This document shows positions 1 to 64,000 of a stretch of DNA of 64,000 bases, one piece after another. The translations under genes were made by a program, and so were the position numbers. The DNA comes from Myxococcus stipitatus. Its GTDB lineage: Bacteria; Myxococcota; Myxococcia; Myxococcales; Myxococcaceae. Where the stretch lies: contig NZ_JAKCFI010000003.1 of the NCBI RefSeq assembly GCF_021412625.1, forward strand, positions 186,001-250,000, in the 5' to 3' direction. The notes under the pieces are model-generated. The model did no database searches, was not told the DNA's origin, and saw nothing but the letters and a program-made list of their open reading frames with translations. The stretch's first letter is position 1, and the number at the start of each line of letters is the position of its first letter.

Positions 1-195
1 CGGCGCGGCGTGTCCGCGCTCCACCGTGAACTCCAGGTGGTACGGCCCGCCGCGCTGCCCGAGCATCACGCCATCGAAGCCCGCGTGGTCCTCGAAACCT
101 CCCTGCAGCTCGAAGCCCAATCCCTCTCGATAGAACCGCACCACCTCCGCGAGACTCCGCGTCGGCCGCGCCACCCGCAGCTTCACCCCGTCCAT
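1..195 (-). CDS. VOC (glyoxalase-like) family protein, C-terminus cut by window edge
   Basis: Reading leftwards from an ATG at 195-193, the frame stays open to the window edge (65 codons) and starts MDGVKLRVARPTRSLAEVV. The opening beta strand, the 'FYREGLGFEL' segment and the later 'GGPYHLEFT' strand are typical of the first half of a vicinal-oxygen-chelate module (glyoxalase, bleomycin resistance or dioxygenase superfamily). A conventional VOC domain is about 120 residues, so roughly half is visible. Substrate cannot be deduced. A second, unrelated VOC gene lies at 61596-62036. Confidence 0.75.
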   Translation of the reverse strand, partial: MDGVKLRVARPTRSLAEVVRFYREGLGFELQGGFEDHAGFDGVMLGQRGGPYHLEFTVERGHAAP

Positions 196-499
196 TCGCC
201 TCCTCTCCGGTGTCGTGCCCCGGGAGCACCTCGCGCCCATGACACCCGCTCGACCTCACTCGCACATCCGCCCCGCCACCTCGCGCACCGTGACGACGCC
301 CTGGCGCGAATCCATTCCGTCGTCATCGCCTCACCCGCATTGCCATCCACGGATTCCGGGTGTGCGAAACGCGAAGCCTCGCACCGCGATGCGGGCCATG
401 CCGTCACGACGTGGCCTCGTGATGTGAGCGTTTGGTAGCATGGAAGGTCTGAGCAGTTGACGGGGCCGCGCCGTCAATTGTGACTGGCATCGCGAACCC
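196..499. other. Intergenic region between divergent genes
   Basis: About 300 bases separate the VOC gene (leftward) from the ELW-repeat lipoprotein (rightward). It must hold both promoters. I see no convincing sigma-70 hexamers, no repeat and no RNA gene. The segment from about 425 to 480 is less GC-rich than its surroundings and precedes the rightward gene. Confidence 0.4.
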
Positions 500-3400
500 A
501 TGACCCATCCCAAAGTCTTCTCGCTGACAGGCGCGTTGCTCGCGACCTGCGTCGGCGTGGCCTGCGTGGACACCTCCGAGCCCGAGGTGCCCCTCCCCTC
601 CCCCGCTTCACTCCAGACGCGGACAGGGGCTCTCGCCCTCGGCGCGCCCTATCTGGTGAAGAACCTGGTCGCCGACGAGCCCACGAACGCGACGAGAATC
701 CCATTCGGCCTCCAGTTCCACACGCTCGGCGCCACCACCTTCTTCGTCTGGGGCGACGCCCTCAATGGGATGGAGCTGTGGAAGACGGATGGGACGCGCG
801 CTGGGACATCGATGCTACGGGACCTGGCCCCAGGCCCGGCCTCCTCGAGTCCCTCCGACTTCACGTCGCTGGGAGAGCACGTCTACTTCAACGTGGACGG
901 GGCTCCGCGAAAGGAACTCTGGAGGACGGATGGAACCGTGGAGGGCACCATCCGTGTTGCCTCGGCCGGCGGCATCCTGACCTCCAACGGCTCCACGCTC
1001 TACGTCTTGCAGCCACACGACGAGTTCACGCAGATGACGGGCTTCACGCTCTGGAAGCTCGACGCAACCGGGACAGGGCTGACGAAGGTGTACTCGCAAG
1101 GCGCCGGGTCCTCCTTGAAATACTACTCGACGCCTCCAGCCTCCGCCTGGCTGCGTGAGACGCTGTTCTTCGTCGTCTGGGACAGGGTCTCCGGTAACAC
1201 GCTGTGGAAGACCGACGGAACGCCCGAGGGGACCCAGCGGGTCGTGGACCCTCTTCCCGGCAACACCGACCCGGGCACCGGCATCCAGAAGCTCATCACC
1301 GCGGGAGACTTCGTCTACCTCACGATGGGTGGCTTCGAGGACCGCCACATGGAGCTGTGGCGCACCGACGGAACCCCGGAAGGCACCCTCCAATTGAAGA
1401 CCCGTGAGAGGCTCTATGTCGACGGTCCCAACTTCGCCCCCCTCATGCAGGAGCTCTCCGGGAAGCTCTACTTCACGCAGCCGACCTCCGACGCGGGCAA
1501 CGAGCTCTGGAGCTCGGACGGAACGGTGGCCGGCACGAAGCGGGTCGTCGCCCTGCGCACGGTTCCGGAGGGGTTCAACGACAGCCGCATGTTCTCCCAG
1601 GGGGGACGTCTGTGGTTCAGCCAGAGGGATGCCACGACCCGGCTCAGCCAGGTCTTCGTGAGCGACGGCACCGCCGAAGGCACCTCGCAGGTCACCGGGC
1701 TCGACTCCGCGCAGAGTCGCTCGTCCCTCATCAAGGGCGTGACCCGGGAGGGTGCCTTCTTCATGCGAGCCGGCGACTGGGATGTCTCTCTTTGGAAGAC
1801 GGATGGCACCGAGGCCGGAACCCAGCGGTTGGGCGTGACGTACCCCTTCTCCGATGCCGTCATCGCGCACCCGACCTCGGGGGGACGGCTCTTCTTCAGT
1901 GGCATCCTGGGTCACCTGTGGGCGAGCGATGGCAGCGTCGAGGGGACGGTCGACCTGGCGATTCCCGCCGCCCACACCGGCCTGCCTCCGGAGCAACCCT
2001 TCGCGGTCGGCGGCACGCTCGTCTTCCGCGTCGGGGACGAGGACGACCCCCAGTCCTTCCAAGCGTGGAGCAGCGACGGAACCTCCGAGGGAACCCAGCG
2101 GTTCACACAAGCCCCGGAGCTCTCGCTCCACCGACGTACGCCGCTCGGCAGGGTCGGAGGACAATTCGTCTACTGGCATCTGCTCCGCGTCCCTGGCATC
2201 AATGCCTCACCGACCGTCACGGATGGGACTCCCGGCGGCACACGGCCGTTGCTGGAGGTGGAGTCCTGGCGATGGAACGACCCTCCTCCCGCCGTCATCT
2301 TCCAGAAAGAGCTCTTCTTCGGAGTCCAGGCCACCGCGGCGAATGCCGAGAAGGGCATTGCTCACGGCCTCTGGAAGAGCGACGGCACCCCGGAGGGCAC
2401 CCGTCTCGTCGCGGCGGGCATGGAGCCGGCCCTGTTCGTCACCACCCCAGAGCGCCTCTTCTTCTCCGCGGGGCCGAGCACCCATGACCAGTCCCTGTGG
2501 ACGAGCGACGGAACCCCCGAAGGAACCCGTCAATTGATACGGCTCGAGGCGTCTCGCTCCGACGGGCCGCTCATCCACCAGCTCCTCGCCCTGGGAAGCC
2601 GGGTCCTCTTCTGGAGCCACACCCCCACGGCGGGCCACGAGCTGAGGGTGAGCGACGGCACCCCGGAGGGCACGCGCGTGCTGAAGCACTTCGATGGGAC
2701 GCACTTCCTCATGGAGAACGCGTCACGCATGGCCGTGCTGGATGGGCACGCCTTCTTCGTCACCAAGACCCCCGACCTTCCCGCCCAGCTGTGGCGCACG
2801 GACGGAGACTCCGTGGTCCTGCTCGCGAACTTCGACGCGCGCAACGACTTCGAGCTGCCCACCCACCTCACCGCCTTCCGAGGCGAGCTGTGGTTCTGGG
2901 CCCGAGACGACGCACATGGCATCGAGCTCTGGAAGAGCGACGGTACCCCGGAGGGCACCGTGCTCGCGAAGGACCTCAGTCCGGGACCGGCGAATGCCAT
3001 TGGCAGGCCCGGCCCCCTCGTTCCCCTGGGACCGAACGGTCCACTGCTCTTCACCGCCTCGGATGGAAAGACGGGGGCAGAGCTGTGGCAGACGGACGGC
3101 ACGGCGGAAGGCACGACCCTGGTGGCGGACATCGCCTCGGGGCCGGAGTCGTCCACTCCGGGGGACCTCGTCGTGACGCCACGCCACGTCTTCATGGTGG
3201 CCTGGACGAAGGAGACAGGCCGCGAGCTGTGGGCCCTGGAGCGGCCAGCCCAGGACACCACGGCGCCCGTGGTGACGTGCCCTTCGTCGCTGACCGAGCA
3301 GGCCACGTCCCCGTCGGGGTTTGCCCTGTCACGCGCTCGCGTCACGGCGACGGATGACAGTGGTGCGGAGCCTCTGCTCCGCTACGACCCGCCCCTGGGA

Positions 3401-3838
3401 AAGGTCTGTCCCGTGGGCACGACCGACGTGACGGTCACCGCCGTGGATGGCTCGGGCAACATGTCCTCGTGTTCGTTCCCGCTCACCGTCTCCCTCCTCT
3501 GCCCGGAGACACAGCGGCTGGAAGCCGACGCCAGTGGCCACGCCGCCGCGACCTGGCCCGACATCATCACCGAGGATTCGGGCTCCGACGTCGTGCTGGA
3601 GACCTCGATTCCCAAGGGCACCGCCCTGCGCCCGGGTACCCATGCCGTCACCGTCACCGCCCACGACCCGCATGGAAGCTCGAGCACGTGCACCTTCTCC
3701 ATCGTCGTCGTGAAGCCCGGAGGAGGAGGCGGTGGCTGTCAGCAGGCCGGCAGCGCGGGTCCGCTCGGTCTGGGTCTGGCGTTGTTCTCGCTGTGGTGGA
3801 TGAGGACACGGCGCCGTGGCATGAGCCCGGTCCGCTGA
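500..3838 (+). CDS. ELWxxDGT-repeat / HYR-domain lipoprotein with MYXO-CTERM anchor
   Basis: This 1112-residue protein starts with a hydrophobic leader ending in a lipobox-like GVAC (Cys about residue 22), so export and possibly lipidation are expected. Residues about 90-920 contain some 15-16 copies of a motif of the form ELWKTDGTxEGT spaced 45-60 residues apart, the pattern of the ELWxxDGT repeat family, which I infer forms a beta-propeller-like surface domain. Residues about 920-1070 hold two HYR-like modules (for example 'VTVTAVDGSGN'). The last 40 residues are a Gly run with Cys (GGGCQQAG), a hydrophobic helix and RTRRR, the MYXO-CTERM sorting signal. No catalytic motif was seen, so a binding or structural surface role is likely. 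A close paralog follows at 4132. No clear Shine-Dalgarno precedes the ATG. Confidence 0.85.
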   Translation: MTHPKVFSLTGALLATCVGVACVDTSEPEVPLPSPASLQTRTGALALGAPYLVKNLVADEPTNATRIPFGLQFHTLGATTFFVWGDALNGMELWKTDGTRAGTSMLRDLAPGPASSSPSDFTSLGEHVYFNVDGAPRKELWRTDGTVEGTIRVASAGGILTSNGSTLYVLQPHDEFTQMTGFTLWKLDATGTGLTKVYSQGAGSSLKYYSTPPASAWLRETLFFVVWDRVSGNTLWKTDGTPEGTQRVVDPLPGNTDPGTGIQKLITAGDFVYLTMGGFEDRHMELWRTDGTPEGTLQLKTRERLYVDGPNFAPLMQELSGKLYFTQPTSDAGNELWSSDGTVAGTKRVVALRTVPEGFNDSRMFSQGGRLWFSQRDATTRLSQVFVSDGTAEGTSQVTGLDSAQSRSSLIKGVTREGAFFMRAGDWDVSLWKTDGTEAGTQRLGVTYPFSDAVIAHPTSGGRLFFSGILGHLWASDGSVEGTVDLAIPAAHTGLPPEQPFAVGGTLVFRVGDEDDPQSFQAWSSDGTSEGTQRFTQAPELSLHRRTPLGRVGGQFVYWHLLRVPGINASPTVTDGTPGGTRPLLEVESWRWNDPPPAVIFQKELFFGVQATAANAEKGIAHGLWKSDGTPEGTRLVAAGMEPALFVTTPERLFFSAGPSTHDQSLWTSDGTPEGTRQLIRLEASRSDGPLIHQLLALGSRVLFWSHTPTAGHELRVSDGTPEGTRVLKHFDGTHFLMENASRMAVLDGHAFFVTKTPDLPAQLWRTDGDSVVLLANFDARNDFELPTHLTAFRGELWFWARDDAHGIELWKSDGTPEGTVLAKDLSPGPANAIGRPGPLVPLGPNGPLLFTASDGKTGAELWQTDGTAEGTTLVADIASGPESSTPGDLVVTPRHVFMVAWTKETGRELWALERPAQDTTAPVVTCPSSLTEQATSPSGFALSRARVTATDDSGAEPLLRYDPPLGKVCPVGTTDVTVTAVDGSGNMSSCSFPLTVSLLCPETQRLEADASGHAAATWPDIITEDSGSDVVLETSIPKGTALRPGTHAVTVTAHDPHGSSSTCTFSIVVVKPGGGGGGCQQAGSAGPLGLGLALFSLWWMRTRRRGMSPVR

Positions 3839-3857
3839 AGCCTCTCATGATGCGCGG

Positions 3858-3896
3858 GGCCGTCACGTCGGAGGGAGCGCTCCTCGCGTGACGGCC
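3858..3896 (+). terminator. Perfect 10-bp hairpin after the first ELW-repeat gene
   Basis: GGCCGTCACG at 3858-3867 pairs perfectly with CGTGACGGCC at 3887-3896 around a 19-base loop, 19 bases after the stop codon. There is no T tract, as is common in high-GC bacteria, so termination is inferred from position and stem only. Confidence 0.5.
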
Positions 3897-4131
3897 TCCG
3901 TCGCGTGACACGAAGACGCGGGGGCTTGCCCATGAGTCCATGCCTCACGTGTGCCACGCCCTGCACACCCTTTCGCGCGCGTGCAGTCCACAGCACGCAC
4001 GGCGTGTCACCGGACACAGATCCTTCGAGGACGGCCAGGCGAACGACTGCCCGTGTGAGGGCTTATGGCATGGCTGCTGCTAGTTTCCCCGGCGCAGCCA
4101 CCACCCGACTCGCGTCGCGTCCCCACACCCC

Positions 4132-7100
4132 ATGCCCTCCCCCCAATCCCTCGCACTCACCAGTGCAATCCTGGCGTCATGCCTCGGCCTTGCCTGCGTC
4201 GAGACCACCCCCGCGGCTCCACCTCCCACGCCCCAGAAGACGCGGAGCGCGCTCACCCTGGGAGAGCCCTATCTGGTGAAGGACATCCTCCTCCCGGAGA
4301 AGACCTACGACCGCGGGAGCATCTACTCACTCGGCAACTTCGCCACGCTCGGCGACCTCACCCTCTTCGCGGCCAGCGACGACAACCTCGATATCGAGCT
4401 GTGGAAGACGGACGGGACTCCCGAGGGGACCTCGCTCGTGCGGGACCTGCGCCCCGGGCCCACGGCGTCCCAGCCACGCAACCTCACGGCCATGGGCGGC
4501 CATGTCTACTTCACGGCCAGGACCGCGCGGGTCGCCCCCGTCGAGGAGCTCTGGCGCACGGACGGGACGCCCGCGGGCACCACCCTCGTGGCGCACCTGC
4601 CCGGAAGCGCCGCCTTCATGACCGCGCGCGACGGCGTGCTCTACCTCATGACCCAGGCTACCGGAGGCACCAGCGGCTTCTCGCTCTGGAAGAGCAACGG
4701 CACCGCCGTGGGCACCACGGTGGTGAAGACGGTCGCCTCCAGCAAGACCTATCCCTCCAGCAACTTCCTCTGGAAGGACGGGACGCTCTTCTTCAGCGCC
4801 TTCGATGACGCACATGGGGAGGCGCTGTGGCGAAGCGATGGCACGCCAGCGGGCACCTCCATGGCCGTCGACGTGCTCCCGGTCAATGACACCAGCAAGG
4901 CGCTGTACGACCTCGTCTCCGCAGGAGACCTCATCTACTTCGTCACGTCGGGCATCGAGGACACGCGTCAGCTGCTCTGGCGTACCGACGGAACCCCCGA
5001 GGGCACCCTCCGACTGCTGTCGCTCCAGGGCTCCCCGCTCCATCTCGGCACCACCCGGTTCGCGACCGCCGCGGGGAAGCTCTACTTCACGCAGTGGGAC
5101 GCGCAGGCCGGCGAGGAGCTATGGACCTCGGACGGCACGCTCGCCGGCACCACTCGCGTCATCGACTTGCGTCCCGGCAAGGACGACGCCGGCATCGGCC
5201 ACCTCGTCGGCCAGGGCGAACGGGTCTGGTTCACCGCGACGGACCTGGGGACCTCCCAACGTCCCCAGGTCTTCGTCAGCGATGGCACCGCCGAGGGCAC
5301 GCGCCAGGTGACCACGAGCAACCCCGACACGGCGCTCTCCTCGGAGGTGCTCGCCGCCGCCTCCGACGGCGCCTATTTCGTGGGCTACCGCCTGACCGGC
5401 TACACCCTATGGAAGACGGATGGCACCGAGGCTGGCACCCAACAGCTGATCAACGGTCTGACGTGCACCCGTCCTCATCCCATGGGCGAGGGCAGGCTCA
5501 TCCTGACAGGGAGCTCCGGAGTCCTGTGTGTCAGCGATGGTTCTCCCGCGGGCAGCAGGTCCCTGGGGAAGGTCACCCGCACGCGGTCCGGCGGATGGCC
5601 CCGTCAAGGCGTCGGCGTCGCGGGTGAGCTCCTCTTCAGCGCGAAGGATGACGAGACGCTCTCCGGGACCACGCGGCTGTGGATCAGCGATGGAACGGAC
5701 ACAGGCACCCTCGAGCTCGAGGTCCCCTCTTCCGACACGGTGCGGATGACCTCGCTCGGCGTGGCGAATGGCCAGACCTTCATCTGGCGCCACGACGACG
5801 GCGCCTCGGAGTCCTCCTCGCACAGAGGAGCCATCCTGGGCACCCGCGGTGGGACCTATGGGAACACCGGCGTCCTCAAGTCCCTGTCGCTGCCGAAGCT
5901 CTCCCACGACGCGCGGCAGCTCCCCTCCGCCGTGGTGATGGGAGACGCGCTCTACTTCGGCTCCCCAGGGAGTTCCTCCGAGACCTCCGCGCTCTGGAAG
6001 AGCGACGGGACGCCGGAGGGGACCGTGGTCGTGGCGACCTTGCAGGAGGGAATCTTCTCCGTGGACCCGCGCCTCTTCGTCAACGCCGCGGGGCGGCTCT
6101 ACTTCGCCGCGGGCCTGGGGCTGGGGACGGAGTCCCTGTGGACGAGCGACGGCACCGAGCAGGGCACTCGCAAGGTGGTGACCCTGAGCCAGTCCGGCGC
6201 CATCGGGCCGCGCATCCGCCACATGGTGGCGCTGGGAAGCCAGGTGCTCTTCTGGGCCGATACGGCGGCGGAGGGCCACGCGCTGTGGACGAGCGATGGC
6301 ACCCAGCAAGGCACGCGCGTGGTGATGCGCTTCAGCGGGACGGGCTTCGTGCCCGAGGGCCCGCACACCACCGCGGTGATGAACGGGCAGGTCTACTTCG
6401 TCAGCAAGGCGACCGGTGAGCTCGCGTCGCTCTGGAAGACGGACGGTGGCCCGCCCGTGCGGGTGGCCACCTTCGCTCCCGCCGACCTGGCGCTGGTGCC
6501 CATGCACCTCACCGTGTTCCAGGACGCGCTGGTGTTCTGGGCGTTCGACCCGGACCACGGCTACGAGCCCTGGCGCAGCGACGGAACGCCGGCGGGCACG
6601 GTGCGCCTGAAGGATGTCAACCCAGGCCCCCATGGCTCCATCACCGAGCCTGGGCCCTTCACGTCCGTGGGACCGGAGGGGCCGCTGCTGTTCGCCGCGT
6701 CGGATGGAGTATCGGGCGTGGAGCTGTGGCGGACCGACGGCACCACGAATGGCACCGAGCGGGTCGCGGACCTGGCGCCGGGGCCGGAGTCCTCCAATCC
6801 CTCGGACATCGTCGGGGCGGGCCGGCACGTGTTCTTCCAGGCGTGGACCCCCGAGACGGGCACGGAGCTGTGGGCCATGGAGCGCCCCATCCAGGACACC
6901 GAGCCCCCACAGGTGACCTGCCCCGCCTCCATCGTGGTGGAGGACAACACCTGGTACGGACAGACGGTGACGTACTCGCACGCCGTCGCGACCGACGAGC
7001 GCGCCCCCGCTCCCGTCATCCGCTACGACCCGCCCGGCAACTCCTTCCCGGAGCAGAGGACCACGAAGGTGACGGCCACGGCGCTCGATGGCGAGGGAAA

Positions 7101-8040
7101 CCGCGCCACCTGCACCTTCGACGTCACGGTGCAGGACACGCTGCCCCCCACCATCACCTGTCGCACGGCGCCCATCCGCGCCGAAGCCACACACCCCCAA
7201 GGCACCTACGTCTTCGTTCCCTTCGACTCCGCGCGGGCGGACGACATCGGCTCCCGGCCCTGGGTGACGTATCTCCCCGATTCATCGACCTACTTCCCCC
7301 AGGGGACGACGCCGGTGACGGCCACCGCCACCGACAACGCGGGCCTCCAGGCGACGTGCACCTTCGACGTCATCGTGGAGGACACCCGGCCGCCGCGGTT
7401 CGACAGCTGTCCCGCCACCGTGGTGCAGGAGGCCTCCTCTCCGGACGGCGCGAAGCTGGACTTCGTCCTCCCCGTCGCGACGGACGTGGCGTCGACCCCG
7501 GAGGTCGGCAGCGAGCCCGCGATGGGGAGCCAGGTTCCGCTCGGCGCGACTGCCGTCACCGTGACGGCGCGTGACCCGGCGGGGAACACCGCCACGTGCA
7601 ACCTCTCCGTCGAGGTCCGGGATACCACGCCGCCCGAGCTCACCTGCCCGCCCACGCAGGCGGTGGAGACGACGTCCGCGCAAGGCACGACGGTGCGGTG
7701 GCCCGAGGCCACGGCGAAGGACCTCGTCTCCGCGGTGTCACTGGAGTACTCGACGGCGCCCGGAAGCGTGTTCCCACCGGGCATGCACTCGGTGAGCGTC
7801 ACCGCGAGAGACACGCACGGCAACACCCGCCGCTGCGAGTTCGCCGTGAACGTCACCCTGCGCGAGAAGCCGGACGAGAACCCCGACCCGCCGACGCCCC
7901 CCGCTCCACAGCCCCGCGGTGGTGGCTGTCAGCAGGCCGGAGGCGCGGGCGCGAGCGGCTTCGGCGCGGCGCTGGTCGGGCTGATGTTGTGGGTGTCCCG
8001 TCGTCGTCGCGACACGCTCCGCTCGCGTCCGAGGGCGTGA
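4132..8040 (+). CDS. ELWxxDGT-repeat / multi-HYR lipoprotein with MYXO-CTERM anchor (paralog)
   Basis: This 1302-residue paralog of the preceding gene begins with a leader ending SCLGLAC, a lipobox-like site, and then carries about 16 ELWKTDGTPEGT-type repeats over residues 85-920. Where the upstream copy has two HYR-like modules, this one has four (residues about 920-1245), each with conserved Cys and a 'VTATAxDxxGN' strand. The C-terminus is a Pro-rich linker, GGGCQQAGG, a hydrophobic helix and SRRRR: a MYXO-CTERM signal. The two genes appear to be a tandem duplication that later gained or lost HYR modules. Likely an outer-surface protein; ligand unknown. The start is supported by the leader and not by a ribosome-binding site. 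Confidence 0.85.
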   Translation: MPSPQSLALTSAILASCLGLACVETTPAAPPPTPQKTRSALTLGEPYLVKDILLPEKTYDRGSIYSLGNFATLGDLTLFAASDDNLDIELWKTDGTPEGTSLVRDLRPGPTASQPRNLTAMGGHVYFTARTARVAPVEELWRTDGTPAGTTLVAHLPGSAAFMTARDGVLYLMTQATGGTSGFSLWKSNGTAVGTTVVKTVASSKTYPSSNFLWKDGTLFFSAFDDAHGEALWRSDGTPAGTSMAVDVLPVNDTSKALYDLVSAGDLIYFVTSGIEDTRQLLWRTDGTPEGTLRLLSLQGSPLHLGTTRFATAAGKLYFTQWDAQAGEELWTSDGTLAGTTRVIDLRPGKDDAGIGHLVGQGERVWFTATDLGTSQRPQVFVSDGTAEGTRQVTTSNPDTALSSEVLAAASDGAYFVGYRLTGYTLWKTDGTEAGTQQLINGLTCTRPHPMGEGRLILTGSSGVLCVSDGSPAGSRSLGKVTRTRSGGWPRQGVGVAGELLFSAKDDETLSGTTRLWISDGTDTGTLELEVPSSDTVRMTSLGVANGQTFIWRHDDGASESSSHRGAILGTRGGTYGNTGVLKSLSLPKLSHDARQLPSAVVMGDALYFGSPGSSSETSALWKSDGTPEGTVVVATLQEGIFSVDPRLFVNAAGRLYFAAGLGLGTESLWTSDGTEQGTRKVVTLSQSGAIGPRIRHMVALGSQVLFWADTAAEGHALWTSDGTQQGTRVVMRFSGTGFVPEGPHTTAVMNGQVYFVSKATGELASLWKTDGGPPVRVATFAPADLALVPMHLTVFQDALVFWAFDPDHGYEPWRSDGTPAGTVRLKDVNPGPHGSITEPGPFTSVGPEGPLLFAASDGVSGVELWRTDGTTNGTERVADLAPGPESSNPSDIVGAGRHVFFQAWTPETGTELWAMERPIQDTEPPQVTCPASIVVEDNTWYGQTVTYSHAVATDERAPAPVIRYDPPGNSFPEQRTTKVTATALDGEGNRATCTFDVTVQDTLPPTITCRTAPIRAEATHPQGTYVFVPFDSARADDIGSRPWVTYLPDSSTYFPQGTTPVTATATDNAGLQATCTFDVIVEDTRPPRFDSCPATVVQEASSPDGAKLDFVLPVATDVASTPEVGSEPAMGSQVPLGATAVTVTARDPAGNTATCNLSVEVRDTTPPELTCPPTQAVETTSAQGTTVRWPEATAKDLVSAVSLEYSTAPGSVFPPGMHSVSVTARDTHGNTRRCEFAVNVTLREKPDENPDPPTPPAPQPRGGGCQQAGGAGASGFGAALVGLMLWVSRRRRDTLRSRPRA

Positions 8041-8052
8041 CGCGGCCCTCTC

Positions 8053-8075
8053 GCGAGGGAGACCTCCTCCCTCGC
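8053..8075. terminator. 9-bp hairpin between convergent genes
   Basis: GCGAGGGAG (8053-8061) and CTCCCTCGC (8067-8075) form a perfect 9-bp stem with a 5-base loop. It lies between the stop of the rightward ELW-repeat gene and the stop of the leftward gene at 8097, so it could serve both. No T tract. Confidence 0.5.
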
Positions 8076-8096
8076 ATGGCGATGGCGCGGTGACGC

Positions 8097-8762
8097 TCAG
8101 GACTTCGTGTCCACCGGTTCCACGAAGTAGGCCTGCTTGTGTCGGGGCTCCGACTCGAGCGCCGCGGCCAGCTCGCGCGCGCGGCGCTCGCTCGGAATCA
8201 CGGCGACCTCCGCGCGGTTGCCGTGCTCGTCCTGCCGGATGATGGACCAGCCATGCGGAGGACGCGGAGGGCGGAACGGCGGCGTGCCTCGCGGCTCCAC
8301 GGCGTACCACTGCTTGTGCGCCCGGGCCTCCATCATCCGCGCGAGGCACTCCGCATGCGGACGGCTCGCCATCACGCAGACGTCGTGACGGTGGCCCGTG
8401 TCGTCCTGGCGGTACACGGCCCAGCCGTGCTTGCGAAGCGGCTCGTGCGCGTCCAGCCGCCACCGGACCTCGCCGCGCCACCAGTCCAGGTGCGCGAGCG
8501 CGTGGTCCAGTTCGTCCAGCGCGGCGTAGATGCCGAAGGTGTCCTTGTCCTTCAGGTAGCGGACGAAGAACTGGAAGCCACACCGCGCGCGCCAGCCCCA
8601 ATACTCCTCGGGGCCCGCGCCATCCCCCTCCGGAGCGCTGACGTGGGGAGGCCCCCAGCGTCGCTCGAACTCCACGCGCGACAGCATGGCCTCCGCGATG
8701 GGCAGGTCCGAAGGCGCGTCATCTCCCCAGACGATGGATCCGTTCACGGGAAGTGGCTTCAT
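8097..8762 (-). CDS. Hypothetical protein with two C-terminal internal repeats
   Basis: The 221-residue product starts at the ATG at 8762, preceded by GGAGG at an 8-base spacing; a GTG nine bases upstream would overlap that site. The N-terminal half is soluble and rich in Trp and aromatic residues (WGWRARCGFQFFVRYLKDK). The C-terminal half consists of two related units of about 45 residues, each running 'GWxxxRQDxxGxxxxV', an Ala/Arg helix, then 'HKQxYxVEP'. I do not recognise the family. No signal peptide or membrane segment, so it is probably cytoplasmic. It is convergent with the upstream surface-protein gene and not obviously linked to rsmG. Confidence 0.7.
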   Translation of the reverse strand: MKPLPVNGSIVWGDDAPSDLPIAEAMLSRVEFERRWGPPHVSAPEGDGAGPEEYWGWRARCGFQFFVRYLKDKDTFGIYAALDELDHALAHLDWWRGEVRWRLDAHEPLRKHGWAVYRQDDTGHRHDVCVMASRPHAECLARMMEARAHKQWYAVEPRGTPPFRPPRPPHGWSIIRQDEHGNRAEVAVIPSERRARELAAALESEPRHKQAYFVEPVDTKS

Positions 8763-9125
8763 GCGTGACACCTCCGCCGCGAAGCCTACCGGGAGCAGCG
8801 CGTCCCCTCACTCGCGCTCCAATGCCAGACATCGTCGTCCCTGAAGCACGACACAAGTTGCCCGCATGCTGCCGCGCAATTCTTGCGCTGAGCGGGACAC
8901 CCCGTGGAATCACGCGACGGATTTGCGCCGCCGCGCGCCTTCGCGGCGACCACGACATGCCAACGGGCGCCGGAGAGTGGCACCCCACGCCTACCGCGGC
9001 CTCTTCGCGGATGACTCGGCCCGCTGCCTCGCACCGGGCCTTCGCGCCCCCGCGCCTGTCTCGCTGCGCCTTCGTGGACGTTGCGCCCCAGTCCATGCAC
9101 GGGGCTTCGCGCCCCACGCCCGCCG
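8763..9125. other. Intergenic region with a small hairpin near its right end
   Basis: This non-coding stretch of 360 bases lies between the hypothetical gene and the end of rsmG. It contains several CTTCGCGCCCC-like strings (about 9040 and 9105) and the hairpin GGGGC-TTCGC-GCCCC at 9101-9115, which may end the mnmG-rsmG transcript. No ORF with a credible start or family match was seen. Confidence 0.4.
9101..9115 (-). terminator. Short hairpin downstream of rsmG
   Basis: GGGGC and GCCCC arms with a 5-base TTCGC loop, 11 bases past the rsmG stop on the minus strand. The stem is short and there is no T tract, so this is a weak terminator candidate. Confidence 0.35.
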
Positions 9126-9779
9126 TTACTCCTTCGCGAACACCGCGACCTGCCGCTCGGCGCCGGAGAACGGCAGCCGGTACGCGCGCGCGGAGACGAC
9201 GCGCAGCTGGCGCTCGGCTGCTCGCGCCGCCAGCTCCGCGTCCGTCTGCGACTTGCCGAGCATCGCCACCACGCGCCCACCCGGTTCCACGTAGGCCGGC
9301 GCCAACGCGAGCCAGTCCGGCAGGTCCATGAAGGCGCGGGCAATCAGCACCTCCGCGCGCGGGATGCCCTCCTTCTCCGGCTGGCCCTCCGCGCGCGCGT
9401 GCAGCCCTCGCACGCCCTGCAACCCGAGGCTCGCCGCCGCCGCCTTGATGAAGGCGACCTTCTTGCCCACCGTGTCCACCAACGTCACGCCCAACGTGGG
9501 CAGGGCAATCTTCAACGGGATGCCCGGGAAGCCCGCGCCCGCGCCCAGGTCCAGCAGCGACGCCGCGCCCGTCACCTCGGGCAGCACCGCCAGCGAGTCC
9601 AGGAAGTGCTTCTCCAGCACCTCCTCCGGCGCGGTGATGGCCGTCAGGTTCACCTTGGCGTTCCACTTCAGCAGCTCCGCCATCAGCCGCTGCAAGCGGG
9701 GCCCCACGTCCTCCCCCACCGTCACCCCCAGCGACCGGCAACCGGACGCCAGCAGATCTGCGAACCGCGTGTTATCCAC
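9126..9779 (-). CDS. rsmG: 16S rRNA (guanine527-N7)-methyltransferase RsmG (GidB)
   Basis: RsmG transfers a methyl group from S-adenosylmethionine to N7 of G527 in 16S rRNA, in the 530 loop of the 30S subunit. The sequence shows the family signature 'NLTAI' and the SAM-binding loop 'LDLGAGAGFPGIPLKI', followed by 'LVDTVGKKVAFI' and 'ARAEG'. I choose the GTG at 9779 (217 residues), because it follows GGAGGTGGAG at 5-10 bases; an in-frame ATG at 9821 would add 14 unconserved residues and has no good ribosome-binding site. mnmG lies immediately upstream on the same strand, the usual gidA-gidB order. parA-parB, which often follow gidB, do not. The GTG start codon sits inside a perfect DnaA box. 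Confidence 0.93.
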   Translation of the reverse strand: MDNTRFADLLASGCRSLGVTVGEDVGPRLQRLMAELLKWNAKVNLTAITAPEEVLEKHFLDSLAVLPEVTGAASLLDLGAGAGFPGIPLKIALPTLGVTLVDTVGKKVAFIKAAAASLGLQGVRGLHARAEGQPEKEGIPRAEVLIARAFMDLPDWLALAPAYVEPGGRVVAMLGKSQTDAELAARAAERQLRVVSARAYRLPFSGAERQVAVFAKE

Positions 9780-9864
9780 AGCGTCTCCACCTCCAGGGGT
9801 CTCGCAACCCACCGGAATCATTCAGGGGATTCTTCTCCCCAGAGTTGTCCACACGTTGTCCACA
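9772..9864. promoter_or_regulatory. Cluster of three DnaA boxes between mnmG and rsmG (candidate origin element)
   Basis: TTATCCACA, the perfect DnaA-box consensus, is at 9772-9780. Two one-mismatch boxes TTGTCCACA occur in the same orientation at 9845-9853 and 9856-9864, the latter two 11 bases apart (about one helical turn). A weaker TCATCCACC is at about 9878. The rpmH-dnaA intergenic region at 31 kb, the other classical origin location, contains no comparable box. The sites could be part of oriC or a DnaA control region for rsmG; the sequence alone does not decide. Confidence 0.6.
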
Positions 9865-9888
9865 ACCCCGGTCCTGATCATCCACCGG

Positions 9889-11730
9889 CTATGAACAGCC
9901 CTCCGGCTGCCCCGCACCGCGCTTGAGCGCGACCAGGAGGAGGGACACGGCGGCCGGCGTCAGGCCTGGAATCCGCCGGGCCTGCCCCACGGTGGAGGGC
10001 CGGTGCGCGGTCAGCTTCTCCGCCGCCTCCGTGCTCAGCCCCCGCACCTCGCGGAAGAGGAAGCCTTCCGGAATCACCCAGCGGTCCGTGGACTCCGACT
10101 CGCGCGCCGCCGCCCGGGCCGCCTGGGCGATGTAGCCCTCGTACTTCACCTCCACCTCCACCTCCTCCGCCACGTCCGGCGAGACGCCGGGCCGCTCCCC
10201 TCCCCTGCCCTCCTCCAGCAGCCGCGCGTACGTCATCTCCGGCCGGCGCAGCTTCGTCGCCAGCCCCGTGCGCTTGAGCCGCGCCACCTCGTCCGTCACC
10301 GCGCGCTGGCGCGCCTCGGCCCGCTCCAGCGCCTCGCGGGGCAACAGCCCCACGCGGTGCCCGTGCCGCGCCAGCCGCAGGTCCGCGTTGCCCTCGCGCA
10401 GGCGCAGCCGGTGCTCGGAGCGGCTGGTGAACATGCGGAACGGCTCGTCCACGCCCTTGGTGACGAGGTCGTCCACCAGCACCGCGCCGTGCGCCTCGTC
10501 GCGCCCGAGCAGGAGCGGCGGCTCGCCCTTCACCTGGAGGCCCGCGTTGATGCCGGCCCACAGGCCCTGGAAGGCGGCCTCCTCGTAGCCGGACGTGCCG
10601 TTGAGCTGCCCGGCGAAGAACAGGCCCGCGACGGCCTTCGTCTCCAGCGTGGGCTTGAGCTGCGTGGGCGGCGCGTAGTCGTACTCGACGGCGTAGCCGT
10701 AGCGCACCACCTCCACCCGCTCCAGGCCGGGGATGGTGCGCAGGAAGTCGAACTGCACGTCCGCGGGCAGGCTGGTGGACAGGCCCGCCGGGTACACCAG
10801 CGGCGACGCCGGCCCTTCCGGCTCCAGGAACACCTGGTGCCGCTCGCGGTCCGCGAAGCGCACCACCTTGTCCTCGAGGGACGGGCAGTAGCGCGGCCCC
10901 CGGCCGACGATTTCGCCCTGGTACAGCGGCGAGCGGTGCAGGTTGTCGCGCAGCACCCGGTGCGTCTCCACCGTGGTGGAGGTGAGGCCACAGGTGACGG
11001 CGGGCTGACGGGGGAACGGCGTGCCGGAGGCCCACTCCTCGCGCGTGCGCCAGGAGAAGGGGCGCGGTGGGAAGTCCCCGGGCTGCGGCTCCACCGCGTC
11101 CCAGTCGATGCTGGCGCGCGCGAGCCGCGCCGGCGTGCCCGTCTTGAACCGGCCCAGCGTGAAGCCGAGCGAGCGCAGTGAGTCGGACAGGCCCTTGGCG
11201 GCCTCGTCGCCCAGCCGGCCGCCCACTTCCTTCTTCTCGCCCACGTGCATCAGCGCCTGGAGGAAGGTGCCCGTGGTGAGCAGCACCGCGGAGGCCGCCA
11301 CGTGCGTGCCGTCCCCCAGCGAGACGCCGGTGATACGGCCGCCTTCCGCGTGGAGCGTGGAGACCTCGCCCTCGCGCACGGTGAGGTTCGGCTCCGAGAA
11401 GAGGACCGACTGCATCACCGCCGCGTAGGCGTCTCGGTCGCAGAGGATGCGGGTGGCCTGCACCGCGGGGCCCTTGGAGGCGTTGAGCGTCTTGAAGTGC
11501 GTGCCCGCCAGGTCCGCCACGCGGCCCATCTGTCCGCCGAGCGCGTCCATTTCGCGGACGAGGTGGCCCTTGGCGGTGCCGCCCACGGCCGGGTTGCAGC
11601 TCATCACCGCGGAGCGCTCGCGCTTGAGGGTGATGCCCAGCGTCGCCAGGCCCATGCGCGCGCAGGCGAGCGCCGCCTCGCAGCCCGCGTGTCCCAGCCC
11701 CACCACGATGACGTCGTACCGGAGTCCCAT
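9889..11730 (-). CDS. mnmG: tRNA uridine-5-carboxymethylaminomethyl modification enzyme MnmG (GidA)
   Basis: MnmG is the FAD-dependent partner of MnmE; together they install the cmnm5 group on wobble uridine 34 of tRNAs using methylene-tetrahydrofolate and glycine or ammonia. The 613-residue protein has the full family layout: N-terminal FAD-binding 'VGLGHAGCEAA', 'NPAVGGTAKGH', the 'YCPSLEDKVVRF' motif, the second nucleotide-binding segment 'GLFFAGQLNGTSGYEEAA', and the helical C-terminal domain that docks on MnmE. Length is normal (E. coli about 630). The ATG at 11730 gives MGLRYDVIVVG, with no extra residues before the first beta strand. It is encoded 109 bases upstream of rsmG on the same strand. 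Its partner mnmE lies 14 kb away in the same window. Confidence 0.97.
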   Translation of the reverse strand: MGLRYDVIVVGLGHAGCEAALACARMGLATLGITLKRERSAVMSCNPAVGGTAKGHLVREMDALGGQMGRVADLAGTHFKTLNASKGPAVQATRILCDRDAYAAVMQSVLFSEPNLTVREGEVSTLHAEGGRITGVSLGDGTHVAASAVLLTTGTFLQALMHVGEKKEVGGRLGDEAAKGLSDSLRSLGFTLGRFKTGTPARLARASIDWDAVEPQPGDFPPRPFSWRTREEWASGTPFPRQPAVTCGLTSTTVETHRVLRDNLHRSPLYQGEIVGRGPRYCPSLEDKVVRFADRERHQVFLEPEGPASPLVYPAGLSTSLPADVQFDFLRTIPGLERVEVVRYGYAVEYDYAPPTQLKPTLETKAVAGLFFAGQLNGTSGYEEAAFQGLWAGINAGLQVKGEPPLLLGRDEAHGAVLVDDLVTKGVDEPFRMFTSRSEHRLRLREGNADLRLARHGHRVGLLPREALERAEARQRAVTDEVARLKRTGLATKLRRPEMTYARLLEEGRGGERPGVSPDVAEEVEVEVKYEGYIAQAARAAARESESTDRWVIPEGFLFREVRGLSTEAAEKLTAHRPSTVGQARRIPGLTPAAVSLLLVALKRGAGQPEGCS

Positions 11731-12310
11731 CGCTCACGAGAGTCGCAGGGGCGGCCGGCGCCTGACCGGCGGCGGCGTGCGTCCTGGCACCCGGGCTCCC
11801 TGGCTCCGGCGTGCCGCGACTTGTGGCGTCCGTATGTCCCCGGAAGGCCGCCCTTGGCAAGCGGGGCGGAAGGTTTACGGGAGCGCGCGAGGCGGGCAGT
11901 GGGAGGGGTTGAGGAGCTGCCTGCCTCGCGCGCACCGGCCATCCTCCGGAAGGTGGGCGCCCACTCCACGTGGGCGTGCCCTCCAGCCTGGATGGCAAAT
12001 CCTGTGGGTGTCGCACACACGGAGGGCGGACCCGAACCGTGCGGTGAGGGCGCGACGGATGGACCCGAGCTCGGGATTTCCAGAGGGTCCGACGCCCTCC
12101 GTGTGCGCGACGGGTGAATGAATAGCCGAGGGGTCTGACATCCGGGCCGTCCCAGGCCGGGTCCCCCTCCCCTCCTCCCAACCCATGGGACTTGCGGGGG
12201 TTTTCGCGGGCGTTGCGGGCCAGGTGGCCGGGCGGGCACTCCAGGAGGGGGCGCACCGCGGGCGTGGAGGCTGGCCCTCCGGGGCCCGCACCGGTATCCA
12301 CTGGAGGACG
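11731..12310. other. Long intergenic region between divergent mnmG and the MFS exporter
   Basis: About 580 bases without a credible gene. It should hold the promoter of mnmG (leftward) and of the exporter (rightward). Its main structure is the large imperfect inverted repeat at 12010-12111, listed separately. AGGGGTCTGACATC at 12129-12142 recurs exactly at 25701-25714, in another intergenic region. Confidence 0.5.
12010..12111. repeat. Large inverted repeat (24-27 nt arms) with central palindrome
   Basis: The left arm at 12010-12033 reads GTCGCACACACGGAGGGC then GGACCC. The right arm at 12085-12111 is its reverse complement with one substitution and a 3-base insertion (GGGTCC, GAC, GCCCTCCGTGTGCGCGAC). 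The 51-base centre holds the 12-bp palindrome CCCGAGCTCGGG at 12064-12075. It could be a structured RNA, a palindromic mobile-repeat unit (REP/MITE-like) or a protein-binding site. No target-site duplication is evident. Confidence 0.6.
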
Positions 12311-13549
12311 ATGCCCGCCCCTTCGAAGAAGCCACCCGCGTCGGCGACCCTGTCGCTCGAGCTGCTGCTGGGCACGCTCTCCGCGTTTGCCCCGCTGTCC
12401 ATCGACATGTACCTGCCGGCGCTGCCACGCATCGCGCAGGAGTTGCAGTCATCGGCCTCGGTCATCCAGCTCACGCTCGCGTCGTGCTTCGCGGGGCTGG
12501 CGTTGGGGCAGCTGTTCACCGGGCCGCTGGTGGACCGCTTCGGTCGCACGCGCCCGCTGTACGCCGGGCTCGTCGTCTACGTGCTGGGCTCGCTGGGCTG
12601 CGCGCTGGCGCCCACGGCGACGGCGCTGGTGGTGATGCGGTTCTTCCAGGCGTTGGGGGGCGCGGTGGCGCTGGTGACGCCCCGGGCGGTGGTGCGGGAC
12701 CTGTGGTCTGGCGCGGACGCGGCGCGAACCATGTCCCGGTTGATGCTGGTGGTGGGCGTGGCGCCGGTGCTCGCGCCGCTGCTGGGTGGGCTGGTGTTGG
12801 AGCACACCGGGTGGCGCGCCATCTTCCTGGTGTTGTCTGGCATTGGCGCGGTGGCGCTCGTGGCGGCGCTGCGGGTGCTGCCGGAGACGGCGCCCGCGCA
12901 CGTGAAGGGCCACTCCATGCGCTCGAAGATGGGCGCGCTGTTGAAGGACCCGGACTTCGTGGGCCCGGCGCTCGCGTGCGGCTTCGCGTACGCGGGCATG
13001 TTCGCGTACATCGCGGGCTCGCCCTTCGTCTTCATCACGCTTCACGGGGTGAGGGAGCAGGACTTCGGCTGGTTCTTCGGCGCGAACGCGGTGGGGCTGG
13101 TGTTGATGGCGCAGCTCAACCGCAAGCTGCTGGGGATGTTCACCCTTCCTCGGCTGCTGCGTCTGGCTTTGACGCTGACGGCGCTGACGGGGCTGGGGGT
13201 CCTGGCGGTGACGTGGAGCGGGGTCGGTGGGTTGTGGGGCATCGCCGCGGCGCTGTTCCTGTTCGTGCCCACGATTGGACTGGTGGGGCCCAACTCGGCG
13301 GCCATCGCGCTGGAGCGGCACGCCGCGCACGCGGGGCTCGCGTCCGCGCTGCTGGGCTCGCTCCAGTTCGCGTCCGCGGCCGTCGCGTCGTGGGCGGTGA
13401 GCGCGCTCGAGGACGGCACCGCGCGCCCCATGGGTGGCGTGGTGGCCGTTGCCGGGGCGCTGGCGTGGCTCGCGGCCTTCCTCGGTCAGCGCGCGCGCAT
13501 GCGCGAGGAGCAGGTGTCCACGATGGAGGGTACGCCGCGCGAGGCGTGA
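12311..13549 (+). CDS. Bcr/CflA-type MFS multidrug efflux transporter
   Basis: The 412-residue product fits the 12-helix drug:H+ antiporter family of the major facilitator superfamily. The first helix carries 'DMYLPALPRIAQEL', a hallmark of the Bcr/CflA subfamily. The loop after helix 2 has 'GPLVDRFGRTRPL', the conserved GxxxDRxGRRxx motif A, and the fifth helix has the antiporter motif C region ('VLAPLLGGLVLEHTGWRAIF'). Such pumps export chloramphenicol, bicyclomycin or small peptides; the substrate cannot be told here. The ATG at 12311 follows GGAGGACG; a longer frame from 12185 would add 42 low-complexity residues in front of the first helix and is rejected. Confidence 0.9.
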   Translation: MPAPSKKPPASATLSLELLLGTLSAFAPLSIDMYLPALPRIAQELQSSASVIQLTLASCFAGLALGQLFTGPLVDRFGRTRPLYAGLVVYVLGSLGCALAPTATALVVMRFFQALGGAVALVTPRAVVRDLWSGADAARTMSRLMLVVGVAPVLAPLLGGLVLEHTGWRAIFLVLSGIGAVALVAALRVLPETAPAHVKGHSMRSKMGALLKDPDFVGPALACGFAYAGMFAYIAGSPFVFITLHGVREQDFGWFFGANAVGLVLMAQLNRKLLGMFTLPRLLRLALTLTALTGLGVLAVTWSGVGGLWGIAAALFLFVPTIGLVGPNSAAIALERHAAHAGLASALLGSLQFASAAVASWAVSALEDGTARPMGGVVAVAGALAWLAAFLGQRARMREEQVSTMEGTPREA

Positions 13550-13693
13550 GCGCGCTCGCCCGTCATCACGTCCCCGGACGATGAGTGTCCCCTCCCCCGC
13601 TGGGTCGCTGGGGAGTGGGCACGAATGTCCCGTCTGCCCGTTCCGCGACAGGCCCGAGACGCCCGAGCGGCGACCCGGGCGTCTCGCGCGGAC

Positions 13694-16600
13694 TCAGGCC
13701 CGCGCGCGAGCCTCCCTCCGCCGTCGCAGGAGCAGCGACAGGCTCACGAGGGCCGTGAGCGACAGTCCTCCCGTGGAAGAGCAACCACTGGACTCCCGGG
13801 GCTCTTCGGTGGGCGGCGGCGTTGGCCGCTCGTAGGCGGGGACCAGCACCACCGGGACGGTGACGCGGGCCCCCTCGTCGTCCCGTACCACGACGTTCAC
13901 GGTGAGGTTCGGCTGTCCCGGCGCGACCAGCCAGCTCATGGGCGCGGTCCACGTGAGCAGACCGGAGTCATTCACCGACACCCAGGGCTGGTACTCCGCC
14001 AGGAAGTAGCTCAACGCGTCCCCGCCCGGGTCCGACGCCTGGAGCTGATAGCTCATCGGCTTCGCGGCGGTCACACGTTGCTCGGGGACCGGCTCGACGC
14101 GAGGAGGCGCGTTCTCGACGGGGATGTCGAAGGACTGGTCGAAGAAGCGGCCACTCTCTGCCTCGACCCGCACGAGGCTCCGCACCGGCGCGTCCCCCTC
14201 ACCATCGTCCGCATAGAGATGCGAGACCGCGGGCTCCGACGTCACCGCGTCGAAGTGCCCGTCCATGTCGAAGTCCCAGTGGTAGCGGAGGATGGGCTCA
14301 CAGCCTTGCTGCGCGTCGACGCGCAGACTCACCGTCGCGGGCTCCGCCCAGCTCGAGGCCTCCGCTCGCACATCCCGGGTGAAGGGCCGTCCACAGGCGA
14401 CGACGGCCCCCCAGGTCTCGAGGGTCGAGGCCGTGCCCACCGCATCCACCACCTGATAGGCCACGCGACGCGGCCCCGTCTCGGTGAACGTCCGAGTGGC
14501 GGAGAACGCCGCGAGTCCTCGGGTCGAATCCCCCGTCTCGACGAGCGTCTCGGTCGTGGGGCGGAAGCTCACCCCGTCGTAGTCCCAGTCCCAACGCACG
14601 ACCCAGGGACTGCGTGAGAGGTTGTAGCGGAAGACACCGCGGAACTCGAAGGGGTGGCGGACCTCCGGCACCAGCACGGTCGGCTGGAGCACCACCGGGT
14701 ACGCGGCGGCGCCCCGGTAGTCGATGGCGGCGGTGATGATGCGGGAGGCGTTCCCCTCGGCGTCGATGATTCTCGCCGCCGGGTTCGGCACCGCGCTGGG
14801 GTCGAGATGGGGGACGTCGATGGAGTAGGCCACCTCGACCTGGGGTTCGCTCCTGGCGGGAATCTCCTCCGTGAGGTCCACGTCGAAGCGGCCGTCGAAG
14901 TCCAGGTCCCACTGCACGGTCCAGGGCCCCGCGGAACCCGGCGACCGATTCGTGGTGTAGAAGTCGATGACGAAGAGCGTCCTGTCCTTCAACCCGGAGA
15001 ACCACCGGGCATAGGCGCTCGTCGGGACCGGCAGCCGCGCGTACCGGTCGTGCATCACGAAGGAGTCCTCCCCCGGAAACACGGCGGTGACGGTCCCTTC
15101 GCCAGGGTGGACCCACCGCGCGGTGGCGATGCCATCGTTGGCGACCCGGTCTGCGCCCTGGCCGTCGTCCAGGAGCGTGAGGCTCCAGGGCTCGGCGCTC
15201 AGTTGCACCGTCACCGGACCGCCTGGCTCGCCACAGCGGATGTTCAGCGCGGAGAACGTCACGTGGTTGCCCGACTCGTTCCGGTCCATGCCGCTGTAGA
15301 CCACCTGCCCTCGTGGCTCGAGGCGCCTGACCACCGTCTGGTCCGCGCAGCTCATCGAACCCACGCCACTGGCGCCGATGGCGCGCACGCCGCGCCCCGT
15401 GACGCTCATGTTCCGCAAGCCGGGCACCGGACGTCCCCCAGCGAGCACCAGGTTGCGCAGCGTTCGCCAGTCCCGCTCGGGAGCCTGCGCGGCCAGCAGC
15501 GCCACGAGCCCCGTGACGTGGGGCGCCGCCATGGACGTCCCGTTGTAGATGGCGTACCCGCCTCCCGGCACCGTGCTCAGGATGTCCACGCCGGGCGCGA
15601 AGACATCCACCTCCTGGGCCCCGAAGTTCGAGAACGAGGCCCGCCGGTCCGAGGCATCCACCGCCCCCACGCTGATGACGTTGGGCAGCGGGAACTCCGC
15701 CGGAATCACCCGCCCCCGTATCTCATCCAGGTTCAGGCCGTCGTTGCCCGCGCCGGCCACGACGAGGATTCCCGCCTCCATGTTGCGGGCGATGGCCTTC
15801 TCCATCTCGCTCCCCGCAATCCACCCCGCCCACGAAGCGTTCGCCGCGACCACGTTCACCGCATGCTGGGCGCGCGTCTTCAGGTCCAGCAGGTAGTCGA
15901 AGCAGCGGATGGCACCGGCTTCCGTCAGGCTGCCCTGCGCGTCCTCCATCTTGCAGGCGATGAGCTTCGCGCGAGGACTCACGCCGGAGACGCCGCCGCC
16001 GGGGCCTCCTCGCGCCGCGATGATGCCGGCCACGTGCGTGCCATGGCCGTTGGTGTCCATGGGCGTCTTCGACCCCGTCTCGTCCGTCGCGTCGATGCCG
16101 TGGAGGTCGTCGACGTAGCCATTCCCATCGTCGTCGACGCCATTGCCCGCGACCTCGCCGGGGTTGGTCCACATGTTGTCCGCGAGGTCCGGGTGCGTGA
16201 AGTCCACGCCCGAGTCGAGCACCGCCACGACCGCGCCCTCCCCGTCCCCCAGCGACTCCCACGCCTCCGGCGCGTTCAGGTCCGCGTCCACGACGCCGAG
16301 CGTCTGCCCCGTGTTGTGCAACCCCCACTGCTCGCGCAAGCGCGCGGCGTCTGGCAAGGACTGGTGTGTGAAGACATGGTTGGGCCCCGCGAACGCCACG
16401 CGAGGGTCCGCCTGGAGGCGCTTCACCGCCTCCTCGACGCCCAGGCCCTCCGGGAGCCTCACGTGCTGGAGCCCGGGCGTCTTGCGGAACGAATGGAGCA
16501 CGCGCGAGCCCTTCAGCACCGCGGACACACCCCCCTGCCCCATCGCCTGGGCAGCGCCGTGGAAGCGCACCAGCACCTCGCCTTCGACATGGGTCCTGGG

Positions 16601-16735
16601 CGGCGCGCGAGGAAGCTCCGTCCGGGGTGGGACTGCGGAATCCGCAGGCTTTGCGGAATCCGCACAGCCGACCCACAGCGTGAATGCCAGGAATTGAAGG
16701 CCGTTGAACCAACCGCGATGGTGCGGATTGCGCAT
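13694..16735 (-). CDS. Subtilisin-like S8 serine protease with Ig-like/PKD-like repeats and MYXO-CTERM
   Basis: An exported protease of 1013 residues. The leader 'FLAFTLWVGCADS' ends in a possible lipobox; an I9-like propeptide follows ('VLVRFHGAA'). The catalytic triad is complete: Asp174 in 'VLDSGVDFTHPD', His231 in 'NGHGTHVAG', Ser401 in 'NGTSMAAPHVTG', with oxyanion Asn299 in 'NASWAG'. The subtilase domain runs to about residue 425. Beyond it are beta-rich modules with repeated 'WDWDYDG'/'WDFDMDG' strings resembling PKD domains, then a putative Ig-like domain ('SYQLQASDPGGDALSY') and a MYXO-CTERM tail (SSGCSSTGG, hydrophobic helix, RRRRE). The ATG at 16735 follows GAGGAAG. Probably a surface-anchored protease for prey degradation or processing of secreted proteins. 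Confidence 0.93.
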   Translation of the reverse strand: MRNPHHRGWFNGLQFLAFTLWVGCADSAKPADSAVPPRTELPRAPPRTHVEGEVLVRFHGAAQAMGQGGVSAVLKGSRVLHSFRKTPGLQHVRLPEGLGVEEAVKRLQADPRVAFAGPNHVFTHQSLPDAARLREQWGLHNTGQTLGVVDADLNAPEAWESLGDGEGAVVAVLDSGVDFTHPDLADNMWTNPGEVAGNGVDDDGNGYVDDLHGIDATDETGSKTPMDTNGHGTHVAGIIAARGGPGGGVSGVSPRAKLIACKMEDAQGSLTEAGAIRCFDYLLDLKTRAQHAVNVVAANASWAGWIAGSEMEKAIARNMEAGILVVAGAGNDGLNLDEIRGRVIPAEFPLPNVISVGAVDASDRRASFSNFGAQEVDVFAPGVDILSTVPGGGYAIYNGTSMAAPHVTGLVALLAAQAPERDWRTLRNLVLAGGRPVPGLRNMSVTGRGVRAIGASGVGSMSCADQTVVRRLEPRGQVVYSGMDRNESGNHVTFSALNIRCGEPGGPVTVQLSAEPWSLTLLDDGQGADRVANDGIATARWVHPGEGTVTAVFPGEDSFVMHDRYARLPVPTSAYARWFSGLKDRTLFVIDFYTTNRSPGSAGPWTVQWDLDFDGRFDVDLTEEIPARSEPQVEVAYSIDVPHLDPSAVPNPAARIIDAEGNASRIITAAIDYRGAAAYPVVLQPTVLVPEVRHPFEFRGVFRYNLSRSPWVVRWDWDYDGVSFRPTTETLVETGDSTRGLAAFSATRTFTETGPRRVAYQVVDAVGTASTLETWGAVVACGRPFTRDVRAEASSWAEPATVSLRVDAQQGCEPILRYHWDFDMDGHFDAVTSEPAVSHLYADDGEGDAPVRSLVRVEAESGRFFDQSFDIPVENAPPRVEPVPEQRVTAAKPMSYQLQASDPGGDALSYFLAEYQPWVSVNDSGLLTWTAPMSWLVAPGQPNLTVNVVVRDDEGARVTVPVVLVPAYERPTPPPTEEPRESSGCSSTGGLSLTALVSLSLLLRRRREARARA

Positions 16736-16978
16736 GCATCTTCCTCGGGGCGAGTCGTCCGGTCCGGCCATCCGGCGACGACTGTCTGTCAGCGATTGCG
16801 GCGCTGCCCTTTGCAAGGCAAGGTCCACCCGCGCCCCATGGAATCATGCGGGCGTCAGCGCGAAGGTACGCCATCCGTCGTCGTGCCGGGTTACGGCTCT
16901 CGTCGCCTGTCGACCATCGGTCCTCCCGCGCCGGTGGGCTCCAGCGGTTGAATCCCTTGCGGGCCTGGGTTCCTCGAC

Positions 16979-17458
16979 ATGAAGCTGGACCGCTCCGCGC
17001 TGCCCGAAGGCGTTTCGTTCGACCGGAAGGAGGGGCTCTACGCCGAGCTCGGTCCCGAAGGACAACTGCTCCACCTGGGCGTCTACCGCGATGGACAGCG
17101 CGTGGCCGACACCTGGGCCCTGCATGTCACTCCGGATGGGAGTCGGGCCTGGGTGGACAAGGCCCGCAACCAATCCTGGCCCTACTCTCTCGACGTGAAA
17201 GGAGAGGAAGACGGGGTTCCCTTCTCGCTCTCCTCCTGGGCTCGGGACTGGATGCTGCGAATCGCGCAGGGCGCCCTGCACCGGGCCCCTGAGTTCCGCT
17301 GTGGGTTCTGCGGGAAGGCTCAGAAGGAGGTCCGCAGGCTCATCGCGGGCCCCACCCTGTTCATCTGCGACGAGTGCATCGGCCTGTGCAACGACCTCCT
17401 GCGCGAAGCCGATGAGCAGGAGACACGTCGCGACAAGTCCGGGACGCCCGAGCCATGA
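16979..17458 (+). CDS. Stand-alone ClpX-type C4 zinc-finger protein
   Basis: A 159-residue protein. Residues about 100-142 match the zinc-binding dimerisation domain of ClpX: '[13 protein letters not shown]' and '[15 protein letters not shown]', giving the CxxC...CxxC set of ligands. The AAA+ ATPase domain of ClpX is absent, so this is not ClpX. The N-terminal 100 residues are a small domain ('[23 protein letters not shown]', beginning near residue 20) that I do not recognise. In ClpX this zinc domain binds substrates and adaptors, so an adaptor or decoy role for Clp proteolysis is a possible inference. No strong Shine-Dalgarno; isolated gene between convergent neighbours. Confidence 0.8.
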
Positions 17459-17517
17459 GCCGGGCGCCTCGCGGAGGCCCAGCCCGCGCGCGCGCCGCCG
17501 CGCCTCCCGGGGGCACG

Positions 17518-17556
17518 AAAAAAGCCCCGGGCGCCACACCACGCGCACCGGGGCTC
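17518..17556 (-). terminator. Rho-independent terminator of the M16 peptidase gene
   Basis: Read on the minus strand, AGCCCCGG (17555-17548) pairs with CCGGGGCT (17530-17523) around a 17-base loop and is followed directly by a run of six T (17523-17518). It is 55 bases past the stop of the leftward peptidase gene. One of the few terminators here with a real T tract. Confidence 0.8.
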
Positions 17557-17611
17557 TTCTCGACTGCCTGTGATTGCGCGCAAGGCCTCAAGCGGCCCCG
17601 CGCGTCCGCCG

Positions 17612-20443
17612 TCAGGGCGCGGCGGGGGCCTTCACGGGCGCCTTGGCGCGCTTCTCCGCGCCGACGAAGTCACCCGCCTTCACCTGCGTCACCTTGGACC
17701 AGTCCAGGTGGCGCGCCATGGTCTTGCGCACGTCCTCCGGCTTGAGCTTCGCGAGGTTCTGCTCCAGCGCCGCGTCGAACGTGAGGGTGCGGCCCAGGTA
17801 CAGGTAGCTGGAGAGCCTGCGGGCCAGGTTCGCGTCCTGCGCGCGCGCCGCCTGGCGGTACTCGAGCAGACCCGAGCGGGCCTTGTTCATCTCGTCGTCG
17901 GAGTAGCCCTTCTCCAGCACGCGCGACACCTCCTCGCGCATCGCCGTCTCCAGGCGACCGGCGTTCTCCGGCGCGTAGATGGCGTAGGCCATGAACAACC
18001 CCACCGTGTCCAGGTCACCCGGGTCGATGTTGCTGCCCACGCCGTAGGACAGACCGTCCTTCTGGCGGATGCGCGTGGCGAGCCGCGAGTTGAGGAAGCC
18101 ACCGCCGAGCATGAAGTTGCCCAGCATCAGCGCCGGCCAGTCCTGGTCGTCCTCGCGCAGCTTCAGCGGCTGGCCCGCGAAGTAGAAGGCGTTGGCCTTG
18201 TCCGGCGTCTCCACGGAGATGGGCTTGCCGGCGACGTCCGCGAACACCTCGGGCACGCGCTGGTAGGCGGCCGGGCTCTTCCAACCACCGAAGAGCTTGC
18301 CCGCCTGGGCCACCACGTCCTTGGGCTCGAAGTCGCCCACCACGGCCAGCTCCGCGTTGGACGCGCCGTAGAACGCCTTGTGGAAGGCGCGCGCCTGCTC
18401 CACCGTCGTGTCGCGGATGCCCGCGATGCGCTCGTCCAGCGTGGGCACGTAGTTGGGGTGGCCCTTCGGGTAGTGGGCATACAGCGTGCGGTACAGGGCG
18501 ATGGAGGCCAGCGTGTCCGGCTCGCTGCGCTGCGACTCCAGCTCCGCCAGGCGCTCCTGCTTGAGCAGGGCGAACTCCTTGGCGTCATACGACGGCTCGC
18601 GCAGCACCTCCGCCACCAGGTCCAGCACCTGCGCCAGGCTGGCGCGAGGACACTCGATGTTCACCGTGCCGCCCGTGAGGCCGCCGTCCACGGACACGCG
18701 CGCCTTCAGCTTGTCGAAGGCGTCCTGGAGCTGCTGGCGCGTGTGCTTCGTGGTGCCGCGCATCAGCATCTTCCCGGCGTAGGAGGCCGCGTCCACCTTG
18801 CCGCGCAGCGCCTCCTCCGTGCCCCAGTGGAGGTTGAGGGACACGCTCACCATCTCCCCGCGCGTCTTCTTGGAGAGCAGCGCGTACTTCACGCCGCCCG
18901 GCAGCTCGCCGCGCTGGGTGCGCGCCTCCACGTTGGCGGGGGACGGGTCGAACACCTCGCCCTGCGCCACCGCGGCGCGGCCCTTGTAGCCCTCCATCAT
19001 CTTCGCCACGTCCACCGCCGGCGGCATGTCCGCGCGGTCCGGCTTGGGCGTGGGGATGAAGGTGCCCAGCGTGCGGTTGCTGGACTTGAGGTAGGTGCCC
19101 GCCACGCGCGTGACGTCCGCGGGCTTCACCGCCTCCACGCGGTCGCGGTGCAGGAACAACAAGCGCCAGTCACCCGTCGCGGCCCACTCGGACAGCTGGA
19201 TGGCGGCGCGCTCGGAGTTGTTGAGCATCAGCTCCGTGGCCTTGAGCAGCGACGTCTTCGCGCGGTTGACCTCCTCCTCCGTGAACGGCGTGCGCGCGGC
19301 GTCCTCCACCGTCTTCAGCAGCACCTCGCGCGCCGCGGCCACCGGCTGGTCCTCGCGCATCTCCGCGCTGAAGACGATGGCGCCCGGGTCGCGCAGCTGG
19401 AGGTTGTACGCGCCCGCGTTGGACGCCTTCTTCGACTCCACCAGCGCCTTGTAGAGGCGGCCGGAGGGGTGGTCCCCCATCACCTGCGTCAGCACGTCCA
19501 CGGCGGCGAAGTCCGGGTGCGCGCCCTCGGGCACGTGGTACACGCTGGTCAGCACCGCGGTGTCACCCACGCGCCGCAGCGTCACCTCGCGCTCGCCGTC
19601 CTGCGTGGGCTCCGCGGTGTACGTCGCCGGCAGCGGCTCCGCGGGCTTCTTCAGCTTGCCGAAGGTCTCCTGGATGGCGCCCAGCGTCTTCGCCTCGTCG
19701 AAGCGGCCCGCCACCACCAGCATCGCGTTATCCGGCCGGTAGTACTTGCGGTAGAAGGCCTGGAGCCGGTCGATGGGGACGTTCTCCAGGTCCGAGCGCG
19801 CGCCAATCGTGGACTTGCCGTAGCTGTGCCAGATGTACGAGGTGCTCAGCGTGCGCTCGAGGAGGATGCTGCCCGGGTCGTTCTCCCCGGCCTCGAACTC
19901 GTTGCGCACCACCGTCATCTCGCTGTCGAGGTCCGCCTTGGCGATGAAGCTGTTCACCATGCGGTCCGCCTCGAAGGACAGCGCCCAGCGGATGTTGGCC
20001 TCCGTCGACGGCAGCGTCTCGAAGTAGTTGGTGCGGTCCAGCCACGTGGTGCCGTTGGGGCGGGCGCCGCGCTCGGTGAGCGCCTGGGGCACGTTCTTCG
20101 TGGTGGGCGTGCCCTTGAACATCAGGTGCTCGAGCAGGTGCGCCATGCCCGTCTCGCCGTAGCCCTCGTGCTTGCTGCCCACGAAGTAGGTGACGTTCAC
20201 CGTCACGTTGGGCTTGGTGGGGTCCGGGAACAGCAGCACGCGCAGCCCGTTGGGCAGGCGGTATTCGGTGATGCCTTCCACGCTCGTCACCGGGACGAGC
20301 GCCGTCCCCTTCGCCTTCGCGGGCGCGGCCTTCGCCGGAGCCGTCTTCGCGGTGGGAGCGGGGGCGGGAGTCTGCGCCCAGGCTGGCATGGCGGTGGCCA
20401 GCATCAGGGGCGCCATCAGGGAAAGCGGGGTACGACGCTTCAT
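17612..20443 (-). CDS. Secreted double-domain M16 family zinc metallopeptidase
   Basis: The 943-residue protein starts at the ATG at 20443 (GAGGA 5-6 bases upstream) with a signal peptide ending 'AMPAWAQ'. The first M16 unit carries the inverted zinc motif HxxEH as His102-Leu-Leu-Glu-His106, followed by 'MFKGTPTTKNVP'; the second M16 unit (about residue 470 onward) lacks it, as is usual for pitrilysin-like enzymes in which the C-terminal half is structural. The 'RTNYFETLPS' segment also fits the family. Likely a periplasmic or outer-membrane-associated oligopeptidase. A separate two-gene M16 system lies at 36607-39545, so the genome has both the fused and the split arrangement. Confidence 0.92.
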   Translation of the reverse strand: MKRRTPLSLMAPLMLATAMPAWAQTPAPAPTAKTAPAKAAPAKAKGTALVPVTSVEGITEYRLPNGLRVLLFPDPTKPNVTVNVTYFVGSKHEGYGETGMAHLLEHLMFKGTPTTKNVPQALTERGARPNGTTWLDRTNYFETLPSTEANIRWALSFEADRMVNSFIAKADLDSEMTVVRNEFEAGENDPGSILLERTLSTSYIWHSYGKSTIGARSDLENVPIDRLQAFYRKYYRPDNAMLVVAGRFDEAKTLGAIQETFGKLKKPAEPLPATYTAEPTQDGEREVTLRRVGDTAVLTSVYHVPEGAHPDFAAVDVLTQVMGDHPSGRLYKALVESKKASNAGAYNLQLRDPGAIVFSAEMREDQPVAAAREVLLKTVEDAARTPFTEEEVNRAKTSLLKATELMLNNSERAAIQLSEWAATGDWRLLFLHRDRVEAVKPADVTRVAGTYLKSSNRTLGTFIPTPKPDRADMPPAVDVAKMMEGYKGRAAVAQGEVFDPSPANVEARTQRGELPGGVKYALLSKKTRGEMVSVSLNLHWGTEEALRGKVDAASYAGKMLMRGTTKHTRQQLQDAFDKLKARVSVDGGLTGGTVNIECPRASLAQVLDLVAEVLREPSYDAKEFALLKQERLAELESQRSEPDTLASIALYRTLYAHYPKGHPNYVPTLDERIAGIRDTTVEQARAFHKAFYGASNAELAVVGDFEPKDVVAQAGKLFGGWKSPAAYQRVPEVFADVAGKPISVETPDKANAFYFAGQPLKLREDDQDWPALMLGNFMLGGGFLNSRLATRIRQKDGLSYGVGSNIDPGDLDTVGLFMAYAIYAPENAGRLETAMREEVSRVLEKGYSDDEMNKARSGLLEYRQAARAQDANLARRLSSYLYLGRTLTFDAALEQNLAKLKPEDVRKTMARHLDWSKVTQVKAGDFVGAEKRAKAPVKAPAAP

Positions 20444-20615
20444 GCGGTCCTCGCGGGTCTTCGGGAAGTACTCGGCGCTTCTAACCCGGTATGCCCCGTC
20501 CGCCATCCCGGAAGCCGCTACTTCCCGCCATCCGTTCCCGTCCCACCCACCCGACCCCCGGCGCCTCCCTCCGGGCGGGAGGGTGCTGGCGACCGGATGC
20601 CCCGGGTGACGACGA

Positions 20616-20649
20616 AGGCCCTCCCCGCGCCGGGCGCGTGAGAGGGCCT
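20616..20649 (-). terminator. 8-bp hairpin downstream of the aldo/keto reductase gene
   Basis: AGGCCCTC (20616-20623) and GAGGGCCT (20642-20649) pair perfectly around an 18-base loop, 52 bases past the stop of the leftward reductase gene. A second stem CCTCCC/GGGAGG lies at 20574-20592. There is no T tract. Confidence 0.45.
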
Positions 20650-20701
20650 CCACCGCGTCGGGCCGGGGGGAGCGCGCCGGGGAGGCGGCCCCCCTCCCGG
20701 C

Positions 20702-21685
20702 TCACGCGTGGGCGTCCTGCTGGGAGGTCCGCGAGGCGCGTTGGAAGTCCTCGATTTGCCGCACCTCGTCGGAGGCGAGGTGGAAGTCGCCGGCGTGGAT
20801 GAAGCCGTCCACCTGCTCGGCGCTACGGGCGCCGACGATGGCGCCGGTGACGACGGGGTCGCGCAGCGCCCAGGCGATGGCGACCTCCCCGGGCGAGCGT
20901 CCATGCCGCTGGCCCACCCGCCGCAGCAGCTCCACCAGCGCGAGGTTGCGCGACAGGCCGGGCTCCTGGAAGTCGGGGCTGTTGCGGCGCCAGTCGTCCT
21001 GGGGGAAGCCCGCGACGCGCTCGCGCGTCATGGCCCCCGTGAGCAGACCGGAGGCCATGGGGGAGTAGGCGATGACGCCCACGCCCTGGCGCTGGCAGTA
21101 GGGCAGCTGGCGGGACTCGACGTCGCGGTGGAGCAGGGAGTAGGGGGGCTGCAGCGACGTCACCGGGGCGATCCGCTGGATGTGCTCCAGCTGCTCCACG
21201 CTGAAGTTGCTCACGCCCATCCACCGCACCTTGCCCTCGCGCTGGAGGGCGACCATCGTGTTCCAGCCCTCCTCGATTTCGGCCAGGGACTCCACGGGCC
21301 AGTGGAACTGGTACAGGTCGATGGTGTCCACGCGGAGGCGGCGCAGGGAGGCCTCGCACTCGCGGCGCACGGAGTCCGCCTTCAGCGAGCGGGTGATGCG
21401 GCCTTGCGCGTCCCAGACCATGCCGCACTTGGTGAAGACGTAGGGGCGTCTGTCGCGGCCCTCGAGGGCGCGGGCCACCACCTCCTCGGAGTGGCCCAGG
21501 CCGTAGACGGCCGCCGTGTCGATCCAGTTGATGCCCCGCTCCAGGGCGCGCTGGATGGCCGCGATGGACTTCGCGTCATCCTGCGAGCCCCAGGCGAACT
21601 GCCAACCGCCTCCGCCAATGGCCCAGGCGCCGAAGCCCAGCGGGGTGATGTCCAGGTCGGAGTTGCCCAACCGCCGCGTCTGCAT
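20702..21685 (-). CDS. Aldo/keto reductase
   Basis: A 327-residue (alpha/beta)8-barrel oxidoreductase using NADPH to reduce carbonyl substrates. All four catalytic residues of the superfamily are present: Asp56 and Tyr61 in 'WIDTAAVYGLGHSE', Lys86 in 'YVFTKCG', His128 in 'LYQFHWP'. The family signature 'GVSNFSVEQL' and the C-terminal cofactor-binding 'GAIVGARSAEQV' are also seen. The ATG at 21685 follows GGGAGG at 6 bases. Physiological substrate unknown. It stands alone, divergent from sppA. Confidence 0.95.
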   Translation of the reverse strand: MQTRRLGNSDLDITPLGFGAWAIGGGGWQFAWGSQDDAKSIAAIQRALERGINWIDTAAVYGLGHSEEVVARALEGRDRRPYVFTKCGMVWDAQGRITRSLKADSVRRECEASLRRLRVDTIDLYQFHWPVESLAEIEEGWNTMVALQREGKVRWMGVSNFSVEQLEHIQRIAPVTSLQPPYSLLHRDVESRQLPYCQRQGVGVIAYSPMASGLLTGAMTRERVAGFPQDDWRRNSPDFQEPGLSRNLALVELLRRVGQRHGRSPGEVAIAWALRDPVVTGAIVGARSAEQVDGFIHAGDFHLASDEVRQIEDFQRASRTSQQDAHA

Positions 21686-21949
21686 GGTTGCCTCCCGTTC
21701 GTCCGTCCCCGGCTCTTTCGGGGAGTGAGGGTCGCCGAGGGCGACCTGGAGAGGATGGTGATGCCAGGGCGCGTGGCGGCACCCACCGGGGGCGGGCGCC
21801 TCGCCGCACGGCCGGGGGCGCGCAACTGTCGCACGGACGGCGCGCGGGCGGGGAAGGGCACGCAAGCATCGTCTCCATGACGCGTTAAGTAGTAGGACGC
21901 TTCCACCGGGGAGGTCCGCCCGGCTGCCAGGACTTAGGAGTCCCTTCGG

Positions 21950-23740
21950 ATGAAACGCTTCCTCATCGGCGCGCTCGCCTTCGTCGGCGCGATGTCCATC
22001 CTCAGCTTCCTCGGGCTGATGGCCCTGCTGGTGCTCGCGGCCATGAGCCGGCCGGGCGTGCCCTCCAACCTCGTGCTGGAGCTCGACCTGGAGCACCCGC
22101 TGACGGAGCGCTCGGAGGCGACGTCGCTCGCTGGCGCGCTCGGAGAGGCGCCCTCCTCGCTGCGCGACGTCGTGGACGCGCTGGAGCGGGCGGGGGACGA
22201 CCCGCGCGTGAAGTCGCTGATTGCGCGCGTGGGCAACCCGGGCAGCCCCGCGACGACGCAGGAGCTGCGCGACGCGGTGAAGGCCTTCCGCGCCAAGGGC
22301 AAGAAGGCCGTCGTCTTCACGGACTCCTTCGGAGAGGTGGGCAACGCCACCGGCGCCTACTACCTGGCCTCCGCGTTCGACGAAATCTACATGCAGCCGT
22401 CGGGCGCGGTGAACGTCACGGGCCTGGCCTTCGAGACGCCCTTCGCCCGCGACGCGCTGGCGAAGCTGGGCGTGCAGCCGCGCTTCGACAAGCGCTACGA
22501 GTACAAGAACGCCGTGGACACCTTCACCGAGCAGGACTTCACCGGGCCGCACCGCGAGGCCATGGACCGGGTGGTGGCCAGCCTGTTCGGACAGATGGTG
22601 AAGGGCATCGCCGAGGACCGGAAGCTGTCCGAGGACACCGTGCGCGGCCTCATCGACCGGGCGCCGCTGCTCGCGCCGGAGGCGCTGGACGGCAAGCTGC
22701 TGGACGGCCTGCTGTACCGCGACGAGGTCTACGCGAAGGTGAAGGAGGCGGCGGGCGAGGGCGCCGAGCTGCTGTACGCCAACAAGTACCTGCAGCGCAC
22801 CTCCAAGCCCAACAGCCTGGAGAAGGACACGTTCGCGCTGGTGTACGCGGTGGGCACGGTGATGCGCGGCAAGAGCCAGGGCAACCCGCTGACGGGGGAG
22901 CAGGTGCTGGGCGGAGACAGCGTGGCCGCGGCGCTGCGAAAGGCCGTCGAGGACCCGCACGTGAAGGCCATCCTCTTCCGCGTGGACAGCCCCGGAGGCA
23001 GCTACGTGGCCAGCGACACCGTGCGCCGCGAGGTGCAGCGCGCCCGCGAGGCGGGCAAGCCCGTCGTCGTCAGCATGGGCACGTACGCGGCCAGCGGCGG
23101 CTACTACATCTCGCTCGACGCGGACAAAATCGTCGCGCAGCCCGGCACGCTCACCGGCAGCATCGGCGTGTACACGGGCAAGTTCGTCACCAACGGCTTC
23201 TGGGACAAGCTGGGCGTCAACTTCGGCGCCGTGTCCCGCGGGCGCAACGCCACCATGTCCAGCAGCGACGCGGACTACACGCCGGAGGAGCACGCGCGCG
23301 TCAACGCGGAGCTGGACCGCATCTACACGGACTTCACCCAGCGCGCCGCGACGGGCCGGAAGATGCCGCTCGACAAGCTCCAGGCCGTGGCCAAGGGCCG
23401 GGTGTGGACGGGCGAGGACGCGCTGGCCAACGGGCTGGTGGACTCGCTGGGCGGCTACGCCCAGGCCATCTCCGTGGCCAAGGAGCTGGCCAGGCTCCCC
23501 GCCGACGCGCGCGTCCGGGTCGAGGAGTACCCGCGCCGCAAGTCCCCCGCGGAGGTGCTGTCGCGGATGCTGGGGGAGACGGGCGACAACAGCGACGACG
23601 TGGGCGCGGACGCGCTGGTGACGCCGTGGGCGCCGCTGGTCCACGCGACGCGCGCGGTGTACGCCCTGGGCGCGCAGCTGGGCATCCTGGCCCCCGAGCG
23701 CGGCGCGCTGTACACCCCCATGCCCCAGACGCGCTGGTAG
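21950..23740 (+). CDS. sppA: Signal peptide peptidase SppA (67K long form)
   Basis: SppA cleaves remnant signal peptides in the membrane after preprotein processing. The 596-residue length and tandem S49 domains match the long bacterial form. An N-terminal membrane anchor covers residues about 3-32. The Ser/Lys dyad is visible: Lys186 in 'YEYKNAVDTF' in the N-terminal repeat and Ser382 in 'TYAASGGYYISL' in the C-terminal repeat. The ATG is preceded by AGGAG with a 9-base spacer. Divergent from the reductase gene, with 264 bases between them. Confidence 0.95.
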   Translation: MKRFLIGALAFVGAMSILSFLGLMALLVLAAMSRPGVPSNLVLELDLEHPLTERSEATSLAGALGEAPSSLRDVVDALERAGDDPRVKSLIARVGNPGSPATTQELRDAVKAFRAKGKKAVVFTDSFGEVGNATGAYYLASAFDEIYMQPSGAVNVTGLAFETPFARDALAKLGVQPRFDKRYEYKNAVDTFTEQDFTGPHREAMDRVVASLFGQMVKGIAEDRKLSEDTVRGLIDRAPLLAPEALDGKLLDGLLYRDEVYAKVKEAAGEGAELLYANKYLQRTSKPNSLEKDTFALVYAVGTVMRGKSQGNPLTGEQVLGGDSVAAALRKAVEDPHVKAILFRVDSPGGSYVASDTVRREVQRAREAGKPVVVSMGTYAASGGYYISLDADKIVAQPGTLTGSIGVYTGKFVTNGFWDKLGVNFGAVSRGRNATMSSSDADYTPEEHARVNAELDRIYTDFTQRAATGRKMPLDKLQAVAKGRVWTGEDALANGLVDSLGGYAQAISVAKELARLPADARVRVEEYPRRKSPAEVLSRMLGETGDNSDDVGADALVTPWAPLVHATRAVYALGAQLGILAPERGALYTPMPQTRW

Positions 23741-23761
23741 CCCCGCGTCACGGGTGACCTC

Positions 23762-23796
23762 ACGCCCGCCGCGTGCCTCCGGGACGCGCGGGCGTG
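23762..23796 (+). terminator. GC-rich hairpin after sppA
   Basis: ACGCCCG and CGGGCGT arms, extended by CGCG pairing with one bulge, begin 22 bases after the sppA stop. About 11 base pairs in total, without a T tract. Confidence 0.5.
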
Positions 23797-24014
23797 ACGG
23801 CCGGACGCTCCACCGCGCGGGGTTGTCTGGGATTGGAGTGCCCCCGAGAGGAGACACGCCCTGGGCCCCGCGCTTGCAGTTGGCGCGGGCGCGGAACCGT
23901 CTGTCGCGAGTGGACAAACCACCGGGCGGGTGGGCGCGTAGAAACCGTTCAAGGTTCGGGGACGTTCACGTTCCCAGGGCAGGTGGCCGCGGTGGGGGGC
24001 CGAGGAGCACGGCG

Positions 24015-25043
24015 ATGAAGAAGCGACTGGGGGACATCCTGTTGGAGCGCGGGGTGGTGGACGCGCTGCAGTTGCACTCGGCCCTGGCGTATCAGCGCAA
24101 GTGGGGGGTGCCGCTGGGACAGGTGGTGGTGGATCAACGCTTCTGCACGGCGGAGCAGGTCCTGGAGGCGCTGGCCGAGCAGGTGGGGCTGGAGACGGTG
24201 GACCTGGACGCGCGGCGCCCGGAGGCGGCGCTCTCCCGGCTGATTCCGGAGCGGGTGGCGCGGGCGCACCGGGTGGTGCCGCTTCGGCTGGAGGGGCCGG
24301 GGCCTCGCGACACGCTGGTGGTGGCCATGGCGGCGCCGGCGAGCCTCGCGTCGCTCGACGCGGTGAAGAGCGTGACGGGTCGCTCGCGGGTGGTGGCGAG
24401 GCTGGCCACGGACGCGGCCATCCAGCGGGCCATCGGCTGGCTGTACCGGGGCGAGACGGGCGAGGTGACGCGGCGGCCGGGCCTGGAGGGCTTCTCGCTG
24501 CCGGAGGTGGATGACGCCGCGCCGCTGGTGCTCAGCGGCAGCATGGCGGAGCTGACGCACATGGAGTCCCCGGCCGAGGCGAACGCGCTGCCGAGGCTGT
24601 CCTCGCTGGAGGAGGCGACGGCGCGGCTGTCGCCCGTGTCCCGCGCGACGACGCGCGCGAAGCTGCCCACGGTGACGCCCGCGCGTCCGCGGCCGGTGGA
24701 CCAGGTGCTGGTGTACGGCTGGGGCCGGGAGGCCGCCGCCGGGCTGGTGCGGGTGCTGAGCGAGGCGGGCCTCGCCTCGCGCGTGGCGAGCACGGAGGAC
24801 CTGCTGGACGCGTCCGAGGCGCAGGTGGTGGTGACGCCGCTGCCGTCGCTGGAGGCGCTGGGCCGCAAGGTGCGCGCGCAGGTGGTGGTGGCGGGCAAGG
24901 CGCCGGAGCTGGACCTGCCCCGGGCGCAGGCGGTGGGCGCGCGTGGCTTCCTGGCCGCGCCGGTGGATCCAGACCTGATGCTGAGGGCGGTGCGCCGGCT
25001 GGCGGGTCCGGCCGGCGGCACGTTTCTCAGGCGCGCCAGCTGA
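24015..25043 (+). CDS. GspE/PilB N-terminal (MshEN-like) domain protein
   Basis: The first 140 residues ('KRLGDILLERGVVDALQLHSAL' onward, then 'LGQVVVDQRFCTAEQVLEALA') match the N-terminal domain of GspE/PilB secretion ATPases, of which related MshEN domains bind c-di-GMP. The ATPase domain is missing. A 70-residue Ala/Arg linker follows, and the last 100 residues ('VDQVLVYGWGREAA... GARGFLAAPVDPDLML') look like a degenerate response-regulator receiver fold without a clear phospho-Asp. The whole is 342 residues. The ATG at 24015 has GAGGAG 7 bases upstream; a longer frame from 23754 is rejected. Possibly a regulator of type IV pili or type II secretion; inference only. Confidence 0.8.
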   Translation: MKKRLGDILLERGVVDALQLHSALAYQRKWGVPLGQVVVDQRFCTAEQVLEALAEQVGLETVDLDARRPEAALSRLIPERVARAHRVVPLRLEGPGPRDTLVVAMAAPASLASLDAVKSVTGRSRVVARLATDAAIQRAIGWLYRGETGEVTRRPGLEGFSLPEVDDAAPLVLSGSMAELTHMESPAEANALPRLSSLEEATARLSPVSRATTRAKLPTVTPARPRPVDQVLVYGWGREAAAGLVRVLSEAGLASRVASTEDLLDASEAQVVVTPLPSLEALGRKVRAQVVVAGKAPELDLPRAQAVGARGFLAAPVDPDLMLRAVRRLAGPAGGTFLRRAS

Positions 25044-25058
25044 GCGGCGCGAGGGAAC

Positions 25059-25658
25059 TCACGGCACGGCGGACAGCAGCGAGTCCGCGTCCTCGGACAG
25101 CCAGAGCGAGTCGAGCTCCAGCGTGGTGGAGGAGAAGGGGTCGGCGCGCACCAGGGCGTCGGATTCGTAGGCGCCGGTGAGGAGCCAGCCGCGCTTGACG
25201 CGCTGGTAGGTCTCCAGCGTGCGGGCGACGGGGTCCACCAGCCACACGTGGCCCACGCCCTGGCGCGCGTACAGCGGCAGCTTGCGCGTGCGGTCCAGCG
25301 CGGCGGTGGAGGGGGAGAGCACCTCGCAGACCCAGTCCGGGGCGAGGGTGAGGAAGGGCACGTCCGGGTCGAGCGGTCCGTCCACGCGCTCGCGGCGCCA
25401 GCCGGCCAGGTCGGGCACGAGCACGTCGTGGCCCAGGCGCAGCTCCGGGGCGCGCAGGAAGCACCAGCGCCCGCTGCCGCCGCGGCGCCGGTCGAGCTGC
25501 TCGCCCAGCTCCACGCCCAGCATGAAGGCCGCGCGCGTCTGGGCGGGCGTCGCGCGGGGTGAAGCCACCAGTTCCTCGTCGAGGACCTCGCCCACCCAGC
25601 CCGAGGGCAGGGACGTCAACAGGGAGTTGTTCGCCAGGTGGATGATGCCTTCCGTCAC
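25059..25658 (-). CDS. Uma2 family (DUF820) PD-(D/E)XK nuclease-like protein
   Basis: A 199-residue protein with the Uma2/DUF820 layout: 'GWVGEVLDEELVASP' at the N-terminus, 'VLVPDLAGWR' with the Asp, 'APDWVCEVLSPST' with the Glu and Lys region ('TRKLPLYARQGVGHVWLVDP'), all part of a restriction-endonuclease-like fold. Function in cells is unknown; the family is expanded in myxobacteria and cyanobacteria. Start is a GTG at 25658 with GGAGG four bases upstream. It runs convergent with the gene at 24015. Confidence 0.88.
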   Translation of the reverse strand: MTEGIIHLANNSLLTSLPSGWVGEVLDEELVASPRATPAQTRAAFMLGVELGEQLDRRRGGSGRWCFLRAPELRLGHDVLVPDLAGWRRERVDGPLDPDVPFLTLAPDWVCEVLSPSTAALDRTRKLPLYARQGVGHVWLVDPVARTLETYQRVKRGWLLTGAYESDALVRADPFSSTTLELDSLWLSEDADSLLSAVP

Positions 25659-25735
25659 AGCGCCTCCGAAGGTGCGGCGGTTGAGGGCGGCATTCTAGGA
25701 AGGGGTCTGACATCGCCCGGGACGGGCGGACGGCG

Positions 25736-27340
25736 TCACTTGCCGATGCAGAACCGCTGGAAGATTGCGTCGATGAGCGCCTCGGACACGGAGGTCCCGG
25801 ACACCTCACCGAGCGCCTCCAGCGCGAGCGCGACCTCGCCGGAGACGACTTCGAGGGTGGAGACGCGCGACGCGTCCTCCGCGCGGGAGAGCGCCTCGGA
25901 GGCGCGACGCAGGGCATCGGCGTGGCGCTCGGAGACGAGCGCGACCGCAGAGGGCGTGCCCGTGCCCCACAGGCGCGTGAGCAGCGCGTCGCGCAGCGCG
26001 TCCACGCCCTCGCCCGTGAGGCCGCTGACGCGGAGCCGGGGAGGGGAGGGGAGAGGCATCGAGGCCGGGGACACGGCGAGGGCGGCGAGCCCGTCGCCCG
26101 TGCTCGTCTCGGTGGCGGAGTGACGGGTTCCCGCCTCGCGCGTCGTGGCGAGCACTTCCTCCGCTTGCACCTCGGTAGCGGAGCGACGGGCTCCCACCGC
26201 ACGCGTCGTGGCGAGCCCATCGCTCGCTCGCGCAACACTCGCCGAGCCGCGAACCTCCGCCTTGGACTCCGCGGCGAGCACCCCCTCCGCGCGTGCCTCG
26301 GCGACCCCCGCCACACGACCGCCGGCCTCGCCCGCGACGTCGCACTTGCCGTCGACGCACAGCACGGGCGTGGCGCCCGCGTCACGCACCCAGCGCTCGA
26401 CGTCCGCGTCCGGCGTGCCCGGGGGCAGCACCAGCACCGCGAGGTCCACGCCGGAGAGCAGCTCGCGTGTCCGGGCGATGCCCAGCGCCTCCACGCGGCC
26501 CGGCGTCTCGCGCAACCCCGCCGTGTCGAACAGCATCACCCCCAGGCCGTTCCACTCGAGCCGCGCCTCGAGCGCGTCGCGCGTGGTGCCCGGCTCGTCG
26601 TCCACCAGCGCTCGAGCCTCGCCCACCAGCCGGTTGAAGAGCGTGGACTTGCCCGCGTTGACGGGGCCATACAGCGCCACGCGCGCGCCCTGGCGCACCA
26701 GCCGCCCGTGGCCCGCCTCGGAGAGCAGCGCCCGCGCCCGCTCGCGGAGTTCGCGCACCCGCGCGCCCGCGCCCGCGTCCGCGCCCTCCGCCTCGTCGGG
26801 GAAGTTGAGCACGCCCTCCAGGTCCGCGTGCAGCGCCCGCAGCGGCTCCTCCAGCTCGCGCACCCGCGAGGCCAGCGCGCCGGACAGCCCCGCCGCGGCC
26901 GCGCGCACGGCCGCCTCCGAGTCCGCCGCCACCAGGTCCGCCACCGCCTCCGCGCGCGTCAGGTCGATGCGCCCGTTGAGGAAGGCGCGTCGGGTGAACT
27001 CGCCCGGCGCCGCGGGACGCGCCAGCCCGTCCTCCAGCGCGCGCGCGAGCAGCAGCCGCAACAGCCGGGGACCGCCATGCGCCTGCAGTTCCACCACGTC
27101 CTCGCCCGTGAAGGACGCGGGCGCGCGGAAGTAGAGGAACAGGCCCTCGTCGAGCGCGTGTCCCTCCGCGTCCACGAAGCGGGCCAGGTACGCGTGGCGC
27201 GGCGTGGGCGCGGCGGGCACTCCCGGGGCGAGCCTCCGGCCCACCTCCAGCGCGGCGGGGCCGGACAGGCGCAGGATGCCCACGGCGCCCGAGGCGGGCG
27301 CGGTGGCCAGCGCGACGATGGTGGGGGAATCAGGCGTCAT
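25736..27340 (-). CDS. mnmE: tRNA uridine-5-carboxymethylaminomethyl modification GTPase MnmE (TrmE), with G-domain insertion
   Basis: MnmE is the GTPase partner of MnmG in wobble-U34 modification. The N-terminal folate-binding domain ('MTPDSPTIVALATAP', then 'GEFTRRAFLNGRIDLTRAEAV'), the helical domain and the terminal 'FQRFCIGK' are all canonical. In the G domain, G1 (GPVNAGKS), G2 (TTRD) and G3 (DTAG) are intact, but the G4 motif expected as NKxD reads Gly-Lys-Cys-Asp at about residues 331-334. About 80-90 extra residues, rich in Ala, Arg, Thr and Glu and internally repeated, follow it before 'VSGLTGEGVDALRDAL'. This raises the length to 534 residues against about 455 in most bacteria. The start at 27340 matches the conserved MTPD N-terminus. 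Last gene of the rpmH block. Confidence 0.95.
   Translation of the reverse strand: MTPDSPTIVALATAPASGAVGILRLSGPAALEVGRRLAPGVPAAPTPRHAYLARFVDAEGHALDEGLFLYFRAPASFTGEDVVELQAHGGPRLLRLLLARALEDGLARPAAPGEFTRRAFLNGRIDLTRAEAVADLVAADSEAAVRAAAAGLSGALASRVRELEEPLRALHADLEGVLNFPDEAEGADAGAGARVRELRERARALLSEAGHGRLVRQGARVALYGPVNAGKSTLFNRLVGEARALVDDEPGTTRDALEARLEWNGLGVMLFDTAGLRETPGRVEALGIARTRELLSGVDLAVLVLPPGTPDADVERWVRDAGATPVLCVDGKCDVAGEAGGRVAGVAEARAEGVLAAESKAEVRGSASVARASDGLATTRAVGARRSATEVQAEEVLATTREAGTRHSATETSTGDGLAALAVSPASMPLPSPPRLRVSGLTGEGVDALRDALLTRLWGTGTPSAVALVSERHADALRRASEALSRAEDASRVSTLEVVSGEVALALEALGEVSGTSVSEALIDAIFQRFCIGK
26095..26280 (-). repeat. Imperfect in-frame tandem repeat (about 60 bp units) inside mnmE
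   Basis: On the plus strand, two adjacent blocks read GGAGTGACGGGTTCCCGCC...CGTCGTGGCGAGCAC (about 26117-26155) and GGAGCGACGGGCTCCCACC...CGTCGTGGCGAGCCC (about 26177-26215). A partial further unit lies on each side. In protein they are 'DGLATTRAVGARRSATE' and 'EVLATTREAGTRHSATE'. The repeat accounts for much of the lineage-specific insertion after the G4 motif. Confidence 0.65.
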
Positions 27341-27406
27341 GTCGACCCGGAGGGCGGCGCTCGCCGCGCCGCATGCCATCCGTTCAGCGAGCGGCCACGC
27401 CCGCGC

Positions 27407-27634
27407 TCACCGGGGCCCCATGGGGGGCGTGGAGCCTCGCGCGGCCTTCTCCACCGCCTCGCGGTTCTCCTCGATGTACTTCTCGACCGCGTCGTCTTCG
27501 ATTTCCAGGTCCCGCAACACACCCGGGTAGACGAAACGGAAGGCGGGAGACTCCTCGTCTCCCCGCAGGCGGAAGCTCATCTTGAGCACCGCCGCGCCAT
27601 ACAGCTTGTCCTTGAGTCCCTTCGCCTTGCCCAT
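27407..27634 (-). CDS. Small conserved-context protein between jag and mnmE (75 aa)
   Basis: A 75-residue protein starting 'MGKAKGLKDKLYGAAVLK', with a GGGGGA ribosome-binding site eight bases upstream and only 13 bases after the jag stop, so it belongs to the rpmH-mnmE transcription unit. Basic N-terminus, a central beta-rich 'FRFVYPGVLRDLEI' and an acidic amphipathic C-terminal helix ('DDAVEKYIEENREAVEKA'). No signal peptide or membrane span. I do not recognise the family; the setting suggests RNA or ribosome-linked work, but that is inference. Confidence 0.75.
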   Translation of the reverse strand: MGKAKGLKDKLYGAAVLKMSFRLRGDEESPAFRFVYPGVLRDLEIEDDAVEKYIEENREAVEKAARGSTPPMGPR

Positions 27635-27647
27635 GCTTCGTTCCCCC

Positions 27648-28427
27648 TCACTCGTCGAGGTCGTCCTCGTCATCATCCGGCAGCAGGCTCCGCTTGGGCA
27701 GCGGCGCGGGCTTCTCCGGGGTGAACACGACGCGGCGGTTGCGGCCCTCTCCCTCGGCCGCCACCTTCACGCCCGCGGTGCCCTCCACGGCCTTCATCAC
27801 GCGCGAGCGGTCCTCCGGCTTCATCGCGGCGAGCGCGTAGAAGCGCCCCAGCCGCGCGGACTTCTCCGCGAGCTGCCGGGCCGCCTCACGCAGCGCCGCG
27901 TCCTCCTCCACCGTCAAGCCCCGCTCGTCCACGGCCTCCGCGCGGGGCGCGGGAGCCGGACGGGCGGCCTGCTGGGGCTGTCCTCGCCCCTGCTTCTGCT
28001 GCTGCCCGGGCGCCTGCTGCTGCGGCGGCGCGGCGGCGCGAGCCGGGGCCTGCTGGGGCGCCTGCGGCGGCGGCTGGGCCTGCGCGGCCGGGGCCTGCGG
28101 CTCGCGACGCGGCCGGGGCTCCGGGTGCGCGCCGGCGCCGAGCATCACCCAGCGACGCTCCACGCCGGGGCGGTGGAGCATCTTGTTGAGCAGGAACTGG
28201 AGCGAGTCCAGCACCTGCCCCCGCCGGCCCTGCTCCACGCCAGGGGGAGGGCCCGCCTCGAAGTGCAGCGCGACGGACAGGCTCCCATCCGCCGCGTCCT
28301 GCATGTCCAGCCGGGCGGGGAAGCCCATCAGCCCGAGGATGTCACCCAGGAGCTTCTCCACGCGCGGACGGAAGTCCGCCCCCGCGCTCGCCGGAGTCGC
28401 CGGCTGGGTCTGCGGCAGCTCGCTCAC
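27648..28427 (-). CDS. jag: Jag / KhpB-type RNA-binding protein (KH and R3H domains)
   Basis: The 259-residue protein has an N-terminal KH-like domain ('VEKLLGDILGLMGFPARLDM' through 'LDSLQFLLNKML'), a linker of about 70 residues dominated by Pro, Gln and Ala, and a C-terminal R3H domain with 'RFYALAAMKPEDRSRVMKAV' and 'EGRNRRVVFTP'. Jag/KhpB proteins bind small and messenger RNAs and affect division and wall synthesis. I place the start at the GTG at 28427, which overlaps the yidC stop as GTGA and has GGAGGAAG upstream within yidC, implying translational coupling. The Pro/Gln linker is unusually long for the family. Confidence 0.88.
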   Translation of the reverse strand: MSELPQTQPATPASAGADFRPRVEKLLGDILGLMGFPARLDMQDAADGSLSVALHFEAGPPPGVEQGRRGQVLDSLQFLLNKMLHRPGVERRWVMLGAGAHPEPRPRREPQAPAAQAQPPPQAPQQAPARAAAPPQQQAPGQQQKQGRGQPQQAARPAPAPRAEAVDERGLTVEEDAALREAARQLAEKSARLGRFYALAAMKPEDRSRVMKAVEGTAGVKVAAEGEGRNRRVVFTPEKPAPLPKRSLLPDDDEDDLDE

Positions 28428-30241
28428 TTGCGTCTTCCTCCCGCGGCCGCCACCGCGGGCGTGCCTCCACCCGTCTGCGGCTTGTTGCGGTCCAGCCACT
28501 TCCTCAGCCCGTACTGCTGGGCGATGGAGAGGATGTTGTTGGTGAAGATGTAGAGGGACAGGCCCGCCGGGTACTGCAGCAGCGTCAGGGTGAAGATGAC
28601 GGGCACGAACCAGGTCATGATCTTCGCCTGCGTCGCATCCATCATCTGCGGCTGCATCTTCTGGGTGATGACCATCGACACGCCCAGCGCCAGCGGCAGC
28701 AGGTACGTGGGGTCCTTGTAGGTCAGGTCGCGCCAGACGGGGCCGAAGAAGGGCTCACCGTACAGGTCGAAGCTGTTGCGCAGCGCCGTGAACAAGGCGA
28801 TCCACACCGGCATCTGGATGAGCAGCGGGAGGCACCCGCCCAGCGGGTTCACCTTGGCCTCCTGGTACAGCTTCATGATCTCCAGGTTCTGCTGCTCGCG
28901 GTTGTCCGCGAACTTCTTGCGGATCTCCTCCATGCGCGGCTGGAGCTTCTTCACCTCTTCCATGCTGACCATGGAGCGGTAGGTGAGCGGCAGCAGCACC
29001 AGCTTCACCACCACGGTGAGCAGGATGATGGCCACGCCCCAGTTGCCCGTCAGGCCGTGGAAGAACTTCATCACCGCGAGGAGGATCTTGCAGATGACCG
29101 CCCAGATGCCGAAGTCGACCGTGTCCTCGAGGGCCGGGTGGAACGCGCCCGCGGCGCCCAGGCCGGCCGTCTCGCGCAGCGCGGGGCCCGGCACGACGGA
29201 CATCAGGTCCGGGTCCTTGGGGCCCAGGTAGCCGCCCAGCCGCAGCGTCACCGTCTCGCCGGGGGCCACGCTGAGCGGGAAGGCCGCCGTCACCTGGCGC
29301 GCGGTGGGCGTCGCCTCCAGGATGCAGTGGCCGGCGCGCGGACCCTCCAGCGGGTAGAGCGCGGAGAGGAAGTACTGCTGGTTGATGCCGAAGTAGTGGA
29401 TCTGCCCCTTCGTGTCCTCGGGCTTGTCGTCGCCCGGGTTCATGTTGTGGAGCTTCTCGTCCACGAAGCAGGCGGAGCGGCTCAGGTTGCCCACGCCACC
29501 GAAGAAGGACGGCGCGTGCTCGAAGTTCGGGTCGATGGCGCGGGCGTAGTGCACCCGCAGCTCGCCGTTCTGCGCCTGGGCGGACGTGTTCTTCACCTGG
29601 ATGGTGTAGACGAGCTCGAAGCCCTCCTGGGGCCACTGCAGCTTCTTCACCACCTCCCACGGGCCCTGGCGGCCGGTGAAGGTGACGGCCTCCGCGTTGC
29701 CCTGGGCGCTCTCGTCCACCGCGTAGGGGACGTTGGCGGGCAGGGGGCTGGAGCCCTCGATGGTGACCGACAGCGGCAGCGGCTGGCCCGGCACCGGCTG
29801 CGCCAGGTTCATCTGCGGCGGCGGCGGGATCTCCTTGCCGAACAGCTGCTGGAAGCCCTGGGCGAGCGTGAGCGAGTGCTGCTCGCGCATCTTCGCGCCC
29901 TGCAGCTGCGCCGACGTCAGGCCCGCGCCCGTGGTGCTGAACCGGTAGACGGACTCCTTGCGGGTCAGCGTCACCTGGCGCTCGGGCGGCGGGGGCGTGG
30001 CCTCGGCCGGAGTGCCGGTGGAGGGCGGCGTCTCACCGGAGGGCGGCAGGGCGGCCTGGGCGCCGGTGCCCGCGTCGCCTCCGACCTGGGCGGCCACGCC
30101 CGCGTCCCCGCCCGCCGCCTCCGGCGGCGGCTTGGGGGGAAAGAGGTACATCCATCCGGCGGTGACCGCGAAGGACAGCAGCAGGGCGACCAGCAGCCGC
30201 TTCTGGGAGTCGTTCGACTGGGGCGAGAGCGGATCGTTCAT
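28424..30241 (-). CDS. yidC: Membrane protein insertase YidC
   Basis: YidC inserts and folds inner-membrane proteins alone or with SecYEG. The 605-residue protein has an N-terminal anchor (residues about 14-32), an acidic Ala/Pro-rich stretch, the large periplasmic beta domain of Gram-negative YidC, and the conserved insertase core from about residue 390 ('NWGVAIILLTVVVKLVLLPL', 'NPLGGCLPLLIQMPVWIALF'). A short basic tail ends 'GGRRK'. The start at 30241 follows GGAGGG at 6 bases. Within the rpmH-rnpA-yidD-yidC-jag-mnmE order, and overlapping jag by 4 bases. Confidence 0.97.
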   Translation of the reverse strand: MNDPLSPQSNDSQKRLLVALLLSFAVTAGWMYLFPPKPPPEAAGGDAGVAAQVGGDAGTGAQAALPPSGETPPSTGTPAEATPPPPERQVTLTRKESVYRFSTTGAGLTSAQLQGAKMREQHSLTLAQGFQQLFGKEIPPPPQMNLAQPVPGQPLPLSVTIEGSSPLPANVPYAVDESAQGNAEAVTFTGRQGPWEVVKKLQWPQEGFELVYTIQVKNTSAQAQNGELRVHYARAIDPNFEHAPSFFGGVGNLSRSACFVDEKLHNMNPGDDKPEDTKGQIHYFGINQQYFLSALYPLEGPRAGHCILEATPTARQVTAAFPLSVAPGETVTLRLGGYLGPKDPDLMSVVPGPALRETAGLGAAGAFHPALEDTVDFGIWAVICKILLAVMKFFHGLTGNWGVAIILLTVVVKLVLLPLTYRSMVSMEEVKKLQPRMEEIRKKFADNREQQNLEIMKLYQEAKVNPLGGCLPLLIQMPVWIALFTALRNSFDLYGEPFFGPVWRDLTYKDPTYLLPLALGVSMVITQKMQPQMMDATQAKIMTWFVPVIFTLTLLQYPAGLSLYIFTNNILSIAQQYGLRKWLDRNKPQTGGGTPAVAAAGGRRK

Positions 30242-30289
30242 AGTGTTCCCTCCCCACGGGGGAGGGCGCGGCAAGAGGTGGAAGCCCCG

Positions 30290-30508
30290 TCACGGCACCG
30301 GGTCGATACCACCCGGGTGGAAGGGCTGGCAGCGCATGAGCCGCCAGAGGGTGAGCCAGGAACCCTTGAGACCGCCGTGCTTTTCCAGCGCCTCCATGGC
30401 GTAGGTGGAGCACGACGGATGAAAGCGGCACACCTTGGGGAGGAAAGGGCCGATGCACTTCCGGTAGAACCGGATGGGCAGCGAGATGACGAAGGCGAGC
30501 GGGCTCAT
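30290..30508 (-). CDS. yidD: Membrane protein insertion efficiency factor YidD
   Basis: A 72-residue protein with the family signature '[19 protein letters not shown]' and '[16 protein letters not shown]'. The N-terminal amphipathic/hydrophobic segment ('[15 protein letters not shown]') associates with the inner membrane. It assists Sec/YidC-dependent insertion. Its ATG at 30508 overlaps the rnpA stop in the ATGA configuration, so the two are probably translationally coupled. Confidence 0.95.
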
Positions 30509-30927
30509 TTCAGAGGCTCCTTCGGCTTCGACTCGGCGGCCGGCGGGAGCCGCTGCAGCTTGCGAGTGACACCGTCGAAGGCGCGCGCGAGCACCGGGAA
30601 GGAGGCGTCCTTCGCGGACGAGCGCGCCACCAACACCACGTCCAGGCCCTGGGGCCATTGCATGCGACGCTTGCGGAACAGCTCGCGCAACACGCGTCTG
30701 AGGCGCGCCCGTACCACCGCGTTACCCACCTTGCTCGACACGGTGAGGCCAACACGGGAGTACGTCCGGCCATTGCGCTTGTAGAGGGCCAGGAGACAGT
30801 CGGAAGGGACCTTCTGCCCGCCTTCCTGGACCTCGAGGAACTCACGCCTGCCGAGCAGGCGCAGGGCCTTGGGGAAGCGCTGGTCTGCCGGGCCTCGCGG
30901 GCCCGGCGTCGCACCCTCGGCCTTCAC
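30505..30927 (-). CDS. rnpA: Ribonuclease P protein component
   Basis: The basic 140-residue protein subunit of RNase P, which processes the 5' end of precursor tRNAs with the M1 RNA. The 'RLLGRREF' N-terminus, central beta strands and the RNA-binding '[22 protein letters not shown]' helix are characteristic. The C-terminal 20 residues are Lys/Pro-rich and not conserved. Start taken as the GTG at 30927, giving an extra 15 residues before the core; a slightly later start cannot be excluded. Located 12 bases after rpmH. Confidence 0.93.
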
Positions 30928-30939
30928 ACGCGCGCTCGC

Positions 30940-31092
30940 TTACTTCTTCGCGGCGGACACGACCAGCCGCTTGCGGCCCTTCGCGCGGCGGCGCTTGAGG
31001 ACATCCCGGCCGGACTTGGTTCCGTTCCGCTTGCGGAACCCGTGGGTACGGTTGCGGCGCAGCTTCGACGGCTGGTACGTGCGCTTGGACAC
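30940..31092 (-). CDS. rpmH: 50S ribosomal protein L34
   Basis: A 50-residue highly basic protein, '[20 protein letters not shown]' onward, matching L34 over its whole length. It starts at a GTG (31092) with AAGGAG eight bases upstream and ends at TAA 30940. First gene of the minus-strand block through mnmE and divergent from dnaA, the arrangement found around many bacterial origins. Confidence 0.97.
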
Positions 31093-31465
31093 GGCTGAAA
31101 CTCCTTGATGATGAGGCGGCGCCTCCTACGGCACGGCGCGACCAGAACTAGGGAAAGGGCGGGGTCCGTAACCCCATTTCCCGGACAAGTCAACGGAGGA
31201 TCACCCTTCCGTGTTCGCGTCGCGAAGTCCAGCGCTTTGCATTCCGTACTGACAGTCAACCCTTCCCACCGGGCCACCAGCCGTTGGGGGGAGGTGGAAG
31301 TGCTCCCACAACCGTGCCCGGACGACGTCGCCGGGTGGATCAGCCGGAGCCCCGGAAATCACTGCTACCACGCGGGTTTGGGCCGGAACCTTGATCCACC
31401 CAGAACCCTCTGTTAGCACGGCCGGACGCTCGCTGATCCCCCGCTTTTGCACGGTTGAGACACAC
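31093..31465. promoter_or_regulatory. Divergent rpmH-dnaA intergenic region
   Basis: About 370 bases carrying the promoters of rpmH (leftward) and dnaA (rightward). No DnaA box with one or fewer mismatches to TTATCCACA was found here. A perfect 10-bp inverted repeat GGGTGGATCA (31333-31342) / TGATCCACCC (31392-31401), 49 bases apart, brackets the likely dnaA promoter and is an operator candidate. Confidence 0.55.
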
Positions 31466-32818
31466 TTGAACGCCCTCGCCCACGCCGCATCCCCGCTTCC
31501 AAGTGCTGGAATTCTCTGGAGTCGGATGCTGGATGCCATCCGCCAGGAAGGCCGCCAGTACGCGCTCCAGTGGTTGGATCGCGTGCGTGCGTTGGAGATC
31601 CGCGACGGGGCCCTGGTGCTGGGCGTTCCGGATCGCTTCTTCCGCGACTGGGTGGACGACCACTACCGCGGCCTGCTGGAGGGACACCTCGCCCGGTTGG
31701 GTGACGGGCTGGCCTCCGTGACGTACGAGGTCGTCGAGGGGCTCGTCCCCGACCCGCAGTTCCCGCCCACACCCACGGTGAAGGCCAGCGTGGGGCGGCC
31801 GGCCCGGCTCAACAGCCGGTTCACCTTCAGCACCTTCGTGGTGGCGGACAGCAACCAGCTGCCGGCGGCGGCGGCCCAGGCGGTCTCCGACAAGCCGGGT
31901 CGGCACTACAACCCGCTCTACATCTACGGGGGCACGGGCCTGGGCAAGACGCACCTGCTGCAGGCGGTGGGCAACCACATCTGGGAGAAGGACCCCAGCC
32001 AGCGCGTCGTCTACCTGTCCAGCGAGCAGTTCACGAACGAGTACGTGGAGAGCGTCCGCGAGCACCGGATGACGGACTTCCGTCGCAAGTTCCGCGAGGA
32101 GTGCGACGTGCTGCTCATCGACGACATCCAGTTCCTGGGCAAGCGCGAGGAGACGCAGAAGGAGTTCTTCTACACCTTCAACACGCTCTACGAGCTGAAC
32201 AAGGCCATCGTGCTCACCAGCGACACGGTGCCGGCGGAGATTCCGGGCCTGGAGGACCGGCTGCGCAGCCGCTTCACCATGGGGCTGATGACGGACATCC
32301 GCGAGCCCACCTACGAGACGCGGGTGGCCATCCTCCAGAAGAAGGCGGTGGCGGAGAACCTGGACCTGCCGGATGGGGTGGCGCACTTCATCGCCAAGCA
32401 CATCCAGAAGAACGTGCGTGAGCTGGAGGGCGCGCTGGTGAAGCTGTCGGCGGTGCACAGCCTGACGCGCCAGCCGGTGACGGAGGAGTTCGCGTCGGAG
32501 GTGCTGCGCGACATCCTCCCCGCCCAGAACTTGGTGGACGTGGAGGCCATCCAGCGCGAGGTGGCCCGCTTCTACAAGGTGACGGTCGAGTCGCTGAAGG
32601 AGGACCGTCGCCACAAGGCCCTGGCCCACGCGCGCCAGGTGGCCATGTACCTGAGCCGCAAGCTCACCAAGAGCTCCTTCCCGGAAATCGCCTCGCGCTT
32701 CAGCAAGGACCACTCCACCGTCATCTCCGCGGTGCGCAAGGTGGAGGGCCTGCGCGACTCCGACCCCACCGTGAAGCGGGAGCTGGCGGAGCTGGAGCTG
32801 CGGCTCGGCGGCAACTGA
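31466..32818 (+). CDS. dnaA: Chromosomal replication initiator protein DnaA
   Basis: DnaA binds 9-mer boxes and melts the origin. From the TTG at 31466 the product is 450 residues, the normal family size; another in-frame TTG at 31391 would add 25 residues. No ATG is available before the conserved domain I ('[14 protein letters not shown]'). Walker A 'GGTGLGKTH' (about 154-162), Walker B 'VLLIDDIQF' (about 213-221), the sensor and box VII segments, and the DNA-binding signature '[17 protein letters not shown]' (about 411-427) are intact. Neither TTG has a strong Shine-Dalgarno, suggesting limited translation initiation. The dnaN gene does not follow. Confidence 0.96.
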
Positions 32819-32908
32819 CGCCTTCACGACAGCCACCGCTCCCACACGGGACCCGGCGCGTGGGGCGCCACGACCAGGAATGCTCCGCGCGCCCGTATCC
32901 CGGGTGAC

Positions 32909-34840
32909 GTGACCCCTCGCCACCCGAGCCTGCCGCTGCTCCTCGCCCTGCTGGCGACGGTGGCGCTGTGGGTGGTGGTGGGACGCGAGGGCTTCCACGA
33001 GACGCGGCCGGCCGAGCGCCCCGGGCCCCCGAGGTCCGGGCCGCCGTGGCCCCCACCGCCGCCATTGCCGGAGGAGACCGAGCCGGGCGTGCGGGGTCGC
33101 GAGCGCGTGCTGACGCCCGGGGTGGCGCACCACTACACGTTCGACCTGGACACGCGGACCGCCGAGCAGCTCCCCGGCGCCGAGGCGGGGCGGCGCTGGC
33201 GCCACGTGGGGTGGGGCGGGGGCCTGGCCCTGACGTACCTGGGGGCCGAGGGCGGGCAGCACGTGTTCTCCGGGCTCATCACGCCCACGCGCGTCACGGA
33301 GGATCCGCGCGCGCACGAGGCCCCGGAGCCGCCGCCGAGCGACTTCCAGGCCATGTTCACGCGGGCCTTCTACGTGACGCAGGACGGGTGGGGGCGGGTG
33401 CTCGCGGTGCACTTCGACGCCGCGCACGACGCGCGGGCCCGGCGGCTGGTGCGCTCGCTGCTGGCCGCCACCCAGTTCGTGGGGGAGCCGGGCCCGCAGT
33501 GGAGCACCGAGGAGACGGACACCACGGGGGACTTCGAGTCGGACTACCGGGTGGGCGGCAGCGCCAACAGCTACGTGAAGACGAAGCGGCGCTATCTGCG
33601 GACGGCGGTGCCGCTGTGGGCGCCCTCGGGTTCCCAGGGGCCGGGCGTCGTGGTGCCACGCCTGCGCGGCCACCTCGACTTCACGCTCTACCGGGACGGG
33701 CTGGTGCGCGACATGGCGGGCTCGGACGTGGTGGAGACGGGGGGTGGGGACACGGGCCTGCCTCCGGTGCGCGTGGAGACGCGCGTGGCCCTCACCGGCC
33801 TGCATGTGGAGCACCGCGCCGCCACGGGCCTCGCGCCGTTCCACGCCGCGCTCGCCTCGCTGCGCACCCAGGGGCTGGCCGACGAGGACGCGTCGACGCC
33901 GGATGGGGTGGAGCGGGACAGGCGCCTGGTGGGCGACGCGACGGCCGCCTCGTTGCTGGAGGCGTTGGCCTCGAGCCGGGACATGCCGGAGCGGATCCGG
34001 ATCCGCGAGCGACTGGGCGCCCTGTTGCGGCTCCAGCCCGCGCAGGCCCAGGCCGTCGCCCGGCGCGCGTCCTCCGACCGGGCCGACCCGGAGACCTCGC
34101 GTGAGCTGCTGGAGGCGCTGGGGGGCGCCGGCACGGTGGAGGCGCAGGCCGCGCTGACGGGGCTGATGGAGGCGGCGCGGCTGCGGACGGACGCCCGCGC
34201 CCGGGTGGCGACGGCGGTCAGGGCGGTGGATCAACCTTCGCCCGAGCTGATCCGCGCCCTCATGCGGGCCATGGCGGTCCTCCCCACCGAGTCACGGCGC
34301 GGGGTGGTGCTGACGCTCGGCGCGGCGGCGAAGCGGCTGTCTCGGCGCGAGCCTGGGCGAAGCGCGGCGCTGCTCGACGAGCTCATGCGCCGGTGCCCGC
34401 GCCATCCCCGGGAGGTGACGACGTGCCTGCGGGCGGTGGCGCTCGGTGGCTCGGCCCGGGGACTGCCCTTCGCGCGCGAGGGGCTCGCCCACCGGGACGC
34501 CGAGGTCCGGGAGGCCGCGGTGGAGGCGCTGCGGGCCATGCCGGGTGAGGAGACGACGGCCCTGCTCAACCACGTGCTGCTGGAGGACGTGGACCCGGGC
34601 GTGCGCGCGGCGGCGGCGACGGCCATGGCCCGACGCGCGGCCGGCCCCCACCTGGGCACGGTCGCCCGGGCCCTGCGAGTGGAGCCGGAGTCGCGCGTGC
34701 GGGCCGCGCTGGTGCGCATGCTCGGCCCGGTCGCCACCGCGGACGATTCGGCGAAGGCCCTGCTGCGCGACGTGGCCACCACCGACGACGCCGAGGACGT
34801 GCGCCGACTGGCCGCGTCCCTCCTTACCGCCGACGAGTGA
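32909..34840 (+). CDS. HEAT-repeat protein with N-terminal membrane anchor
   Basis: A 643-residue protein. Residues 7-24 are a hydrophobic anchor or signal ('LPLLLALLATVALWVVVG'). A Pro-rich linker and a beta-rich domain up to about 320 follow. The C-terminal half consists of Ala/Arg/Leu-rich helical repeats ('DAEVREAAVEALRAMPGEE', 'DVDPGVRAAAATAMARRA', 'ESRVRAALVRMLGPVATAD'), typical HEAT-like units for protein binding. The start is a GTG at 32909 without a clear ribosome-binding site. Function unknown; likely a periplasmic scaffold. Confidence 0.8.
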   Translation: MTPRHPSLPLLLALLATVALWVVVGREGFHETRPAERPGPPRSGPPWPPPPPLPEETEPGVRGRERVLTPGVAHHYTFDLDTRTAEQLPGAEAGRRWRHVGWGGGLALTYLGAEGGQHVFSGLITPTRVTEDPRAHEAPEPPPSDFQAMFTRAFYVTQDGWGRVLAVHFDAAHDARARRLVRSLLAATQFVGEPGPQWSTEETDTTGDFESDYRVGGSANSYVKTKRRYLRTAVPLWAPSGSQGPGVVVPRLRGHLDFTLYRDGLVRDMAGSDVVETGGGDTGLPPVRVETRVALTGLHVEHRAATGLAPFHAALASLRTQGLADEDASTPDGVERDRRLVGDATAASLLEALASSRDMPERIRIRERLGALLRLQPAQAQAVARRASSDRADPETSRELLEALGGAGTVEAQAALTGLMEAARLRTDARARVATAVRAVDQPSPELIRALMRAMAVLPTESRRGVVLTLGAAAKRLSRREPGRSAALLDELMRRCPRHPREVTTCLRAVALGGSARGLPFAREGLAHRDAEVREAAVEALRAMPGEETTALLNHVLLEDVDPGVRAAAATAMARRAAGPHLGTVARALRVEPESRVRAALVRMLGPVATADDSAKALLRDVATTDDAEDVRRLAASLLTADE

Positions 34841-34842
34841 TT

Positions 34843-34860
34843 GGCGCTCGGGACAGCGCC
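34843..34860 (+). terminator. 6-bp hairpin right after the HEAT-repeat gene
   Basis: GGCGCT and AGCGCC arms with a 6-base loop begin two bases past the stop codon. Short stem without T tract. Confidence 0.35.
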
Positions 34861-34990
34861 TCGTCCGCTGGCCATGCCCGTACCGACCCCGGCGGCACAC
34901 CAAGGGATGCGCACCAGGGACGGGGGCCGCTCGACATCCCCCGACTCCGACGACTCGTCGAGCGGATGCGGCCCCTCGTCAGAGACGGCC

Positions 34991-35476
34991 TCAGGCCGAT
35001 GGCACCCACAGCGTGCGCATGTCCCCGGGGAGCTGGCCGATGACATCGTCGGCCTCACCCTCGGAGATGTGTTCGCGCACGGTGAGGAACACGGCCCGGG
35101 TGAGGCGCTCCGCCTCGTTCGGCGTGGTGTCCAGGTCGTCCGCCACCATCTGGATGAACTCCAGCATCTTGAACTTGCGTGGCGGCAGGCCCTCGTGGCG
35201 CGGGCACCGTTGCAGCAGGTCCCTCACCTTGCGTGGAAGCTGGGCCTCCAGGTCCTCCGCCTCGGAGCCGATGAGGCGCTGCTCCAGCGTACAGAGCACC
35301 GACTCCGCGGCCTGTTCGGCGCGCTCCCGGTCGATGCCGGCCCGCCCCTGCAGGTCCCTCAGGAAGAATGTGTAGGTCCGAGCCGCCCGGGACTCGCTGC
35401 GCTTGGCGCGCAGGTCTTCGGACGCGGTGCCCGAACGCTCCTGTGCCTGCTCCTGTCCCTCGCGTTCATTCGCCAT
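34991..35476 (-). CDS. DUF2267 domain protein
   Basis: A 161-residue soluble protein. After a 30-residue hydrophilic N-terminus it shows the DUF2267 pattern: 'AEQAAESVLCTLEQRLIGSEAEDLEAQLP' and, one repeat later, 'AERLTRAVFLTVREHISEGEADDVIGQLP', ending 'GDMRTLWVP'. The two helical halves resemble each other. Biochemical role unknown. ATG at 35476 with GGAGGAGG upstream. Transcribed towards the HEAT-repeat gene. Confidence 0.85.
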   Translation of the reverse strand: MANEREGQEQAQERSGTASEDLRAKRSESRAARTYTFFLRDLQGRAGIDRERAEQAAESVLCTLEQRLIGSEAEDLEAQLPRKVRDLLQRCPRHEGLPPRKFKMLEFIQMVADDLDTTPNEAERLTRAVFLTVREHISEGEADDVIGQLPGDMRTLWVPSA

Positions 35477-35600
35477 GTCGTGGCCCTCCTCCGGGTCGAT
35501 TCCGCTCTCCCCTCAGGCTGACCACCCCGGCACCAGAAGGCACCCGGCGCCTCCCGAGCGCCGGAGTGGCGAGCCGGGAGCCGGGCCGCGCCTCCCTCCG

Positions 35601-36407
35601 TCACCCGTCGATGGGCCGCAGCACGCCCTCGACGAACCGGGCGATGAGAGGCAGGAACAGGAACCCCCAGGCGGCCAGCGACAGGCACCCCAGCACGACG
35701 CCCGCCAGGGCCTGTCCCCTGCGCCCGATGGGCGGCCGCGCGTTCGGGTCCACGCGCCGCAGGCCGACAATCCCCAGGACGATGGCCACCGGCGCGAGCA
35801 CCGGGAGGAAGAACGCCCCGATGCCCACCGACATGGCGTGGCGGGCGACCGGGTTGTTGACCCGCAGCTCCCAGAGCCGCTTCAGCTCTCTGCGAGGCAC
35901 GTCCTCGCGGAAGAACAGACGGGTGCGCGTGTCGAGGTGGATCTGCAGCGCGCTGACGAAGAGGAGGAAGCCCACCACCAGCCCTCCCACGCCACCGCGC
36001 GCCATGCCGAAGGCGCCGAGGACGATGGGCGTGACGACCAGCGCGGGCCGCGCCCAGCCCACGCCCAGGAAGAAGGCCACTCCGACGCCGCTGGCGCCCG
36101 CGAGCACCACCGCCAGCGACCATTCCGCCGCCACGAGCGCCCCGAAGGTCGCGAGCAGCAGGAGCAGTGTCCCGAACGCCACCACCCACGCGTTGGCGTC
36201 GCGCTTGCCCCACACGCTCAGCCGGAACGCCTCCAGATAGTTCACCTCCGGCCGGAAGGCGCAGGCGGTGCAATACACCTGGTCCAGTACCCAGTGGACA
36301 CATTCCAGACAGGTGAAGTTGCCACAGCGTTGACAGGTGGCGCTCGCCTCGTGCTCGGGATGGACGGCGCAGCGGGGAGCCCCTCCCGACAGGACCTGGG
36401 AAGACAT
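35601..36407 (-). CDS. B-box zinc-finger / DUF4190-like multi-pass membrane protein
   Basis: The N-terminal 45 residues hold a zinc-binding B-box-like set: Cys-x2-His-x11-Cys-x2-Cys-x4-Cys-x2-Cys spread over 'CAVHPEHEASATCQRC' and the following 'CLECVHW'. Then come at least five hydrophobic segments, including 'VAIVLGIVGLRRVDPNA' and 'GQALAGVVLGCLSLAAWGF', the DUF4190 pattern. 268 residues from the ATG at 36407; a frame starting at 36470 adds 21 residues without support. Function unknown; a type common in myxobacteria. Confidence 0.8.
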   Translation of the reverse strand: MSSQVLSGGAPRCAVHPEHEASATCQRCGNFTCLECVHWVLDQVYCTACAFRPEVNYLEAFRLSVWGKRDANAWVVAFGTLLLLLATFGALVAAEWSLAVVLAGASGVGVAFFLGVGWARPALVVTPIVLGAFGMARGGVGGLVVGFLLFVSALQIHLDTRTRLFFREDVPRRELKRLWELRVNNPVARHAMSVGIGAFFLPVLAPVAIVLGIVGLRRVDPNARPPIGRRGQALAGVVLGCLSLAAWGFLFLPLIARFVEGVLRPIDG

Positions 36408-36606
36408 GGGCGCAGTGTCGCATGGATGACCTGGGCCCGCGTGACGGGCGCTGGGCGGGTCACCCGTCACCGGGGCCGGGCGGGCGCCAACACGTGTCGT
36501 ACCCCGGCCATTCCGTTTGTCATTCCCTGCCCACGGGGTGGGGAACGCGTGCTATTCGCCCAGGATGCGTCCCTGGCACGAAAGCCCCGGAGGAACCTTG
36601 TCCCGA

Positions 36607-38013
36607 ATGAAGGCCCTCGTCGCCGCAGCCCTCGTCGTCCTCGGGCTCCCCGCGCTCGCCGAATCCGCGCAGGAAGCCAAGCCCCTGGAGCCCGGTCGCG
36701 AGGCGCTCGCCATCCCCTACGAGAAGTACACGCTGCCCAACGGTCTGGAGGTCATCCTCTCCGTCGACCGCAAGCTGCCCATCGTCGCCGTCAACGTCTG
36801 GTACCACGTGGGCGCGTACAACGAGCAGCCGGGCCGCACCGGCTTCGCGCACCTGTTCGAGCACATGATGTTCCAGGGTTCGCGCAACGTGGCGGACGAC
36901 GTGCACATCTCCATGCTGGAGCAGCTGGGCGCCACCGACCTCAACGGCACCACCAGCTTCGACCGCACCAACTACTTCGAGACGGTGCCCACCAACCACC
37001 TCGAGACGGCGCTGTGGCTGGAGAGCGACCGGATGGGCTTCCTGCTCGACGCGCTCACGCCGGAGAAGCTGGCCACGCAGAAGGAGGTCGTGAAGAACGA
37101 GCGCCGCCAGTCCATCGAGACGGCGCCGTACGGCCTGGCCCGCGAGAAGGCGTGGCACGCGCTGTTCCCGCTGCCGCACCCGTACCACGGCGACGTCATC
37201 GGCTCGATGGCGGACCTGGACGCGGCGACGGTGGACGACGTGAAGAACTTCTTCCGCGAGTGGTACGCGCCCTCCAACGCCACGCTCGCCGTCGTGGGGG
37301 ACTTCGACGTGGCGAAGACGAAGGCGCTCATCGAGAAGTACTTCGGCTCGCTGCCCAGCCACCCCAAGCCGGCGAAGCCGAAGGTCGCGCCGGTGAAGGT
37401 CGACAAGCCCATCGTCATCCGCCACGAGGAGCGCGTGGCCACGCTGCCCATGCTCACCCTCCAGTGGCTGACGCCCGCGTACTTCGAGGAGGGCGACGCC
37501 ACGGCGGACGTGCTGGCCACGGCGCTGGGCACGGGCAAGGCCAGCCGCCTGTACCGCAAGCTGGTGCTGGAGAAGCAGACCGCGCAGAGCGTGAACGTGT
37601 ACCAGCAGAGCCAGGGCGCGCAGTCCGTGTTCACCATCGAGGTGGTGGCCCGGCCCGGCGTGTCCACGGACGCGCTGCTCAAGGACGTGGACGCGCTGCT
37701 GGAGGAGGTGCGCAAGAGCGGCGTCACCGCCGAGGAGATCCAGCGCGCCCGCACCCGCTATGACACGCGCACGCTGGCGGGCCTCCAGTCCATCGGCGGC
37801 TTCGGCGGCAAGGCGGACGTGCTCCAGAGCTACAACCACTTCGTGGGCGAGCCCAGCTACGTGGCGCAGGACCTGGCGCGCTACGAGACGGTGACGCCCG
37901 AGGCCGTGAAGCAGTTCACCCGCGACACGCTGCGCCCCGACGCGCGCGTCATCCTCCACGCCGTGCCGCCCGCCCGGAAGCAGGCCCCCACCGAGAAGAA
38001 GGAGCGCCGCTGA
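36607..38013 (+). CDS. M16 zinc metallopeptidase, catalytic subunit of a two-gene pair
   Basis: The 468-residue product has a signal peptide ('VAAALVVLGLPALAESA') and one M16 unit. The zinc motif is His82-Leu-Phe-Glu-His86 in 'GFAHLFEHMMFQGS', with the downstream Glu region 'VVKNERRQSIE'. It ends with TGATG: its stop overlaps the start of the next gene, so the two are coupled. Many Gram-negative bacteria have such adjacent active and inactive M16 half-enzymes that assemble as a heterodimer around a chamber. Expected in the periplasm. ATG at 36607 with GGAGG 13 bases upstream, slightly far. Confidence 0.93.
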   Translation: MKALVAAALVVLGLPALAESAQEAKPLEPGREALAIPYEKYTLPNGLEVILSVDRKLPIVAVNVWYHVGAYNEQPGRTGFAHLFEHMMFQGSRNVADDVHISMLEQLGATDLNGTTSFDRTNYFETVPTNHLETALWLESDRMGFLLDALTPEKLATQKEVVKNERRQSIETAPYGLAREKAWHALFPLPHPYHGDVIGSMADLDAATVDDVKNFFREWYAPSNATLAVVGDFDVAKTKALIEKYFGSLPSHPKPAKPKVAPVKVDKPIVIRHEERVATLPMLTLQWLTPAYFEEGDATADVLATALGTGKASRLYRKLVLEKQTAQSVNVYQQSQGAQSVFTIEVVARPGVSTDALLKDVDALLEEVRKSGVTAEEIQRARTRYDTRTLAGLQSIGGFGGKADVLQSYNHFVGEPSYVAQDLARYETVTPEAVKQFTRDTLRPDARVILHAVPPARKQAPTEKKERR

Positions 38014-39545
38014 TGCGCCGCCTCGTCACCGCCCTCGCCACCCTGTCGCTGGCCGCGTGCGCCAGCCACCCCAAGCCCGCCCCGAGCGAGCCCGAGACGC
38101 CCGCGACACAGGGCCCGGCCACCCCCGCGACGCCGGCGGACCCGGAGGCCTTCCGCGCCACGCCGCCGCAGCCGGGCAAGCCGCCGGACCTGGTGCTGCC
38201 CACGTTCCAGAAGACGACGTTGGACAACGGGCTCACGGTGCTGGTGAGCACGCGCAAGGAATTGCCGTTGGTGTTCGCGGGCGTGGCCTTCGCCTCGGGC
38301 AGCGCGCAGGACCCGGTGGGCAAGCCGGGCCTGGCGGACCTGACGTACCGGATGCTGCTGGAGGGCGCGGGCACGCGCGACACGGTGGCGCTGGACAACG
38401 CCTTCGCGGACCTGGGCGTGTCGCCCGCGCTGGAGGTCTCCGCGGACGGGGCGCAGGTGGGCGCGCGGGTGCTGACGCGCAACGCGGACGCGGCGCTGGC
38501 GCTGCTGGCGGACGTGGCGTTGCGGCCCACCTTCCAGCCCAAGGCCTTCGAGCGGCGCAAGAAGCAGCAGCTCGCGGACCTGGTGCGGCGGTTGGGTTCG
38601 CCCTCCGCGCTGGGGCAGATCGTCTTCCTGTCGTCGGTGTTCGGGGACGCGCACCCGTACGGGCACTCGGCGCCGGGGATGCCGGACGCGGTGCAGGCGT
38701 TCACGCTCGAGGACGTGCAGGGCTTCTACAAGAAGCACGTGGGTCCGGCGGCCGCGGCCATCATCCTCACGGGTGACATCACGCTCGACGAGGGCGTGGA
38801 GCTGGCGAAGAAGCACTTCGGCGCGTGGAAGGCGCAGGTGGCGGTGCCGCCGGTGCCGCCCACGCCGTCCATGCCGGCGCGCGAGCTGGTGCGCGTGGTG
38901 CCCAAGCCCGGCCTGGACCAGACGGTGATGATGCTGGGGCGGCCGGCCATCGCGGCGGGCAACCCGGACGAGTTCTCGCTGGAGCTGGCGACGACGGTGT
39001 TCGGCGGCTTCTTCGGCAGCCGGCTCAACATGAACCTGCGCGAGGACAAGGGCTACAGCTACGGCGCGGGCGCGGGCGTGGACGCGCGGCTCGGCGTGGG
39101 TCCGCTGTCGGCGGTGACGTCGGTGCGCGCGGACGTGACGGGTCCGGCGCTGACGGAGATGATGAAGGAGCTGTCCGGCCTGAAGTCGAAGCCCATCTCG
39201 GAGAAGGAGCTGGCGGCGGCGCGCGAGGGCCTCATCCGCGCGTTCCCGGGGGCCTTCGAGTCCGTGGAGGGCCTGGGCTCCAGCGCGTCGCGCCTGTACT
39301 TCAAGCGCCGCCCCATGGACGAGTTCAACCGCACCGTGGAGGGCTTGCGCACGGCGACGGCCGAGGAGGTCCAGCGCGCGGCGGAGCAGTACCTGGACCC
39401 GGCGAAGATGCAGATCATCCTCGTGGGTGACCCGTTGCTCATCCAGGAGCAGGTGTCGCCGCTGGAGTTGGGGAAGCTGGTCCCCGTGGAGCCGGACACG
39501 ACGGCCCCGGGCGCGCCGCAGCCCCCGAGCGCGGCGACGCCGTAG
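38013..39545 (+). CDS. M16 family protein, inactive partner subunit (lipoprotein)
   Basis: A 510-residue M16-like protein with a lipoprotein leader 'LATLSLAACASH' and a Pro/Thr-rich tether. At the position of HxxEH it reads 'GLADLTYRMLLEGAG', so the zinc ligands and catalytic Glu are absent. The remaining M16 scaffold is kept ('AAIILTGDI', 'FFGSRLNMNLREDKGYSYGAGA' with the Arg-Tyr substrate-binding region). It overlaps the upstream catalytic gene by one base. Best read as the structural subunit that anchors the heterodimer to the membrane. Confidence 0.92.
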   Translation: MRRLVTALATLSLAACASHPKPAPSEPETPATQGPATPATPADPEAFRATPPQPGKPPDLVLPTFQKTTLDNGLTVLVSTRKELPLVFAGVAFASGSAQDPVGKPGLADLTYRMLLEGAGTRDTVALDNAFADLGVSPALEVSADGAQVGARVLTRNADAALALLADVALRPTFQPKAFERRKKQQLADLVRRLGSPSALGQIVFLSSVFGDAHPYGHSAPGMPDAVQAFTLEDVQGFYKKHVGPAAAAIILTGDITLDEGVELAKKHFGAWKAQVAVPPVPPTPSMPARELVRVVPKPGLDQTVMMLGRPAIAAGNPDEFSLELATTVFGGFFGSRLNMNLREDKGYSYGAGAGVDARLGVGPLSAVTSVRADVTGPALTEMMKELSGLKSKPISEKELAAAREGLIRAFPGAFESVEGLGSSASRLYFKRRPMDEFNRTVEGLRTATAEEVQRAAEQYLDPAKMQIILVGDPLLIQEQVSPLELGKLVPVEPDTTAPGAPQPPSAATP

Positions 39546-39566
39546 AGCGCCGCGAGGACGGCGAAG

Positions 39567-39589
39567 CGCCCACGTCGGTTCCGTGGGCG
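39567..39589 (+). terminator. 8-bp hairpin after the M16 pair
   Basis: CGCCCACG (39567-39574) and CGTGGGCG (39582-39589) pair perfectly around 7 bases, 21 bases after the stop of the rightward M16 gene. Confidence 0.5.
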
Positions 39590-39603
39590 TGCGTGCTCGG
39601 TGC

Positions 39604-39627
39604 CGGGAGGCGGCCGCCCGCCTCCCG
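39604..39627 (-). terminator. 10-bp hairpin of the leftward 98-aa gene
   Basis: CGGGAGGCGG (39604-39613) and CCGCCTCCCG (39618-39627) form a perfect 10-bp stem with a 4-base loop, located between the convergent stops. It probably serves the leftward gene at 39662, or both. Confidence 0.5.
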
Positions 39628-39661
39628 CCCTGGCGTGGGGGCTCCTCGTCAGGGGGGAGGT

Positions 39662-39958
39662 TCAGTCCTCTTCCTCGACCTGCCGGTCCAGGGAGCGCTC
39701 GCGTCCGTGGCGTTCGCGCTCCAGCTCGTCCGCCTCGTCGATGGGGCTGCGGATGTCGGGCACATCGCCGCCCACGGGGCCGTCGCTGTCGAGCGAGAAC
39801 TTCTGCTCGCGGGTGCTGCGGATGGAGTCGGCGGAGTAGAGGGGCAGGGTGTCGTCGGCCTCGAGGCCCCGCTCCACGCGGTCCTTCGCGAAGGGGGGCC
39901 TGTGGCCGGAGTCCTTGCCGCCCTTCGGGGGGGCGTTCCTGCGGTTGTCGTTGTCCAT
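39662..39958 (-). CDS. Small hydrophilic hypothetical protein (98 aa)
   Basis: A 98-residue, strongly charged protein starting 'MDNDNRRNAPPKGGKDSGHR' with GGAG four bases before the ATG. Rich in Asp, Glu, Arg and Gly, without hydrophobic core, signal or Cys; probably intrinsically disordered. The C-terminus is acidic (RQVEEED). No family recognised. Isolated between hairpins and the delta-60 gene. Confidence 0.6.
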   Translation of the reverse strand: MDNDNRRNAPPKGGKDSGHRPPFAKDRVERGLEADDTLPLYSADSIRSTREQKFSLDSDGPVGGDVPDIRSPIDEADELERERHGRERSLDRQVEEED

Positions 39959-40117
39959 GTCGCGCTCCGAATCAAAGGGCGCGGAGGAACACCCCACGCC
40001 GACGTCCTGAGTTGAATGTCGGGGCGACGACGGCGCGCACCAAGGCCACCGCCGGTGGCGCGAGCGGAGGGCCGCCCGTCCGCCGTGCTTGCGCGGATGG
40101 CCGACCCGGGTCGCGCC

Positions 40118-41461
40118 TCAGCGGTAGGGATGGAAGCGCATCAGGATGACCCCCGCCGGCTGGCCTATGCACAAGCCACGTCCCGCGATGACGTGCAGGT
40201 ACCCCTCCGCATCGATGGCCGCATCCCTGGCATCGACCCACTCCTCCAGGAAGGTGGTTCCCTTTCGCAACACCCGGTCCGCGTTCGGGGACAGGTGGAT
40301 GACGCCCACCCCTTGCTTCTTCTGGGTGCCGCCGATGACGACCTTCGTCTGGTGGCCACTGGTGACGACCACCATGACCCCATCCGCCTGGAGCTCCACA
40401 TCGACGAATCTCTCCGATTTGAAATCCGGCCCCGAGCCAGGAACGACGACGTACCCACCCGTGCCGAACGTCGAATCCAGGCCTCCGTCCTCATGGAGGC
40501 GGACGAGGACGATGGCTCCGTCCTTCGTCGTGCCTGTCAGCAGCAGCTTCCCCTCCGTCAGGGGCCTCACGCTCGTCGAGAGGTCGAAGTCCCCTGGGGG
40601 GATGAACTGGAAGCCCTCGTCCAGCGTCCCGTCGACCTGGTGCCGCCACAGCTTCAGGCCCTGCTCCGTCGTCTCCCCGATGATGAATCGGTCATCCGGC
40701 AGCAAGGTGATGCTTCGGTCGACCTCCCCATTGCGGGTCGCATCCAGGATGACGCCATCGGTCCCGAAGGACTCATCCGCGACGCCCTCCGGCGTGAACC
40801 GCAGAACCTGCGACACGAGCTCGGCCGATACCCCGACGCCCACGATGCGCCCCCGCGAGTCCACCCGGGCGCTGTCCAGATAGCCGACGTGGCTTCTTCT
40901 CCGGGACGGGAAGGTGTTCGTCCCCACTCCATTCAGGGTGGTATCCCGTCCGCCGGACGCGGTGAACCGGGCGAAGAAGGTTCCATCCGTGGGAGGGTCG
41001 AAGGCGCACTGATTGTCGAAGCCCACGTGCCCCGCCCCACCGAAGACGAAGATTCTCCCATCGTCGAGCAGTTGCAGGTAGCCGACCCCCTCGAAGTAGT
41101 TGCAGAGGTCGAGACTCACGGCTCCTCCACTTCCGAAGTCCGCGTCTCGGCTCCCGTCCGGGAGCAATCGCCACACCGCCATGTCCGCGCTGTTCAGCCC
41201 TGACGGGGTGCAGCCATAACCGGCCTTGCCCGCAACCAACCACTTCCCATCGGGCTGGAGGACCAGTCTCGATGGGCTCGAGTAGGAGCTGCTGACCTCG
41301 ACCACGCCGTTCACTCCGAACGAGGTGTCGAGCGCACCGTTGTTGGGGTCCTCCGACGACGAGGAACACGCGGTCAGGCTCGTGGCGACACAGAGGAAGC
41401 CGCCGGCCACGAGCGCCCAGGGGACCTGGAGGGAGATGGAGTTGGAGCGATGATTGGACAT
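40118..41461 (-). CDS. Delta-60-repeat lipoprotein
   Basis: A 447-residue exported protein: leader 'LVAGGFLCVATSLTACSSSS' with a clear lipobox, then a series of units of about 60 residues built on 'LDTSFGVNGVV', 'VLQPDGKWLVAG' and 'VWRLLPDGSRDADFGSGG', the delta-60 repeat pattern, probably folding as a beta-propeller. No catalytic residues are known for the family. ATG at 41461 with GAGGAA seven bases upstream. A paralog sits 69 bases upstream at 41531 on the same strand, so the pair is a tandem duplication and possibly one transcript. Confidence 0.88.
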   Translation of the reverse strand: MSNHRSNSISLQVPWALVAGGFLCVATSLTACSSSSEDPNNGALDTSFGVNGVVEVSSSYSSPSRLVLQPDGKWLVAGKAGYGCTPSGLNSADMAVWRLLPDGSRDADFGSGGAVSLDLCNYFEGVGYLQLLDDGRIFVFGGAGHVGFDNQCAFDPPTDGTFFARFTASGGRDTTLNGVGTNTFPSRRRSHVGYLDSARVDSRGRIVGVGVSAELVSQVLRFTPEGVADESFGTDGVILDATRNGEVDRSITLLPDDRFIIGETTEQGLKLWRHQVDGTLDEGFQFIPPGDFDLSTSVRPLTEGKLLLTGTTKDGAIVLVRLHEDGGLDSTFGTGGYVVVPGSGPDFKSERFVDVELQADGVMVVVTSGHQTKVVIGGTQKKQGVGVIHLSPNADRVLRKGTTFLEEWVDARDAAIDAEGYLHVIAGRGLCIGQPAGVILMRFHPYR

Positions 41462-41530
41462 AGGTATTCCTCGGACAAGGGAGAGAGCTCGGCCCGTCTC
41501 CACGTCCACGAGAGGATGAAGGTTCTGGGT

Positions 41531-43153
41531 TCAGCGGTAGGGATGGAAGCGCAGCAGGGCCGGGAAGGACCTGAAACACTCCCCCGTCGGCGTCCAGAAC
41601 AGCACGACGCGCAGATATCCCTCCGCGTCGATGGCCGCGCTCCAGATCTCGACCCGATCCGGGAACGTGAGCCGGTGATTTTGCAGGACCTGCTTCCCGT
41701 CACCCGACAGGTGGATGAGCCCCACGCTCCTGTGCCACTCGGCGTCAATGATGGTGGTCATGAGGACGATGACTCCATCCGCCTGCAGTTCCATCTCATT
41801 CAGCTGCTCCGAGGACCCTTCCGGCGCCGGCATGACGAGGAAGCCGCCAGTGCCGAACTCGGGGTCCAGGCTTCCGTTGGCGTCGACTCGAGCCAGGACG
41901 ATGATGGTGGACTGACCTGGCGCTGAAACCCTCGTCATGCCACCCAGCAGCAGCTTGCCGTCTGGCAGGAGCCTCACGAGGGCATCCGGGCTCAACCCGG
42001 CCGGGGGAGTGAACTGGAAGCTCTCGTCCAGCGTCCCGTCGGGGTGGAAGCGCCGGAGCACGAGGCCCTGGGAGGAGGTCCCCGCGACGATGAAGCGGTC
42101 ATCCGGCAACAGGAAGAGCCTCTTCGACAGCTCCGCCGTTCCCGGCTCGTCGAGGATGACGCCGTCGGTGCCGAACGAGCCGTCCAGGACGCCTTCGGAC
42201 GTGAAGCGCACCAGCTGAGCGGTTCCGCTGGGAAGACTCCCAACTCCCAGGATGCGTCCCTGGGAGTCGAGCCGCGCGCTCTCCAGATAGGGGCTCGGGA
42301 AGGTGTTGGTGCCCACCCCGTTCAGGGTGGTGTCGCGCATACCAGACGCGGTGAAGCGGGCGAGGAAGGTGCCATTCGTCGGGGGGTCGAAGGCGCATCG
42401 ATTGTTGAAGCCGACGTGTCCCGCGCCACCGAAGACGAAGATCCTCCCGTCATCGAGGTAATCCAGCCGACCGGCGCCCTCGGAGTAATTACAGAGGTTC
42501 AGCCCGATGTTGTTGAAGTCCGGGTCCAACGACCCATCCGGGAGCGCACGCACCACCAGCAGGTTCGTGGACTGCGAGCTCGAGGGAGTACAGACATAGC
42601 CCGTCGAGCCCGCCATCAGCCACTTCCCATCGGGCTGGATGACCAGTTGGGACAGGTACGTCGTGCGCAGTTGCTCCAGCTTGACCACGCCATTGACGCC
42701 GAAGGAGGTGTCGAGCACGCCATTGCCCGCGGTGACCTCGAGGACGACAGATGCTTCGGCGCGGTGCTCCTTGTTGGAGGCGACGACCGTGATGGGGAAC
42801 GCGCCGTAGGACGCGAACTCCTCGATGACGACGGAGAAGGAGCCCTCGGGTGAGGTTCGGGAGAGGACGATGGTGTCCTGCTCCAGCCTCAGATAGGGCG
42901 GAAGCCCCTCGATGGTGACGGTGATGTCCTGGACCGAGCCCTTGAGCTGATCCACGGAGACCGGGAGCTGGAAGGTGGACTGGTCCGGGTCGAAGGAGAG
43001 GGCCAGGGTGGCGGGGGCATGCACCTCGAATGAAGGAGACGAGGAACAGGCCACCAGACTCACGGACGCCCAAAGCAGGAGGCACAGCGGGAGGGCTGCG
43101 GGGATATCCGGAGCGCGGGAACGGAGAGGAGGAACGGGACGATGCCAGGCCAT
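41531..43153 (-). CDS. Delta-60-repeat lipoprotein with N-terminal Ig-like domain (paralog)
   Basis: A 540-residue paralog of the gene at 40118. Leader 'LLLWASVSLVACSSSP' with lipobox. It differs by an added N-terminal beta domain of about 100 residues ('TVTIEGLPPYLRLEQDTIVL', 'FPITVVASNKEHRAEASVVL'), which resembles a putative Ig fold, before the shared 'GVLDTSFGVNGVVKLEQ' repeats. The two copies are close in DNA over the repeat part, including 'VGFNNRCAFDPPT'. Start taken at 43153, the ATG directly before the leader. Confidence 0.86.
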   Translation of the reverse strand: MAWHRPVPPLRSRAPDIPAALPLCLLLWASVSLVACSSSPSFEVHAPATLALSFDPDQSTFQLPVSVDQLKGSVQDITVTIEGLPPYLRLEQDTIVLSRTSPEGSFSVVIEEFASYGAFPITVVASNKEHRAEASVVLEVTAGNGVLDTSFGVNGVVKLEQLRTTYLSQLVIQPDGKWLMAGSTGYVCTPSSSQSTNLLVVRALPDGSLDPDFNNIGLNLCNYSEGAGRLDYLDDGRIFVFGGAGHVGFNNRCAFDPPTNGTFLARFTASGMRDTTLNGVGTNTFPSPYLESARLDSQGRILGVGSLPSGTAQLVRFTSEGVLDGSFGTDGVILDEPGTAELSKRLFLLPDDRFIVAGTSSQGLVLRRFHPDGTLDESFQFTPPAGLSPDALVRLLPDGKLLLGGMTRVSAPGQSTIIVLARVDANGSLDPEFGTGGFLVMPAPEGSSEQLNEMELQADGVIVLMTTIIDAEWHRSVGLIHLSGDGKQVLQNHRLTFPDRVEIWSAAIDAEGYLRVVLFWTPTGECFRSFPALLRFHPYR

Positions 43154-43553
43154 GGGAACACCATGATGGGAGGCCGGCCCCTCTCCTCGAAATGCGTGAC
43201 TGCTGAAAGACGTCGGTACCCCTATTTCCTGATGCCTGGGTGAGCCAAGGCCTTTCAAACTGATGCAGGGCGTGGCGCCGTGGAAAATCCGTTCCGGATG
43301 ATTTGCCCGAGGAGTCCCCTTCACTGCACGGACCGACGCCAGTCCGAATACGACGACAAGGAGATGACCCGTGGCATCCGTCAGCGGCCACTCCTCGGTG
43401 GGCACCTCATGGCGCGGCCGTGCACCCACGGCTCTTGGGCGAGAGGCGACCACGGAGGCATGTCGCGGACACTGGCATGACGTGGATGGGCTGTCGGACG
43501 TGCGTGCTAACCCTGTCCTTTGCTCCCTTCGTGGAGCGGACGCCGGGGGCACG
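43154..43553. other. Intergenic region upstream of the Sit-like toxin locus
   Basis: 400 bases between divergent genes. No credible ORF. Just before the toxin start is TTTGCTCCCTTCGTGGAGCGG (about 43518-43538), which has a near copy (TCGCTCCCTTCCGGGGAGCAG, about 45829-45849) ahead of the chimeric gene at 45862, evidence that the toxin upstream region was duplicated with its leader. Confidence 0.5.
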
Positions 43554-44912
43554 ATGATTGCGCGTTGGAGTGGTGTGCTGCTCGTGGGTCTTCTCGTGGT
43601 GGGGTGCGCGACGCCGCGAGTCGTGCGGCTCGACACGGGAGAGGGAGCACCCATCCTCTACACGCCACCCACGCGCATGGATCCCATCGAGATTGACGAG
43701 GAAGCCTTCCGGAGCGCGATGACCCGGTTGGTGCTGGGCGTGCGCTTCTCGTTGCGAACAGAGCGGGTGGAGCGTCCCCGGGTCCGACTCGTGTCCGCTT
43801 CTTCGCGAGAGACTTTGTCGAGCACCTCGGGGTGGGAGGCGGGGGAGTGTTCGAGCGAGGAGGGTTCCGCGGAGTGCCTGTCGCTCGTGGACGGAGGATT
43901 GGGATTCCTGGACGCGAAGGCACGCAGGGATTTGGCGCTCAACTTCGCCTGGGAAGGCGTCTGGGAGGGTGTGCGGGGCGCGGTGGGAGAGGTAGCCAAT
44001 CCGTTGGTGTTGCAGGCCATGGTGACGTCGGCCTTCACGGCCTACATGCTGCTGTTGGTGGTGCCCGAGCCGGTGACGAAGGTGGTGGCGCTGGCGGTGA
44101 CGACGTACTTCGTGGCGTACCTGGGGCTGGAGGTGTTCTTCGACATCGTGAATGGGTGGCAGCGCCTGTCGATGGAGTCGGAGAAGGCGGTGTCGCTCGA
44201 CGAGTTGGAGGGGGCGGGGCGGCGCTTCGGGGAGGTGATGGGGAAGGATGGGGCGCGCGTCATCATCCTGGTGCTGACGGCGGCGCTGGGCGGAGGGGCG
44301 TCGAAGCTGGCATCGAAGGGACCGATGCTGCCGGGCTTCGCGAGGGCGGCGGTGGCGGCGGAGACGAACGCGGGGTTCCAGCTGTCCGCGGTGGCCACGG
44401 GAGGCATCCGTTCCATCTCCGTCGCGGAGGGCGTCCTCACCGTGGGCATCATGCCCAACGCGGTGGCGATGGTGGCGCGTGGGGCAGGGAGAGAAGGGGG
44501 TTCAGCGCCACGCACCGAGCCCCTGTTGGAGAATCAGCGTCCCCAACTCCTCACTTCCGAGATGGAACGAGCCCGAAAACTGGGCATTCAGCCCGTGGAG
44601 GCAACCGACCCCAGGTTCATCGAGTACGTCAACCAGGGCATCATCAAGTGGATCATCACCGAAGACGGTGTGCTGAAGATCATTCCACACACCTGGCGCA
44701 AGCTCGAGATCTCGCACGCAGTCGCCAGCGGAGGAAGACCCGTCCTGGCTGCTGGCGAAGCGAACATCGCGGTTCATGGTGCGACCCGCATCGGCATCGA
44801 AATCACACCGCGCAGTGGCCATTTCCTATATGGCGCATCCGAGGCAGTGGGCACCCGGGCACTGGAACTCGGGCGACAGGCCTTTGCTCGTGCCGGCATA
44901 CTCTTTCCCTGA
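43554..44912 (+). CDS. SitA-like polymorphic lipoprotein toxin
   Basis: The 452-residue protein starts with a lipoprotein leader ('MIARWSGVLLVGLLVVGCAT', Cys18). A conserved-looking delivery region follows, with 'MTRLVLGVRFSLR' and a hydrophobic hairpin at about 150-200 ('FTAYMLLLVVPEPVTKVVAL'). The C-terminal 120 residues ('IIKWIITEDGVLKIIPHTW', 'ISHAVASGGRPVLAAGEANI', 'ITPRSGHFLYGA') look like a separate toxin domain, possibly a nuclease; this is inference. Its stop overlaps the next ATG (TGATG), the layout of a toxin/immunity pair. In Myxococcus, SitA lipoproteins are passed between kin by TraA/B outer-membrane exchange and kill cells lacking SitI. ATG at 43554; the frame extends further upstream without support. 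Confidence 0.75.
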   Translation: MIARWSGVLLVGLLVVGCATPRVVRLDTGEGAPILYTPPTRMDPIEIDEEAFRSAMTRLVLGVRFSLRTERVERPRVRLVSASSRETLSSTSGWEAGECSSEEGSAECLSLVDGGLGFLDAKARRDLALNFAWEGVWEGVRGAVGEVANPLVLQAMVTSAFTAYMLLLVVPEPVTKVVALAVTTYFVAYLGLEVFFDIVNGWQRLSMESEKAVSLDELEGAGRRFGEVMGKDGARVIILVLTAALGGGASKLASKGPMLPGFARAAVAAETNAGFQLSAVATGGIRSISVAEGVLTVGIMPNAVAMVARGAGREGGSAPRTEPLLENQRPQLLTSEMERARKLGIQPVEATDPRFIEYVNQGIIKWIITEDGVLKIIPHTWRKLEISHAVASGGRPVLAAGEANIAVHGATRIGIEITPRSGHFLYGASEAVGTRALELGRQAFARAGILFP

Positions 44913-45466
44913 TGACGAGGACCATGGGCACCGCTCCCGATACGATGACCACCGTTCTCGAGTGGCCCTCCGTGGACGTCGAAGCCTGGCTCCAGCGACA
45001 CGTCATCGGGGAACCCGTCGATGGCGAGTTCTTCAATTGGGAGGTCTTCGCCTTCACCTTGGCGGCACGCGCGGGAGACGCGAAGGACAAGGTCCAAGCC
45101 CGCATGGCCCTTCAGGTGTACGAAACGCTCGCGAACAACGCCGCCTCGTCGATTTCACGTTCCTATCGCTTCTCCGCGATGAACCTCCGAGCACGCATGA
45201 TGGGTGAACTCGGTGCCCTCGCGGGTGACCCCATCCTGGACCCCGAGGTCGTCGTGCAATGGGTCCACGACTGCACCCGGCTCTCCCTCGACGAAGCCAC
45301 GCGACTCGCGTCGATGGACCTGCGCGACCTCCCCATCGACACGGTGCGCGCCCTCCGCGACATCAAGAACGCGCTCACCGTCTTGAGCCACATCGAGGAG
45401 ACGCCGAGGGTCCGTGACGACGTCGAGTTGCAAGCCTGGCTGCGCCTGCGCACACGCTTGCCGTGA
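44912..45466 (+). CDS. Cognate immunity protein of the SitA-like toxin (SitI-like)
   Basis: A 184-residue soluble, Asp/Leu-rich all-helical protein beginning in the TGATG overlap with the toxin gene. C-terminal half: 'DPILDPEVVVQWVHDC', 'LPIDTVRALRDIKNALTVL', 'VRDDVELQAWLRLRTRLP'. The same C-terminal pattern recurs in the two downstream copies (45470-45721 and 45862-46335), so this is a local immunity family. No signal peptide, fitting a toxin that acts inside the cell. Function is inferred from the position and the overlap, not from a recognised domain. Confidence 0.75.
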   Translation: MTRTMGTAPDTMTTVLEWPSVDVEAWLQRHVIGEPVDGEFFNWEVFAFTLAARAGDAKDKVQARMALQVYETLANNAASSISRSYRFSAMNLRARMMGELGALAGDPILDPEVVVQWVHDCTRLSLDEATRLASMDLRDLPIDTVRALRDIKNALTVLSHIEETPRVRDDVELQAWLRLRTRLP

Positions 45467-45469
45467 CGC

Positions 45470-45721
45470 GACCCCATCCTCGACCCCGAGCACCTCCACG
45501 CCGCGCTCCAGGTCATCGCGACCCTCCCCGTCGATGAGGTCGCCAGGACCCTCTCCACCCAGGACGCGGGGACCCTCGACCCCCAGACCCGCTTCTTGAT
45601 GCACTGCATCAAGGCCGCGCTCGACGTCCTCTCTCGCCTTCTCCAGGCCGGTCCGGTGCCAGAACACCCGGGTCTCCAGGCCTGTCTAGGACTCCGAGGA
45701 CGTCCTAATCAACACCTATAG
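45470..45721 (+). pseudogene. Truncated immunity-gene copy without start codon
   Basis: Directly after the immunity stop, an open frame of 83 codons reads 'DPILDPEHLHAALQVIATLP', then 'LDPQTRFLMHCIKAALDVLS' and 'HPGLQACLGLRG', ending in TAG at 45719. It aligns with the C-terminal half of the preceding immunity protein ('DPILDPE...', 'RALRDIKNALTVLS', 'VELQAWLRLR') but lacks its N-terminal half and any start codon with a ribosome-binding site. A 5'-truncated duplicate. Confidence 0.75.
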
Positions 45722-45861
45722 TCACATTTCTGCAACACAGCTGCAACTACAGAAGATTTTTCAAGAAAGGGCGAATTACAACTGGAGCGGCAACGTCGGA
45801 CGAGCATGATAGCCCACAGTTCCCCCTCGCTCCCTTCCGGGGAGCAGAAGCTGGAGAGGCG

Positions 45862-46335
45862 ATGACGACGCGTTGGCGTGGAGTCTTGCTGCTGGCGGGA
45901 GTTCCCCTGAGTGGGCTGTACGACACGGGGCCGGCGAACGACACGCCGTCCGTCAGCCAGGCTGGGTCCAACATCGCCATGGACCTGTTCGAGGGGCTGG
46001 CGAAGCTGCCCTCCGGTCACCGCACCAATGCCTTCTGGCGCTCCGCGATGAACCTCCACACCCTGATGATTGGCGAGCGCGGCCCCCGCGAGGGAAACCC
46101 CCTCCTCGACCCCGACATCGCCGTCCGGTGGTTCCACGGCATCGCCCAGGTGCCGTTCCACGAGGCGGCGCGGCTCGCCGACCGGGAGCCCCACGACATC
46201 CCCGCCGACCGGCTGCGCGCGCTGCGCGACATCAAGAGCGCCCTCGGCGTCCTCGAGGCGCTCTCCCAGACGCCCCGGATTCGCGACGACGCCGCGCTCC
46301 AGGCCTGGCTGCGTCTGCGGCCACACCTGCCGTAG
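45862..46335 (+). CDS. Chimeric gene: Sit-like toxin leader fused to an immunity C-terminus
   Basis: The first residues, 'MTTRWRGVLLLAGVPLSG', resemble the toxin leader 'MIARWSGVLLVGLLVVGC', but the lipobox Cys is gone. From about residue 38 the protein aligns with the immunity protein: 'GNPLLDPDIAVRWFHGI', 'IPADRLRALRDIKSALGVLE', 'IRDDAALQAWLRLRPHLP'. The whole toxin body is missing, so an internal deletion in a duplicated toxin-immunity unit appears to have joined the two ends. 157 residues, GGAGAGG before the ATG. May be an orphan immunity factor or a decaying remnant; upstream sequence also matches the toxin promoter region. Confidence 0.65.
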   Translation: MTTRWRGVLLLAGVPLSGLYDTGPANDTPSVSQAGSNIAMDLFEGLAKLPSGHRTNAFWRSAMNLHTLMIGERGPREGNPLLDPDIAVRWFHGIAQVPFHEAARLADREPHDIPADRLRALRDIKSALGVLEALSQTPRIRDDAALQAWLRLRPHLP

Positions 46336-46336
46336 C

Positions 46337-48019
46337 TCACACCCCCGTGCCACGCATCAGCGGCGGAGGCTCCACCACCACCTGCATGGACAGCGCGGTG
46401 TGCTCCGCCTCCCAGCGCAGCCACAGCTTCGGACGGGACAGCCGCGTGCGCGCGGGCTCCACCCGCATCGTCAGCCAGTTGCGCTCGCGCAGGTAGCGCT
46501 GGCTGCCCACCGGCAACATCTCCGTCTGCATGAACGACGGCAGGTCCTCCACCGCCTCCTCCGCCAGCATGCGCATGCCCAGGAACTGCAACGTGCTCGG
46601 CGGCGGGTGCACGATGCCGGACGACGTCACCTGCTCGATGGCCGCCTCCGCCAGCCCCGCGGGGATGTGCTCCGGGTTGCGCGAGCGGATGAGCCCTCGC
46701 GCCCCCACGTGCACGTCCCCGGACACCACCGTCACCGCGCAGCACGACGCCTGCGCCAGCGTGAACAGGTCCACCATCAGCCGCGTGCGCTCGCCCCGGT
46801 GCACCACCGACTCCCACTGGTCCAGCATGTCGTCGTGCAGCTCCGTGTCCGCCCCCATCACCTCCGCGCCCGGGCCGTAGCGCAGGTGCACCAGCGGCAC
46901 CGACGACAACAGCAGGACGTGCCGCGCCTTCGTCCCCGACTCCGGCCGCGCCGCGTGCTCCTGTCGCCACGCGTCCAGCGTCGCCCACTGCGCCTTGCTC
47001 ATCACCTCGTGCGCCATCTTCCCGCCCGGCTGCTCGCGGTAGGTGCGCCCGCTGCGCAAATCCAACGCCACCACGTCCACGTCGCACTCCGTCCCCACGA
47101 AGCGCAGCGTCTGGAAGTAGTGCCGCTCGCAGGGAGGACGCAGCGCGGGCGTCTTCACCGGCGTCTTCAGCTCGCCCAGCTGGAACGCCTCGAACGCCAG
47201 CGCCGCCGCGCTGTAGAGGGCCGCGAACCACGCGCACGCCTGCAGCGACTCGTGCGAGCCCCACCCGTCGAAGATGTCGTGGTCATCCCACGTGAATAGC
47301 CCTGGCACCCGCGCCAGCATGGGCGCGATGCCCACCTCGCCGCTCCACCGCTCGCAGTACAGTTCCACGTACCGGGCCAGCATCTCCTCGTGGAAGCCCT
47401 GGGGCGGAGGCCGCGCCGGGTCCAGCTTGTGCTCCAGCTCGCGCTTGCGGAACTCCAGCAGCGGCTCGTGGTCCATCAGCGAGTCCGCGTACACTTGGTC
47501 CCCACCCCCGAGCAGCAGGTGGAAGCCGCCGTCCTCGACCTCGTGCTGGGCCTTCATGTCCGCCCAGCAGCCGAAGGGCCGCTTCATCCGCATCACCGAG
47601 TTCCACGTCTTCGCGTCGCTCGCCCCGTTGCACGAGAAGAACGCCACGCGCGGCAACCCGCCCGTCGCAGGCACCACCACCCGCGGCGCGTCGTCGGGCA
47701 GCCCCTCCACCTTCGCCCCGTCCACCGGCTCGAAGCGGTAGGTCACCCGGTGGGCCTCGGCCCCGCGCGGCAGCTGCACCGTCCACCGCCACAGCACCCC
47801 CGCCACGGGAGCACGCAGCCCGGAGAAGTCCGCCACCGGCGTCGCCACCGCCGACGCCACCCCCGCCAGCTCCACCCCGTCCGCGCCGAAGAAGCGCAAC
47901 CTCAGCGCCGGCGGGCGCCCCGCGTCCGAGTCGCCCAGGTACAGGTTCACGAAGAACGACCACACGCCCGCGTCCACCTGGTCGCGCGCGTACAGCATCG
48001 GCCCCAACAGCACCTTCAT
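46337..48019 (-). CDS. PhoD-like / metallophosphatase family protein
   Basis: A 560-residue protein related to alkaline phosphatase D-type metallophosphoesterases. After a beta-sandwich N-terminal domain (to about residue 125, including 'WRWTVQLPRGAEAHRVTYRF'), the metal-binding motifs occur in order: 'FFSCNGA', 'LLLGGGDQVYADSL', 'FTWDDHDIFDGWGSHE', and 'TVVSGDVHVGARG'. No signal peptide or Tat motif is visible, unusual for PhoD, so the location may be cytoplasmic. ATG at 48019. Substrate unknown. Its stop is one base from that of the convergent chimeric immunity gene. Confidence 0.85.
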   Translation of the reverse strand: MKVLLGPMLYARDQVDAGVWSFFVNLYLGDSDAGRPPALRLRFFGADGVELAGVASAVATPVADFSGLRAPVAGVLWRWTVQLPRGAEAHRVTYRFEPVDGAKVEGLPDDAPRVVVPATGGLPRVAFFSCNGASDAKTWNSVMRMKRPFGCWADMKAQHEVEDGGFHLLLGGGDQVYADSLMDHEPLLEFRKRELEHKLDPARPPPQGFHEEMLARYVELYCERWSGEVGIAPMLARVPGLFTWDDHDIFDGWGSHESLQACAWFAALYSAAALAFEAFQLGELKTPVKTPALRPPCERHYFQTLRFVGTECDVDVVALDLRSGRTYREQPGGKMAHEVMSKAQWATLDAWRQEHAARPESGTKARHVLLLSSVPLVHLRYGPGAEVMGADTELHDDMLDQWESVVHRGERTRLMVDLFTLAQASCCAVTVVSGDVHVGARGLIRSRNPEHIPAGLAEAAIEQVTSSGIVHPPPSTLQFLGMRMLAEEAVEDLPSFMQTEMLPVGSQRYLRERNWLTMRVEPARTRLSRPKLWLRWEAEHTALSMQVVVEPPPLMRGTGV

Positions 48020-48173
48020 CGAACGCCCCCTCGAGACTCGCCAGGGCCGATAGGCCCGGATTCACGGAAGTCTAGTTCGAGAGGCGGACGGGCGGGGCCC
48101 ATGCGGGGAGTGTGTCCCACGTCCCCAAGTTGCCCACAGGCCCGGGGGGCACCCCAGGCCCGGGCGAGGCGGA

Positions 48174-49181
48174 CTACTTCGCGAGGAAGTCGAGCAGCGC
48201 CGCGTGGAACTTCTCGGGCGACTCGATGTGGGGGATGTGGCCGACGCCGGGCAGCTCCACCAGGGTGGCCTGGGGGATGGCCTTGGCCGTCTTCTTCCCG
48301 AGCTGGGGGTACTGGCCCAGGGTGGCGGCCACGCTGGCGGGCACCTTGCCCCGGCCGATGAAGGTGCGGTCCTCCTGGCCGATGACGACGAGCGTCCGGG
48401 CCTTCACCAGCGGGAACTCGTGGGAGACGGGCTGCTCGTAGATCATCTGCGAGGTGGCGGCGGCCACGCGGGCCAGGCGCGGGTACTCGGCGCCGAGCGT
48501 CTGGCGGTAGAGCACCTGGACCCAGACGTCGTACTCGGGCTTCCACTTCACGTAGTACGTCTCGTGGTACTTGCGCGTGGACTCCTCGGTCACCTTCAGC
48601 TGCTCGCGGTAGTAGGCCTCCGTGGGCTGCCACGGGGTCTTCTCGCGGTAGTCCTCGAGGCCGATGGGGTTCTCCAGCACGAGCCGCTCGGTGGCGTCCG
48701 GGTACATGAGGGCGAAGCGCGTGGCGAGCATGCCGCCCATGGAGTGGCCCAGAATCACCGCCTGCTTCACGCCCAGCGAGTCGAGCAACTGCTTCGTCAG
48801 CGACGCGAGCGTGTGGAAGCTGTAGTGCACGTCCGGCTTGGACGAGCGGCCGAAGCCGAGCTGGTCGGGCACCACCACGCGGTAGCCCGCGCCCGTCAGC
48901 GCCTGGATGGTGGAGGCCCAGTACGCGCCGAAGAAGTTCTTGCCGTGCAGCAGCACCACGGTGCGCCCGTTGGCGCGGCCCGTGGGCTTCACGTCCATGT
49001 AGGCCATGCGCACGTCCTGGCCCTCCACCGTCAGCGGCAGCAGCTGCACCGGGTGCGGCGAGGGGAAGCCGTCCAGGGTGGAGCCGAGCGGCTCGGCCGG
49101 GGCGGGCGCCTGGGCGAGGGCGGGGGGCGCCAGGAGCAGCGCGGCGGCGCCCAGGGCCAGGAGGGACGAACGGAAGGACAT
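48174..49181 (-). CDS. Secreted alpha/beta hydrolase
   Basis: 335 residues with a signal peptide ('LLALGAAALLLAPPALAQA'). The alpha/beta-hydrolase core shows the oxyanion 'LLHGKNFFG', the nucleophile elbow 'ILGHSMGGM', the acid in 'VVIGQEDRTF' and the catalytic His in 'GVGHIPHIE'. The cap region holds 'YREKTPWQPTEAYYREQ'. Likely a periplasmic esterase or lipase-like enzyme; substrate unknown. ATG at 49181 with GAGGAG upstream; the longer frame from 49346 would bury the signal peptide and is rejected. Confidence 0.93.
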   Translation of the reverse strand: MSFRSSLLALGAAALLLAPPALAQAPAPAEPLGSTLDGFPSPHPVQLLPLTVEGQDVRMAYMDVKPTGRANGRTVVLLHGKNFFGAYWASTIQALTGAGYRVVVPDQLGFGRSSKPDVHYSFHTLASLTKQLLDSLGVKQAVILGHSMGGMLATRFALMYPDATERLVLENPIGLEDYREKTPWQPTEAYYREQLKVTEESTRKYHETYYVKWKPEYDVWVQVLYRQTLGAEYPRLARVAAATSQMIYEQPVSHEFPLVKARTLVVIGQEDRTFIGRGKVPASVAATLGQYPQLGKKTAKAIPQATLVELPGVGHIPHIESPEKFHAALLDFLAK

Positions 49182-49361
49182 GGAACACGCTCCTCGGGGA
49201 TGGGGTCGATGACTCACGGCGTCAGCCTCGCTGTGTAGCGTGGGCCGCCGGGCATCGCAGGCCCTTCGACGGGGCGGGGACGACTTCGTGTCCGGGAGGG
49301 GCCCCCGCCTCACGCTCCGCGCGACCCGGAGGGGGCGCGCGGGCACCGGGGGTGCGGGAGG

Positions 49362-50603
49362 TCAGGCCTGGGAGCTCTCGAAGGTGCGAGGGCTGAGCAT
49401 CCGCAGGGTCGCCACCATGGCCAGGAACAGGACGCTGGCGCTGACGGTGACGAAGCGCACGCCCACGCGGTCGGCCAGCGCGCCCAGGCCCCACACGCCG
49501 GACGCATAGCCCGCGCCGAGCGACATGCTGTAAAGACTGCTCACGCGCGCCTGGAACTCACGCGGCACGCGCGACGTGGCGTAGGCGTGGAACCCGCTCA
49601 TCAGCACCATGTAGTTGGCGCCGAGCAGGAAGATGCCCGCGGCGGCCGTCGTCAGCGTGGGCGCCAGCCAGTACAGCGCGGACACCACGCCGATGGAGCC
49701 CGCCGCCAGCCCGAGCAGCCGGCGCTGGCCCAGCAGGTCCACCAGCGAGCCCACCGTCACCGCGGCCACCACCGCGCCCGCCCCCTGGCAGGCGACGAGC
49801 AGCGACGTCGCGGAGGCGCCCTGGCCGAAGACCTTGATGGCGAACACCGGCACCAATCCGATGAAGGGCGCCACGAGCACGGACACCACCAGCGTGCTCA
49901 TCATCACCAGCGAGATTTCCGGATCGCGGCGCACCACCGCGAAGCCCTGGGTGATGCCCGTCCACAGGTTGCCCCGGGGCTTCTTCGCGTCCGTGTCCCG
50001 CTTCAGCGACGGCACGCGCGACACCGCCACCAGCACCGCGACGAAGGACAGCGTGTTGACGAACAGCGCCCAGGACGCGCCACCCGCCTGGAGCACCACC
50101 GCCGCCAGCAGCGGGCCGATGATGCGCCCCAGGTTGAACTGCGCCGAGCTGAGGCTCAGCGCGCTGTGCAGATCCCGGGGTGGCACCAGCTCCGCCAGCA
50201 TCGCGGAGAAGGCCGGGCTGGTGAGCGTGCTCGCGCAGCCGTTGAGCAGCGAGATGACGCCGATGATGGGGACGCTCAGGTGGTTGGTGAAGGCCAGCAC
50301 CGTGAGCACCGCGGCCAACACCAGTTGCACGCTGGTGCCCAGCGCGACGTAGGCGCGCCGGTCGAAGCGGTCCGCGAGCGCGCCGCCCACGGGCGACAGC
50401 AGCACCGACGGCAGATAGGTGAGCGCGACGATGGCGCCCGTCCATTCCGCGCGTCCCGTCTGCTCGGTGACGTAGACGCCCATCGCCACCGTCTCCATCC
50501 AGGTGCCGATGTTGGAGATGAGCGCGCCGAGCCAGACGGCGAAGTAGCCGGGGTGCTCGAAGGCACGCAACGAAGAGAGGCGGGGAAGTCGAATGGCTCG
50601 CAC
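49362..50603 (-). CDS. MFS transporter (MFS_3 / EntS-like)
   Basis: A 413-residue 12-helix major-facilitator protein. 'HPGYFAVWLGALISNIGTWM' at the N-terminus and 'GGALADRFDRRAYVALG' (motif A) are typical of the MFS_3 group that includes the enterobactin exporter EntS. The second half repeats the pattern ('GSLVDLLGQRRLLGLA'). Likely an exporter of a small metabolite or siderophore; no biosynthetic genes are near. GTG start at 50603 with AAGGAA upstream. Confidence 0.9.
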   Translation of the reverse strand: MRAIRLPRLSSLRAFEHPGYFAVWLGALISNIGTWMETVAMGVYVTEQTGRAEWTGAIVALTYLPSVLLSPVGGALADRFDRRAYVALGTSVQLVLAAVLTVLAFTNHLSVPIIGVISLLNGCASTLTSPAFSAMLAELVPPRDLHSALSLSSAQFNLGRIIGPLLAAVVLQAGGASWALFVNTLSFVAVLVAVSRVPSLKRDTDAKKPRGNLWTGITQGFAVVRRDPEISLVMMSTLVVSVLVAPFIGLVPVFAIKVFGQGASATSLLVACQGAGAVVAAVTVGSLVDLLGQRRLLGLAAGSIGVVSALYWLAPTLTTAAAGIFLLGANYMVLMSGFHAYATSRVPREFQARVSSLYSMSLGAGYASGVWGLGALADRVGVRFVTVSASVLFLAMVATLRMLSPRTFESSQA

Positions 50604-50723
50604 GACAGGTTTCCTTGTATCGCACGCGCCACTGACACGCTTCCCCGGGCCGCGTCATGCTTGGGGCCGCAATGACGAACACGGTGGAGGCGCTAGCAGC
50701 CTGTCTGAAGCGTGCGACAGCAG

Positions 50724-50749
50724 ACGGACGCGCGCTGAAACGCGTCCGT
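50724..50749 (-). terminator. 9-bp hairpin between capA-type gene and MFS gene
   Basis: ACGGACGCG (50724-50732) pairs perfectly with CGCGTCCGT (50741-50749) around 8 bases. On the minus strand it is downstream of the CapA-family gene and upstream of the MFS gene. No T tract. Confidence 0.45.
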
Positions 50750-50897
50750 GACACCTGCCGTGCGTTTCTCGTGTGATGGTTGTCTCAACGCGCCCTGATT
50801 CATCCGCATTCCATGAAACTCACGCGCGCTGAGGCGTGGGGGTGGGTGCGTGGTTGTCGGGGCGGTGGAGGCATGCGCGCCGCGCGTGGGTGAGGCG

Positions 50898-52802
50898 TCA
50901 GCTGCGGGGCGTGGGGGTGCGCGCGGAGACGGGGCCCTTGCCGGCGGGGTGGAGGGTGCCGTCCTCGGAGATGCGGGCGCCGGAGTCGGGGAAGTCGCTG
51001 GTGGTGAGGTCGCGCAGCAGTTGGATGACGGCGTTGCTCGGGTCGGGTTCGGCGATGCCCTGGCCCACCTGCTTCGTGGCGAGCACGCGGCCGGCGGTGA
51101 AGGCGCCCTCGCGGTCGAGTTCGACTTCCAGCACCATGCCCAGGCCCTGGGGGCCCTTGAGGTTGAAGCGGCCGTAGGTGGCGAAGTTGCCGAGCGAGTA
51201 GGCGATGAGGCGGCCCTTGTAGAACTCGAGGCCGCGCACGACGTGGGGGCCGTGGCCGATGACGACGTGGGCGCCGGCGTCGACGACGGCGTGGGTGAAG
51301 GCGCGCAGGTCGCCGCGGTCCTCGCCGAAGAACATCTCGCGTCCCTCGGGGACGTGGAGTGCCTTGCCGCCCTCGGCGCCGCCGTGGAAGGAGACGATGA
51401 CGATGTCATGGTCCAGGGCGGCGGCGCGGACCAGGGCGGTGGCGGTGGCGGTGTTGTTGAGGTGGTTGCACGAGGGCGAGGTGTGGAAGGCCACCATGCC
51501 GATGCGCAGGCCGTTGCGCTCCACCGTGGCGATGGAGCCCGGCGGGCCGCTCCAGGCGATGCCGAGCGCGTCGAGGGTGGCCTCTGTCTCTCGGCGGCAC
51601 TCCTCGCCGAAGTCGCCGGAGTGGTTGTTCGCGGTGGAGGCGAGGTCGACGCCCGCGTCCTTGAAGAACTGGCCGTAGGCGGTGGGGGAGCGGAACGCGT
51701 AGCAGTTGCGGGACGTGCGGCACTTGTTGGTGCGGCCGTTGTCGCAGAGGGGGCCCTCGACGTTGGCGAAGGTGAGGTCGGCGTCGGCCATGAGGTCGCG
51801 CACGCTGGCGATGACGCTGCCGCCGCCGTCGGGGGGCAGGTTGCCTTCGGGGACGGTGGTGCCGAGCATCATGTCGCCCACGGCGCGGATGCGGACCTTG
51901 GCGTCAGCGGGTGGGGGAGGGCGGTTGGAGGCCTGGGGGGTTTGGGAGAGTCGAGCCTGGAGGGCGGCCTGGCCCCGGGCCTGGGCGAGCGCGGATTCGA
52001 GGTCGGCGTGCTCGGGGTCGAGCTTCTGGACTTGGGTCCACTGGGTGAGGGCGTCGGCCCACTGGCCCTGGACGGAGTGGGCCCAGCCGAGCTCCCAGCG
52101 GCAGTCCACGCGCGTGGGCGCGAAGCGGACGCAGGCGGTGAGCTCGGTGATGGCGGTGGCGGTGTCCTTGGTCTGGAGGGCGGCGAGGCCCCGGGCGTAG
52201 TGCGCTTCGGCGGCGACGGGGTCGAGGCGGGGGCTGAGGGCGAGGCCCACGGCGCGGAGGGCGCCGATGGCGGCCTGGGCCGCGGCGTCGCCCGCGTTGG
52301 TGACGGTGGTGGTGGCTTCGCCCTGGGGCGCGGGGGTTCCCGTCGGCGTCACGGTGGAGGCCGAGGCCACGGACGCGGTGGCGGCGGAGGACAGCAGGCT
52401 CGCGCGGGTGCTCGTGTCTCCGGGCGCGGCGCCGATGGACTGGGAGGACGGCGGGCTCGCGTGTCCGAGCGTCGCGCCCACGGACCCGGTGGCCGCGGAG
52501 GACGACGGGCTCGCGCGGGTGCTCGCGTCTCCGAGCGCGGCGCCGATGGGGTCGGTGGCCGCGGAGGACAGCGAGCTCGCGAGGGTGCTTCCGAGCGCCG
52601 CTCCCACGGACGCGAGGCCCGCGGTGGACAGTTGCTTCGCCGGGGTGTCACCGGTTCGGAGCGCCGCGCGTACGGACTCTGCTCCCGCCGAGGACAATCG
52701 CTGTGCGTCGGGGGTCCGCGCTGTGGAGAAGTTGTGGGCGGAGGACGAGGTGCTGGCCGGGGAAGCGGCGAGTGCCAGGCACAGGAAGGCGGACGGGAGC
52801 AT
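50898..52802 (-). CDS. CapA family protein with Ala/Ser-rich repeats and TPR-like helices
   Basis: A 634-residue exported protein. A leader ('AFLCLALAASPAST') is followed by a low-complexity region to about residue 170, containing repeats such as 'SSAATDPIGAALGDASTRAS'. Residues about 195-285 are TPR-like ('AEAHYARGLAALQTKDTATA', 'GQWADALTQWTQVQKLDPEH'). The C-terminal catalytic-like domain is CapA/PgsA metallophosphatase-type: 'IRAVGDMMLG', 'FANVEGPL', 'STANNHSGDFGEE', 'VSFHGGAEG', 'VIGHGPHVVRG' and 'IAYSLGNFATYGRF'. CapA proteins take part in poly-gamma-glutamate capsule export in Bacillus, but many relatives have other roles. Weak ribosome-binding site. Confidence 0.85.
   Translation of the reverse strand: MLPSAFLCLALAASPASTSSSAHNFSTARTPDAQRLSSAGAESVRAALRTGDTPAKQLSTAGLASVGAALGSTLASSLSSAATDPIGAALGDASTRASPSSSAATGSVGATLGHASPPSSQSIGAAPGDTSTRASLLSSAATASVASASTVTPTGTPAPQGEATTTVTNAGDAAAQAAIGALRAVGLALSPRLDPVAAEAHYARGLAALQTKDTATAITELTACVRFAPTRVDCRWELGWAHSVQGQWADALTQWTQVQKLDPEHADLESALAQARGQAALQARLSQTPQASNRPPPPADAKVRIRAVGDMMLGTTVPEGNLPPDGGGSVIASVRDLMADADLTFANVEGPLCDNGRTNKCRTSRNCYAFRSPTAYGQFFKDAGVDLASTANNHSGDFGEECRRETEATLDALGIAWSGPPGSIATVERNGLRIGMVAFHTSPSCNHLNNTATATALVRAAALDHDIVIVSFHGGAEGGKALHVPEGREMFFGEDRGDLRAFTHAVVDAGAHVVIGHGPHVVRGLEFYKGRLIAYSLGNFATYGRFNLKGPQGLGMVLEVELDREGAFTAGRVLATKQVGQGIAEPDPSNAVIQLLRDLTTSDFPDSGARISEDGTLHPAGKGPVSARTPTPRS
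52378..52600 (-). repeat. 66-bp minisatellite inside the CapA-family gene
   Basis: Units starting GTGGCSGCGGAGGAC occur at 52378, 52489 and 52555; the last two are exactly 66 bases apart. Each contains GGGCTCGCGCGGGTGCTCG-like and GCGGCGCCGATGG-like blocks. The period is a multiple of three, so each unit adds 22 residues ('SSAATxxxGAxLGxASxRAS') without breaking the frame. Confidence 0.7.
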
Positions 52803-52961
52803 GTGGCTCGCATCTTACGAGGCCTCGGGCCATCGAGGCAGGGCCCCGTCATGCCCGCTCTGGTCGCTACCGGGCAGGCGCGCGAGGGGGGACCGGGCAG
52901 GCGGTGGGGGCGGGCCGTGGCCTTATGGACGGGCCCGCGCCCCGGGTCGGGTTGCCGCGTC

Positions 52962-53468
52962 TCAGCCGAGGGCGTCGAGCAGCATGGAGCCACGGCGTTG
53001 CCGGGGCAGGAGGCGCAGGCGGCGCAGCTCCTTGCGCTTCACGCGGTCCTCCAGGGCGTGGTGGACGGAGAGCTTTCCGGGGCCGCGCAGGAGCAGGCCG
53101 AGCGCCATGGCGCAGAGGGCGAGGTTGAACTCGAAGCCGCCCTTGGTGTTGTCGAAGCCCTTGGAGCCGTGGACCTTGGCGATGGCGATGGCCTGGGTGA
53201 CGAGCACGGCGGCGGCGGCGGGGCGGGTGGCGAAGCCGAGGATGGCGCCGACGCCCGCGAGGACCTCGGTCACGCCGGTGATGAGGACCCAGGTCCGTGC
53301 GGGCTTGAAGCCGAGCTGTTCGAAGAAGCCGGCGTGTTGCTCGGTGCCTTCCTTGCGGAGCTTGGTGATGCCGTGGACGACCATGGTCGACCCGAGCGAC
53401 AGGCGGGGCGGCAGCAAGGCCGCCGACTTGAGGATGTCCGGTTGCTCGGTGAGTGACACCACGTTCAT
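52962..53468 (-). CDS. DoxX family membrane protein
   Basis: A 168-residue protein with four hydrophobic segments. DoxX pattern: 'LPPRLSLGSTMVVHGITKL', 'AGFFEQLGFKPARTWVLITG', 'GVGAILGFATRPAAAAVLVT', and the C-terminal 'FEFNLALCAMALGLLLRGPGK'. DoxX proteins sit in the inner membrane and are linked with redox or sulfur metabolism in some bacteria; role here unknown. ATG at 53468 with a strong GGAGGAGAGG site. The basic C-terminus ('RRLRLLPRQRRGS') is long for the family. Confidence 0.88.
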   Translation of the reverse strand: MNVVSLTEQPDILKSAALLPPRLSLGSTMVVHGITKLRKEGTEQHAGFFEQLGFKPARTWVLITGVTEVLAGVGAILGFATRPAAAAVLVTQAIAIAKVHGSKGFDNTKGGFEFNLALCAMALGLLLRGPGKLSVHHALEDRVKRKELRRLRLLPRQRRGSMLLDALG

Positions 53469-53597
53469 TCCCTCTCCTCCTTGATGGGGGGCCATGGCCC
53501 TTCCGGGAAACGTGGGGACGCGGGTGTCGCCGTGCGGCGGGCGGAGGGTTCGTCCCTCGGTGGACGGGCGGGGGTGCGAGGGCTTCAGGCCAGGGAC

Positions 53598-53725
53598 GAG
53601 GGAACGAAATGGGGGGATGACGTTCTTGGAGGCGGAGGAGTTCGGGCGCCTCCCGTGGCGACCCGGGTTGAGGGCGAAGGCCTCGTGGATTCGAGGGGTT
53701 GAGGTTCTGTGACAGGTGAATAGGT
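53598..53725 (+). promoter_or_regulatory. Truncated CRISPR leader of the relic array
   Basis: Two blocks match the leader of the intact array: 53598-53629 (GAGGGAACGAAATGG...ATGACG) with 59615-59645, and 53681-53725 with 59712-59756 (43 of 45 identical, starting CCTCGTGGATTCGAGGGG). Here the -35-like hexamer reads GTGACA (53709-53714) and not TTGACA, and the matching sequence ends directly at the first degenerate repeat. The 142 bases that separate this point from the first repeat in the intact locus are missing. Confidence 0.7.
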
Positions 53726-54144
53726 TTGATGGCCGTGATGCCGGTGGCGTTGAGCACTACGGAATCAGGTGCGGGACGGTGATCTCCGGCACCTTCCGAT
53801 GACCGTGATGCCTCTGGGCGTTGAGTACTACCTCATCGCCGCCGCGCCGGAGCCGTCGATGTTCGCCGCGACTCGATAGCAGTGATGCCGACAGGCGTTG
53901 AGCACGTCCGCTTCATGAAGGCATCCATCGCCACGTTCTTCTCATCGCGATGGCCGTGATGCCTCTTGGCGTTGAGCACCACTGATTGATCGCCATGTCG
54001 GCGGCCATGTTCATCAGGCCGCTATAGCCGTGATGCCCGAGGGCCATGATGCCCGAGGGCGTTGAGCACACCTCCAAGGTGGTGTCGGGGACCTGATCAA
54101 CCATCCCAGTCCCAATGGCCGTGATGCCTGATGGCGTTGAGCAC
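53722..54144 (+). CRISPR. Relic CRISPR array (6 degenerate repeats)
   Basis: Six degenerate copies of the 36-bp repeat of the intact array end in GTTGAGCAC or GTTGAGTAC at 53757, 53828, 53905, 53979, 54069 and 54144. Spacers are about 35-41 bases. Each copy has several substitutions except the last, 54109-54144, which differs from the intact repeat at one position (CCCAATGG for CCCGATGG). The fifth copy (about 54018-54069) contains a 16-bp internal duplication of GCCRTGATGCCCGAGG. The leader-proximal copies are the most decayed, so the array is probably no longer functional. Confidence 0.8.
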
Positions 54145-54165
54145 CTCGTATTGCCCAACCCGCCG

Positions 54166-54522
54166 TCATTCAGGGTCGAGACTCCAGGTTCCCTCTTCCC
54201 AGCGTTTCAATGCCTCTTGCGCCCCAAACGGAATGAGCCCCTCCCCCTTCGCGGCCTCTTCGAGCACGGCCTTGGCTTCCGCTGTTCTGTAGCGAAGCAG
54301 GTACGTAGCGGCGGTAGTGCGCACGTCCATCCGAGGATGCACGAATAGCTGGGCGAGCGCCTCGCGACCGGTATCTCCATGAGCACGCAGCCGCTTGAAC
54401 GCGGCGATGTATCGGCTGGCGTGCTTGTTCCCCATCTTCGCGTCCCCCTTCCAGATTGCGTCGGTCTGGGCAGCAACGTTCTCCGCGAACTCCTCGACCA
54501 GTTGCGCAACCGTCATCGCCAT
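54166..54522 (-). CDS. DUF2019-type immunity protein
   Basis: A 118-residue helical protein: 'VAQLVEEFAENVAAQTDAIW', 'GNKHASRYIAAFKRLRAHGD', HEAT-like 'HPRMDVRTTAATYLLRYRTA' and 'GAQEALKRWEEGTW'. I recognise this as the DUF2019 type, common beside toxin genes in myxobacteria. It starts 10 bases inside the end of the upstream toxin gene and is in the same operon, the classic toxin/immunity overlap. Its stop is 22 bases from the last repeat of the relic CRISPR array. Confidence 0.82.
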   Translation of the reverse strand: MAMTVAQLVEEFAENVAAQTDAIWKGDAKMGNKHASRYIAAFKRLRAHGDTGREALAQLFVHPRMDVRTTAATYLLRYRTAEAKAVLEEAAKGEGLIPFGAQEALKRWEEGTWSLDPE

Positions 54523-56018
54523 AGTCCCTTCCTCACGTTCTCGACGGCCCGAAGCCCGAATGCGCGTTGGGCTTCATAGGATTGGGCCCGCAACCACTGT
54601 CTCACCGTGAGGGCATCAGAGCCAGTCACGGAGACGTTCTTCGACGAATAGAACGCGCTCACTCGGGTGTGAAGGTCCTTGTCGAGTGCGACGATGTTCT
54701 CCGTGTTGTGGATCGCCTTCGGCCCGAACCGAGCCACGTTGCCGTCGGTCTGCTCGACGATGTGATGCCACTCCTTCCCTTGTCCCGCTGGCCCCATTGC
54801 CCGCTTGAAGGACTTGAACGACGAATAGGACTTCACGCCGGCAGCGGGAGGCAGAACACCTCCAGGACTGCCCGCGCTCGATGCCGCATCCCCCGCGCGT
54901 TGGAGCACGATGGCCGCCCCTGGACCTCCACCGAGCACCGACGCCGCGCGTCCCACCGGCACCGCCACACGTTCGAGGGTCAAGGCCCCGCTGGCGGACA
55001 GGGCGACCCTCGGCACCATGGCTTCCGCCCCCGCGAGCGCCCCTGTCACCGTGCGTGTCGTGGCCCCAGCCGTTCCCGTCGTGAGCAGGAGGTTCGTCGC
55101 CAGCTCGGCCACCGCCTCGATCTGCTCTCCGCGAGTCATGTACTGGAAGCGCTCGAAGTAGGCCGGTGACGACTCGATGAGCGCTGCCACGCCCGCCGGC
55201 AGGTTCTTCAGAGACGCGATGCTGTCGAGCGGGTAGGTGAAGAAGTGGCCGATGGCGAGCGCCAGCTTCACGAACGCCGACTCGGCCCCGTCCAACACGC
55301 GGCTCACGTAGTCCGCGTCGTCGTAGACCTCCGCAATCAGGCGCCCGTCCACCTCCCGCAGGTCGTCATCCAGCAGGCGGTAGACACCCGAGCGCCCGGT
55401 ATAGAAGCGCCCCAGCTCGAAGTCGTGCGCGCGGAAGGCCCCGTCCTTCCACTCCACCGGGGCCACTCGCTGCTGTGTCCGCCCGTTGCGGACCCACGCC
55501 ATGCAGCCGTCAGGGCGGAGCACCGCCAATCGCCCGAGGCGCTCGGCCAGGTTCACCAGTTCGGCGCGCGACAGCTCCCCTCGCTCCATCACCTTGCGCA
55601 GCACATGGCCCACCGCGAGCCGCGCGGGGAACTGCCCCAACGTCACGGGCTTGCGCAGCAGCTCCGACATCAATCGCGCGGCCTGGGCTGGCGTGAGCGA
55701 GCCGCCAGGAATCGGTTGCTCGTCCCTATCCTCCAGCCCAGCGCTCCGAAGCAGGGCGTCGAACACGTCAGGTTGCACGTGTGCTGCCCCGATGACCGAG
55801 GAGTCCCGGAACAGGTGGCGTCGGCGGAGCGGTAGCCTCGACGCGTCGTCAGCCTCTTCGGACCCTTGTTCGTGCTCGGGGTCCTCATCCGAAGAGGCCC
55901 ACCGCTCTCCAGGAAATCCCGCGCGCTGCTGGAACGTGTCCCTGCGAGTCGACGACTCAACCCCGGCGCAGCCCGTGAAAAGCAAGGCGACGCCCACTAA
56001 CCAAAGGCCAGCACGCAT
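54513..56018 (-). CDS. Polymorphic lipoprotein toxin with C-terminal HHIVEQ nuclease-like domain
   Basis: A 501-residue protein with a lipoprotein leader 'LVGVALLFTGCAGV'. The middle contains a short conserved-looking block 'SLTPAQAARLMSELLRKPVTL', a 'RSGVYRLLDDDLREVDGRLI' segment, and Ala/Gly-rich helical stretches at about 310-400. The C-terminal 86 residues begin 'EWHHIVEQTDGNVARFG' (His418-His419) and continue 'IHNTENIVALDKDLHTRVSA', with His and Asn placed as in HNH/His-Me finger toxins at the ends of Rhs and CDI proteins. With the lipoprotein leader and the overlapping DUF2019 gene it resembles myxobacterial Sit toxins. The start at 56018 gives a good leader. Confidence 0.8.
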   Translation of the reverse strand: MRAGLWLVGVALLFTGCAGVESSTRRDTFQQRAGFPGERWASSDEDPEHEQGSEEADDASRLPLRRRHLFRDSSVIGAAHVQPDVFDALLRSAGLEDRDEQPIPGGSLTPAQAARLMSELLRKPVTLGQFPARLAVGHVLRKVMERGELSRAELVNLAERLGRLAVLRPDGCMAWVRNGRTQQRVAPVEWKDGAFRAHDFELGRFYTGRSGVYRLLDDDLREVDGRLIAEVYDDADYVSRVLDGAESAFVKLALAIGHFFTYPLDSIASLKNLPAGVAALIESSPAYFERFQYMTRGEQIEAVAELATNLLLTTGTAGATTRTVTGALAGAEAMVPRVALSASGALTLERVAVPVGRAASVLGGGPGAAIVLQRAGDAASSAGSPGGVLPPAAGVKSYSSFKSFKRAMGPAGQGKEWHHIVEQTDGNVARFGPKAIHNTENIVALDKDLHTRVSAFYSSKNVSVTGSDALTVRQWLRAQSYEAQRAFGLRAVENVRKGLWR

Positions 56019-56416
56019 TCCTCACCCCCGCGCCTCCCTCATGGGAAGACAAGCGGCGGGAGATGCTGGCATTCGCGTCTGACGAGCGCCTGGGTCATCG
56101 ACGCTCGGGCGGAATCTTACACCGCCACGCCCACATGCCCGCCTGGCGATTCAGGGGGAAGAGCCCTTCACGGTGTCGCCTTCCCGAAAGGTGCATGGAA
56201 GTCCAGCACCTCACCATCCTCGGCGTCTCGGTATTCCCAATCACTCCCTCGCATCTCAACCCGAGCACTTCTCACAGCCGCATGAACGCTCTCATACAAG
56301 GACGATGTGTTCTCCGTATTCGAGCGTGACCGCGGTGAAGCAGCACTCGCGGCCCCCATCAGTGCGGCCTGTTCCTGGCCACCCCGAGTTCGTCTGCTGC
56401 CGACATCCGCGTGCCG
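56019..56416. other. Intergenic region upstream of the toxin operon
   Basis: About 400 bases, lower in GC than the genome average. On the minus strand, TGTAAGATTCC near 56117 resembles a -10 element for the toxin gene. A small ORF at 56168-56359 is listed separately with low confidence. Nothing else recognised. Confidence 0.35.
56168..56359 (-). CDS. Doubtful small ORF (63 aa)
   Basis: Reads 'MGAASAASPRSRSNTENTSS' then 'SDWEYRDAEDGEVLDFHAPF'. The C-terminal half has a plausible protein composition (Trp, Tyr, acidic residues) and might be a remnant of a small immunity or toxin-associated gene. The N-terminal half is low complexity, and no strong ribosome-binding site precedes it. Confidence 0.25.
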   Translation of the reverse strand: MGAASAASPRSRSNTENTSSLYESVHAAVRSARVEMRGSDWEYRDAEDGEVLDFHAPFGKATP

Positions 56417-57595
56417 TCAGGTTGCTCGCAGGATGAGCTGTGTAATCTCGGCGGGAGCGCCGAGTCGCATGGGCGGCCCCGAGAAGCCCGTGCCGCTGCT
56501 GACGTAGACCCAGGTCTTGTTGAACCTGGCGAGCCCCGCGACCACCGGTTGCCCCAAGCGCAGGAGCCACCCCAGCGGCCACAACTGTCCCCCATGGGTA
56601 TGCCCCGACAACTGCAGGTCGACTTCGTGCAAGACGGCTTCGTGAACCGCCTTGGGCTGGTGCGCCAGAAGGACCAGCACCCGACGCGTGTCCCTGCCCG
56701 CCACCGCCCCTGGGAGGTCTACCCGGTGGCCGATGTCGAAGCGGGCGGACTCGTAGTCGTCGATACCCGCCAGGTGAAGCACCTGCCCGTCGCGTCCCAG
56801 CTCCACGTATTCGTTGCGCAAGACCCGCACGCCGAGCTGGCCGAGATGCTCGCACCAGCGACTCGCATCCGCGTGGTACTCGTGATTGCCCGTGACGAAA
56901 TAGGTGCCATGGGTGGAGGTGAGGTTCGCGAGCGGCGCGACGTGCCGCTCGAGGTCCTCGACGCTGCCGTCCACCAGATCTCCCGTGATGGCCACGACGT
57001 CTGGAGCCAGCGCATTCACCGTCCTCACGACGTGCTCGACGAACTCCCGGCCAAGCATCGGCCCGATGTGCATGTCCGACAGCTGGACGATGCTCAGCCC
57101 GTCGAGTCCGGGCGGCAGCTTCTCCAGAGGAATCTCCAGTCGCTTGACGCGCACCCTGCGGGCTTCTCGAAGCCCCCAACCGCTGGCGACGACACCGACC
57201 GACACCGCGACCCACGCGCTCATCCGCGCCAACACCAGCCGGCGACCTGCGTCCATCGGCTGGGAGCCCCAAGGCGCCATGGAAGCGCCGACCCGCAGCG
57301 CGTCCACCACCACGAGCGACATGAGCAACAGCGTGGACACGCCAATCCAGACGTAGACCGGCGCGAGCCACCACACCGACACATCGGGAGGAACCAGGCG
57401 GCTCGCGAACACGCCCACGGGGATGCTGACCGCGAGGACCACCAGGCTCCAGGTCAGCGTCCACGCGGCGGGCTTGGGGAGGCCGACGTCCCGGACCAGT
57501 CGGGCCCACAAGTAGTAGTGCTCGAACGCGAGCCACCCGACGCCGAGCAGCAGGAACCCGCTCAGCGAAGTCCAGGCCTCACCGAGCCGGCTCAT
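56417..57595 (-). CDS. Membrane-anchored metallophosphoesterase (YkuE/YaeI-like)
   Basis: A 392-residue protein. The first 150 residues contain about four hydrophobic helices ('LSGFLLLGVGWLAFEHYYLW', 'WTLTWSLVVLAVSIPVGVFA', 'WIGVSTLLLMSLVVVDALRV', 'MSAWVAVSVGVVASGWGL'). The calcineurin-like domain follows with all metal motifs: 'QLSDMHIGP', 'AITGDLVDGS', 'VTGNHEYH', 'LAHQP' and 'LSGHTHGGQ'. Relatives include YkuE and UDP-diacylglucosamine or lipid phosphoesterases. The ATG at 57595 overlaps the SDR stop (ATGA), so the two are translationally coupled. Confidence 0.92.
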   Translation of the reverse strand: MSRLGEAWTSLSGFLLLGVGWLAFEHYYLWARLVRDVGLPKPAAWTLTWSLVVLAVSIPVGVFASRLVPPDVSVWWLAPVYVWIGVSTLLLMSLVVVDALRVGASMAPWGSQPMDAGRRLVLARMSAWVAVSVGVVASGWGLREARRVRVKRLEIPLEKLPPGLDGLSIVQLSDMHIGPMLGREFVEHVVRTVNALAPDVVAITGDLVDGSVEDLERHVAPLANLTSTHGTYFVTGNHEYHADASRWCEHLGQLGVRVLRNEYVELGRDGQVLHLAGIDDYESARFDIGHRVDLPGAVAGRDTRRVLVLLAHQPKAVHEAVLHEVDLQLSGHTHGGQLWPLGWLLRLGQPVVAGLARFNKTWVYVSSGTGFSGPPMRLGAPAEITQLILRAT

Positions 57596-58335
57596 GCCGA
57601 CCGGGCCAGCGCGACCGCGTCGGGCCCCGCGGGGAAACGGTGCGTCGGCGATGTGTCGTTCGCGGCGAGCCACACCACCTCGGCCACGTCGGACTCGCGC
57701 GTCACCACGGCCTGCTGCGAGAAGGCGCCGAGGATGCGCTGGGCGAAGGGCGCATAGGGCTCGGGGATGAGCCCGTCCAGGCGGGAGCCGCTGTTGCTCG
57801 CGAAGCGGGTGCTCGGGCAGTAGCCCGGCTCGACGAGCTTCACACGCACGTTGAAGGACTCGAGCTCGAACGCGAGCGACGTCGTGAACCCCTCGATGGC
57901 TGTCTTACTCGCGGTGTACACGGCCACCAGCGGCATCGGCGCCAACGTCACGCTGGACGTCACGTTCACGACCACGCCCGACTTGCGTGCGCGGAACTGG
58001 GGCAGCACCGCCTGCGTCATCGCCATCACCCCGAAGACGTTGGTCTCGAATACGTCGCGCACGGTGGCCATCGGCGTGGCCTCGAAGGCGCCGAGCAGCC
58101 CGATGCCCGCGTTGTTGACGAGCACGTCGATGGGTCCGCTCGCCGCCAGCGCCGCCGCGATGCTCTCGGGCTTCGTCACGTCGAGCGGCACCACGCGCAG
58201 GCGGTCCGAACGAGGGAGGACGTCCTCGCGTGGGGTTCGCATGGTGGCGACCACGTTCCAACCCCGCGCGTGGAAGTGGCGGGCCGTCTCGAGCCCGTAG
58301 CCGGAGGAGCACCCCGTGATGAGCACCGTCTTCAT
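57592..58335 (-). CDS. SDR family NAD(P)-dependent oxidoreductase
   Basis: 247 residues of classical short-chain dehydrogenase: cofactor loop 'TGCSSGYGLETA', 'LDVTKPESI', 'NNAGIGLLG', catalytic Ser in 'VNVTSSVTLAPM', and Tyr/Lys in 'VYTASKTAIEG'. The downstream 'LVEPGYCPSTRFASN' is usual for this subgroup. ATG at 58335 overlaps the stop of the small upstream ORF (ATGA), and its own stop overlaps the metallophosphoesterase start, so three genes are chained. Divergent from the AraC regulator, which probably controls the unit. Confidence 0.93.
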   Translation of the reverse strand: MKTVLITGCSSGYGLETARHFHARGWNVVATMRTPREDVLPRSDRLRVVPLDVTKPESIAAALAASGPIDVLVNNAGIGLLGAFEATPMATVRDVFETNVFGVMAMTQAVLPQFRARKSGVVVNVTSSVTLAPMPLVAVYTASKTAIEGFTTSLAFELESFNVRVKLVEPGYCPSTRFASNSGSRLDGLIPEPYAPFAQRILGAFSQQAVVTRESDVAEVVWLAANDTSPTHRFPAGPDAVALARSA

Positions 58336-58550
58336 GACACCACCTCCGCGCCGAGCGCCTGGGCCCGCGGGCCCGCGAAGTTCTCGGCGTGCGTCTCCTT
58401 CGTGGTCCACTCCTCCGTGCCTCTTCCCGGGAGCGCGGTCATCGTCGCCCGGAACCCATCCGCTGCCTTCATGTCGACCCCTTGGCCTGCCGCGATTCGC
58501 GCGGCGTTGATGGTCTCAAGGTACGTATCGCTGACGAGACTCTCCACCAC
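58332..58550 (-). CDS. Small ORF heading the SDR operon (72 aa)
   Basis: Reads 'MVESLVSDTYLETINAARIA' and continues with a Lys/Ala/Gly-rich region to 'PRAQALGAEVVS'. Its stop overlaps the SDR ATG by the ATGA arrangement, and its start is 34 bases from the divergent AraC gene, supporting real translation. No domain recognised. It could be a small independent protein or the residue of a longer enzyme. Confidence 0.55.
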   Translation of the reverse strand: MVESLVSDTYLETINAARIAAGQGVDMKAADGFRATMTALPGRGTEEWTTKETHAENFAGPRAQALGAEVVS

Positions 58551-58584
58551 GTGGAGTCCATATTTCTTTTGCTAGAGTCCGGGC

Positions 58585-59493
58585 ATGACCGACCCACTCA
58601 CGGAAGTCATCTCCCTGCTCCAGCCACGAGCCATCTTCTCGAAGGGCATCAGCGGGGCGGGGCGCTGGGGGGTTCGGTACTCGGACTTCGGCCAGCCGAG
58701 TTTCAGTGCCGTGCTCGAAGGGAGCTGTCGACTCGCTGTCGACGGTCAGCCCGTCATCACGCTCCAGGCGGGCGATTTCGTGCTGCTGCCGGCGACGCCG
58801 GGCTTCACCATGTCTGGCTTCGAGCCGGTGGTCCCCGAGCGCATCGACCCCAAGACAGCGCCCTCTCCGAGGGGTGAGGTACGTTACGGCACCCGTGGTG
58901 GCCGCCCCGACGTGCGGATGCTCGGAGGCTTCTTCGTCTTCGACTCGCCGGACGCGGCCCTGATGGTGTCGTTGCTCCCGGCCCTGGTGCACGTACGCGG
59001 CGTGGAGCGGCTCACGACGCTGGTGCGCATGGTCCGCGACGAGACGAGCGAACAGCGCTCGGGCCGAGACCTCGTGCTCACGCGGCTGGTGGAGCTGCTG
59101 CTCATCGAGGCGCTGCGCTCGACGTCGCGGGACGACGCGCCTCCGGGGCTCCTGCGTGGCCTCGCGGACGCGCGGATTGCCCCCGCGATACGGCAGATGC
59201 ACGCGCACCTCCAGCGGTCGTGGACGGTGGAGCAACTCGCGAAGAGCGCGGCGCTCTCACGCTCGGCGTTCTTCGACCGGTTCACGCGCACCGTGGGGCT
59301 GCCCCCGATGGAGTATCTGCTGGACTGGCGGATGGCCGTCGCGAGGAAGCTCCTGCGTCGCCGGGAGCTCGACATCAACGAAGTGGCCGAGCGCGTCGGG
59401 TACAGCTCCGCGAGCACCTTCTCCACGGCGTTCAGTCGGCATGTGGGCCAGTCTCCGGGCCGTTATGCGCGAGCTGCCGACGCAGCACGGTGA
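58585..59493 (+). CDS. AraC family transcriptional regulator (cupin N-domain)
   Basis: 302 residues. The N-terminal 190 form the cupin-type ligand-binding domain of this AraC branch ('SFSAVLEGSCRLAVDGQPVI', 'LQAGDFVLLPATPGFTMSG', 'MLGGFFVFDSPD', 'VRDETSEQRSGRDLVLTRL'). The C-terminal 100 have the double helix-turn-helix: 'WTVEQLAKSAALSRSAFFDR', 'GLPPMEYLLDWRMAVARKLL', 'DINEVAERVGYSSASTFSTA'. In this branch the regulator often controls an adjacent divergent oxidoreductase gene, here the SDR unit 35 bases away. Ligand unknown. Confidence 0.93.
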   Translation: MTDPLTEVISLLQPRAIFSKGISGAGRWGVRYSDFGQPSFSAVLEGSCRLAVDGQPVITLQAGDFVLLPATPGFTMSGFEPVVPERIDPKTAPSPRGEVRYGTRGGRPDVRMLGGFFVFDSPDAALMVSLLPALVHVRGVERLTTLVRMVRDETSEQRSGRDLVLTRLVELLLIEALRSTSRDDAPPGLLRGLADARIAPAIRQMHAHLQRSWTVEQLAKSAALSRSAFFDRFTRTVGLPPMEYLLDWRMAVARKLLRRRELDINEVAERVGYSSASTFSTAFSRHVGQSPGRYARAADAAR

Positions 59494-59506
59494 CAGGTCC
59501 TCGCTC

Positions 59507-59528
59507 GGGGCAGCCGGAGGAGTGCCCC
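59507..59528 (+). terminator. 6-bp hairpin after the araC-type gene
   Basis: GGGGCA (59507-59512) and TGCCCC (59523-59528) pair around 10 bases, 13 bases after the stop. Short and without T tract. Confidence 0.4.
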
Positions 59529-59614
59529 CGTTGCCTTCCCTCTCTCACGGGGTGGGGTCATCTTCCGGAGCAGCGGAGTGGGGCCTGGGATTCTCGCGGT
59601 GCGGGCGAGGAGTT

Positions 59615-59898
59615 GAGGGAACGAATGAGGGAGATGACGTCCTGGGGAGTGGGGAGGTGTTGCAAGCACCTCTCCGTGGCGGAGGGTGTGCAGTTCGAAA
59701 AGAGCGATAAACCTCGTGGATTCGAGGGGTTGAGGCTCTTTGACAGGTGAATAGGTGCTTGCAGGGATTTTCCCCTGTGAGTCCGAGGGGTTGCGAGCAC
59801 GACGCACCGGGCCGTGGTGTGGACCCGTGTGAACATGAGGGGGTGCTTGCAACGTGGGGGGATAACCGCGCGGAATTCATCGGGATTCTGAAGTCGCT
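59615..59898 (+). promoter_or_regulatory. Leader of the intact CRISPR array
   Basis: The 284 bases before the first repeat share two blocks with the leader remnant at 53598-53725, so they are the leader and transcription is rightward. A TTGACA hexamer is at 59740-59745, followed 17-20 bases later by an AT-richer GGGATTTTC. Leader-internal features are the hairpin CCTCG-TGGATT-CGAGG (59712-59727) and the 12-base inverted pair GTTGCAAGCACC (59659-59670) / GGTGCTTGCAAC (59842-59853). The proximal 140 bases, present only here, presumably hold the adaptation signals. Confidence 0.7.
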
Positions 59899-61436
59899 GT
59901 CCCGATGGCCGTGATGCCTGATGGCGTTGAGCACTTGTTGCGCGCGGGCCAGAAGGTTCCCGGGCGGCTGTCCCGATGGCCGTGATGCCTGATGGCGTTG
60001 AGCACCTACGAACAGCCCACCCATCAGCGGCCAATCCGCGAGTCCCGATGGCCGTGATGCCTGATGGCGTTGAGCACCCTTTGACCTTGGCGGTCCTCAC
60101 CTCGCTGTAAGGGAGGGGGTCCCGATGGCCGTGATGCCTGATGGCGTTGAGCACACCACGCCCGAGAGCTCGAACTCCTGGACGGACGTCCCGATGGCCG
60201 TGATGCCTGATGGCGTTGAGCACCCGCTCGCGGTTGGCCTGCTGGCGCAGTTGCTCGGTCCCGATGGCCGTGATGCCTGATGGCGTTGAGCACCCGAGCT
60301 TCTCCATTTCCTTGACGAGGGATGACTGTCTCGATGGCCGTGATGCCTGATGGCGTTGAGCACGAGATAGTCTCCATGGGAATAAAGATGTCGAAATGTG
60401 TGCCGATGGCCGTGATGCCTGATGGCGTTGAGCACTTGAGCCGGACTGCACACCGCCCCTTGTATCCCTGGTGCCGATGGCCGTGATGCCTGCTGGCGTT
60501 GAGCACCCGCTCCCGCGACTGACCCTCGTTCGGGCCGAGACGTGCCGATGGCCGTGATGCCTGATGGCGTTGAGCACTTGTTGTCCCAGGCGACCACGCC
60601 CAGGAAGACGTCGTGCCGATGGCCGTGATGCCTGATGGCGTTGAGCACACTCCACGCCGCGCCGGCTCACGTAGTGGTGAGCCAGTGCCGATGGCCGTGA
60701 TGCTGATGGCGTTGAGCACATCTCAGCTGTACTTCGATGAATGAAATCGTTGGCGTGCCGATGACCGTGATGCCTGATGGCGTTGAGCACCCTCACTGTC
60801 ATCGAGTACGCCTCTGTCTCTGGCGTGCCGATGGCCGTGATGCCTGATGGCGTTGAGCACCATCGACTGCGCGGCGGCCAGTCTCTCCGGCCCGATGGTG
60901 CCGATGGCCGTGATGCCTGATGGCGTTGAGCACGTCCCTGCGGGTGAGTGTATTGACGGCCTGCCCTGTGTTCCGATGGCCGTGATGCCTGATGGCGTTG
61001 AGCACACCTTTTTCGCCGTGGCGCGAACCTTATTGACCGGTGCCGATGGCCGTGATGCCTGATGGCGTTGAGCACTCGAACTCGACGGCGACGAACGGCA
61101 CCCGCAGGTTCGGTGCCGATGGCCGTGATGCCTGATGGCGTTGAGCACGTGAGGGAGAAGGTGAGGAGGTGCTTCCGGCCGAAGTCCCGATGGCCGTGAT
61201 GCCTGATGGCGTTGAGCACTCGCAAGCGCGAGAATCGTCCCTCGGGTCATCGTCTGTCCCGATGGCCGTGATGCCTGTTGGCGTTGAGCACTCCAGGCCG
61301 AAAGAGTTGGCCATGTCGATCTTGAGGTCCCGATAGCCGTGATGCCTGATGGCGTTGAGCACACGTGATCATCCGGGTAGTCCGTACCGAACTGGAACGT
61401 GTCCCGATGGCCGTGATGCCTGATGGCGTTGAGCAA
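59899..61436 (+). CRISPR. CRISPR array: 22 repeats of 36 bp, 21 spacers; no cas genes in the window
   Basis: The repeat begins GTSCCGATGGCC, has TGATGCCTGATGG in the middle and ends GCGTTGAGCAC. The first is 59899-59934 and the last 61401-61436. Spacers are 33-41 bases and all different. The first six repeats (to 60293) are identical. Later ones carry single changes: CTCGATGG at 60328, TGCTGGCG at 60471, a 1-base deletion at 60685, GATGACC at 60755, TTCCG at 60970, TGTTGG at 61256, GATAGCC at 61327. The last repeat has C to A at its final base, and half a repeat (GTCCCGATGGC) follows at 61478. Decay to the right and the terminal GTTGAGCAC, like an 8-nt crRNA tag, both point to rightward transcription. 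Confidence 0.95.
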
Positions 61437-61595
61437 GAGCGATGGGGAGTGGAGAGGGCGCGGCAGCCTTCGGGGCCGTCCCGATGGCTGTGGGCTTGAA
61501 CCGCTTCAGTGGCTCTCTCGCACTTCGTGTCGTTCCCCTCGAGGCAAGGCAAGACACCCCACCCAACGAGGACACCGTGGCGCGAATCGACCGCT
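61437..61595 (+). other. Trailer of the CRISPR array
   Basis: Contains one broken repeat start, GTCCCGATGGCTGTG, at 61478-61492, one spacer length after the last complete repeat, then unrelated sequence up to the VOC gene. No ORF is supported. Confidence 0.6.
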
Positions 61596-62036
61596 TCAGC
61601 CGATCCGCTCCGCCAGCGCGATGATGAAGCCCTCTGGGTGGCGGACGTAGCAGAGCCGATAGATGTTCTCGTACTTCGCCACTTCACCGACGAGCTCGGC
61701 GCCGTGCATGCGCAGACGGGCAACGACATCGTCGACGTCGTCGACCGCGAACATGATGCGACGAATGCCCAGCGTGTTCGCGGGTGCGGTCCTCGGCTCG
61801 GCGTTGATCGCCGCGGGGCTGTGGAACTTCGTCAACTCGAGCCGGCCGTGTCCATCCGGGGTCCGCATCATCGCGATGTCGACTCGGACGCCATCGAGCC
61901 CGACCACCTGGTCGACCCAACGTCCCTGGACCGGCATCTCGCCCTCCAGTTCCATCCCCAGCTCACGGAAGAAGGCGATGGCCGCCGCAAGGTCGTCGAC
62001 AACGATGCCAACGTGGTCCATCCGCTGAAGTGCCAT
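61596..62036 (-). CDS. VOC (glyoxalase/bleomycin resistance) family protein
   Basis: A 146-residue single VOC domain: 'RMDHVGIVVDDLAAAIAFFR' with the first metal His, 'VDIAMMRTPDGHGRLELTKF' with Glu, a second half 'IRRIMFAVDDVDDVVARL', and 'YVRHPEGFIIALAE' with the terminal Glu. Resembles methylmalonyl-CoA epimerase or glyoxalase-like proteins, but the substrate cannot be assigned. Start set at 62036 (MALQRMDHVG); ATGs at 62048 and 62021 are alternatives. Transcribed towards the CRISPR array. Confidence 0.88.
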   Translation of the reverse strand: MALQRMDHVGIVVDDLAAAIAFFRELGMELEGEMPVQGRWVDQVVGLDGVRVDIAMMRTPDGHGRLELTKFHSPAAINAEPRTAPANTLGIRRIMFAVDDVDDVVARLRMHGAELVGEVAKYENIYRLCYVRHPEGFIIALAERIG

Positions 62037-62281
62037 GCCTCCGAGCATAGCCCAGCAAGCACCCCACCTGACCGATCCTCACGAGAGAAGCCCGCACGGC
62101 CCTCCCATGTGACGCGGCCCACGCACCACCACGAGCGCTGACGCTCGATTCCTCCACCCAGGCCGTACCAGTCCCTCCGCACCTGCCCCATGAGCGCGAG
62201 CGGAGAGACTCGGGAGACGACCTCGTGAGACACGGGGACGCTCGACCGCCACGGGAGCCCGCGCGAGACTCCCAGTCCACC

Positions 62282-62938
62282 ATGTCCACGCGCTGGTGGT
62301 TCGCGTCCCTCTCCCTGCTGTGCTCCACACCCGTCCTCGCGCACGACGGTGTCACCGTGAGCGTGCGCTGCACGGAGAAGTGCACGGTGTTGCTGGAGGG
62401 GAAGCGGGGACGCCGTGTCGACGACGCCACCTGGGAGTTCACCGGAGTCCCTCCCGGCAAGCGGCGCCTGGAGGCGTCAGGGGTCCTGGGCCGTCCGCTC
62501 GTCAGCAGCTTCGCGGACATCCCGGACGTCACCGTCGCGAGCATCTACCTCGCGAGCAACAAGCGCATCGTCGTCGAGACAGGCACCACGCCCATGCCCG
62601 GCACACCCGAGTGGGCGAAGGGTTCCTCCGCACCACCCGTGACCGACTCGCCCAAGAGCACGGAGACAGCGAAGCCGGGGACCTCCCTCATCCACGTGCG
62701 CTGCCCCAGGTCCTGCACCCTCTCCCTGGACGGCGCCCGCAAGGGCTCCGCCGGGACCTCGAGCGTCCGCCTCGAGAACGTGTCCAAGGGCCCCCACGTC
62801 CTCGAGGCGAGCTTCACGCTCGGGTCGAAGACGCGGCGCTCCACCCTCGACATCCCCGAGCACAGCGAGGTGTTCGTCACCGTGACGGAAGAGAAGGGCT
62901 TCCAGGTGACGAACACACGGACGCTCTCCGCGAAGTAG
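62282..62938 (+). CDS. Secreted protein with two PEGA-like repeats
   Basis: 218 residues with a signal peptide ('WFASLSLLCSTPVLAHDG'). Two homologous beta-rich modules follow: 'VTVSVRCTEKCTVLLEGKRG' and 'LIHVRCPRSCTLSLDGARKG', each with a CxxxC pair and a later 'G.....LEAS' strand, separated by a Pro/Thr/Ser-rich linker. The pattern resembles PEGA domains, which are found on bacterial surface proteins. ATG at 62282 chosen because it directly precedes the leader. Function unknown. Confidence 0.78.
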   Translation: MSTRWWFASLSLLCSTPVLAHDGVTVSVRCTEKCTVLLEGKRGRRVDDATWEFTGVPPGKRRLEASGVLGRPLVSSFADIPDVTVASIYLASNKRIVVETGTTPMPGTPEWAKGSSAPPVTDSPKSTETAKPGTSLIHVRCPRSCTLSLDGARKGSAGTSSVRLENVSKGPHVLEASFTLGSKTRRSTLDIPEHSEVFVTVTEEKGFQVTNTRTLSAK

Positions 62939-62984
62939 CCAGGCGCCTCCCCACCCGAGCCCGAGTGGAGAGGCACCTCGCACC

Positions 62985-64000
62985 TCACCGCGCGGCGCGC
63001 CGCTTCCGCGAGTCGACCGCGAGCATCACCAGCACCAGCAACCCGAACACCGACGTCCCCGTCCCCGAGCTGCTGCAACCACCACCGCCCCCTTCGTTCC
63101 CACCTGACACGGACGGCGCCTCGCAGACCCCCGAGTTGCACGTCTCACCCGAGCCACAGTCCGACGACTGTCGGCACTCCGGCTCCGGCTGCGTCGACGT
63201 GATGGTCACCGAGGTCGTCGCCGTCGCGCCCTCCACGGTGACCTGGACGGTGTTCACGAAAGTGCCCGCCGAGGAACCCGCGGTGAAGAGCCCCGAGCCA
63301 TCCACGGTGCCGCCACCATTCACCACCTTCCACGTGGCCGGATGCGCGGAGACCTCGTTGCCGTACGCATCGAACACCTGGATGCTGAACGCCACCGTGC
63401 CTCCCGCTGGAACCGTGGGGTTCTGCGGCGAGAAGACGATGCGACTCGCGGCCCCCTTCACCACCGCGACGGAGGTCCTCTCCGTCACATCGCCCATGGT
63501 GACCTGGATGGTGTCCGTGAAGGTCCCCAACGTGGTGCCCGCGGTGAACACCCCCGACGCGTCGATGAGGCCTCCACCGTTCACGACCCGCCATGTCGCC
63601 GCAGGCGAGGGGACCTCATTGCCATACGCATCGAACGTCTTCGCGCTGAACATCACGGTCCCTCCAACAGGAACCGTGGGACTCCCTGGAGCAAGGTCGA
63701 TACGGCTCAGGGCACCCGGCGTCACGGTGACGCCCGTCGTCCGAGTCATGCCTCCCACGATGACCTGGACCGTCTCAGGGTACGTCCCCGCCACCGTGCC
63801 CGCGGTGAAGACCCCCGAAGCATCGATGGTGCCGACACCCGTCAGCACCTTCCACGTGGCCGACGACGTGGAGACCGCGTTGTCATACGCGTCGAACGCC
63901 TCCACCTTGAACGCCACCGTGCCCTTCACACCGACGGAGGGGTTCTCCGGCGAGACGACGACACGGATGACGACGCCAGGCACCACGGTGACGGTCGCCT
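62985..64000 (-). CDS. Ig-like repeat MYXO-CTERM surface protein, N-terminus beyond window
   Basis: At least 338 residues; the frame runs open through the window edge, so the N-terminus is missing. Three repeats of about 95 residues share 'TVPxGGTVxFSxxxFDAYGNEV', 'ATWxVVNGGGxIDxSGxFTAG' and 'VQVTxxG' strands, as in invasin/intimin-type bacterial Ig modules. Next is a Cys-rich segment 'CRQSSDCGSGETCNSGVCEA' and a MYXO-CTERM tail (GGGGGCSSSGTG, hydrophobic segment, DSRKRRAAR). Probably an adhesin-like surface protein processed by the myxosortase system. Confidence 0.88.
   Translation of the reverse strand, partial: ATVTVVPGVVIRVVVSPENPSVGVKGTVAFKVEAFDAYDNAVSTSSATWKVLTGVGTIDASGVFTAGTVAGTYPETVQVIVGGMTRTTGVTVTPGALSRIDLAPGSPTVPVGGTVMFSAKTFDAYGNEVPSPAATWRVVNGGGLIDASGVFTAGTTLGTFTDTIQVTMGDVTERTSVAVVKGAASRIVFSPQNPTVPAGGTVAFSIQVFDAYGNEVSAHPATWKVVNGGGTVDGSGLFTAGSSAGTFVNTVQVTVEGATATTSVTITSTQPEPECRQSSDCGSGETCNSGVCEAPSVSGGNEGGGGGCSSSGTGTSVFGLLVLVMLAVDSRKRRAAR

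Follow-up and report, generated by a model that had tools for sequence, protein, structure and literature searches.

The MnmE/TrmE family (GTPBP3, MSS1) comprises K+-dependent, dimerising GTPases of tRNA modification. Guanine is selected by the Asp of the NKxD motif at G4, and in Rho proteins the insert follows G4 directly. MnmE is described, in the accessible portions of two reports, as a GTPase of low nucleotide affinity and high intrinsic hydrolysis that cycles without a GEF (PMC3695501, PMC2749940). The two MnmE–MnmG surfaces that PMC12397908 describes, in its available part, for the alpha2beta2 complex draw on the N-terminal and the helical domain. In the excerpt of PMC5101219, septins bind GTP with AKAD at G4, and the excerpt of a PDB survey gives NKxD as absent from 43.3% of guanine-binding complexes (PMC11594714). 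The Rho insert helix is an extra segment, placed after a strand and before a helix or the reverse, in a Ras-like G domain and varies between members (excerpts of PMC9408373 and PMC2941746), and Rickettsia palindromic elements, in-frame MITE insertions, place a dispersed repeat in frame within housekeeping genes (excerpt of PMC10969869).

We analysed a stretch of 64,000 nucleotides from Myxococcus stipitatus, hereafter the window, which encodes an MnmE with the following features:

25736–27379, minus strand: mnmE (trmE), 547 aa; the second Met, at 27340, is a possible start
26645–26668, minus strand: G1 (P-loop), GPVNAGKS, by motif reading
26339–26350, minus strand: G4 motif, GKCD in place of NKxD, aa 344–347, by its aligned column
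26027–26338, minus strand: G4–G5 linker, 104 residues, aa 348–451, by length count; predicted disordered from pLDDT
26012–26026, minus strand: G5 motif, SGLTG (SA to SG), by alignment and motif reading
25739–25753, minus strand: C-terminal FCIGK, by motif reading; fits FC(I/V/L)GK

The window protein exceeded the Pfam cut-offs for TrmE_N (126.8 bits; cut-off 29.8), MMR_HSR1 (68.3; 21.9) and MnmE_helical (134.1; 40.1), and passed the NCBIfam equivalog TIGR00450 (265 bits; cut-off 252.6). It missed the equivalog NF003661 (357.6 vs 380 bits), whose cut-off is a naming threshold that we did not treat as defining MnmE membership. Both short-linker relatives tested also missed NF003661 (363 and 372 bits), indicating that the shortfall does not come from the insert alone; one MnmE of family f8, in the same order, passed at 406.2 bits. 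The predicted fold best matched the MnmE of PDB 9hip, a solved MnmE–MnmG complex (E 4.4e-31), which we take to be the E. coli protein. With MnmE/TrmE, the window protein shares the three domains, G1, GTTRD, G3 and FCIGK; it differs by GKCD for NKxD, by SG for SA in G5 and by the 104-residue linker, which is predicted to be disordered. As the earlier note on this DNA had claimed, the motifs other than G4 were kept (GPVNAGKS, PGTTRD, DTAG, SGLTG and FCIGK). The sequence is best read as that of an ordinary MnmE that hydrolyses GTP and has a permissive loop; K+-stimulated hydrolysis and, with MnmG, cmnm5U34 formation are predicted for it. An Rfam scan of 24000–30000 at the gathering threshold gave no RNA element, and a consensus scan of 25600–27700 gave no promoter or terminator around mnmE. 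Directly downstream of mnmE lies a Uma2-family gene (Pfam: putative restriction endonuclease) at 25059–25658 on the minus strand.

For comparison, 134 MnmE sequences were fetched, with one genome per species in the set, and 129 were parsed; the pattern failed in G076 (G4 SKSD found, G5 not), G089, G154, G164 and one G168 copy. The window's GTDB family had a match in 89 of 96 genomes, 86 of them available as a sequence and 84 parsed by script. Matched genomes left out of the sequence set were G047, G057 and G094 (fragments), G167, G174, G186, G192 and G193. The phylum sample consists of search returns (140 of 195 genomes matched) and is not random. The 64 non-myxococcal loci were taken from the best 80 matches to a myxococcal query and are mostly Gammaproteobacteria. 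One locus (L045, BNCN01000009.1, titled Comamonas sp. KCTC 72670) is probably a mislabelled record; its MnmE is identical to the one in G014 (L031), a genome that belongs to the window's genus.

GKCD aligned with the NKxD of 9hip MnmE (DGKCDVAGE under RNKADITGE) and also occupied the NKxD column in a 22-row MnmE alignment. Because it sits in this column in both alignments, there is no proper NKxD elsewhere in the domain; the check for one came out negative, and the reading of G4 as GKCD in the earlier note is confirmed. Canonical NKxD is usual at G4, not defining for MnmE: the window MnmE lacks it, and Thr, Ser, Ala and Gly also occur at the first position in the phylum. Der (ANKLD, VNKWD) and Era (INKID) of the window's genome carry canonical NKxD.

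GKCD was found in 27/27 genomes of the window's GTDB genus, those with 12-residue linkers included; judged by MnmE sequences identical to those of named records, this set contains M. xanthus AM003, M. llanfairpwllgwyngyllgogerychwyrndrobwllllantysiliogogogochensis, M. qinghaiensis and Pyxidicoccus caerfyrddinensis. The linker of the AM003 gene has 12 residues. The Asn of NKxD was kept in none of the 86 MnmE sequences of the family. The first G4 residue in the 84 script-parsed rows was Gly in 72, Ser in 8, Ala in 3 and Thr in 1, and the remaining two sequences, taken from printed output, read SKSD (G076) and TRGD (G089). Family f8 had NKxD in 5/5. The other 36 parsed rows of the phylum held Asn (13), Thr (13), Ser (8) and Gly (2), and the non-myxococcal loci held Asn in 63/64, with NKID of L068 and NKRD of L102 read by eye, and Ser in one (L077). 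The earlier note regarded the G4 change as a degeneration of this protein beside its insert; given the genus-wide occurrence of GKCD, short linkers included, and the wide replacement of Asn by Ser, Ala, Thr or Gly in the phylum sample, neither the degeneration nor a tie to the insert is supported. On a 93-row tree (quick type, without bootstrap, with long branches, built without G4 and the linker), the first G4 residue required 10 changes, so a single clean loss of Asn is a simplification.

Because the search pattern for G4 demanded xKxD, Lys and Asp were fixed in advance in all 129 parsed rows, and their conservation is taken from the alignments instead. In the 22-row alignment both were invariant, and in an alignment of 64 rows Lys was invariant and Asp was present in at least 90%; exceptions were G089 (TRGD), one G168 copy (TQAD) and L093 (NKCE). 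Across the 129 parsed rows, a Gly at G4 was accompanied by Gly as the second G5 residue in 73/74 cases and an Asn at G4 by Ala at that position in 19/19; this pairing is partly explained by shared descent. The Gly pair offers a test of the need for the Asn of NKxD in guanine recognition by a low-affinity GTPase. Like the window MnmE, septins carry a small residue for Asn and keep Lys and Asp (excerpt of PMC5101219); they differ in standing outside the MnmE family, in having Ala as this residue and in making other base contacts. Judged from the sequences, the Asn is most likely dispensable in this MnmE lineage, and guanine would probably be held by Asp, Lys and main-chain groups of G5.

We defined the linker as the stretch between the G4 Asp and the G5 Ser and compared it in a clade of 64 genomes (Myxococcus, Corallococcus, Citreicoccus, Archangium, Hyalangium and near genera). 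Its length ranged from 11 to 223 residues (median 25.5), with at least 30 residues in 32/64 members. Since 31–32 of the 64 linkers have only 11–21 residues, about 90 residues of the window linker are extra, in agreement with the 80–90 residues directly after G4 given in the earlier note. Its placement of the insert beside G4 also held, whereas its lower limit of 26080 (range 26080–26360) did not, as the linker extends down to 26027. Aligning MnmE from Myxococcales to see how far the insertion had spread, as had been suggested, revealed long linkers in half of this clade. Neither GKCD nor the long linker is peculiar to the window strain.

The other measured segments of MnmE were constant in length within one residue across the clade: TIxA to G1 was 221 in 52/52 rows with the start pattern (12 rows had no pattern match), G1 to G3 was 44 in 64/64, G3 to G4 was 58–59 and G5 to the end was 97 in 64/64. 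The control protein, Der, could be matched along 458 residues and exactly 1374 bases in 26/26 congeners, with no net length change. The fixed length of Der, together with the NKxD kept in Der and Era, bears out the claim that a repeat-derived insert beside the base-recognition loop is unusual. Outside the clade, linkers of at least 30 residues occurred in 2/20 other family rows and 2/36 other phylum rows. Long linkers can also develop outside these groups, as seen at two of the non-myxococcal loci, in Moraxella caprae (L051, 51 residues) and a Christensenella (L069, 66 residues). Such a loop, spanning 11–223 residues while the other segments stay within one residue in a widely conserved enzyme, is a natural experiment on the amount of disorder that can be tolerated in a G domain next to the base pocket.

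The distribution of long and short linkers over the 84 family rows needed 18 changes on the tree, at least 9 of them forced by starred branches, and short linkers (11–21) sometimes adjoined long ones on the clade tree. Shuffled labels gave a mean of 26.6 changes vs the 18 seen, so long linkers are clustered on the tree, which suggests that they persist for a while. Linkers thus appear to have been gained and lost many times and yet to last for some time. By eye, no motif was common to linkers of different genera.

The middle of the window linker is occupied by three 21-residue units and a partial fourth:

26222–26284, minus strand: repeat unit 1, 21 aa, GVLAAESKAEVRGSASVARAS; 63-nt lag, boundary by eye
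26159–26221, minus strand: repeat unit 2, 21 aa, DGLATTRAVGARRSATEVQAE; 63-nt lag, boundary by eye
26096–26158, minus strand: repeat unit 3, 21 aa, EVLATTREAGTRHSATETSTG; 63-nt lag, boundary by eye
26072–26095, minus strand: partial repeat unit 4, DGLAALAV; boundary by eye

Two full copies of this 63-nt direct repeat were 75% identical. Taken across the full linker, lag-63 identity was 0.514, a value equalled by the best lag in 1 of 2000 codon shuffles, and the best repeat segment (150 nt, 65% identity) had a segment score reached in 0/30 shuffles. The repeat was absent from the output of Tandem Repeats Finder at score 40. The claim of an imperfect in-frame repeat thus stands, whereas the term minisatellite is too strong for copies that have diverged and that this program passes over. 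The best explanation of the 63-nt repeat is one local in-frame duplication event of a kind also seen in relatives.

The repeat in 18 of the 34 family linkers of at least 30 residues was reached by none of 30 codon shuffles, and the lag was divisible by 3 in 14 of these 18. The other 16 had no repeat beyond chance by this test, and duplication is therefore not established for them. The copied unit includes the G4 strand and motif in G008 and G017, where the second copies have decayed, and the start of G5 in G010 and G001; the G028 linker has a 5-residue unit and the G056 linker a 40-residue duplication. The linkers of the Archangium genus group (5/6 genomes) and of G080 hold a stretch that is a dispersed repeat. 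Counting the mnmE copy and partial matches, and with no more than 150 candidates scored per genome, a 34-aa Archangium stretch occurred at at least 46, at least 38 and at least 14 places in G029, G033 and G080, respectively; no repeat of this type was found among the matches listed for G038, G078 and G035. In G029 and G033 (L161, L163), where the dispersed repeat translates as PHPDPLPEGEG...TLTPSLSRGERG, some copies lie inside long open frames. By these comparisons, linkers have arisen repeatedly: through in-frame duplications, some of which took in G4 or G5, and, in Archangium, through a dispersed repeat.

We also considered a dispersed-repeat origin for the window linker. Against its own genome it gave only four further matches of 34–68 bases and at most 40.1 bits; this origin was rejected because the genome holds no long copies, and plasmid records gave no match. 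Like the Rickettsia elements, the Archangium linkers carry a dispersed repeat in frame in a housekeeping gene, a likeness of dispersal and frame. The window linker differs from those elements as a local duplication without long dispersed copies. Among known inserts, the one in Rho proteins comes closest in the excerpts consulted. In contrast to its 12 residues, which are helical and functional, MnmE linkers have 11–223 residues, are predicted to be disordered and share no sequence between genera. Going by the same excerpts, small residues at the Asn position (septins), the absence of NKxD in guanine binders and in-frame repeats (Rickettsia) are already known. Titles and abstract openings of the matches listed in a search of the open full-text literature contained no description of a hypervariable MnmE linker.

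Next, we compared the selection on the linker and on the rest of the protein. In 15 pairs of relatives, which are not all independent as some share members, linker pN/pS was 0.29–0.96 in 14 pairs (0.63–0.96 in 11 of the 15) and 3.42 in one pair of 18 codons, with noise added by alignment error in the linker; the MnmE body had 0.04–0.23 in the same pairs. Linker values below 1 in 14/15 pairs suggest that some constraint, or alignment error, is left. Evolution of the linker would accordingly be described as relaxed rather than strictly neutral, and as much looser than that of the body. GC3 of the 32 long linkers was 0.76 vs 0.90 in the body, a value that is still high, and the order-promoting residues WCFIYVLM made up 18.8% of the long linkers vs 29.2% of the body. 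In an AlphaFold model built with 64 alignment rows, pLDDT was below 50 at modelled-chain residues 341–428, which are 88 of the 104 linker residues, and was 69–98 in 10-residue blocks outside the linker. In the model of a compact relative, the elements followed a similar order and the stretch from G4 to G5 held no helix. The window linker is predicted on this basis to be disordered.

We consider it likely, at a probability of about 0.7, that the window encodes a working MnmE GTPase, that the guanine-reading edge of this enzyme was remodelled in the family long ago and that its G4–G5 loop is now a permissive site. The Asn of NKxD, absent throughout the sampled family, would have been lost before or early in it. 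In the Myxococcus/Corallococcus/Archangium/Hyalangium clade, Gly would then have become fixed at G4 and SG would have replaced SA in G5, and guanine may be held by the kept Asp and Lys together with main-chain groups. In an enzyme of low nucleotide affinity that needs no exchange factor, as the excerpts of published work describe MnmE, such a loss would cost little. The region between G4 and G5 is predicted to have no notable regular helix and its long form to be disordered; into this loop in-frame duplications and, in Archangium, the dispersed repeat have entered. Selection against insertions was probably only weak while the frame was kept, and may come and go between species, as the tree and pN/pS suggest. 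Because linker length and sequence differ widely while the rest of the protein keeps its size, the spot probably tolerates almost anything and has no new job. The linker may also serve as a species marker or as a permissive site for tagging MnmE.

The linker could instead be a functional disordered arm that is specific to the lineage and sits at the guanine edge of the G domain. It would bind a partner or tune nucleotide exchange or the closure of the G domains, as the Rho insert does in a comparable position, and its sequence would diverge because only bulk properties matter. Half of the clade retains at least 30 residues, the long linkers are biased in composition and clustered on the tree, their pN/pS is mostly below 1, and the CDC42 insert helix (aa 124–135) is a known binding site (excerpt of PMC9408373). 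However, the other 31–32 of 64 members manage with 11–21 residues, sometimes beside long ones on the tree, no motif joins the genera by eye, pN/pS is 0.63–0.96 in 11/15 pairs, and the same place is filled by sequences of unrelated origin; we consider such an arm unlikely, if the least so among the alternatives. Very slightly more doubtful is a version in which the Gly substitutions at G4 and G5 rewired the guanine pocket and freed the loop for species-specific disordered arms, some grown by copying G4 or G5, that tune nucleotide exchange or recruit partners; MnmE would then be a housekeeping GTPase carrying a fast-evolving regulatory appendage. The earlier note had suggested that the G4 Gly and the adjoining insert alter nucleotide specificity. 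With Asn gone and the Ala of G5 changed to Gly along with it, both guanine-reading loops are indeed non-canonical, but Lys is invariant and Asp invariant or at least 90% conserved in the alignments, in the phylum sample Asn widely gives way to Ser, Thr, Ala or Gly, short linkers are also seen beside GKCD, and both septin AKAD and the 43.3% of guanine-binding complexes without NKxD (excerpts cited above) point the same way. An altered specificity is not supported, and we rate it as improbable. Altered partner binding, suggested alongside it, is unlikely on present structures: as the known MnmG contacts of the alpha2beta2 complex map to the N-terminal and the helical domain (available part of PMC12397908), a flexible G-domain arm should not block the complex.

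Decay of MnmE in this lineage, towards the loss seen elsewhere in the order, would agree with the genomes in which both MnmE and MnmG were unmatched (12 listed f2 genomes, G108 of f3 and six genomes of the window's family), but the MnmE body is under strong purifying selection (pN/pS 0.04–0.23), one open frame runs from G1 to the C-terminus in the 84 parsed family rows, and the catalytic motifs and MnmG are intact, which makes decay highly improbable. High GC and an internal repeat are common sources of assembly error; an assembly or frame artefact in the window genome can nevertheless be practically dismissed, as intact in-frame long linkers of other sequence occur elsewhere, including the single-contig genomes G008, G010, G017 and G028, and the window linker has no long copy in its own genome (best extra match 40 bits).

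The partner enzyme is encoded in the same window, 14 kb from mnmE:

9889–11730, minus strand: mnmG (gidA), partner enzyme, 613 aa; TIGR00136 711.5 bits, cut-off 524.85

MnmG matches in most of the window's family spanned about 1–480 of the 616 profile positions, and we examined whether MnmG had lost its MnmE-binding C-terminus. Such damage was rejected, as GIDA and both C-terminal Pfam domains of the window MnmG were over their cut-offs; these domains and the two-stretch match to TIGR00136 indicate that the short match is a split match. The first C-terminal helical domain of the window MnmG was matched only at 43–94 of 96, a shortened stretch there too, and most family genomes show an equally short first MnmG match.

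MnmE (PF10396) and MnmG (TIGR00136) were both unmatched in the 12 listed f2 genomes, G108 (f3), G034, G072, G073, G081, G082 and G093; G108 is a single contig rated 100% complete. MnmA (TIGR00420) was matched in 14/14 genomes tested (13/14 over the cut-off), 12 of which are without MnmEG. The absence of MnmE and MnmG with MnmA kept is a joint loss in a widely conserved wobble-uridine pathway. Elsewhere in the window, Tandem Repeats Finder reported a CRISPR-like array at 60258–61362, with repeats of about 36 bp and a period of 70–73.
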